Source: an uncultured marine group I thaumarchaeote
Lineage (GTDB): Archaea; Thermoproteota; Nitrososphaeria; Nitrososphaerales; Nitrosopumilaceae
Assembly (NCBI GenBank): GCA_902566725.1
Contig: CACFJZ010000005.1
Location: 1-35,203 of the forward strand
DNA: 35,203 nucleotides
Reading direction: 5' to 3'
Part shown: one piece after another, positions 1-35,203 of the stretch
Layout of the letters: each line of letters begins with the position of its first letter
Position numbering within the stretch: the stretch's first letter is position 1
The notes under the pieces: generated by a model
The model's input: only the letters and a program-made list of their open reading frames with translations
Told to the model about the DNA's origin: nothing
The model's database searches: none
Position numbers and translations under genes: made by a program

Positions 1-90
1 GACACTAAAAATTAGTATACGAGAGACTGCTTTCATACATGTTTCAATATTGCATATTATATTATATTTTAGTAGGAAATAGAAAAGAAA

Positions 91-357
91 TTGGTTGATG
101 AAGAGGAAATAATCAAAGTAGCAAAATTAATGAAAATTGATCTTGAAGATCATGGCGAACATGTTGGAAGAGTTAAAAAAATGCTCGAATATTTTGACAT
201 TCTTGATCAAATTGACCTGTCCTCTGAAGAGATTACATCACAAGAAAAATTATTGGCAGAATTAAGAAAAGATGAATTCATACCTCATGATAAGAAACTA
301 ATCGAGTCATTAAAGAACTTCCGTGAGCACTATGTTCGTGCACCCAAGATGAACTAA
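91..357 (+). CDS. gatC: Asp-tRNA(Asn)/Glu-tRNA(Gln) amidotransferase subunit C (TTG start)
   Basis: 88-aa GatC-like protein directly upstream of gatA. TTG start lies about 26 nt downstream of a TATA-rich tract (tattatattatatttt, ~54-70), fitting a leaderless archaeal transcript. Confidence 0.9.
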   Translation: MVDEEEIIKVAKLMKIDLEDHGEHVGRVKKMLEYFDILDQIDLSSEEITSQEKLLAELRKDEFIPHDKKLIESLKNFREHYVRAPKMN

Positions 358-1806
358 ATGAATCTAAATACTTCGATTTTACAGTATATAGACGATGTAA
401 AATCTGGCTCGTTCACAGTTGAAGAATTCATTTCTGCCACAATTGATAGAATTAACAAGATAGATGGAAATGTACATGCATATCTGTCACTAAATGACTC
501 AGCTATAAACGACGCAAAATTAATTGATAAAAAAATTATATCTAATGAAAAAGTTGGCAAATGTTATGGATTTCCTATATCTATTAAAGACAATATTTGC
601 ATTACAGGAACTAAAACTACCTGTGCATCAAAAATTTTAGAAAATTTTGTAGCACCTTACACCGCTACTGTTGTAAATCGTCTAAATAACGAAGATGCAG
701 TAATTACTGGAAAAACAAATCTTGATGAATTTGCAATGGGTCTAACAACTGAATTTAGTGCATACGGTGCAACCAAAAACCCATGGAATATTGATTATGT
801 GCCAGGAGGATCATCTGGAGGAAGTGCTGCATCTGTTGCTGCCAATGAGTGTCTTGCATCTTTAGGCTCCGATACTGGCGGGTCTGTAAGAAATCCTGCA
901 AGTTTTTGCTCAGTAGTTGGTCTAAAACCAACTTATGGATTAATCAGCAGATATGGTCTCATCTCATATGCAAACAGCATTGAACAGATTGGTCCTATGA
1001 CTAAAACTGTAAAAGATAATGCATTTTTGCTAAATATTATTGCAGGTCAAGATTCAAACGATGACACTACAATCGATAACAAAAACCCTGACTATCTAAA
1101 CGAAATTGAAAAGGGTATAGAAGGAAAAAAAATTGGAATAATAAAAGAAATGACTACTGCAGATGGGCTCAGTCAGGAAGTTTCTACAGCAACAAAAGAA
1201 TCTATACAAGATTTTGAAGGACTAGGCGCATCATGTGAGGAGGTATCTTTACCTACAATTCCATACACTGTTGCAGCATATTATACAATAACATCTACTG
1301 AGGCAGGTAGTAATCTTGCACGTTATGATAATATTAGATATGGCTACGAAATGGAATCCGAAGGTTATGAATACAATTCTTACATCTCAAAGTCAAGGAC
1401 AAAATTTGGACCTGAAGTTACTCGAAGAATAATTCTTGGTGGTTTTGTACCTTCTGCAGGTCATGCAGGCAAATATTTCCTAAAGGCACTGAAAGTTAAA
1501 TCAAAATTAATTTCGGAAATAAATACTGCATTTGAAAAATATGACTATCTCATTGCACCAACCGCACCCGTTCAACCATTCCGATTTGGAGAAAAAATAG
1601 ATGATCCTGTAACATTGATGTTATTAGATTACAACACCGTAACTGCAAATCTTACTGGAAAACCCGCAATCTCAGTCCCATACAGTGTAATTAACGGATT
1701 ACCTATTGGCATGCAAATCATAGCAAATAGTTTGGAAGAAAAATCATTATTCCAAGCTGCATATGCATTAGAGACAAAAACCACCATCCCGGAGGTGCCA
1801 TTATGA
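358..1806 (+). CDS. gatA: Asp/Glu-tRNA amidotransferase subunit A (amidase signature)
   Basis: Amidase signature region GGSSGGSAASVAANECLASLGSDTGGSVRNPASFC; in operon with gatC and gatB. Confidence 0.96.
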   Translation: MNLNTSILQYIDDVKSGSFTVEEFISATIDRINKIDGNVHAYLSLNDSAINDAKLIDKKIISNEKVGKCYGFPISIKDNICITGTKTTCASKILENFVAPYTATVVNRLNNEDAVITGKTNLDEFAMGLTTEFSAYGATKNPWNIDYVPGGSSGGSAASVAANECLASLGSDTGGSVRNPASFCSVVGLKPTYGLISRYGLISYANSIEQIGPMTKTVKDNAFLLNIIAGQDSNDDTTIDNKNPDYLNEIEKGIEGKKIGIIKEMTTADGLSQEVSTATKESIQDFEGLGASCEEVSLPTIPYTVAAYYTITSTEAGSNLARYDNIRYGYEMESEGYEYNSYISKSRTKFGPEVTRRIILGGFVPSAGHAGKYFLKALKVKSKLISEINTAFEKYDYLIAPTAPVQPFRFGEKIDDPVTLMLLDYNTVTANLTGKPAISVPYSVINGLPIGMQIIANSLEEKSLFQAAYALETKTTIPEVPL

Positions 1807-3209
1807 CAAAAATTGGATTAGAAATTCACTGTCAATTAACAAAACTTGAAAGTAAATTATTCTGTTCTTGTAAAGCAAACTATCGTGAATTTGAACCAAA
1901 TCATAACGTATGTCCTGTATGTATGGGATTACCCGGTTCTCTTCCAAGATTAAATCAAAAGGCCGTAGAATCTGCTACGAGTATTGCAATGGCATTAAAC
2001 TGTGCAACTCCTGAAAAAATTGCATTCTTTAGAAAAAATTACTTTTATCCAGATTTGCCAAAAAACTTCCAGATTACACAGCTGAATGTTTATGGCGACA
2101 TGAGTGTTGGCGGAGAAGGCTATGTAGATGTGGAAGGTAAAAAAATCAAAATCAGACGTATTCAATTAGAAGAAGACCCGGGACGCTTAATCTATGAAGG
2201 AACTTCAGACCGAACAAAAATTACCTTAGTAGATTACAATCGAGCTGGTACTCCTTTGGTTGAAATTGTAACTGATCCTGACTTTGAAAATCCAAGGCAA
2301 GTACGAGTTTTCTTAAACATTCTATCTGATTTATTGGAAAATCTTGGAGTTGCAGAACCTGGGTTAGAAGGTGCAATGCGTGCAGACGGTAACGTATCAA
2401 TTGAGGGCGGAAATAAAGTAGAAATCAAAAATATTGGCTCATTTCACGACTTAGAAAAGGCCCTACATTTCGAATTAACGAGACAGCAGAGCCTACATGA
2501 ACGTGATATAGAAATTGCAATGGAAACTAGACACTGGGACGATAGAAGAAAAATTACAATTAGTTCAAGAAGTAAAGAAGAAGATCAAGATTACAGATAC
2601 TTTTTAGAAAACGACATTCCCTGGGTTAAAATTGATCAAGAAACGCGTGATGTTTTGAAAAAGAATATGCCTGAGAGTATAAGCTCTAAAAAAGAAAGAT
2701 ATGTTGAAAAATACGATATTGCTCCACAAGTAGCCGACATTTTATCATCTGATAGATATTATTCAGATCTGTTTGAAAATGCACATAATGAGTCAAATGC
2801 AAAAGATATTGCCAATTTGATAACGACGGATTTACTTGGATTTATTGACACTAGAGAGAAAAGAGAAACATCCAAAGTTACTCCTCAGCATTTAGCCGAT
2901 TTGGTAAATGCAGTAAATGCGAAAACCCTTACAAGAAATTCATCCAAAATTGCATTACAAGAAATTGTAAAATCTGGAAAATCAGTCAAAGAACTATTAG
3001 ATGAAATGGATTTAGGCCAGGTTTCTGATTCTTCTGAAATTGATAACATAATATCTCAAATATTTGAAGAAGAAAAGCAGGCAGTACAAGATGCCAAGGA
3101 GCGCCCTGAAACTGTAAACTTCCTTGTAGGAAAAGTTATGCAGAAAACAAAAGGAAAAGCAGATCCTGTCAAAACACTTGAATTAATTAAATCAAAACTA
3201 GGACAATAA
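1803..3209 (+). CDS. gatB: Asp/Glu-tRNA amidotransferase subunit B
   Basis: GLEIHCQL...KLFCSC...NVCPVCMGLPGSLP typical of GatB; 4-nt overlap with gatA. Confidence 0.96.
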   Translation: MTKIGLEIHCQLTKLESKLFCSCKANYREFEPNHNVCPVCMGLPGSLPRLNQKAVESATSIAMALNCATPEKIAFFRKNYFYPDLPKNFQITQLNVYGDMSVGGEGYVDVEGKKIKIRRIQLEEDPGRLIYEGTSDRTKITLVDYNRAGTPLVEIVTDPDFENPRQVRVFLNILSDLLENLGVAEPGLEGAMRADGNVSIEGGNKVEIKNIGSFHDLEKALHFELTRQQSLHERDIEIAMETRHWDDRRKITISSRSKEEDQDYRYFLENDIPWVKIDQETRDVLKKNMPESISSKKERYVEKYDIAPQVADILSSDRYYSDLFENAHNESNAKDIANLITTDLLGFIDTREKRETSKVTPQHLADLVNAVNAKTLTRNSSKIALQEIVKSGKSVKELLDEMDLGQVSDSSEIDNIISQIFEEEKQAVQDAKERPETVNFLVGKVMQKTKGKADPVKTLELIKSKLGQ

Positions 3210-3211
3210 TT

Positions 3212-3544
3212 CTACGATTCCATGTCATTATGAAAACAAGTTCGTTCACCAAGGTGACATGCAGGACCTGATGGTTCAACCAAATAGATTATTGCATCAG
3301 AGTCACAATCTACCAGTATTTTTTTTACTTTCTGAGTATTTCCTGATTCTTCACCCTTCATCCAAAGTTTCTTTCTAGAACGACTCCAAAACCACGAGTT
3401 TCCAGTTTTCTTTGTCAATTCTAGTGATTCTTTATTTGTATATGCCAAAGTTAGAACATCTTTTGACTCCGAATCTTGAACAATAACTGGAACTAATCCC
3501 TCTCCTTTCTCAAAATCAATCTCATCTATTATTTTTAAGGTCAT
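3212..3544 (-). CDS. hisI: Phosphoribosyl-AMP cyclohydrolase
   Basis: VLTLAYTNKESLELTKKTGNSWFWSRSRKKLWMKGEESGNTQKVKKILVDCDSDAIIYLVEPSGPACHLGERTCF is characteristic of HisI. Confidence 0.95.
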   Translation of the reverse strand: MTLKIIDEIDFEKGEGLVPVIVQDSESKDVLTLAYTNKESLELTKKTGNSWFWSRSRKKLWMKGEESGNTQKVKKILVDCDSDAIIYLVEPSGPACHLGERTCFHNDMES

Positions 3545-4764
3545 TTTTTAGCTCCAATTTTTTCTGCGACCATTGGCAAAAATGCCCCTACATCAGATAC
3601 AATTCCTAATGCTTGCCATGTACCCCTGTCCATCAATTTTGTGACTGTTGGTTGATTGATATCAATTACAATTACCTTGACATTTGCAGGCAACATATTT
3701 CCCGTTGCAATTGAATGCAACATTGTAGAAACCATGATTACCATGTTTGCATCTTTTAGAACTTTTTTGTATTCTCTTTGTGCATCGGCAATGTCTGTAA
3801 TTACGTCCGGTAATGGACCGTCATCTCTTAAAGAACCAGCTAAAACAAAAGGAATCTTCTTTTTTACACATTCATACATTATTCCACGTGTTAATTTTTT
3901 TTGTTGAACCATTTTTTTCAAAGAACCTGCTTTGAATACTGAATTAATTGCATCCATGTGATTTCTATGTCCTCGTACAGCTAATGTTCCATCTTTAACT
4001 TTCATTCCTAGTGAGGTACCTAACGTTGCATACTCTACATCATGTACAGCTAATGCATTTCCCGCTAAAACTGCATTGATGTGTCCTGTTTTGATCATTT
4101 TTGCAACTGCATCTGCAGCTCCTGTATGAACAATAGCAGGACCACCTACCAACACAATCTTTCCACCTTTTTTCTTTGTATTTTTAATGTCTTCAGCTAC
4201 CTTTTTTGCAATATGTTGAGTTGGACGCTCACTAGAACTTCCACTTCCCATAAATTGGAACACATTCATACCTTCCCTTGGACGTTCTGGCGTTGATACT
4301 TTGATACCTTCTTCACCTATTACAATTTTATCGCCTTTTTTGACTTCTCTAATTGGAACACATTTTGCAGTATTTCCTTTTACAACAATACACTTGTCCA
4401 TCATCATATTTTCAACATTAATCCATTTGTTCTTATGATAAATTGATGTGTGATTGTTTGTAGTGCTGTAAAAATTGTCTGGAAATACCATGTTTTTTGA
4501 TGCAGATTTTGTCTTGCAATTTTTTTGAGATTTTGTTGTAGCACCTTCTCTGTGAAGTACAGTCATAATCTCGTTTAAATGAGATTTATTTTTTCCAATA
4601 ATTCTTAATTTTGCATAACTTTCATCAGTCTTCAATTTGCCCACGGAAATTTTCATTACTTCGAATTTTCCATCAAGATCCATTACATTATCAAAGATTT
4701 TTGTTAAAACCAAAGAATCTATGAGATGACCTTGGACCTCTATGATTTTTGAATATTTGTTCAT
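3541..4764 (-). CDS. TIGR00300 family protein (LOR/SDH-type domain, ornithine cyclodeaminase-like)
   Basis: N-terminal VQGHLIDSLVLTKIFDNVMDLDGKFEV plus C-terminal nucleotide-binding-type region (VLVGGPAIVHTGAADAVAKMI); 4-nt overlap with hisI. Confidence 0.75.
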   Translation of the reverse strand: MNKYSKIIEVQGHLIDSLVLTKIFDNVMDLDGKFEVMKISVGKLKTDESYAKLRIIGKNKSHLNEIMTVLHREGATTKSQKNCKTKSASKNMVFPDNFYSTTNNHTSIYHKNKWINVENMMMDKCIVVKGNTAKCVPIREVKKGDKIVIGEEGIKVSTPERPREGMNVFQFMGSGSSSERPTQHIAKKVAEDIKNTKKKGGKIVLVGGPAIVHTGAADAVAKMIKTGHINAVLAGNALAVHDVEYATLGTSLGMKVKDGTLAVRGHRNHMDAINSVFKAGSLKKMVQQKKLTRGIMYECVKKKIPFVLAGSLRDDGPLPDVITDIADAQREYKKVLKDANMVIMVSTMLHSIATGNMLPANVKVIVIDINQPTVTKLMDRGTWQALGIVSDVGAFLPMVAEKIGAKK

Positions 4765-4796
4765 TTTACTATGATATTTGACGGCATTAATAAAAT

Positions 4797-5144
4797 CTAC
4801 ACAGGTAAAGCTACTTTGCCTTTGTACTCTACTATGTTATCTTTCTTCAATAATTCTACGATATTGTCTTTCTGTTCTTGATTTAGGCTTTGAACTAGGG
4901 CTTTTGATGTACCTTTTTCATCGCATAACGCAATAATGTATCCACTTGAATCAGTTAAAACAAATCCTGATGATTCATCAATTACTGCATACAGATTCTC
5001 CTCGCCCACCGGTTCCCACACATTTGTTTTATTGTCTCTTAATGCTAATGCAGGCATAGCTCTGTCATTTGATATTGAGTTAAGGTACGCACGTGCAGAT
5101 TCAACTCTTTTTTGACCTTTCTTTAATGCTTGAAAATATTGCAT
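4797..5144 (-). CDS. Conserved hypothetical protein
   Basis: Intact 115-aa ORF without overlapping alternative; family not recognised. Confidence 0.6.
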   Translation of the reverse strand: MQYFQALKKGQKRVESARAYLNSISNDRAMPALALRDNKTNVWEPVGEENLYAVIDESSGFVLTDSSGYIIALCDEKGTSKALVQSLNQEQKDNIVELLKKDNIVEYKGKVALPV

Positions 5145-5162
5145 GTAATTGTAATATTATAA

Positions 5163-5501
5163 ATGCGATATAAATTAACAATTTTCATGCCATTACTAAA
5201 TTCCACAATAATGCGTCTAAATGAAATTACTACTATGGTTGAAGATAAATCACAACTAACTCCTGAGAATGAAATCTTAATCAAAGAAATTTTTAAAGAA
5301 ATTAACGAAAACGGAGAAAGGTATGATGTAGATGAAATTGAATCCTGGTTTGAAAATGAAGGTAGTTGGAAAAATAAAGATGTTAGAACCCGAATTGTAA
5401 ACATTTCTCATTATTCACAAGCAAAATTTGAACAAACTAACAAATTTAGAATTGTAGATGACTCTTGCGGCGACGGAGATTCATGTAGTTGTGGTCATTA
5501 A
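5163..5501 (+). CDS. Hypothetical protein with Cys-rich C-terminal tail (start probably at 5187 or 5211)
   Basis: ORF ends ...VDDSCGDGDSCSCGH; tattataa around 5155-5162 suits a start at 5187. Confidence 0.6.
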   Translation: MRYKLTIFMPLLNSTIMRLNEITTMVEDKSQLTPENEILIKEIFKEINENGERYDVDEIESWFENEGSWKNKDVRTRIVNISHYSQAKFEQTNKFRIVDDSCGDGDSCSCGH

Positions 5502-5731
5502 TTAGATTCAATCTGTTGTAATAATCTAGAAACAATTTTTGCGTTTTCCTCTCGTTCTTTAGTAATTTCTGATAATCTTGATGCATCTTCATCTGAATGT
5601 GAATCTTTTCTGATAATTTGAAAATATTCTGTATCCAAATCATTGTTGGATTGCAATCGTTTTATAATTTCAAATAAAACTCCAATCAGCTCATTCTGTG
5701 CTTTAATTAACTCATCTTTGTTTTCAGACAT
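5498..5731 (-). CDS. Hypothetical small protein
   Basis: 77-aa hydrophilic, helix-rich ORF; convergent stop overlap with the + gene. Confidence 0.5.
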   Translation of the reverse strand: MSENKDELIKAQNELIGVLFEIIKRLQSNNDLDTEYFQIIRKDSHSDEDASRLSEITKEREENAKIVSRLLQQIESN

Positions 5732-5758
5732 ATTTTCATAAATTGGAAATAGGATTTA

Positions 5759-6283
5759 TTATTTTAGTATATCAACAAGGATTTTTTTTAAATCAGGGTC
5801 ATTAACTTGTTCCACTGCAGAAATAATGAATGGTTTAACTTTCTCAGGGTCTACATCTTTTTCATAGATTTTTGCTTGTAATGCCAGTTCTAATTTATCT
5901 AATTCATGAACGAGTCGTGCCTCTTGAGTCTCTCGGACAAGAAATTCATTCCAAATATTTTGATAATCTGATTGTAGTGATTGAGGAAGGGATTCTAAAA
6001 TTTCAATCATTGCATAGTTTTCTAATTCTGATTTTTTATCATAACCAATTTCATCGGGCATGAAATCCCCAATTTTAGATTCTGCCCAATCATGTAGAAG
6101 TGACATCTTGATAACTTTTTCAGAATCCAGTGATTTCAAATCAGAAAGTACCATTGCCATAACTGACATCATGTAAGAGTGCTCGGCAACAGATTCTGTA
6201 TCATTTAATCCTACTTTTATTTTCCATCCTGAACGAGGTAATTCCTTTAAACCTGCTATTTGAAAAAAGAAATCAGAAATCAT
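5759..6283 (-). CDS. HD-domain phosphohydrolase (YfbR/HDDC2-like)
   Basis: H(x)n HD motif: SVAEHSYMMSVMAMVLSDLK...KMSLLHDWAESKIGD. Confidence 0.8.
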   Translation of the reverse strand: MISDFFFQIAGLKELPRSGWKIKVGLNDTESVAEHSYMMSVMAMVLSDLKSLDSEKVIKMSLLHDWAESKIGDFMPDEIGYDKKSELENYAMIEILESLPQSLQSDYQNIWNEFLVRETQEARLVHELDKLELALQAKIYEKDVDPEKVKPFIISAVEQVNDPDLKKILVDILK

Positions 6284-6300
6284 AGATTTCTACTTAAACT

Positions 6301-6756
6301 CTATTTAATAAATTCATTTTGAACTTCAATATTAGAAGGATATGCCTCAAGTATTTTTTTACAAATCTCATTTGATTCTTTGAATCTGTTTAATTTTTTC
6401 AATAATCGTAGTTTATGAAATAATACAATTAATTCATGAGGGTTTTTTTCTAAAATGCTATTGCACAACAGTAATGCATCATCTATCTGTCCGGTTTTCC
6501 TAAATAATGATATTTTGTTAACTATTACGACATGATCGTCATCTTTAATTCTTAATGATTTTTCATAGCATTCTAGAGCCTCATCAAACTTTTTCAATTT
6601 GGTTAATGTATAGCCCAAGTTGTTTAGTGCGGTTAGGTTTTGAGGTTCAGTTTCTAAGATTTTTTTATATTCTTCTACCGCTAGAGTGAATTTTTTATTC
6701 AAAAACAAATTATTTGCATTTTCTATATAATCCATATTCACAATTATTGGCACCAT
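6301..6756 (-). CDS. TPR repeat protein (start probably at 6735)
   Basis: TPR signatures: EPQNLTALNNLGYTLTKLKKFDEALECYEKSLRI. Confidence 0.75.
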   Translation of the reverse strand: MVPIIVNMDYIENANNLFLNKKFTLAVEEYKKILETEPQNLTALNNLGYTLTKLKKFDEALECYEKSLRIKDDDHVVIVNKISLFRKTGQIDDALLLCNSILEKNPHELIVLFHKLRLLKKLNRFKESNEICKKILEAYPSNIEVQNEFIK

Positions 6757-6802
6757 GTAAAATTAACATTACCCTTAATAGCAATACTCAAACCAAGATT
6801 TC

Positions 6803-7339
6803 ATGAAGATTTATACAAAAACTGGTGATGAAGGTAAAACTTCTTTATTTGATAATTCACGAGTATGGAAATCTGATCAAAGAATAATGTCATATGGTGC
6901 AGTTGATGAGCTAAATTCATCATTAGGTATTGCCTTATCTTTAGAACTAGATTCAGAAATCAAAGACATTCTGATTAAACTCCAAAATGATTTATTCATA
7001 GTTGGATCAGATCTAGCAAATCCAAATATGTCTGATAACAAAATTAGAACCACTCCCGAAATGATCACGTTTTTAGAACAAAAAATTGATTTATTAGAAC
7101 CTCAATTGGAACCGCTGACTAGCTTTATACTTCCAGGAGGGACGTTATTGGCATCAATTTTGCATTTATCTAGAACAATATCTCGTAGAGCTGAGACACA
7201 CGTAATCGCATTGTCGCAAAACGAAGAGATAAACAAGGATGCGGCTATCTACCTCAATCGATTATCTGATTTGATGTTCATCATGGCACGTGCTATTAAT
7301 CAAAGGAAGAATATATCAGATATTGTTTGGAAACCCTGA
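6803..7339 (+). CDS. Cob(I)alamin adenosyltransferase, PduO type
   Basis: MKIYTKTGDEGKTSLF...DELNSSLGIALS...RTISRRAETHV...YLNRLSDLMFIMAR. Confidence 0.93.
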   Translation: MKIYTKTGDEGKTSLFDNSRVWKSDQRIMSYGAVDELNSSLGIALSLELDSEIKDILIKLQNDLFIVGSDLANPNMSDNKIRTTPEMITFLEQKIDLLEPQLEPLTSFILPGGTLLASILHLSRTISRRAETHVIALSQNEEINKDAAIYLNRLSDLMFIMARAINQRKNISDIVWKP

Positions 7340-7380
7340 AAGGATACGCTTTAATTTCATTTAATTTTCAAATTCATCAT

Positions 7381-7454
7381 GCCGAGGTAGCTCAGCCTGG
7401 GAGAGCACCACGCTGAAGACGTGGCTGTCGCGCGTTCAAATCTCGCCCTCGGCA
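7381..7454 (+). tRNA. tRNA-Phe (anticodon GAA), no intron, CCA not encoded
   Basis: Acceptor GCCGAGG/CCTCGGC, D-stem GCTC/GAGC, anticodon stem CCACG/CGTGG with loop CTGAAGA, T-loop TTCAAAT, discriminator A. Confidence 0.95.
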
Positions 7455-7585
7455 TTTACCATATTCTGGTAACCCTATTCGATTTGAGACGCGCAAAACA
7501 TATTCGCTATGCCCAAAAATTATGGCATTATTTATTCAATAATGAAATATTTAATAAGATGATATTCTGATTTTCTTCGAACTAC

Positions 7586-7816
7586 TTGGCTGAAAAGAAA
7601 AAGACAACAAAAAAAGTTGCAAAGAAAACAACAAAAAAAGTTGCAAAGAAAACAACAAAAAAAGTTGCAAAGAAAACATCTAAAAAAAATATTGAACCTG
7701 AAGATTCAGGAATTGTAATTGTTGATGACGATTTAACAATTGATAGAGAAACGGAACTTGAAGAGAGACGTGCATATCTGGAAGAAGCACGTTCACAAGA
7801 GGCAAGTTCAGATTAG
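7586..7816 (+). CDS. Lys-rich repeat protein (KKTTKKVA repeats) with acidic C-terminus; TTG start
   Basis: Protein MAEKKKTTKKVAKKTTKKVAKKTTKKVAKKTSKKN... followed by an acidic region. Confidence 0.7.
   Translation: MAEKKKTTKKVAKKTTKKVAKKTTKKVAKKTSKKNIEPEDSGIVIVDDDLTIDRETELEERRAYLEEARSQEASSD
7598..7687 (+). repeat. 24-bp in-frame tandem repeat, three copies plus a partial fourth
   Basis: Unit AAGAAAACAACAAAAAAAGTTGCA (first copy slightly diverged), encoding KKTTKKVA. Confidence 0.9.
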
Positions 7817-7850
7817 AAATCCTTTTCACTTACAAATGCATGTCTAATTC

Positions 7851-8090
7851 ATGAAAGCATTATGCATGATAACTGTCAAGCCAGGTACCGTAGACAAGGT
7901 TGTTCAAATTTTAAGAAAAAAGAGAAAAATTTCAAAAGATATTATGATTGTTACAGGCCGTGCAGATATTGCAGTTATTTTGAATTCATCTATGGACGAT
8001 ATCAATAATGTTGTAATTGATCTTAAAAATGTAAAAGAAATTGTGAATACCGAGACATTGATAGAAGTGGAGATTGATTTAGGATGGTAA
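7851..8090 (+). CDS. Stand-alone Lrp/AsnC ligand-binding (RAM) domain protein
   Basis: MKALCMITVKPGTVDKVVQILRKKRKISKDIMIVTGRADIAVILNSSMDDINNVV: RAM fold pattern, no HTH. Confidence 0.75.
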   Translation: MKALCMITVKPGTVDKVVQILRKKRKISKDIMIVTGRADIAVILNSSMDDINNVVIDLKNVKEIVNTETLIEVEIDLGW

Positions 8091-8305
8091 GGGCAGTAAT
8101 TCTTGTAAAATCTCCAAAAAAACTCATTGCTGCACGTTTAAGAAAAGTTAAGGAAATAACAGAATCCTTCCCTGTTAGTGGGCAATTTGATGCGGTAGCC
8201 GTAATTGATGTATCTGAATTGTCTACAATCAAAGACGTTACTACCGAAATCCAAAAAATTCCGGGTGTAGAACGTACTGAAACCATGGTCGAAGTTAACC
8301 CATAA
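8084..8305 (+). CDS. Second stand-alone Lrp/AsnC-type RAM domain protein
   Basis: GQFDAVAVIDVSELSTIKDVTTEIQKIPGVERTETMVEVNP matches the C-terminal AsnC pattern; 7-nt overlap with the upstream gene. Confidence 0.75.
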   Translation: MVRAVILVKSPKKLIAARLRKVKEITESFPVSGQFDAVAVIDVSELSTIKDVTTEIQKIPGVERTETMVEVNP

Positions 8306-8320
8306 TCCAATACATCTTAT

Positions 8321-8704
8321 TTATTTTGTAATAATTTTTCTAATTTTATTTATCAGGGTCGAATCAGCGGGGGTTTTTTGATCAAATGTAATGTAAAAGG
8401 TTATCGTATTTTTTGAGAATAACAGAATGTTAATTTTTTTATGATTTATCAAAATGTACTTTAGCTCGCCTAAACCTTTTGAAATTTTTTGCCGTGATTT
8501 CATTGTTGAAGCAATTACAAAAAATTCTTCACGAATTACATTTGGAGAAAATACCGGTTTTATTCCTGGTCTGATTTTTCCAGCAATAGTCCTTCCATAT
8601 TCATTAAAACACCCAGCATAACGAACCTTTTTAGAACATGCAACAATGTCTTCGCATTTTTTTCTATTAATTTCGATTAGTTCCACCCATGAGGATTTAT
8701 TCAT
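8321..8704 (-). CDS. Conserved thaumarchaeal-type hypothetical protein (DUF6659-like)
   Basis: Pattern RYAGCFNEYGRTIAGKIRPG recalled from a recurring Nitrososphaerota family; not verified. Confidence 0.5.
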   Translation of the reverse strand: MNKSSWVELIEINRKKCEDIVACSKKVRYAGCFNEYGRTIAGKIRPGIKPVFSPNVIREEFFVIASTMKSRQKISKGLGELKYILINHKKINILLFSKNTITFYITFDQKTPADSTLINKIRKIITK

Positions 8705-8757
8705 ATTTTTCTAAAATTGTTTAAATTAATAAACCACATCCACAATTTGATCTTAAA

Positions 8758-8937
8758 ATGGAGTTGGAAGATAAGAATAAAATTCAACAGTTATTGAATT
8801 CTGAAGCAGTAAACTATCTTGAAACTTCAGAGAGATTGATAATTAAGAACATGTTGGAAAAAGATCAAATATCTCATACAGAGTATGAGAATTTAGAAAA
8901 GATTTTTAGAAAATATGACAAATATCTTAGAAATTAG
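8758..8937 (+). CDS. 59-aa hypothetical small protein (absent from supplied ORF track)
   Basis: ATG...TAG translates as MELEDKNKIQQLLNSEAVNYLETSERLIIKNMLEKDQISHTEYENLEKIFRKYDKYLRN; fills the gap between two divergent/convergent genes. Confidence 0.55.
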   Translation: MELEDKNKIQQLLNSEAVNYLETSERLIIKNMLEKDQISHTEYENLEKIFRKYDKYLRN

Positions 8938-9328
8938 CCTGTGAAGAAGGTTTTTCAGATTTTTCAAGTTGTTTTTTTAATTCCAAATTCTCTTTGAGTA
9001 ATTTGTCATTGGCCTCTTTCATCAACGCAAATGATTTTTCTCTATTGTATAATGGGTGGCCTGGTGGAAATACTGATTGGTTTGCATGTAATAGCCCCTC
9101 CGCATATTGACGAAACATTTGATTGAAATCTTCGAGATTTGGCATTAATGATGCATTACTTTTGTTAAATCGTTCTCTTATTTCATTTATGCCTGAGAAT
9201 CCTGTTGGAGGTGCACTGTTTGGAGGATAACGAATTGTTTCATTACCCAAGTTTGCTTCAATTGGATTGAAAGCAGTTTTTCTCTCTTTAAAGAATCCTG
9301 TATCCATAATTTTATAATTCTTGAACAA
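8927..9328 (-). CDS. Hypothetical protein with C-terminal coiled coil (start probably at 9307)
   Basis: C-terminal ANDKLLKENLELKKQLEKSEK heptads; MDTGFF is a likely internal start. Confidence 0.55.
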   Translation of the reverse strand: MFKNYKIMDTGFFKERKTAFNPIEANLGNETIRYPPNSAPPTGFSGINEIRERFNKSNASLMPNLEDFNQMFRQYAEGLLHANQSVFPPGHPLYNREKSFALMKEANDKLLKENLELKKQLEKSEKPSSQANF

Positions 9329-9398
9329 TATTTTAGCATTCGGGTATCTGTATTAGGCTCAAATTGTGAACAAACGTCGATTTTTAGTCATATTATTC

Positions 9399-9423
9399 TG
9401 ATCGCAGATCCTTATAGCGATCA
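9399..9423. promoter_or_regulatory. Inverted repeat TGATCGC-N11-GCGATCA surrounding a TATA-like element
   Basis: Perfect 7-bp arms; cttata at 9411-9416 lies about 27 nt upstream of ATG 9441. Confidence 0.55.
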
Positions 9424-9440
9424 CAAATTTTGATTGTTTC

Positions 9441-9590
9441 ATGGACCACAACAAAGTAAAACGCTGTCTAAAATGTGAAAAAGTAATTCATGATGAAGAA
9501 TTACACAAGATTGTGATGTATGTGGTTAATGAAAAATTTACTGAACACCATTATGAACATGTTGAATGCCCAGACAGATTTACTGTTTAG
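9441..9590 (+). CDS. 49-aa Cys/His-rich putative zinc-binding microprotein (absent from supplied ORF track)
   Basis: MDHNKVKRCLKCEKVIHDEELHKIVMYVVNEKFTEHHYEHVECPDRFTV: CxxC plus H/C ligands; TATA at proper spacing. Confidence 0.6.
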   Translation: MDHNKVKRCLKCEKVIHDEELHKIVMYVVNEKFTEHHYEHVECPDRFTV

Positions 9591-10398
9591 TGTGGTAATA
9601 AACAGGATATAATTCCCCTGTCTCTCTACTATGATATTTCCATTCATCTTCGTTCCAAATCTTCTTTGAAAATTCTTTTTGAACTGTTGGATGTATTCTG
9701 TTGTAAACATCCTCTCCAATCAAAATTTCTTGTGGACCTGCTTTACCCTGAATCTTAGCTGCAATGTTCATTGCAGGTCCAATAAGGTCAACGTGAGATT
9801 TCTCAGCATCAGAGCCATATCTTACAATCATATTGTTGCCAAAATCAACACCAATTTTTACAAAAAGATCAGGGTAATCATATTGGTTCAGAATTGGGTT
9901 TATCCCTTCATCAATTATTCGAATCATAGATTTTGCACAACTAATTGCATTATCTGCTGCAATTAGAGAGCTAGAGTGAATAAAGTAGCCAATTACAGCA
10001 TCACCTACAAATTTTAATACAAATCCATTATGATGATTAACTGCAAATGCCATTTCTTGTGCAAATGAACTAATGATTATGGCAACTTTTTCTTCAGGCA
10101 GAGTTAATGTTATGTCAGTCGAGCCAACTAAATCCACGTACATGACCACCATGTTTTGCTTTTCATGTACATGTTTTCTAAGATATGCATCAGACCTATC
10201 TACGGTTGCATCATACTCAATTCCTTTTTTTAATGACCTCCATATTCGCTTCTGAGTTTCCTGGATCATTGTTTCAGAATCAATTACTTTTTCACTACTT
10301 TTTCCTAACATCATATCCACTACACTACCTTTTTGAGATGAATCTGATTGGGCGGCCTCGGATTTTGCAGGTAACACTGAATCGTCTTTTTCAGACAT
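9580..10398 (-). CDS. Class III adenylate/guanylate cyclase catalytic domain protein
   Basis: MVVMYVDLVGSTDIT (metal Asp), GFVLKFVGDAVIGYF (Lys and second metal Asp), HVDLIGPAMNIAAKIQGKAGPQEILIGEDVYNRI. Confidence 0.88.
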   Translation of the reverse strand: MSEKDDSVLPAKSEAAQSDSSQKGSVVDMMLGKSSEKVIDSETMIQETQKRIWRSLKKGIEYDATVDRSDAYLRKHVHEKQNMVVMYVDLVGSTDITLTLPEEKVAIIISSFAQEMAFAVNHHNGFVLKFVGDAVIGYFIHSSSLIAADNAISCAKSMIRIIDEGINPILNQYDYPDLFVKIGVDFGNNMIVRYGSDAEKSHVDLIGPAMNIAAKIQGKAGPQEILIGEDVYNRIHPTVQKEFSKKIWNEDEWKYHSRETGELYPVYYHTKQ

Positions 10399-10424
10399 TT
10401 AATTTCTTAAAAAAACACTGTGTT

Positions 10425-11240
10425 TTATCCTTTTTTTACAAAAACATACGGTGTCTCAAATTTTTGGTCCATTGTCCAGTATGTAGGTAGTGAATGTGTG
10501 GAAATTATGTTTAATCCTAATTTTTTGATTGTAGGACCCCATCCAAAATCCGTTGTATCTCGGGAGAATTTTCTATGAGAATGACTTCCTGTAAGAGCAA
10601 ATGCAGATTTAGATAATCGTTCAATTTTTAATACATTTTTGATAACTGATTCTGCCAAAACCTCTCCTATTTCAGGAACTCCTCCGATTATGAAAATCGA
10701 GGGTTTATCAGAGATTTTAGTAAAATCATAAGTTGTAGCATCCGAACAAATTGGATTAAATTTTACACCTGTTTTATCAGAAATTTTCTCTTGTAAATCT
10801 ACCAAATTCTCATCAATTTCGATTGAAATGGAATTCAATCCTAATATCTTCCCGGAATAGGCAATTCTGCCATCCCCTGAGCCGATATCAATTATTTGTT
10901 CATAACCGAGTTTTTCAGCTTCAACAGATAAACAAAATGCGGATAACAACCATGTTGGATAAAATGGTGCATAGCTTGAATCATGTTTTAAACTATCAAT
11001 CCAATAATTATTCAAATCTCCTTCAAATATGGTACAATCAATATCAGATAATTTCTGAACAATTTGATTTGAGTAAATGGGATTATTCTCAAGGAAGGCA
11101 TAGAGTGATAATAGATGCTCATCTTTAATCTGAAATTTAGATGGAGGATTAGGAAGTACTTCAATAGTGTGACTATTTCCTTTGTATAAATCACGAAGGT
11201 CGTATTTTAAATTACATATTATTTCTGTAAGACTTTCCAT
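10425..11240 (-). CDS. Class I SAM-dependent methyltransferase-like protein
   Basis: Motif I-like IIDIGSGDGRIAYSGKILGLNSISIEIDENLVDLQEK. Confidence 0.72.
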   Translation of the reverse strand: MESLTEIICNLKYDLRDLYKGNSHTIEVLPNPPSKFQIKDEHLLSLYAFLENNPIYSNQIVQKLSDIDCTIFEGDLNNYWIDSLKHDSSYAPFYPTWLLSAFCLSVEAEKLGYEQIIDIGSGDGRIAYSGKILGLNSISIEIDENLVDLQEKISDKTGVKFNPICSDATTYDFTKISDKPSIFIIGGVPEIGEVLAESVIKNVLKIERLSKSAFALTGSHSHRKFSRDTTDFGWGPTIKKLGLNIISTHSLPTYWTMDQKFETPYVFVKKG

Positions 11241-11242
11241 AA

Positions 11243-12112
11243 ATGATAGAATTTAAGGAAGTATATCAAACCAACCATATGAGAATTGGCAATCCAACTA
11301 ATAATGAATATTTTCTCAAATTAAATGAAATTAATCAACATATTCAAGATCTATTTCTTACAAAAATTGCTGATACAACCAGAACTGTAAATTGTGATGT
11401 AATGTTGGGCGATAGCACTACCAAAAAGATAGATACCTTTGATATTGCAAATGTAACAAATTTTTTTTCAGATTTTACAAACATTCCAAATTGGAGTTCC
11501 CAAGGAATATCTAGTTCAAGTGATGAGGATTTACGTAGACTTTTTACAAAATCAGAGATAAGGCTAGGAGATTATATTCTATCTCTTCATGTATCATTGC
11601 AATATCATATTCAATTGTATTACAAACCAGTACAAGAGGTTCTTGAATTACAAAAAGAGTTGGCAAATTTGATAGATAGTACAGGAAATTCTGAGACAAA
11701 ATATGAGGAAGAAAGTGATAGATTGATTATTGAAAAATTAAATGAATTAGGTTTTATGGATATGCCAAAACAAGAATTATTTGAATTATTTTATAATGAT
11801 GAAGAGTTATCTGAGAAAATTAAAAAAATGATTGATGAATCCCAGTCCGAAGTTGTAGATGTCAAAGACAAAAAAAATAAACTTTTTAAAAAATTAGACA
11901 ACTTGTTATTGGAAACATTTCATACAACGCCCGTCATTATTGATGAACAGAAATTAGTTAATGGTGAGGAAGGTTGTTTATGTAATATTGATTTAGAATA
12001 TGTCGAAGATGGTGCAAAACAAGGTTTAGTTGATGCATCAATTATGACTGACGAGGACAAAAACAAAATCGTGATAGAAATAACAAAAATTTTAGAATTA
12101 ATGAAGTCTTAA
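11243..12112 (+). CDS. Hypothetical protein, coiled-coil rich
   Basis: Intact 289-aa ORF; family not recognised. Confidence 0.65.
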   Translation: MIEFKEVYQTNHMRIGNPTNNEYFLKLNEINQHIQDLFLTKIADTTRTVNCDVMLGDSTTKKIDTFDIANVTNFFSDFTNIPNWSSQGISSSSDEDLRRLFTKSEIRLGDYILSLHVSLQYHIQLYYKPVQEVLELQKELANLIDSTGNSETKYEEESDRLIIEKLNELGFMDMPKQELFELFYNDEELSEKIKKMIDESQSEVVDVKDKKNKLFKKLDNLLLETFHTTPVIIDEQKLVNGEEGCLCNIDLEYVEDGAKQGLVDASIMTDEDKNKIVIEITKILELMKS

Positions 12113-12156
12113 TCAAGGGTACAGAGGCTAATGCCTTGGGGAACTGTACCTCTTGA
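12113..12156. other. Structured inverted repeat immediately after a stop codon (possible RNA element)
   Basis: TCAAGGGTACAG (12113-12124) pairs with CTGTACCTCTTGA (12144-12156) with one bulged nt; nested AGGC-TAAT-GCCT hairpin at 12125-12136. Confidence 0.6.
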
Positions 12157-12280
12157 CTAATGATTTTGCTTTTGATCGCAACTATTTAGATATTTTGCAA
12201 AATCTAGGCATAAAAAACTAGAAAACAGTTTTTCAGATATTTCATATAATTTAATTATGTATTAGGAGTGCAAAAATTCC

Positions 12281-13489
12281 ATGACAATAACATATGAAGA
12301 CATCCTAAAAGCAAAAGAAACTCAAAGTGATGTGATTAGAAAAACAAGTTTAGAATTTTCAGATACATTCAGTAAGCTTTGTGGGGCTAATGTCTATTTG
12401 AAAAATGAATATGAACAGAAAACGGGCTCATTTAAAATTCGTGGTGCATATTACAAGATAAAATCCCTAACAGATGAGGAGAAAAGTAAAGGGGTGGTTG
12501 CAGCTTCTGCAGGAAACCATTCTCAAGGAGTTGCATTTGCATCTCAGATTGAAAATATTCAATGTACTATCGTAATGCCAAAGACGGCATCTCCTGCAAA
12601 AGTTGCTGCAACTAAAGGATATGGTGCAAATGTTGTTTTGGAAGGAATAACTTATGACGAATCTTGGGCTCATGCTCAAAAAATTGCAAAGGAGACAGGT
12701 GCGACAATTATTCATGCATTTGATGATCCACATGTCATAGCAGGACAAGGCGTGATTGGATTAGAAATTATCGAAGAACTTCCAAATTTAGATGAAATCT
12801 ATGTTCCAATCGGCGGTGGTGGATTGGTTGCAGGAATAATTACTGCAATAAAAGAAAAAAATCCAAATGTGAAAATCATAGGGGTTGAATCAAATGCATA
12901 TCCTGCTATGAAACAATCACTAGAAAACAATTCATTGACAACTGTGGAGGGTAAAATGACTATTGCAGATGGAATTTCTGTAAAAACACCAGGAAAATTT
13001 ACTTTTGAAATTGTTCAACAGAAAATTGACAAAATTGTTACTGTGGATGATAGTGACATCATTAATGCAATGTTTCTATTAATGGAACGTTCAAAAGCAG
13101 TTGTTGAACCTGCAGGGGCAGTGGCATTAGCGTATATTTTAAAACATAAACCAGAATCTGGAAAAAACGTAGTTCCAATTTTATGTGGCGGAAACATTGA
13201 CATGTATCTTCTAGGACAAATAGTGACAAAAGGACTTTCAGATATGGGAAGAATGTTGAAAATTTCAATTTTGTTGAAGGATAGACCAGGTGCATTAAAA
13301 GAATTAGTTGATGAAATCTCATCAATTAATGTAAACATAGTTGAAATTATTCACGACCGTTTGAGTACTAATGTAAGTGCAGGGTCTGCAGGAGTTACAA
13401 TTAGTCTTGAAACAGAAGACCAGAATCAATCAAATGCATTGATAAATCATCTAAATCAGAAAAATATTGAATTTGAAGTAATTTCTTAA
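12281..13489 (+). CDS. ilvA: Threonine ammonia-lyase (threonine dehydratase) with C-terminal ACT domain
   Basis: PLP motif EQKTGSFKIRGAYYKI, GGGGLVAGI; C-terminal ACT-like ISILLKDRPGALKELVDEISSINVNIVEI. Confidence 0.92.
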   Translation: MTITYEDILKAKETQSDVIRKTSLEFSDTFSKLCGANVYLKNEYEQKTGSFKIRGAYYKIKSLTDEEKSKGVVAASAGNHSQGVAFASQIENIQCTIVMPKTASPAKVAATKGYGANVVLEGITYDESWAHAQKIAKETGATIIHAFDDPHVIAGQGVIGLEIIEELPNLDEIYVPIGGGGLVAGIITAIKEKNPNVKIIGVESNAYPAMKQSLENNSLTTVEGKMTIADGISVKTPGKFTFEIVQQKIDKIVTVDDSDIINAMFLLMERSKAVVEPAGAVALAYILKHKPESGKNVVPILCGGNIDMYLLGQIVTKGLSDMGRMLKISILLKDRPGALKELVDEISSINVNIVEIIHDRLSTNVSAGSAGVTISLETEDQNQSNALINHLNQKNIEFEVIS

Positions 13490-14073
13490 CGGAATTTCTT
13501 TTTTACAAATTTTGATAATCCGATTTTTTTGAGTTCTTCAGATTCTTTTAACACAGAAGTGTATTGATCAAATTTGTGTTTTTTTAATTTCTTTTTGATT
13601 TCGGGGTATGAATTACCTAGAATTTTTAAGGCATAAATTCCAGCATTTGATGCTTTATTCACTCCTACAGCAACAACAGGAGAACCGGTAGGCATTTCAG
13701 ATATCGACAATAGAGAATCCAATCCTCCAAATGCAGAATATTTGTTTTTATCAGTTTTTTTCATTTGTTTGTCATTATACACCATGATTGGAACCCCTAT
13801 TACAGGAATTGTCGTATGAGATGCAATCATACCTGGCAAATGTGCTGCCCCTCCTGCCCCTGCAATAATTACTTTGAATTGGTTTTTTTCTGCATGTTTT
13901 GCATATTCATCTAAACGTTGAGGGGTACGATGTGCAGAAATTATCTGATCTTCATGTGCTACAGAAAATGAGTCTAAGATCTCTGCAGCACCATGCATTA
14001 TTCGGCTATCTGAGCTTGAACCCATAATGATTCCAACAAGCGGTTTTTTTGTAACCAATAATTTTTGATGCAT
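13486..14073 (-). CDS. purE: N5-carboxyaminoimidazole ribonucleotide mutase
   Basis: GIIMGSSSDSRIMHGAAEIL, SAHRTPQRL, AGAGGAAHLPGMIASHTTIPVIGVPI. Confidence 0.95.
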   Translation of the reverse strand: MHQKLLVTKKPLVGIIMGSSSDSRIMHGAAEILDSFSVAHEDQIISAHRTPQRLDEYAKHAEKNQFKVIIAGAGGAAHLPGMIASHTTIPVIGVPIMVYNDKQMKKTDKNKYSAFGGLDSLLSISEMPTGSPVVAVGVNKASNAGIYALKILGNSYPEIKKKLKKHKFDQYTSVLKESEELKKIGLSKFVKKKFR

Positions 14074-14133
14074 AAGGCGGTATTTTAATAATTTTTTTGA
14101 AAACTATTTGTAATACAAAATTTGCATGTCGTT

Positions 14134-15276
14134 ATGAGTAAAATTTTAGGCATTATTGGAGGGGGACAATTAGGAATGATGCTTACAGAAGCTGCACAGA
14201 ATATGAAAGAAGAAATTTCTAAAGTAATAGTATTAGATCCCACAGAAAATTGCCCTGCAGCAAAGGTTGGGGCAGAACAGATTATTGCTGATTTCAAAGA
14301 TGAAGAATCAATAAAAAAATTATCTGAATTATCAGATATCATAACATATGAGATTGAATCTGGAAATAGTGATGTTTTAAAAAAATTAGAAGCAAATACT
14401 GAGATAAATCCTTCTCCAGAAACCTTGCGAATCATCCAAGATAAGTTCTTGCAAAAGCAATTTTTACAAGAAAATGGAATTGCAGTGGCAGAATTTGAAA
14501 AAGTGGAAAACAGAGAAGAATTAGAAAAAATGATTGAGAAATTGGGTCTTCCGCTATTATTAAAAACACGAAGAGATGCATATGACGGGCGAGGAAATTA
14601 TAAGATTAATACTAAAAGTGATATCGATGATGCATTAGATCTATTTACAGGAAAAACACTAATGGTTGAGAAATTTGTTAATTTTCAAAAAGAAGTATCA
14701 GTAATTGCGGCACGTAATACTAAAGGAGAGATTTCCACATATCCCGTAGTAGAAAATCTTCATGAGAATAATATTTTGAGAATGACTATTGCACCAGGTC
14801 GAGTTTCAGAAAATGTAAGAAAAGAAGCAGAAGATGTTGCACATAAAACAATGGAAGTACTACATGGTGCAGGGGTATTTGGTATAGAGATGTTCGTTAC
14901 ACAAGATGAAAAAATACTAATCAATGAAATTGCGCCCAGAGTTCATAATTCGGGACATCACACATTACAATCAAGTACCATATCTCAATTTGAATTACAC
15001 CTTAGAGCAATTCTGGGAATGGAATTGGGAGATACGTCAATCAAATCTCCTACCATAATGTACAATATTTTAGGACCACACACATTCAAAGGAGAATACA
15101 ATGTATTACACCGTGAAGAAGAAAATATTTTCTTAAAGATGTACGGCAAACTAGAATCCAAGCCTCAAAGGAAAATTGGTCACATAAACATAGTAGATAA
15201 AAAGAATGTAGGGATTGAAGGTTTGCTTCTGCAAGTAGAAGATCTAAAAAATAACCTAGTCATCAAACCAAAATAA
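14134..15276 (+). CDS. purK: N5-carboxyaminoimidazole ribonucleotide synthase (start moved from track TTG 14122 to ATG 14134)
   Basis: MSKILGIIGGGQLGMMLTEAA; ATP-grasp region LLKTRRDAYDGRGNYKI; NEIAPRVHNSGHHTLQSS. Confidence 0.94.
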   Translation: MSKILGIIGGGQLGMMLTEAAQNMKEEISKVIVLDPTENCPAAKVGAEQIIADFKDEESIKKLSELSDIITYEIESGNSDVLKKLEANTEINPSPETLRIIQDKFLQKQFLQENGIAVAEFEKVENREELEKMIEKLGLPLLLKTRRDAYDGRGNYKINTKSDIDDALDLFTGKTLMVEKFVNFQKEVSVIAARNTKGEISTYPVVENLHENNILRMTIAPGRVSENVRKEAEDVAHKTMEVLHGAGVFGIEMFVTQDEKILINEIAPRVHNSGHHTLQSSTISQFELHLRAILGMELGDTSIKSPTIMYNILGPHTFKGEYNVLHREEENIFLKMYGKLESKPQRKIGHINIVDKKNVGIEGLLLQVEDLKNNLVIKPK

Positions 15277-15289
15277 CCTAGTACAAATC

Positions 15290-15313
15290 AATAAACTATC
15301 AAAATAGTTTATT
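15290..15313. promoter_or_regulatory. 10-bp-arm palindrome AATAAACTAT-CAAA-ATAGTTTATT overlapping the probable TATA box of the next gene
   Basis: Perfect arms with 4-nt loop; right arm (tttatta) is about 26 nt upstream of ATG 15337. Could alternatively act as a purK terminator. Confidence 0.6.
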
Positions 15314-15336
15314 AATACTTGATTTCTCAAAATTAT

Positions 15337-15732
15337 ATGGCACTAAAAGCTTCGTTGATAATTACAGGAATTGCAATTGTATTATTGTGTCTGTATGGTG
15401 CAGATGTTGCAGCCAGTATGGGCGGAGGCGAAGGAAAAAGTGATGGATTTTTACCATTAGATGATATGCAAAGAGGCATGGGCCTAGGCGGACCTGCACT
15501 TATTTTACCAATTATAGCATTTTTCATTTCTCTGAAAGAACCATCAAAAGGTCTAGGCGGAATGATAATCATAGCAGGTGTTTTAATTCTCATTGGAGGA
15601 ATAGCCATGGTTGGAACAAGTGCACCCGAAGGTACTGAAAGAGACCCAATGGCATCAGTAGCAATGTTGTTTGCTCCGGGAATATTCCAAATTGCATTAG
15701 GTGCAATAAAGATAAAGAAGTCATCAAATTAG
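15337..15732 (+). CDS. Small Gly-rich integral membrane protein (start moved from track TTG 15319)
   Basis: Several hydrophobic segments (IITGIAIVLLCLYGADVAA, LILPIIAFFISL, MIIIAGVLILIGGIAMVG). Confidence 0.65.
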   Translation: MALKASLIITGIAIVLLCLYGADVAASMGGGEGKSDGFLPLDDMQRGMGLGGPALILPIIAFFISLKEPSKGLGGMIIIAGVLILIGGIAMVGTSAPEGTERDPMASVAMLFAPGIFQIALGAIKIKKSSN

Positions 15733-15739
15733 ATTTCAC

Positions 15740-15874
15740 ATGCCTAAATGTGAAAAATGTGGACAAAATACTAGCAAAGGTTATGATTGCGAACATACAA
15801 AATTTGAAGAGTATTGCAAAGAATGTTACACAGAATTGCATTATTACATAACTGAGATAAACGGCAATGAGTGA
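15740..15874 (+). CDS. 44-aa putative zinc-ribbon microprotein (absent from supplied ORF track)
   Basis: MPKCEKCGQNTSKGYDCEHTKFEEYCKECYTELHYYITEINGNE: two CxxC pairs plus C/H; 8-nt overlap with the next start. Confidence 0.65.
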   Translation: MPKCEKCGQNTSKGYDCEHTKFEEYCKECYTELHYYITEINGNE

Positions 15875-16397
15875 ATTACAAGCCCTGATTCAATGGATTG
15901 CAGATTTACTTTCTGAATATTTGTATCTCGGTGTTTTTCTTGCTGCATTACTTGAAACAATAATTCCGCCAATTCCCACAATGGCAGTATTCCCAACAGC
16001 AGGATTCATTGCATCACAAAATGGATTAAGCGTGATAGAAGCTATAATGTTGGGTATTGTAGGAGGATTCGGGGCATCTATTGGTTCAACAGTAATCTAT
16101 CTCATAGCTCTAAAACTTGGAAGAGCAGCATTATTGAAATATCTAAGTAAAGTAAGAGTTTCAGAAAAAAAATTAGATAAAGTTGAAAAATGGTTCGAGA
16201 GATATGGGGATAAAGCAGTATTATTTGGAAGGATGGTACCCGTATTTAGAGAAATGATTTCAATTCCTGCAGGATTGTTAAAAATGAGCATTAAGAAATT
16301 TTTAACATATACTATTCTGGGATCATGTGCATGGGGGGTCACCATGGTATTGGTAGGATATTTCTTTGGTCTTGCAGCATTTGAAGTAATCATATAG
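15867..16397 (+). CDS. DedA/SNARE-associated family membrane protein
   Basis: LETIIPPIPTMAVFPTAGFIA and RMVPVFREMISIPAGLLKMSIKKFLTYTILGSCAW typical of DedA. Confidence 0.9.
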   Translation: MSELQALIQWIADLLSEYLYLGVFLAALLETIIPPIPTMAVFPTAGFIASQNGLSVIEAIMLGIVGGFGASIGSTVIYLIALKLGRAALLKYLSKVRVSEKKLDKVEKWFERYGDKAVLFGRMVPVFREMISIPAGLLKMSIKKFLTYTILGSCAWGVTMVLVGYFFGLAAFEVII

Positions 16398-16437
16398 TAT
16401 AACATAAGTTAAAAAATAGAGATTATAACAAAAAATC

Positions 16438-17127
16438 ATGAAAGCAATAATTTTAGCAGGAGGAAGAGGTAAAAGATTACGTCCAATAACAGATAAAATT
16501 CCTAAACCCCTAATTCCAATTAACAATAAACCATTAATTGAACGAACCATAAAATATCTAAAAAAATACGGTGTTACTGAAATAATTATTTCAACAGGTT
16601 ACAAATCACATTTGATAGAAAAATTTCTTAAACAAAAGAAAAATTTTGGATGTGACATAATATTTTCAATTGAAAAGACACCCTTGGGAACAGGTGGAGC
16701 TGTTAAAAAGGCATTGAAGTATGTAGAAGAGAATTCATTTCTTGTATTAAATGGAGATATTGTTACAAATATTAATTTGAAAAAAATTATGAAAAAAGAA
16801 AATACTATTGCAGCTAATGAATTAAAGACAAAATTTGGAACAATGGATATTAAAGGAAATAAAATCTTAAAATTTAATGAAAAAAAAGATGTGACAGATG
16901 TATGGATGAATCCTGGAATATACCATTTATCTACAGAGATTCAGAAAATAATTCCAAAGAAAGGAAGTTTGGAAGGAATAGTATTCCCAAAGATGGTACA
17001 AAATAAGAAATTAAACACGATTAAATTCAAAAATGTGCTATGGTTTTCCATAGATTCTCATAAAGACATAGAAGAGTGTTCAAAAGAAATAAAATCCAAA
17101 AAGTATTCCAAATATTTCAAGTATTGA
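16438..17127 (+). CDS. Sugar-phosphate nucleotidyltransferase (NDP-sugar pyrophosphorylase family)
   Basis: MKAIILAGGRGKRLRPITDKIPKPLIPINNKPLIE signature. Confidence 0.92.
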   Translation: MKAIILAGGRGKRLRPITDKIPKPLIPINNKPLIERTIKYLKKYGVTEIIISTGYKSHLIEKFLKQKKNFGCDIIFSIEKTPLGTGGAVKKALKYVEENSFLVLNGDIVTNINLKKIMKKENTIAANELKTKFGTMDIKGNKILKFNEKKDVTDVWMNPGIYHLSTEIQKIIPKKGSLEGIVFPKMVQNKKLNTIKFKNVLWFSIDSHKDIEECSKEIKSKKYSKYFKY

Positions 17128-17128
17128 A

Positions 17129-18106
17129 ATGGAAAGAATATCGTATAGTTTGGGCTCGTTACTGTCAATTGATGAAGTTTTAGCATGTGCTAAAAAACTG
17201 GAACAAATTAAACCTGATGTGATGTGGATACCTGAAACATGGGGAATGGAAAATTTTTCAATGATGGCAACTGCATCACGAGAAAACAATTTTTCAAAGA
17301 TTGGTTCATCAATTATTAACATCTATTCACGAAGTCCAAATCTAATTGCCATGGGCGCCTCGACAGTTGATGCAATCTCTAATGGACGATTAATACTGGG
17401 ATTAGGGACTAGTAGTGTTCCAATTGTAGAAGACTTTCATGGACAAGAATTTCAATTTCCGGTACAAAGGATGAGAGAATATGTCGAGATCATACGTCTT
17501 GCATTACAAAATCAAAAAATTAATTATTCAGGAAAGATTTTCTCACTGAAAGATTTTACACTTCTCACGAAACCTCTTCGAAAAGAAATTCCAATTTATC
17601 TTGCCGCAATTAATAAGAAAATGGTCGAATTAACATGGGAGATTGGTGACGGGATAATATTCTATTTAAGACCTAAAGAAGAAATGAAAAAGACTATTTC
17701 TGTAATGCAGGAAACAAGAAAAATAGATACAACATTACAAATTATTACCTGTATTGACAATGATTATGAAAAAGCATCTAAACGTGCAAAACAAACACTG
17801 AGTTTTTACATAGCAGTCGGAGAAATTTATCGAGAATTTTTACATTCTTCAGGATATTCAAAAGAGACTGAAATTATTTTTAATGAATACAAAAAAACAG
17901 GATTAAAAAATCTACATGAATTTGTCACGGAAAAAATGTTAGATGATTTATGTATCGCAGGAACACCTGATATGGGATTAAAGAAACTAAATGCATTTAG
18001 AGAAATAGGAATTGATTTGCCAATTATACAATTTAATCCGATAGGAGACACAAGAGAATCCTTTGAATTGTTAACAAAAACCTTTTCGGGAGAAACAAAT
18101 GAATAA
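17129..18106 (+). CDS. Luciferase-like (LLM class), probably F420-dependent oxidoreductase
   Basis: GRLILGLGTSSVPIVEDFHGQEF...MREYVEIIRLAL pattern of MER/LLM family. Confidence 0.85.
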   Translation: MERISYSLGSLLSIDEVLACAKKLEQIKPDVMWIPETWGMENFSMMATASRENNFSKIGSSIINIYSRSPNLIAMGASTVDAISNGRLILGLGTSSVPIVEDFHGQEFQFPVQRMREYVEIIRLALQNQKINYSGKIFSLKDFTLLTKPLRKEIPIYLAAINKKMVELTWEIGDGIIFYLRPKEEMKKTISVMQETRKIDTTLQIITCIDNDYEKASKRAKQTLSFYIAVGEIYREFLHSSGYSKETEIIFNEYKKTGLKNLHEFVTEKMLDDLCIAGTPDMGLKKLNAFREIGIDLPIIQFNPIGDTRESFELLTKTFSGETNE

Positions 18107-19205
18107 AGTTGCAATTGTAGGCACTGGAGAAACAAAATTTTCTAAGAACGATGAAGATGTAGAGCAATTACTTTTAGAGTCTGCAAATAATTGTATAAAC
18201 TCTATAAAAAATTGCGAATTACGTGACATAGAGGGGGTATTAGTTTCAACAAATAGTAATTCAAACTACATGGGCGCGATATTATCGGAAATGACTGACA
18301 TTCAACCAAAAATTTCTCATTCAATTGAACATCTATGTAGTTCTGGAACTAACGCAATAATTGCAGCATATTCCTATATTTCATCAGGGTTAGCAGATGT
18401 GATTTTAGTATCAGGAGTAGATTCTGCAACAAATCCGGGTCAAGTCTTGAAATGGGATATTTCACGAGGAGATTTGGAACATCCCATTTTTTGGGCAACA
18501 ATGCTTACAAAAAACCATAAACGAAAATTTCATACTACTGAAGAAGAATTAGCAATTGTTTCTGCAAAAAATCACAAACATGCAATGGACAACCCACATG
18601 CATATAGTAATGAACCAAAGACCATTTCTGAAATAATGAATTCGAAACAAATTACAGAAGATCTAAGAATTTTAGATTGTTCACGTTCATGTTCTGGCAG
18701 CTCGTCAATTATTCTGGCATCGGAAGAAAAAGCTAAAAAGATATCGGAATGTCCTATCTGGATTAAAGGAATAGGACAAAAAACAACATCTGCAAGTTTT
18801 ACAAAAAACAATCTTGATGAAATTAACAGTACAAGAATTGCTTCGGAAAATGCTTTGAAAATGGGCAAAATTACTTCTGAACAAATTGACGTAGCAGAAG
18901 TTCATGATGCGTTTTCAGTGTGTGAGTTAATGGCACTTTCTGAAATAGGATTAACAACTAATGAAAATAGCGGAGAGTTTGTTAGAAATCTATTCAATAC
19001 AGAAAATAGAATGATAAATCCGCGAGGAGGGCTGATTGGAGCAGGACATCCACTAGGCGCTACAGGAATTTCACAAACAATAGAGATAGCAAATCAACTC
19101 CAAGAAAAATGCGATAAAAGACAAATTTCTAATGCAAAAACAGGATTAATCCAGAATATGTCTGCTGCAGGAACGTCAAGTTCAGTCATGGTATTACAAA
19201 ATTGA
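18099..19205 (+). CDS. Archaeal thiolase / acetyl-CoA acetyltransferase (SCP-x-like)
   Basis: IEHLCSSGTNAIIAAYSYI active-site Cys region and NPRGGLIGAGHPLGATGISQ. Confidence 0.9.
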   Translation: MNKVAIVGTGETKFSKNDEDVEQLLLESANNCINSIKNCELRDIEGVLVSTNSNSNYMGAILSEMTDIQPKISHSIEHLCSSGTNAIIAAYSYISSGLADVILVSGVDSATNPGQVLKWDISRGDLEHPIFWATMLTKNHKRKFHTTEEELAIVSAKNHKHAMDNPHAYSNEPKTISEIMNSKQITEDLRILDCSRSCSGSSSIILASEEKAKKISECPIWIKGIGQKTTSASFTKNNLDEINSTRIASENALKMGKITSEQIDVAEVHDAFSVCELMALSEIGLTTNENSGEFVRNLFNTENRMINPRGGLIGAGHPLGATGISQTIEIANQLQEKCDKRQISNAKTGLIQNMSAAGTSSSVMVLQN

Positions 19206-19525
19206 GTTTTTTCGAAGAGCAACTAAAGCAAGGCAGATTCTATATCTGCAAGTGTAAAAATTGTAACATAGTATTTTGGCCTATACAGAAGGTTTGTAAC
19301 AAATGTGGCGAAAATACATCATGGGTCGAATCTTCATGTAAAGGAACGATAATTGAATTTTCTAAAAAAGAATCAGAGTTTTTTGGTATAGTGAAAATCG
19401 ATGAAAATATACGTTTGCTAGGGAAGATTATTTCTTCTGAATTGCCTCATATTGGACAATCAGTAATAATGAAAGTAAGCTTTCAAAATAGGCCGGTCTA
19501 TTCATTTATTGTTGAAAAGAATTAG
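19202..19525 (+). CDS. DUF35 OB-fold / rubredoxin-like Zn-ribbon protein, thiolase partner (TTG start)
   Basis: CKCKNCNIVFWPIQKVCNKCG zinc ribbon plus OB-fold-like C-terminus; 4-nt overlap with thiolase. Confidence 0.88.
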   Translation: MSFFEEQLKQGRFYICKCKNCNIVFWPIQKVCNKCGENTSWVESSCKGTIIEFSKKESEFFGIVKIDENIRLLGKIISSELPHIGQSVIMKVSFQNRPVYSFIVEKN

Positions 19526-19583
19526 CAGTTGGTCATTACCAAATAACCTACTCTACTAAATCACAGATAGAATTAGTATTTTC

Positions 19584-20129
19584 ATGAATAGTAAAGGAAC
19601 TGTAACTAAGACTAAATCATTAAATTTTAAAAAAATAGCAAAAACCAGACGTCAAAGAGGGTATAATTGGGAAGATACACTTGTTAAACGATTCAATAGC
19701 ATGGACAACTGGAAAGCATTTCGGCTAGGATCTCCTAGCGTAGCACTTCCAGATATACTATGTGTGAATAATGAAGATAAGATATTATTTACAATTGAGG
19801 CAAAATCAGGTACTGGAACAACGTTAACTGTTCCATATGATCAGATTATTCGATGTCTAAATTGGACAAATAATTTTGAAGTGTATGATACACGACAAGT
19901 TATACTCGCATTCAAATTTTTGTCAAAAAAACGTATTGGAGTGGGAGAATATGAAAGCAGAGAACTACGAGAGTTTTACAAAGTATGGGACCAAAGAAAA
20001 AAACCTACAGATATGGTATGCAGATATGATGGAACCACATATGCATTAAAAGACGGGCAAAAAAAGAAATTTTTGTTAAAAGATTATCAAATGCCATTTA
20101 ATTCAAAATACCAAAAATTTCTAAAATGA
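19584..20129 (+). CDS. hjc: Holliday junction resolvase Hjc-like PD-(D/E)XK nuclease
   Basis: RRQRGYNWEDTLVKRF (Glu), LPDILCV (Asp), FTIEAKSGTGTTLTVPYDQI (ExK). Confidence 0.82.
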   Translation: MNSKGTVTKTKSLNFKKIAKTRRQRGYNWEDTLVKRFNSMDNWKAFRLGSPSVALPDILCVNNEDKILFTIEAKSGTGTTLTVPYDQIIRCLNWTNNFEVYDTRQVILAFKFLSKKRIGVGEYESRELREFYKVWDQRKKPTDMVCRYDGTTYALKDGQKKKFLLKDYQMPFNSKYQKFLK

Positions 20130-20194
20130 CAATATTGGCACTATGTCATATAGTTAGGCTCTTTGTTTATTAATGCCCAAAAAAGAATAATTTC

Positions 20195-20554
20195 ATGAGC
20201 TTCTCAGATTTCATAGATGAGCGTATGCTTGTCAGTAAGAATGTTCTAGGAACAAAAGAGATGAAAATAAAGGTAGTAGAAGTATCTGACGAAACTGCCC
20301 CCTCTCAATGGAAATTTGGTGACAGAGTCAAAGTCAATAAAATTCTCATTACAATTAAACATCTAGATTCACAGAAAGTAGAAGAAGGGGAACTAGATAT
20401 TGAAGAAGTCGAGAAAAAACTAATTGTAGACAGACATTATACCTCTACAAATAGATGGGTCCCAACTAAAGAAATTAAGAATGGATATGTTATAAATTCA
20501 AGACATACCACTCTGATTAGTGATGCAGCCGCGCTAGATATGATAGTATTCTAA
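20195..20554 (+). CDS. Conserved hypothetical protein
   Basis: Intact 119-aa ORF with its own promoter-like gap; family not recognised. Confidence 0.6.
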   Translation: MSFSDFIDERMLVSKNVLGTKEMKIKVVEVSDETAPSQWKFGDRVKVNKILITIKHLDSQKVEEGELDIEEVEKKLIVDRHYTSTNRWVPTKEIKNGYVINSRHTTLISDAAALDMIVF

Positions 20555-20594
20555 AGGTCAGAAACTTTAAGAACCTACATTTTGAAGAAATTTC

Positions 20595-20906
20595 ATGATA
20601 ACCAAAGATATTGTTGTTAGCGGAGTGGAGTATAAGCTAAATATGACAGATCAAGTTCTAAACCAAGTGGCAAATCTTAAGAGCCTTTATGCAACTGCTG
20701 CGGAGGACCCAGAAAGTTTTGAGCAGGTCAGTTCTGAAATATCGGCTGCAATAAACAATATCTCTGAATCAGTGACGCCCGAAGTGTCAGATAGTCATCT
20801 TGATGGTTTAATTCAAGAAGTCTTTAAAGCAGTAGACGACAAAAACTCAGAAAAAGAAAAACAACTAAAAGAAAAAGATGCAAAGATTTCTAAAAAGAAA
20901 AAATAA
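20595..20906 (+). CDS. Hypothetical protein with Lys-rich C-terminal tail
   Basis: Intact 103-aa ORF ending KEKDAKISKKKK. Confidence 0.6.
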   Translation: MITKDIVVSGVEYKLNMTDQVLNQVANLKSLYATAAEDPESFEQVSSEISAAINNISESVTPEVSDSHLDGLIQEVFKAVDDKNSEKEKQLKEKDAKISKKKK

Positions 20907-21284
20907 TCATTTTAGATCCTTGGCAATTTCATAAATTCTAAAAATTAACTTATTATCTTGGAGTGAATTTATAATTGAATTTCGAATTGATTTTACTCGT
21001 TGAGGATCTTCAGAATAAATCTCTTTAATTTTTTCTAACTCATTTTCAAAGAAATGGTTTTCAAAGTAATTTGTAATTTTTTTATTTAGTTTTATAAAAT
21101 CAGAGTTTTTATTAGAAAATTCATCAGTTTTTCGAAGTAAAACTTTGAGCAAACCATTAATTTTTATTAATTCCAAATCTAATGTGAAAAGATCATCTTT
21201 TGATTCTCCTAGATTATCAATGATATTATACGAATCCAAGATTTTTTTCATAAGGTCATAGATGTATTCATCAACACGTACCAT
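20907..21284 (-). CDS. Hypothetical protein, helix-rich
   Basis: Intact 125-aa ORF; stop directly abuts that of the + gene. Confidence 0.6.
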   Translation of the reverse strand: MVRVDEYIYDLMKKILDSYNIIDNLGESKDDLFTLDLELIKINGLLKVLLRKTDEFSNKNSDFIKLNKKITNYFENHFFENELEKIKEIYSEDPQRVKSIRNSIINSLQDNKLIFRIYEIAKDLK

Positions 21285-21311
21285 ATAGAAAGATAATTGG
21301 AAATAGTTGTA

Positions 21312-21354
21312 AATCTTTACTTGGTAAATTTAATGAAAATATATGGTAAAGATT
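21312..21354. promoter_or_regulatory. Inverted repeat AATCTTTAC-N25-GTAAAGATT upstream of threonine synthase promoter
   Basis: Perfect 9-bp arms, with an extra GTAAA copy at 21324-21328; tttaaatta TATA-like element near 21367-21375. Confidence 0.5.
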
Positions 21355-21397
21355 AGCAATCCAGCCTTTAAATTACTAGGTAATTCTTCTAAAAATT

Positions 21398-22741
21398 ATG
21401 ATTCAAAAGGCAAAACTAGTATGTATTAATCCCAATTGTGGAAAAACATACCCTATCAGATCAACCGCAATAAAATGTGAATCTTGTAATTATTTATTGG
21501 ATGTAAAATACGAACATGCCCCAAGTCACAAACTAAAAGAGACATTTTATGAGAGAAGAAATCCTCAAGGGAGCATCTATAATGAAAGTGGAGTTTGGAG
21601 ATTTAGAGAGTTATTAAATTTCTGTGAAATTGAGACTGAAGATATTGAACAGTGTGCAAAATATCTAGTCTCATTAGATGGGGCAGAAGGCAGACAATCA
21701 AAACCGTATCACATGACAAAAGTTTCAGAATTTATTGGAATTGAAAATGAAAATGTGATGTTCCAACCAGAAGGATACAATCCAAGCGGTTCATTCAAAG
21801 ATAATGGAATGTCAGCCGCAGTTACACATGGAAAAATGATGGGCGCAAAGAAAATTATTTGTGCATCAACAGGAAATACCTCCGCGTCTGCAGGTATGTT
21901 TGCTGCTAATGAGAATATGGAATGTGATGTATACATTCCTGATGGACAGATAGCACCAGGAAAGCTAAGTCAAGCATATCAATTTGGAACCCAAATGGTA
22001 AAAGTTAATGGAAATTTTGATGACGCATTTACAAAATCACTACAAGCTGCAGAAGAACCAGGGAGTTACACTGTAAACTCAGTAAATCCATTTAGAATAG
22101 AAGGTCAAAAAACAATTCCATTTAGAGCATTAGAGACATTAGATTGGGAAGTTCCTGATTGGTTAGTGTATCCTGGAGGAGCATTAGGCAATACATCTAG
22201 TTGTGGAAAAGCTTTAATGGAATTATATGAATGGGGATGGATTAAAAAAATTCCAAGGATTGCAGTAATTAATGCAAGCGGTGCAAATACACTTTATCAA
22301 CTCTATAACGGGATCTTTGAAGAAGAAAAACTAAGATGGAATGATGGTTCCCCAAATTTTGAATTAATTGAGAGATTTTATAATAAAATGAATGAAGATG
22401 AAACTCTTAAACCAAAAACAAAGGCTACTGCAATTCAGATTGGAAAACCATCTAACATTGCAAAAGGATTACGTGCATTAGATTTCACAGATGGTATTGT
22501 AGAGGAAGTATCAGACAAAGAAATGTTAGATGGAATGTCAGCGGTAGGACTAAATGGATTTGATTGTGAAATGGCCTCGGGGGCTTCAGTAGCAGGAATA
22601 AAAAAATTAAGAGATAAAGAAATTATCAAGAAAGATGACAAAGTGGTAGGAATTCTTACCGGAAGACAAAAAGAACCATTATTGCCAATTGATTATCATA
22701 ACGATCCTGCAAATAGATTTGCAAGACCTCCAAAAATCTAG
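21398..22741 (+). CDS. thrC: Threonine synthase with N-terminal zinc ribbon
   Basis: CINPNCGKTY...CESCNY; PEGYNPSGSFKDNGMSAAVTHGK PLP-Lys motif; ASTGNTSASAG. Confidence 0.92.
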   Translation: MIQKAKLVCINPNCGKTYPIRSTAIKCESCNYLLDVKYEHAPSHKLKETFYERRNPQGSIYNESGVWRFRELLNFCEIETEDIEQCAKYLVSLDGAEGRQSKPYHMTKVSEFIGIENENVMFQPEGYNPSGSFKDNGMSAAVTHGKMMGAKKIICASTGNTSASAGMFAANENMECDVYIPDGQIAPGKLSQAYQFGTQMVKVNGNFDDAFTKSLQAAEEPGSYTVNSVNPFRIEGQKTIPFRALETLDWEVPDWLVYPGGALGNTSSCGKALMELYEWGWIKKIPRIAVINASGANTLYQLYNGIFEEEKLRWNDGSPNFELIERFYNKMNEDETLKPKTKATAIQIGKPSNIAKGLRALDFTDGIVEEVSDKEMLDGMSAVGLNGFDCEMASGASVAGIKKLRDKEIIKKDDKVVGILTGRQKEPLLPIDYHNDPANRFARPPKI

Positions 22742-22890
22742 GCTCAAATAATTAAAAATCAATTTTACTTAATCTCAAGGGTTTTTAAGAAACCTCCTCA
22801 CAATTATAATAATCTGAAAATGTGGTGGTTACTACAATAAATGATGCACAGGCGTTATCCCGATAAAGTAAAATTATTAGAGGTTTGGCA

Positions 22891-24135
22891 ATGCAGTTAG
22901 AAGTTGAGATACCTATACTAGTAATTTTGATTGGACTTTCCGGATTCTTTAGCGGGTTAGAAGTTGCGTTAGTTGGAACAAGAATGTCCAAAATTGAACA
23001 AATGGTAAAAGACAAAGTGAAAGGTTCTGCATCACTTCTAAAATTAAAAAAGAATCCTAGTCGCATGATGGCTAGTGTCAATTTAGGAAATAATCTCGTA
23101 AATGTAGCAGCTACAGCAATTGCAACAGATGTTGCTCTAAAATTATTTGGTAATGAAGGATTAGCAATTGCAATTGGAATTATGACATTTTTAATTCTCA
23201 TTTTTGGAGAAATCACTCCAAAGACGTATTGTAATGCAAATGCATCAAAGATTGCGGCACGGTACAGCCGAATTTTACTAGGATTTAGTTATGCATTTTA
23301 TCCAATTGTTAGAATCTTAGAGACCATCACAAAAGGAATTATAAAATTAACAGGAAGTAGTGATAATCCACCAGGACTAACAGAAGATGAGATTAAAGGA
23401 GTAATTGACCAAGGTCTGAAAGATAAAGCAATTGAAAAACAAGAAAGTGAATTAGTACATGGGGCATTAAATTTTGATGATATTGTCATTAGATCCGTCA
23501 TGACCCCACGTACCAAAATGTTTACACTAAATTCAAAAAAAATGTTGTTTGAAGGATTACCAGAAATTAACAATAGTGGTTTTTCAAGAATTCCAGTTTA
23601 TGCAGAAAATCAAGACAACATAGTAGGAATTGTACATGTAAGAGATGTTTTAAAATCATTAGAACAAGATCAGAAAGTAATATCTCTAGAGAGTATAATG
23701 AGAGAACCGATTTTTGTTTCACAAGAAAAACGTGTTAGTGATTTACTAAAAGAAATGCAGGGAAGACAAACACACATGGCAATTGTCATGGACGAATTTG
23801 GAGGAGTAGAAGGATGTGTCACATTGGAAGATTTGTTAGAAGAGATAGTGGGAGAAATACGTGATGAAAAAGATAAAGTTCAACAAGTATTTCAGAGTGA
23901 AGGAAATAATACTATATTGACTGATGGAGATATTGAAATAGACAAGATTAATGAGATTTTTAAGACAAATATTCCAGAAGGGGATGATTATTCAAGACTA
24001 AATGGATTATTACATGAAAAGTTACGAGACATACCAAAAGAAGGAGATAAAATTGAGATTGAGTCCATAAGAATAATGATAGAAAAAGTAGAAAAGAACA
24101 AACCAGAAAAGATCAGGATAGAGAAAATAAAATAA
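22891..24135 (+). CDS. CNNM transmembrane + CBS pair + CorC_HlyC domain protein (start ATG 22891 or TTG 22885)
   Basis: FFSGLEVALVGTRMSKIEQM...FGEITPKTYCNANASKIAARYS...VMTPRTKMFTL...MDEFGGVEGCVTLEDLLEEIVGEI. Confidence 0.92.
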   Translation: MQLEVEIPILVILIGLSGFFSGLEVALVGTRMSKIEQMVKDKVKGSASLLKLKKNPSRMMASVNLGNNLVNVAATAIATDVALKLFGNEGLAIAIGIMTFLILIFGEITPKTYCNANASKIAARYSRILLGFSYAFYPIVRILETITKGIIKLTGSSDNPPGLTEDEIKGVIDQGLKDKAIEKQESELVHGALNFDDIVIRSVMTPRTKMFTLNSKKMLFEGLPEINNSGFSRIPVYAENQDNIVGIVHVRDVLKSLEQDQKVISLESIMREPIFVSQEKRVSDLLKEMQGRQTHMAIVMDEFGGVEGCVTLEDLLEEIVGEIRDEKDKVQQVFQSEGNNTILTDGDIEIDKINEIFKTNIPEGDDYSRLNGLLHEKLRDIPKEGDKIEIESIRIMIEKVEKNKPEKIRIEKIK

Positions 24136-25188
24136 TTAATTTTTTCCAAAATTAGATTCAAGAAGTTCTTTTTTCTTGGACATGTTAAATAATTTTTCAG
24201 TGTGTTTTGCCGCATCTTCGTAAGATTTTTCAAACAACATTGCTTGCATTAACATGTGATTTTCTGGAATTACAATTCCAGTTTGATCATCAGAATACAT
24301 TATCTGAATAGTATCATCAATTTTTTGTGTCATATTAGCATGAATGTGAATCATGTTTGTATCTTTAAAACTAAAATCTAATTTTTCGGCAAAATCGCGT
24401 ATGTCCTTTGTACCCTTTGCAGCCCATAAAGTTGCGACACCATATTCATTTTTGAAAATATCATGTAATTCATCGACCGAGGGAATATTATCATTAAATC
24501 TAATGTCCATAATATGAAGATGCATTTGTCGTGTAGGAACTTTTATGGCACGAACAAAAAGTGGAGAATCTTTTCCAAAATATGATTTTACATCTTCCCC
24601 ATGATGAGGACTTTGAGTGAGTTCAATAGTATCAGTAACATCTTTGTCTGTTTGTTCAATATCGGCCCAACGTCTAACAAGAGTTACATCAAATCTTTTA
24701 ATTGATGAACCAAAGTTTTTTCTTAAAGGTTCTAGGATTCTACCCATGCCAGTAACATTACAACTACCTTGCATTACATGCTTCTTACCAACAGCATCAT
24801 TGTAATTTACTCTTGAATTAAATAGTATGTCAGATACAGCATTTTCCCCATCAATAGTTTCACCGCCTTGATAAATTGAGAAAATATTACGAGGTTCATA
24901 AAATAATTTCTTGTTTTTGAAGCCAGTACCTCCAGGAGATGCATCTATTACTAAATCAGATTCATCTAAAGCCGATTCAATATTTCCTGCAATACTAAAA
25001 TCAGAAAATGCATTTTGATTTTTTTCGGGAACATATACTTTGTATCCTCGATCAAGAGCATCACGTACTTTCGAGTCTGGGGAATACTTTCCAATTCCCA
25101 CTAATTCAATTTCAGGATCATCTTTAATGAATTGTATTATACGACTTCCAATTGACCCATAACCATTGATAAAGACTTTCTTCATCAA
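24136..25188 (-). CDS. gap: Type II (archaeal) phosphorylating glyceraldehyde-3-phosphate dehydrogenase
   Basis: KVFINGYGSIGSRI, DASPGGTGFKNK, active-site region HVMQGSCNVTGMGRILEPL. Confidence 0.93.
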   Translation of the reverse strand: MMKKVFINGYGSIGSRIIQFIKDDPEIELVGIGKYSPDSKVRDALDRGYKVYVPEKNQNAFSDFSIAGNIESALDESDLVIDASPGGTGFKNKKLFYEPRNIFSIYQGGETIDGENAVSDILFNSRVNYNDAVGKKHVMQGSCNVTGMGRILEPLRKNFGSSIKRFDVTLVRRWADIEQTDKDVTDTIELTQSPHHGEDVKSYFGKDSPLFVRAIKVPTRQMHLHIMDIRFNDNIPSVDELHDIFKNEYGVATLWAAKGTKDIRDFAEKLDFSFKDTNMIHIHANMTQKIDDTIQIMYSDDQTGIVIPENHMLMQAMLFEKSYEDAAKHTEKLFNMSKKKELLESNFGKN

Positions 25189-25257
25189 TGTTAGTTATAA
25201 AATGCTTCTTTTATAGATTAACCAAAGGACTAAATCAGATGATTAAAGCGATTTGGT

Positions 25258-26052
25258 ATGGAGGATAAAGAGTTTACATTTTCAATAGAAGGGGAAGAGT
25301 ATACTATTTCAAAAAAAGATAATACTTCAGAAAAAAGTAATAGGCAAACATTACATGTACCATCTTTAGGAATTGGTGCAGTAATAGCAGGCATTTGTAT
25401 TGCAGCAGTAGTTTTTGGAGCAGATTTTTCTGAATCATCCGAACCATTAATCGAAAGACAACTTGCACAAGAACCTCCAACTCCACAGAAAATCGCCATA
25501 GATGTATTTATCCAAAATGGATCTCCAGTGTTGGGAGAATCTGATGCCCCAATTACATTAGTTGAGTTTGGAGATTATCAGTGTCATTATTGTAACGTAT
25601 TTTATCATAATACAGAACACAAAATACTCAAAAATTACGTAATGACTGGAAAAGTAAATGTGATTTTCAAAGATTACACAATAATTGGTCAAGATTCAGT
25701 TACTGCCGCACATGCAACACATTGTGCAGGAGAACAAGGAAAATTTTGGCAGTATCATAATACATTATATGACAACTGGAGAGGAGAAAATAATGGATGG
25801 GCAGGTAAAGAAAATATTGCTAAGTTTGCAGAACAAGTGGGATTAGATATGAATACATTTAACGAATGTAACAATGATGGTCGATATGCACAAAAAATTT
25901 CTTTAAGTAATTCCGATGCACAGAAATTAGGAATTACAGGAACACCTGCATTTTATGTAATTTCTGCAAACAATCAAGAGGTACAAACAATTTCTGGAGC
26001 CCAACCGTATGAAGTCTTTGAAAGAATCTTTGACGCCATGCTTGAAAACTAG
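25258..26052 (+). CDS. Membrane-anchored DsbA-like thioredoxin-fold oxidoreductase
   Basis: TM segment IGAVIAGICIAAVVFGA; thioredoxin CxxC in VEFGDYQCHYCNVFYHNTE; cis-Pro region GITGTPAFYVI. Confidence 0.88.
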   Translation: MEDKEFTFSIEGEEYTISKKDNTSEKSNRQTLHVPSLGIGAVIAGICIAAVVFGADFSESSEPLIERQLAQEPPTPQKIAIDVFIQNGSPVLGESDAPITLVEFGDYQCHYCNVFYHNTEHKILKNYVMTGKVNVIFKDYTIIGQDSVTAAHATHCAGEQGKFWQYHNTLYDNWRGENNGWAGKENIAKFAEQVGLDMNTFNECNNDGRYAQKISLSNSDAQKLGITGTPAFYVISANNQEVQTISGAQPYEVFERIFDAMLEN

Positions 26053-26122
26053 AAAAAATTAGATTTTATTAACAAGATCGCTAGAAAATTAATCACTACG
26101 TAAATCATATTTACTCTGGAAG

Positions 26123-26131
26123 TCTTATATA
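26123..26131 (+). promoter_or_regulatory. TATA box of HMG-CoA synthase
   Basis: tcttatata about 27 nt upstream of ATG 26154. Confidence 0.55.
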
Positions 26132-26153
26132 CCAACATCATGAGGCAAAGCTA

Positions 26154-27551
26154 ATGGCAGCAGGAATAGACGATATTGCAATTTACATTCCCAGATTGTT
26201 TATGGATGCGGCAGATTTTGCAGAGGCACGAGGATTAGACCCTCAGAAATTAGTTAAGGGACTAGGAGTTTCAAAGATGGCAATAGTTGATGCCAACCAA
26301 GACCCTGCATGCTTAGCAGCAAATGCATGTTTGAAAATAATGCAGAAGAACAAATTATCTCCAGAACAAATTGGGAGATTATACGTTGCCACCGAATCAT
26401 CATTTGATGAATCAAAGGCAATGAATTCTTACGTAATAGGAATGTTAGAACAAGTTTACGGTTCAGGTTCATTTCAACACTGTGGCGGAATAGAGTGTAA
26501 GTTTGCATGTGTCAGTGGGTCTTATGCATTATACGATAATACAAACTGGATTAGAGCAGGGGAATCAGAAGATAAGTATGCTTTAGTCGTTGTATCAGAC
26601 ATTGCAAAATATGATTTAGGCTCTAGTGGAGAAATGACTCAAGGTGGGGGAGCAGTTGCAATGTTGTTAAATGATTCACCAAGACTTTTAGAATTTGATC
26701 CTAAAGTAACATCCACATCAATTAAAAATGAATATGACTTTTATCGACCATTTGGAAAAGAGACACCCATAGTACATGGACAATATTCAAATTTACTATA
26801 CCTCATTCAAGTAAAAAATGCATTAAATGATTATAAACAGAAAGCACTCAAAACAGGACTAATAGATTTGAAAGAAGGCGAAAGCATGCTTGACCACATG
26901 GATTACATCAATATGCACCTTCCATATAGCAACATGGGCAAGAAAGCTCTTGCATATCTTGTAAGACATGAATGGAGAAGTACACCAAAATGGCAAGAAA
27001 TTGTAAAAGAAGTAGGAATGGAAGAACCAGTACCAAAAGATCCTCGTGGAACAATTGAATCAATAATAGCAGACTCTGAATTTATGGCAAAAGACAGTGA
27101 ATTTACAAAAAGATTTGCAAAAACAGATTCATATCAAGAAGTTTATGAAAACAAGGTTGCAAGCTCATTAATTGCATCAAAGAGTATTGGAAATTTGTAT
27201 ACAGCATCATTATACTTGGGATTTAGAAGTTGTCTAGAATTTGAATTCCAGAAAGGAGTTAATCTTGAAGGAAAAAGATTTGGATTTGCATCATATGGAA
27301 GTGGCAGTAGCGCCATGGTGTTCAGCGGAGTAATTCAACCAGAACATTTGCCAATTGTAAAAGATATGAATCTAGAAGCAGAAATTGGTGAACGTCAGAA
27401 ACTTAGCTTAGAAGATTACGAAGAATTACATGAGAATAAACGCAGTCCTAATCAGTCATTGCTAAATGCAACAAAAGAATTTGTTTTAGAACATGTTGAA
27501 AATATTTCCTCAGATAAAAGAGGAGAAAGAAGATACGCATTTGTTGAATAA
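26154..27551 (+). CDS. Hydroxymethylglutaryl-CoA synthase
   Basis: GIDDIAIYIPRLFMDAADFAEARGLDP; CGGIECKFACVSGSYAL active-site Cys region; MHLPYSNMGKKA. Confidence 0.93.
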   Translation: MAAGIDDIAIYIPRLFMDAADFAEARGLDPQKLVKGLGVSKMAIVDANQDPACLAANACLKIMQKNKLSPEQIGRLYVATESSFDESKAMNSYVIGMLEQVYGSGSFQHCGGIECKFACVSGSYALYDNTNWIRAGESEDKYALVVVSDIAKYDLGSSGEMTQGGGAVAMLLNDSPRLLEFDPKVTSTSIKNEYDFYRPFGKETPIVHGQYSNLLYLIQVKNALNDYKQKALKTGLIDLKEGESMLDHMDYINMHLPYSNMGKKALAYLVRHEWRSTPKWQEIVKEVGMEEPVPKDPRGTIESIIADSEFMAKDSEFTKRFAKTDSYQEVYENKVASSLIASKSIGNLYTASLYLGFRSCLEFEFQKGVNLEGKRFGFASYGSGSSAMVFSGVIQPEHLPIVKDMNLEAEIGERQKLSLEDYEELHENKRSPNQSLLNATKEFVLEHVENISSDKRGERRYAFVE

Positions 27552-28103
27552 ATGAGTGAAAGTTCACCCGTCAAAGATGCATTATATGCAGAAATTGATA
27601 GAATTAGTCAAGATAAAATTAATGAATTATTACTAAAAAAACAATTTTCAGTAATATTTGAGAATGTGTTTGATAAAGCCATCAACAAAATTAATGAAGA
27701 TATAGATGAAGATGAAAAATTTGGAACGTTAGCAGAAAGTATCACACATTATCTTTTTACAGAAATGCTCATACCCAGTCAACGAAAAATTTCATATGAA
27801 GATGTTGAATTAGATTTAGTTATACCAAATACATTAGAATTAAAGAAGAATCCACAGAATGTGATAATTTTATTATTCATGAAAACATCAGATGTGATTA
27901 AAATCCAAAATAAAATTTCAGAGATTAAAACAATTCAAGAAAAAGATGATAACATATGGGTAATTTCAAAGCGTTTGTTAGAAATTCCACAGAGGTCTTA
28001 TGCGACAGATAAAATCTCATTCGGAAATTTTTTGAGAGATACACAAAGTTTTATTCAAACAAAGAATATGAATAAATTAAATATTTTCAAAACCCAGATG
28101 TGA
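27552..28103 (+). CDS. Conserved hypothetical protein
   Basis: ORF starts immediately after the HMG-CoA synthase stop (TAAATG); family not recognised. Confidence 0.65.
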   Translation: MSESSPVKDALYAEIDRISQDKINELLLKKQFSVIFENVFDKAINKINEDIDEDEKFGTLAESITHYLFTEMLIPSQRKISYEDVELDLVIPNTLELKKNPQNVIILLFMKTSDVIKIQNKISEIKTIQEKDDNIWVISKRLLEIPQRSYATDKISFGNFLRDTQSFIQTKNMNKLNIFKTQM

Positions 28104-28772
28104 AAGATCAACAAAGTTTTGAAAATTTTGAACGTATAAATCAAGATTAAAGGGCTCAGCATAGGGAATTGCACCAAAAACTTTCTCTCCAGTTAAACGA
28201 GAAATTTGCTGACGGAGACTAGGTAATTCATATCCATCAGAGACATTCTGATTTACTAAAAATCCATTAAAATTGAGATTTTTTTGTCGAAAATGTTCAA
28301 AGGTTAACATAAGGTGATTAACACTACCGATTTTAGAACCAGTTACAATTATGGAATTTAATTTTAATTCAGAAATAAGATCAGATACAAAATAATTTTG
28401 TGAGATAGGAGTCATAATACCCCCAATGCCTTCAACAATTACAAGATCATGTTTGGATTCAAGTTCATTGTATGCATCAACCACTTTAGAAATATCTATT
28501 TCCCGATTTAATTTCATACATGCCTCATAAGGGGAAGTGGGTATTTCAAAAAAATATGGATTTATCAAATCTACAGAATCATGTACTCCTGAATACTTGG
28601 TAAGAATTTCAACATCTTCAGAAATAAAATCGTCAGTGGGTTTGTAACCTGAAGCAAATGGTTTCATTACTCCAACGTCTATATTTTTTTTTGAAAGATA
28701 ATTTACAATTCCTGCAACAACACATGTTTTTCCAACATCAGTATCAGTGCCAGTAACAAATAGAGAATTCAT
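28077..28772 (-). CDS. bioD: Dethiobiotin synthetase
   Basis: MNSLFVTGTDTDVGKTCVVAGIVNYL P-loop; VEGIGGIMTPI. Confidence 0.93.
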   Translation of the reverse strand: MNSLFVTGTDTDVGKTCVVAGIVNYLSKKNIDVGVMKPFASGYKPTDDFISEDVEILTKYSGVHDSVDLINPYFFEIPTSPYEACMKLNREIDISKVVDAYNELESKHDLVIVEGIGGIMTPISQNYFVSDLISELKLNSIIVTGSKIGSVNHLMLTFEHFRQKNLNFNGFLVNQNVSDGYELPSLRQQISRLTGEKVFGAIPYAEPFNLDLYVQNFQNFVDLSHLGFENI

Positions 28773-30091
28773 GATAATTTCTTGGATAGAGATTTGATTG
28801 TTTTAATGGTTCCGTCAATTAAGAAATTTAGATCTTTTTGAGATATTGCCAATGGAGGAACTAACATGATGATATTTCCCAATGTGCGGAAGTAAATTTG
28901 GTTTTTTCTACCTTCCTCAAAGACAACTTTGTTGATTGATTGTGAAAATGAGATAGGTTTATTCGATTTTTTATCATGTACAAGTTCAATTCCCATAACC
29001 ATGCCTTTATGTCGAATGTCTCCAACCAAGTCTAAATTATATATATCACCAACTCTAGATTCAAAAATTTTTGAAGTTTTTTGTATCTTGTTAATTAAAT
29101 CGAATTTCTCATACATTTCTAAATTTTTGAGGGATAATGCAGCTGCAGTCGGATTTCCAGTGTAAGTATGACCATGAAAGAGATGCTTCATGTCTGAAAA
29201 TTCACCAAGAAAGGATTCGGTTATTTTTTTTGTAGTTAATGTTGCTGCAAAAGTTTGATAGCCACCAGTGAGCATTTTACCAAATGAAACAATATCAGGT
29301 GTAGAGTTCTGTTTTTTATATTCAATCATAGAACCCAATCTACCAAATCCGGTTGCTATTTCATCAAGAACAAAAAGTACATTATTTTTTTTACATATTT
29401 TGGAAATTTGATTTTGGAAATTTTTTGGATATATAATAACACCACCTGCCATTTGAGCTCCACTTTCCATGACAAATGCAGCAATAGAATCATCTTTTTC
29501 AAGTTTTTCTTCAATTTTAGCCACACATTGCTCCTGGTATTCGTTAACAGTCATTTTTTTAGGAATTCTAAAACCTCGTGGAACAGGAAATTTTAATGTA
29601 GAAAATAGTTTTGAACGGAATTTTGAGAAGAATTCTGGAACATATCCTACAGACATAGCACCAAATGTATCTCCATGATATCCATTTTCCAAAGTAGCAA
29701 TGTTTGTTTTTTTATTTTCACCAATATTACGCCAATATTGTAAAGCAATTTTTAATGCAATTTCCATTGCAGTCGAACCATTATCTGAAAAAAAAGTTGA
29801 GTGCATTTTTGGGTTTAAGTTGATGAGTTTTTTTGATAGATTTTCAGCCGAAGAATGTGTTAGGTTGAATAAAGCAGTGTGTTGGAGAATTTTGGTTTGT
29901 TTAATTATTTCAGACACTAATTCAGATTTTGAGTGACCCCATACATTACACCACATACTAGCAACACCATCGAGCATTTTTCCACCTTTGGAATCATAAA
30001 GCCACATACCTTTCGCAGAAACAATTTCCGGAAATTTTGTCCATTCAGACATTTGAGTATTAGGATGCCATACTGAGCTATCGGATTTCAT
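28769..30091 (-). CDS. bioA: Adenosylmethionine-8-amino-7-oxononanoate aminotransferase (start moved from track 30130 to ATG 30091)
   Basis: WHPNTQMSEW, DGVASMWCNVWGHS, ENGYHGDTFGAMSVG, VLDEIATGFGRLG; TATA-like element 30113-30119 on the minus strand is about 25 nt upstream of 30091. Confidence 0.9.
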   Translation of the reverse strand: MKSDSSVWHPNTQMSEWTKFPEIVSAKGMWLYDSKGGKMLDGVASMWCNVWGHSKSELVSEIIKQTKILQHTALFNLTHSSAENLSKKLINLNPKMHSTFFSDNGSTAMEIALKIALQYWRNIGENKKTNIATLENGYHGDTFGAMSVGYVPEFFSKFRSKLFSTLKFPVPRGFRIPKKMTVNEYQEQCVAKIEEKLEKDDSIAAFVMESGAQMAGGVIIYPKNFQNQISKICKKNNVLFVLDEIATGFGRLGSMIEYKKQNSTPDIVSFGKMLTGGYQTFAATLTTKKITESFLGEFSDMKHLFHGHTYTGNPTAAALSLKNLEMYEKFDLINKIQKTSKIFESRVGDIYNLDLVGDIRHKGMVMGIELVHDKKSNKPISFSQSINKVVFEEGRKNQIYFRTLGNIIMLVPPLAISQKDLNFLIDGTIKTIKSLSKKLS

Positions 30092-30119
30092 ATGTGTCAT
30101 CATTTTTACGAGTAAATAA

Positions 30120-30151
30120 TAGTTAACCACAAAATTAGCATAGGTTAACGC
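30120..30151. promoter_or_regulatory. BirA-box-like operator between bioA and bioB
   Basis: TAGTTAACC-N14-GGTTAACGC; resembles the biotin operator consensus TTGTAAACC-N14/15-GGTTTACAA (7/9 and 6/9 matching half-site positions). Confidence 0.7.
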
Positions 30152-30179
30152 TTATTTACCGAATTTTTTACTTTGGATT

Positions 30180-31160
30180 ATGGAAAATGAAATACAGTTA
30201 ATCCAAAATTGTAAAGAAATGGTACTTAGAAATCAGCATCTTGATGCCAATTTGGTAAACAAACTATTCAATGTAGAAGATAAAATTCTCAGTCAATTAT
30301 CAGATGCTGCAAATGAAATTACACGAACATTTCAAGGATCAAAAATAGATGTAGAACAGTTAGCAAATATTAAGAAAAATTATTGTAGTGAAGATTGTAC
30401 ATTTTGTAGTCAATCAGCATTTTTTGATACAGGTATTGACAAATATCAGTTAATGTCTGCTGAAGAAGTTGTTAGACAAGCTACAGATGCAAAAAATGCA
30501 GGAGCGCATTCATACTGTCTAGTTGCTGCATGGAGAGAGCCATCAAATGAAGATTTTAAGAAGGTGTGTCACATTATTGAAGAAGTTAATGAAAAAGTTG
30601 GAATATCAATAGAATGTAGTTTGGGATTTTTGACTGTACAACAAGCAACAAAATTAAAAGAATTAGGAGTTATTCGATATAATCACAATCTGGAAACAGC
30701 AGAGTCAAAATTCCCTGAAATCTGTACAACCCATACATACCAAGATAGAATTGATACACTTCATACAGCAAGAAAAGCAGGATTAGAATTGTGTACGGGA
30801 GGAATTATAGGAATGGGAGAAACAAGGGCACAGAGAGAAGAATTAGTCCAAGCAATATCCAAGTTGAATCCTGAAGAAGTTACAGTAAATTTACTTGTTC
30901 CATTTCCAGGAACACCGTTAGAACTTCAAACACCATTAAGTTTAGAAGAAATTCTTAGAACATTTGCAGTTTTAAGATTTTTACTTCCAAAAAGCATCAT
31001 TAAAATTTCAGGGGGAAGAGAAGTTAATCTCAATGATGACGGAAAAGAATTACTTCTAAGTGGCGCTAATGGAATTATCAGTGCAGGATATCTCACATTA
31101 GATGGAAATTCCATGCAAAAAGATGTAAAAATGATTAAAGAGATTGATCTTGAAGCCTAA
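30180..31160 (+). CDS. bioB: Biotin synthase (radical SAM)
   Basis: KKNYCSEDCTFCSQSAFF radical SAM CxxxCxxC; CSLGFLTVQQATKLKELGVIRYNHNLET. Confidence 0.95.
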   Translation: MENEIQLIQNCKEMVLRNQHLDANLVNKLFNVEDKILSQLSDAANEITRTFQGSKIDVEQLANIKKNYCSEDCTFCSQSAFFDTGIDKYQLMSAEEVVRQATDAKNAGAHSYCLVAAWREPSNEDFKKVCHIIEEVNEKVGISIECSLGFLTVQQATKLKELGVIRYNHNLETAESKFPEICTTHTYQDRIDTLHTARKAGLELCTGGIIGMGETRAQREELVQAISKLNPEEVTVNLLVPFPGTPLELQTPLSLEEILRTFAVLRFLLPKSIIKISGGREVNLNDDGKELLLSGANGIISAGYLTLDGNSMQKDVKMIKEIDLEA

Positions 31161-32280
31161 ATTTGGCATAATTGAAAAAAAAATTAGCGTAATAAAGAAG
31201 AATAACCTATTACGTAATCTTCAAGATAGTAGAGTTGAGAAACAGTATATTTTTCAAAATGGACAAAAACTTCTAAATTTTTCATCAAATGATTATCTAG
31301 GAATAAAACCAAGTAAAATAAGACATACGCAATTTCAATCAAGTTCCAGACTTGTTTCTGGGAATGACTCTAGTTTTTCAATTCTTGAAAAGAAACTCTC
31401 TAAACATAAATCTCAAGAAAAAACAATAATCTTTCCAACAGGTTACATGGCAAACATTGGAACAATTTCATCAATTGTAGATAAAGAGAGTACAATATTC
31501 AGTGACGAATTAAACCATGCAAGTATCGTCGAGGCATGTAAATTATCTAGTGCAAAGATCAAAATTTTCAAACATAACAATATGGAAGATTTAGAACGAA
31601 AAATTCGTAGCACAAATGGCAAAAAAGTAATCATTACCGAAGGAATATTCAGTATGGATGGAGACTGGTCACAGTTAGATCAAATATCAGAATTAGCAGA
31701 AAAACACGGAATTATTACAATTTTAGATGATGCTCACGGAGATTTTGTTTTAGGTAGAGATGGAAGGGGAACCTCAAATTTTTTTAATGTTGAAAAAAAA
31801 ATTGATTTGTACGTCAGCAGTCTTAGTAAGGGATTAGGAAGTTTTGGAGGATATGCATCAGGTAAAAAAAGTCTAATTGATTTATGTATTAACACATCAA
31901 GGACATTCATATACACATCTGCATTACCGGCGTCTATCAATCAATATTCACTTGACAGATTAGAATTAGATAGAGAATCATATAGAAAAAAATTGTGGGA
32001 CAAAATTAATCTATTTCATAAAAGGCTAGAAGAGATAGAACTACCAACAAATTCAACAAGCCAAATAATTCCAATAGTTATTGGAAAAGAGAAGACAGCA
32101 GTTGAATTTTCAAAATTTTTAAAGAAAAATGGAATATTTGCTCAGGCAATTCGATATCCAACAGTAAAAAAAGGAGAAGCACGAATTAGAATTTCAATAA
32201 CAGGATGGCTTTCAGAAAATGAGATAGAATATTCAGTACAAATTTTAGAAAAAGCTAAGAGAAAGTTTAATCTCAAATAA
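31144..32280 (+). CDS. bioF: 8-amino-7-oxononanoate synthase
   Basis: NFSSNDYLGIKPSK, SSRLVSGNDSSFSILEKKLSK, ILDDAHGDFVLGRDGRG, SLSKGLGSFGGY; TTG start, 17-nt overlap with bioB. Confidence 0.92.
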   Translation: MILKPKFGIIEKKISVIKKNNLLRNLQDSRVEKQYIFQNGQKLLNFSSNDYLGIKPSKIRHTQFQSSSRLVSGNDSSFSILEKKLSKHKSQEKTIIFPTGYMANIGTISSIVDKESTIFSDELNHASIVEACKLSSAKIKIFKHNNMEDLERKIRSTNGKKVIITEGIFSMDGDWSQLDQISELAEKHGIITILDDAHGDFVLGRDGRGTSNFFNVEKKIDLYVSSLSKGLGSFGGYASGKKSLIDLCINTSRTFIYTSALPASINQYSLDRLELDRESYRKKLWDKINLFHKRLEEIELPTNSTSQIIPIVIGKEKTAVEFSKFLKKNGIFAQAIRYPTVKKGEARIRISITGWLSENEIEYSVQILEKAKRKFNLK

Positions 32281-32385
32281 TTAACGCATCATATCAAAGC
32301 CGCCCATCATAGGAGAGCCAGCAATAAATGCGCCAATAATTATTACACCAAGAAGTCCAATAACAACATAAAATCGGCGATTCAT
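32281..32385 (-). CDS. 34-aa single-TM microprotein (absent from supplied ORF track)
   Basis: Translates as MNRRFYVVIGLLGVIIIGAFIAGSPMMGGFDMMR; TATA-like gtttttattc (minus, ~32406-32415) about 26 nt upstream; stop abuts the bioF stop. Confidence 0.6.
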   Translation of the reverse strand: MNRRFYVVIGLLGVIIIGAFIAGSPMMGGFDMMR

Positions 32386-32427
32386 ATGGAAAACTAAATG
32401 TGCTAGAATAAAAACTCACTGTGTTAG

Positions 32428-32441
32428 GATTTTATAAAATC
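32428..32441. promoter_or_regulatory. Perfect palindrome GATTTTATAAAATC containing the probable ccdA TATA box
   Basis: Self-complementary 14-mer; TTTATAAAA centred about 23 nt upstream of GTG 32458. Confidence 0.5.
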
Positions 32442-32457
32442 AAGATGAATTAGTAAT

Positions 32458-33186
32458 GTGACGGAAGTTTCAATAGTTATTGCATTTTTAGCAGGAATTG
32501 GCTCATTTTTTGCACCATGTATACTTCCAATGGTTCCAGCATTTTTAGCATATATTTCAGGAACCACATTATCAGAAGTCAAAACAAAAGACAGTGTGAT
32601 TTCTATAAACAAATCAAATGTTTTGCTTAATTCCATATTTTTTGTCTTGGGTTTTTCTGTGGTATTTTCTGCATTAGGTGTTGCAATAAATTCAGTATTT
32701 TCTGAAAGTGCAAGTCAAATTATAACTGAGTTTAATCAAATTGGAGGAATAATTATAATTGGTTTTGGCATATACATGATTCTAACTCATAAAATTAGAA
32801 TTCTTAATGTTGAAAAGAAGATATTTCCAAAGAGTGCAGGAGCTCGATTTCCAGTATCATTTTTGTTTGGAATGGCATTCGCTGCAGGATGGACCCCGTG
32901 TGTAGGTCCAATTTTAGGCACAATAATTACATTAGCAGCAACATCACCATCCATTTCATTTAATCTGTTACTTGCATATTCTTTAGGAATAGGAATTCCA
33001 TTTGTAATAATGGGCGCATTAATTTCCAAATCAAGTAGGATTATTGGCAGAGTTACAAATCATTTAAAATATTATACAGTTCTCTTTGGAATTGTAATTA
33101 TAGTTCTAGGAATACTTGTATTTTTTAATCAATTGGTTTTAATTGCAAATTTTCCACTTCTAAATGAACTAATACTAATGGGTTAA
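32458..33186 (+). CDS. CcdA/DsbD-type transmembrane thiol-electron transporter (GTG start)
   Basis: FFAPCILPMVPAFLAYISG and AAGWTPCVGPILGTIITLAA, the paired Cys-Pro motifs of CcdA. Confidence 0.92.
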   Translation: MTEVSIVIAFLAGIGSFFAPCILPMVPAFLAYISGTTLSEVKTKDSVISINKSNVLLNSIFFVLGFSVVFSALGVAINSVFSESASQIITEFNQIGGIIIIGFGIYMILTHKIRILNVEKKIFPKSAGARFPVSFLFGMAFAAGWTPCVGPILGTIITLAATSPSISFNLLLAYSLGIGIPFVIMGALISKSSRIIGRVTNHLKYYTVLFGIVIIVLGILVFFNQLVLIANFPLLNELILMG

Positions 33187-33187
33187 A

Positions 33188-34276
33188 ATGAAAAAAGAAT
33201 ACAAATACGCATCAATATTTTTTGCAATAATTGCAGTAGGGATATTTTCAATATCATATTATTATGAAGAAATAGATCTGAAGAGAACCACAACAGATGA
33301 CATTGTAATTGAAGATAAAACATTTCTAAGAAAATCACCAGAACTACAAGGGATATCTGGATACATCAATACTTCTCAGGAAGAAATAGACAAACAGTTA
33401 GAAGGAAAAGTTGTGCTGTATGATTTTTGGACATACAGTTGTATTAATTGTATCAGAACTCTTCCACACCTTACGGCATGGGATGAGAAATATTCCGATG
33501 AAGGTTTAGTAATTTTAGGAATTCATACGCCAGAATTTGAATTTGAGAAAAAATTTGAGAATGTAGTTTTTGCTACTGAAAAATTTGGAATAGAATATCC
33601 AGTCATACAAGATAACGAAAAAGAGATCTGGAATGACTTTCAAAACAGATACTGGCCAAGAAAGTACATTGCGGATCATGAAGGATACATAAGATTCGAT
33701 CATATTGGGGAAGGTGCATACAAAGAAACAGAAGAAGTGATTCAGTTACTTTTGAAAGAAAGAGCCAATACAATCGGAGAGGTAGTTGAAGAAAAAGAAT
33801 TAGTGAATCTAGATGAATTTAGACATGCAACCTTTAGAACACCAGAATTATACTTTGGTTATAAATTTGCAGAGGGCCGCAATCAATTAGGTAATGAAGA
33901 AGGTTTTTCAAAAAATAGGATAGTAGACTTTCAATTACCAGAACAATTCAAACAACATTATTTCTACATGGAAGGCATGTGGGAAAATAATAAAGACGGA
34001 ATGAAACTTGTGGGCGATGCTGGAAAAATTGTATTAAATTTTAATGCAAAACAGGTAAACATTGTTGCAGATGGAAATACGATTTTAAAGATAGAATATG
34101 ACGGAGGCATCATTCCAATAGATTCAAGAGGTTATGATATTGAGCCTAATGGGAAAGTCATAATTTCAGAGCCAAGATTGTACAATTTAATAGAATTAGA
34201 CCAAGAAGGACCTCATGAGATTATTATCGAAGTAACTGGGCCAGATTTTGAAATATTCACATTTACTTTTGGATAA
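33188..34276 (+). CDS. TlpA/DipZ-type thioredoxin-domain protein with C-terminal extension
   Basis: N-terminal TM; KVVLYDFWTYSCINCIRTLPHLTAWDEKY (CINC); beta-rich C-terminal region as in DipZ. Confidence 0.88.
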   Translation: MKKEYKYASIFFAIIAVGIFSISYYYEEIDLKRTTTDDIVIEDKTFLRKSPELQGISGYINTSQEEIDKQLEGKVVLYDFWTYSCINCIRTLPHLTAWDEKYSDEGLVILGIHTPEFEFEKKFENVVFATEKFGIEYPVIQDNEKEIWNDFQNRYWPRKYIADHEGYIRFDHIGEGAYKETEEVIQLLLKERANTIGEVVEEKELVNLDEFRHATFRTPELYFGYKFAEGRNQLGNEEGFSKNRIVDFQLPEQFKQHYFYMEGMWENNKDGMKLVGDAGKIVLNFNAKQVNIVADGNTILKIEYDGGIIPIDSRGYDIEPNGKVIISEPRLYNLIELDQEGPHEIIIEVTGPDFEIFTFTFG

Positions 34277-34303
34277 TAGGCTTCAGCAAGAGAGTTACTT
34301 AAG

Positions 34304-34334
34304 AAAAATTGATCCATTTAGATCAATTTTTTTT
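34304..34334 (+). terminator. 11-bp hairpin AAAAATTGATC-CATTTA-GATCAATTTTT followed by T-run
   Basis: Perfect arms at 34304-34314 and 34321-34331, Ts through 34334; 27 nt after the thioredoxin-gene stop. Function (terminator versus cdvB operator) unresolved. Confidence 0.5.
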
Positions 34335-34372
34335 AGTCGTTCTATAAAATGTCAAATTTTTTAGTTTCTTAC

Positions 34373-35029
34373 ATGGTATCATTCTCTGAAAAATGGAATG
34401 TTCTAAAGAATAAAGAGACCCTATCCCAGAAATTTATGGGTACTGTAAAACCAGAAGCGCCATTAAAACACAGATTAGACGTAGCACAAAAGAAATTAGA
34501 AATGCAGATAACCAAATTAGGCCAGACAGAGCAAAAATTAAAACAAAAAGATGCAATGTTTATGGATAAAATTGTAGAAGCAACAAAAGTAAACAATCAA
34601 TCATATGCAAAAATGTATGCAAATGAATTAGCAGAAATTAGGAAAACAAACAAGACAGTTAGTAATGCAAAATTATCAATGGAACAAGTTCAGATTAGAT
34701 TAAACACAGTATCCGAATTAGGAGATGTAGTAGTTACACTAAGTCCATGTATGTCACTTATCAAAGGATTGAGTACTTCGTTAGGAGGAATGATGCCTGA
34801 AGTAGCAGATTCAATGCAAGACCTATCAAGCATGTTAGGAGATATTGTCACAGGATCAACCATAAACCATGAAGGAACAATGGGTGAATTTACTACATCA
34901 AACAATGAAGCACAATCAATACTAGATGAAGCACAAGCAATGGTAGAAGGTCAAACAAGACAAAGTATGCCAGAACCACCAGTCAGCAATAGTATTGAAG
35001 ACATTCTAAAAGAAAGAGAAGCAATTTAA
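34373..35029 (+). CDS. cdvB: ESCRT-III / CdvB (Snf7-like) protein (start moved from track 34349 to ATG 34373)
   Basis: Snf7-like basic N-terminus and coiled coil (KHRLDVAQKKLEMQITKLGQTEQKLKQKDAMFMDKI); TATAAAA at 34343-34349 overlaps the track start and fits ATG 34373. Confidence 0.85.
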   Translation: MVSFSEKWNVLKNKETLSQKFMGTVKPEAPLKHRLDVAQKKLEMQITKLGQTEQKLKQKDAMFMDKIVEATKVNNQSYAKMYANELAEIRKTNKTVSNAKLSMEQVQIRLNTVSELGDVVVTLSPCMSLIKGLSTSLGGMMPEVADSMQDLSSMLGDIVTGSTINHEGTMGEFTTSNNEAQSILDEAQAMVEGQTRQSMPEPPVSNSIEDILKEREAI

Positions 35030-35203
35030 TTTTTTTTCTCTATCTCTTGAAGTAATTTTTTGATTCTAGAAATAGTAGGATAACTATACCCTCTTTTTCG
35101 ATAATTCTTTATCATTAATTTCCAATTATTGAGTCGCCAATTGGCTTGTTCAGGCGTTATTGAGTGAACCTCATTATTGATTATACTTTTTCTACCAACT
35201 TTA
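35026..35203 (-). CDS. C-terminal fragment of a hypothetical protein (5' end outside window)
   Basis: Open frame ...KVGRKSIINNEVHSITPEQANWRLNNWKLMIKNYRKRGYSYPTISRIKKLLQEIEKKN* running off the window edge. Confidence 0.5.
   Translation of the reverse strand, partial: KVGRKSIINNEVHSITPEQANWRLNNWKLMIKNYRKRGYSYPTISRIKKLLQEIEKKN

Follow-up and report, generated by a model that had tools for sequence, protein, structure and literature searches.

In Escherichia coli, the biotin operator bioO lies between the divergent bioA and bioBFCD units and works together with BirA, and the well-studied BirA regulators are repressors. A comparative study by Rodionov et al. in 2002 is said to have predicted BirA sites of the form TTGTAAACC-N14/15-GGTTTACAA in Eubacteria and Archaea, along with the rule that the DNA-binding helix-turn-helix (HTH) and the site occur together. 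That work reportedly predates the genomes of ammonia-oxidizing archaea, and we know of no uL3 site in it. To our knowledge, few specific transcription factors of ammonia-oxidizing archaea have known targets. In Bacillus subtilis, BirA binds bioO only in the presence of biotin and ATP and leaves a half-site unbound; the bioO half-site primer holds AGGTTAACAATT and thereby an arm, GGTTAACAA, that is identical to the arm described here (PMC4016012).

The window analyzed in this study (the whole stretch of 35,203 nucleotides from an uncultured marine group I thaumarchaeote of the family Nitrosopumilaceae) carries a palindrome between its bioA and bioB genes. The locus resembles E. coli bioO in having one predicted operator between back-to-back bioA and bioB and a BirA composed of HTH, ligase, and C-terminal domains. 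It differs in its archaeal TATA-type promoters, which stand 25 nt from the ATG on either side, in its arms, which read GTTAACC and not as the E. coli half-sites, and in a layout that appears to have arisen by the turning of bioA within the archaeal family. The likeness to the B. subtilis operators of bioO, yhfU, and yuiG lies in the arm shared with the bioO half-site primer, in the Group II ligase, and in the inverted repeat, which is needed for binding in B. subtilis and is also present here (PMC4016012). In contrast to the B. subtilis operators, the archaeal one is predicted to serve two divergent operons instead of one, and the promoters are archaeal. Both the signal and the HTH/site rule are those of Rodionov et al. 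2002; archaeal BirA boxes were reportedly already predicted then, and the window box would be a further case.

RESULTS

A unique palindrome in the bioA-bioB promoter region

The original prediction described an extended inverted repeat centered at 30135.5 (Table 1), and this repeat was recovered: 15 of the 17 positions of its 17-nt arms pair around a 14-nt spacer, and no other inverted repeat of that quality (spacer, 10 to 20) exists in the window. The pattern GTTAACC-N(10-18)-GGTTAAC matched once in the window and in 0 of 100 shuffles, while 0 of 5,000 shuffles of the local 210 bp reached 15/17 arm pairing, which rules out a chance palindrome. Across the entire assembly (792,549 bases, 64% complete), GTWAACC-N(12-16)-GGTTWAC matches only once, at the bioA-bioB site. 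The core, GTTAACC-N14-GGTTAAC, is close to the BirA box given above; the outer two bases of the window box depart from the canonical sequence (TA/GC) and are canonical in some relatives. The palindrome sits in the promoter region of biotin genes, the neighbors having been confirmed by Pfam.

TABLE 1 Features of the biotin locus (coordinates are those of the window)
Feature	Position	Strand	Remarks
bioD (AAA_26)	28077..28772	-	Downstream of bioA, same direction
bioA, aminotransferase class III	28769..30091	-	Pfam Aminotran_3, 278.9 bits; start corrected to ATG 30091
Predicted BirA operator plus two flanking TATA-like elements: extended inverted repeat GTAAATAATAGTTAACC-N14-GGTTAACGCTTATTTAC	30112..30159		Center 30135.5; unique in window; arms kept in 19 unique Nitrosopelagicus sequences
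Predicted TATA box of bioA(-bioD) promoter, TTATTTA	30113..30119	-	Centered 25 nt before ATG 30091; TTATTTAGT, TTAATTAGT, or TTATTAATA across genus
Left operator arm, GTTAACC	30122..30128	+	GTTAAC part paired in all 19 unique Nitrosopelagicus sequences
Right operator arm, GGTTAAC	30143..30149	+	B. subtilis bioO half-site primer includes AGGTTAACAATT (PMC4016012)
Predicted TATA box of bioB(-bioF) promoter, TTATTTA	30152..30158	+	Centered 25 nt before ATG 30180; TTATTTA or TTAATTA across genus
bioB (Radical_SAM + BATS)	30180..31160	+	
bioF-like aminotransferase class I/II	31144..32280	+	Overlaps bioB end

Promoter elements and the bioA start

Each arm of the palindrome continues into a TATA-like element, TTATTTA, the center of which lies exactly 25 nt from the A of the respective ATG, as against the approximate 25 nt first proposed for bioA and bioB. 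The TATA-like positions on both sides of the box are conserved among the 19 unique Nitrosopelagicus sequences. We infer that transcription of both genes starts at or near their ATGs, that is, that the messages are leaderless.

The automatic open reading frame of bioA starts at GTG 30130, within the palindrome. The suspicion that this start is wrong proved justified: most Nitrosopelagicus relatives have an in-frame stop between the equivalents of GTG 30130 and ATG 30091, on which ground we rejected the GTG start, and ATG 30091 is kept among these relatives while the ATGs at 30103 and 30100 mostly are not. Given these stops and the conserved ATG, the operator lies between the genes and not inside bioA.

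The host BirA carries a DNA-binding domain

The sole biotin/lipoate ligase match in the genome is a 333-amino-acid BirA encoded away from the bio locus (G000 C2:52817-53815). It has an N-terminal HTH_11 domain (50.6 bits; cutoff, 25) followed by BPL_LplA_LipB and BPL_C, and it matches full-length BirA structures, including 1bia (E. coli) and 3rir, with the HTH region included. Hence, the BirA with an N-terminal HTH that was to be looked for in the same genome is there. Its glycine-rich biotinyl-AMP loop (L001:1222-2220) reads GKGRLDRKW; the counterpart in E. coli BirA is GRGRRGRKW. Judged by its sequence, the archaeal enzyme is a Group II (regulatory) ligase in the terms of Henke and Cronan (PMC4016012). 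Since the assembly is 64% complete, the genome may encode another bio regulator as well.

Conservation of the box upstream of bioB

The bioB upstream regions were gathered from named genomes and from 250 genomes of the family. In the loci of the named genomes, where a box was called at a score of at least 14/18 with a spacer of 14 to 16, 40 of the 47 related archaeal loci had one upstream of bioB, with the arms kept and the spacer letters drifting; at locus L073, the box is the canonical TTGTAAACC-N14-GGTTTACAA, letter for letter. The strict box pattern is present in 156 of the 250 family genomes. Within Nitrosopelagicus, the GTTAAC positions pair in all 19 unique sequences and pairing in the spacer is near chance. 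With arms retained around a drifting spacer, the bioB box is conserved beyond neutral drift, and the conservation of the palindrome that was anticipated for related genomes holds at bioB in the whole genus and in most of the family.

In the complete sister genome G052, the bio site is the sole site with at most one mismatch. Matches with up to two mismatches number 5 in all, compared to 13 for a reversed control pattern, so this genome shows no excess that would indicate extra BirA targets. Outside the family, a genome from another family of the same order has GTAAACC-N14-GGTTTAC before bioB (L330:1501-1528). The bioB box may be older than the family, or it may have been gained separately in the L330 lineage; either would account for this site.

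Joint loss of the box and the BirA HTH

An HTH-bearing BirA is general in the family. The HTH is absent or below the cutoff in G005, G017, G019, G041, G161, G244, G245, G246, G247, and G249, its status having been assigned by Pfam plus alignment, and by alignment only for G017 and G244 to G246. The strict box is found in none of these 10 genomes with an HTH-less or degenerate BirA and in 156 of the 240 others (Fisher P = 4e-5, uncorrected for relatedness). On the bioB tree, five HTH changes and four any-box changes were counted, with no independent pair in the opposite direction; a sign test for linked loss could draw on just two well-supported independent pairs, too few for significance. The host thus has an HTH-bearing BirA and the site is missing where the HTH was lost, with the exceptions G020, G128, and G132, which retain the HTH and have no clear box at bioB. 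A genome with only an HTH-less biotin ligase would have spoken against the original prediction; instead, the host HTH is intact and it is the HTH-less relatives that are without the box. Together with the conservation of the box, this supports its reading as a BirA-box-like operator.

Among GC-rich genomes placed in genus g14, no bioB box is seen in G132 (L274), G128 (L279), G146 (L277), and G161 (L294). Of these, G128 and G132 still have the HTH of BirA along with a degenerate box at uL3 (see below); in G161, both have been lost. G146, G157, and G164 gave no ligase match.

The divergent layout is restricted to two genera

Most genera have bioD reading leftward and then bioA, the box, and bioB rightward, with bioA and bioB in tandem and the box preceding bioB. 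Nitrosopelagicus and most of genus g2 have bioA turned round, so that bioD and bioA both read leftward and are followed by the box and the rightward bioB. In the window, a single predicted operator touches both predicted promoters in a divergent bioA-bioO-bioB arrangement. The symmetric two-promoter operator originally proposed is therefore present in the window but confined to Nitrosopelagicus and the greater part of g2. The symmetric layout looks derived, by inversion of bioA, because bioA and bioB point in the same direction in most other genera; it re-creates the arrangement of E. coli. In the tandem genera (Nitrosopumilus, Nitrosotenuis, and others), the box ends 8 to 11 nt before the TATA element, about one helical turn further away than in the window.

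A second palindrome upstream of the uL3 operon

Outside the window, GTTAACC-N14-GGTTAAC also occurs 47 to 50 nt before the uL3 ribosomal-protein operon in genera g5, g9, g11, g13, and g14 of the Nitrosopumilus clade (e.g., L173:2521-2548, L175:15135-15162, L176:12576-12603, and L172:3821-3848), in many genomes 7 to 12 kb from bioB; uL3 was identified from its sequence and neighbors and not through a family search. All 50 unique uL3 upstream sequences have paired GTTAAC arms and also a paired base at distance 15 from the center, and their spacers drift. When eight genomes were scanned (N14, up to two mismatches), every site with at most one mismatch was at bioB or uL3.

In g11 (loci L176, L177, and L337 to L349), no bioB box scored above shuffled sequence in 13 of 13 promoters, with L176 and L177 in agreement, and none did so in G153 and G096. 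G153, G096, and every g11 genome checked have the box at uL3. The g11 BirA retains its HTH_11 domain (52 to 56 bits) with an almost unchanged recognition helix. Outside g11 and similar cases, loss of the bioB box mostly accompanies loss of the HTH.

The uL3 palindrome is absent from the relatives examined within the genus of the window (G052, G055, G058, and G063), and no uL3 match was found in the incomplete assembly of the window itself. Following the TATA box, the uL3 promoter of this genus instead carries one conserved GGTTAACGAC-like element. The uL3 promoters of g1, g2, g16, and g17 (L212 to L216, L218, L219, and L221), which lie outside the Nitrosopumilus clade, share one GGGGTTAACGAC-like element immediately downstream of the TATA box (TATATAATGGGGTTAACGAC).

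DISCUSSION

As the conserved arms and the HTH of the ligase suggest, the palindrome between bioA and bioB is very probably the operator of the archaeon's own BirA, which would repress both operons. By analogy with B. subtilis, we infer that BirA binds the site, that binding depends on its ligand, and that the outcome is repression rather than activation. With ample biotin and the carrier protein almost fully biotinylated, BirA would hold biotinyl-5'-AMP and dimerize, each of the two GTTAAC arms receiving one HTH. Since the two TATA elements lie directly against the arms, the bound dimer is expected to cover the DNA next to them and to block TBP/TFB in both directions, so that bioB-bioF and bioA-bioD would be shut off together. 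Depletion of biotin or of its adenylate would make the dimer fall apart, and both operons would be transcribed. This one geometry of repression does not fit all genera, however, because in the tandem genera the TATA element is further from the box.

That spacing is relevant to the sign of regulation. A position about one helical turn upstream of TATA is used by some archaeal activators, and the 8- to 11-nt gap in Nitrosopumilus, Nitrosotenuis, and others would suit a BirA that activates, or acts as a dual regulator, at some promoters by sitting upstream of BRE/TATA and helping to recruit TFB, and that represses only at promoters where box and TATA are in contact. We consider this unlikely. Each arm of the window box directly adjoins a TATA element, a placement that favors occlusion, and the BirA of B. 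subtilis is a repressor (PMC4016012), in line with repression by BirA as the preferred reading.

Conceivably, the palindrome might be bound by a dimeric regulator other than BirA. The classical box has a T immediately outside the arm, where the uL3 sites have C or G, and the uL3 palindrome persists in genomes that have no bioB box. Against this, the arms and the N14 spacing correspond to the BirA consensus, at some loci letter for letter, the lineages with an HTH-less BirA are without the box, and the genus that has the uL3 box and no bioB box keeps the BirA HTH at 52 to 56 bits. For the palindrome of the window, another regulator thus appears distinctly improbable. The notion that the symmetry reflects nothing but two mirror-image core promoters (BRE plus TATA) placed back to back draws on the TATA-like outer half of the repeat on both sides and is hardly credible, since the inner arms are conserved and palindromic at N14 where bioA and bioB are in tandem and there is no second promoter, and the palindrome also occurs at uL3, where it serves one gene; we have rejected it.

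As for the factor that binds at uL3, BirA is favored because g11 keeps both the HTH and the uL3 box, while genomes elsewhere that lost the bioB box have mostly lost the HTH too; given the outer base that departs from the classical box, another regulator may nonetheless act at uL3. Tentatively, and with somewhat more doubt than confidence, we suggest on these sequence patterns that in the Nitrosopumilus clade BirA may also control the uL3 operon, so that the making of ribosomes would be tied to how far the CO2-fixing carboxylase is biotinylated. The uL3 site would then be the last strict BirA box left in g11 and a few other genomes, which would have lost the box at bioB and kept the DNA-binding domain of BirA.

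In the literature searched, which included few subscription journals, no paper was found on BirA operators of Thaumarchaeota or ammonia oxidizers, on the re-derived divergent layout, or on a BirA-type box at uL3; a search of the same kind of literature, again with few subscription journals, found no paper linking BirA and ribosomal proteins. BirA control of the uL3 operon would accordingly be new.

In summary, the biotin locus provides a concrete candidate regulator-operator pair for ammonia-oxidizing archaea and suggests that a bacterial-type vitamin repressor can work with TATA/TBP promoters. The turned bioA would be a clear case of a second operon brought beside an existing operator. The carbon fixation of these marine archaea uses a biotin enzyme, and if the uL3 site also belongs to BirA, the synthesis of ribosomal proteins in these abundant organisms would be under the control of a biotin sensor.
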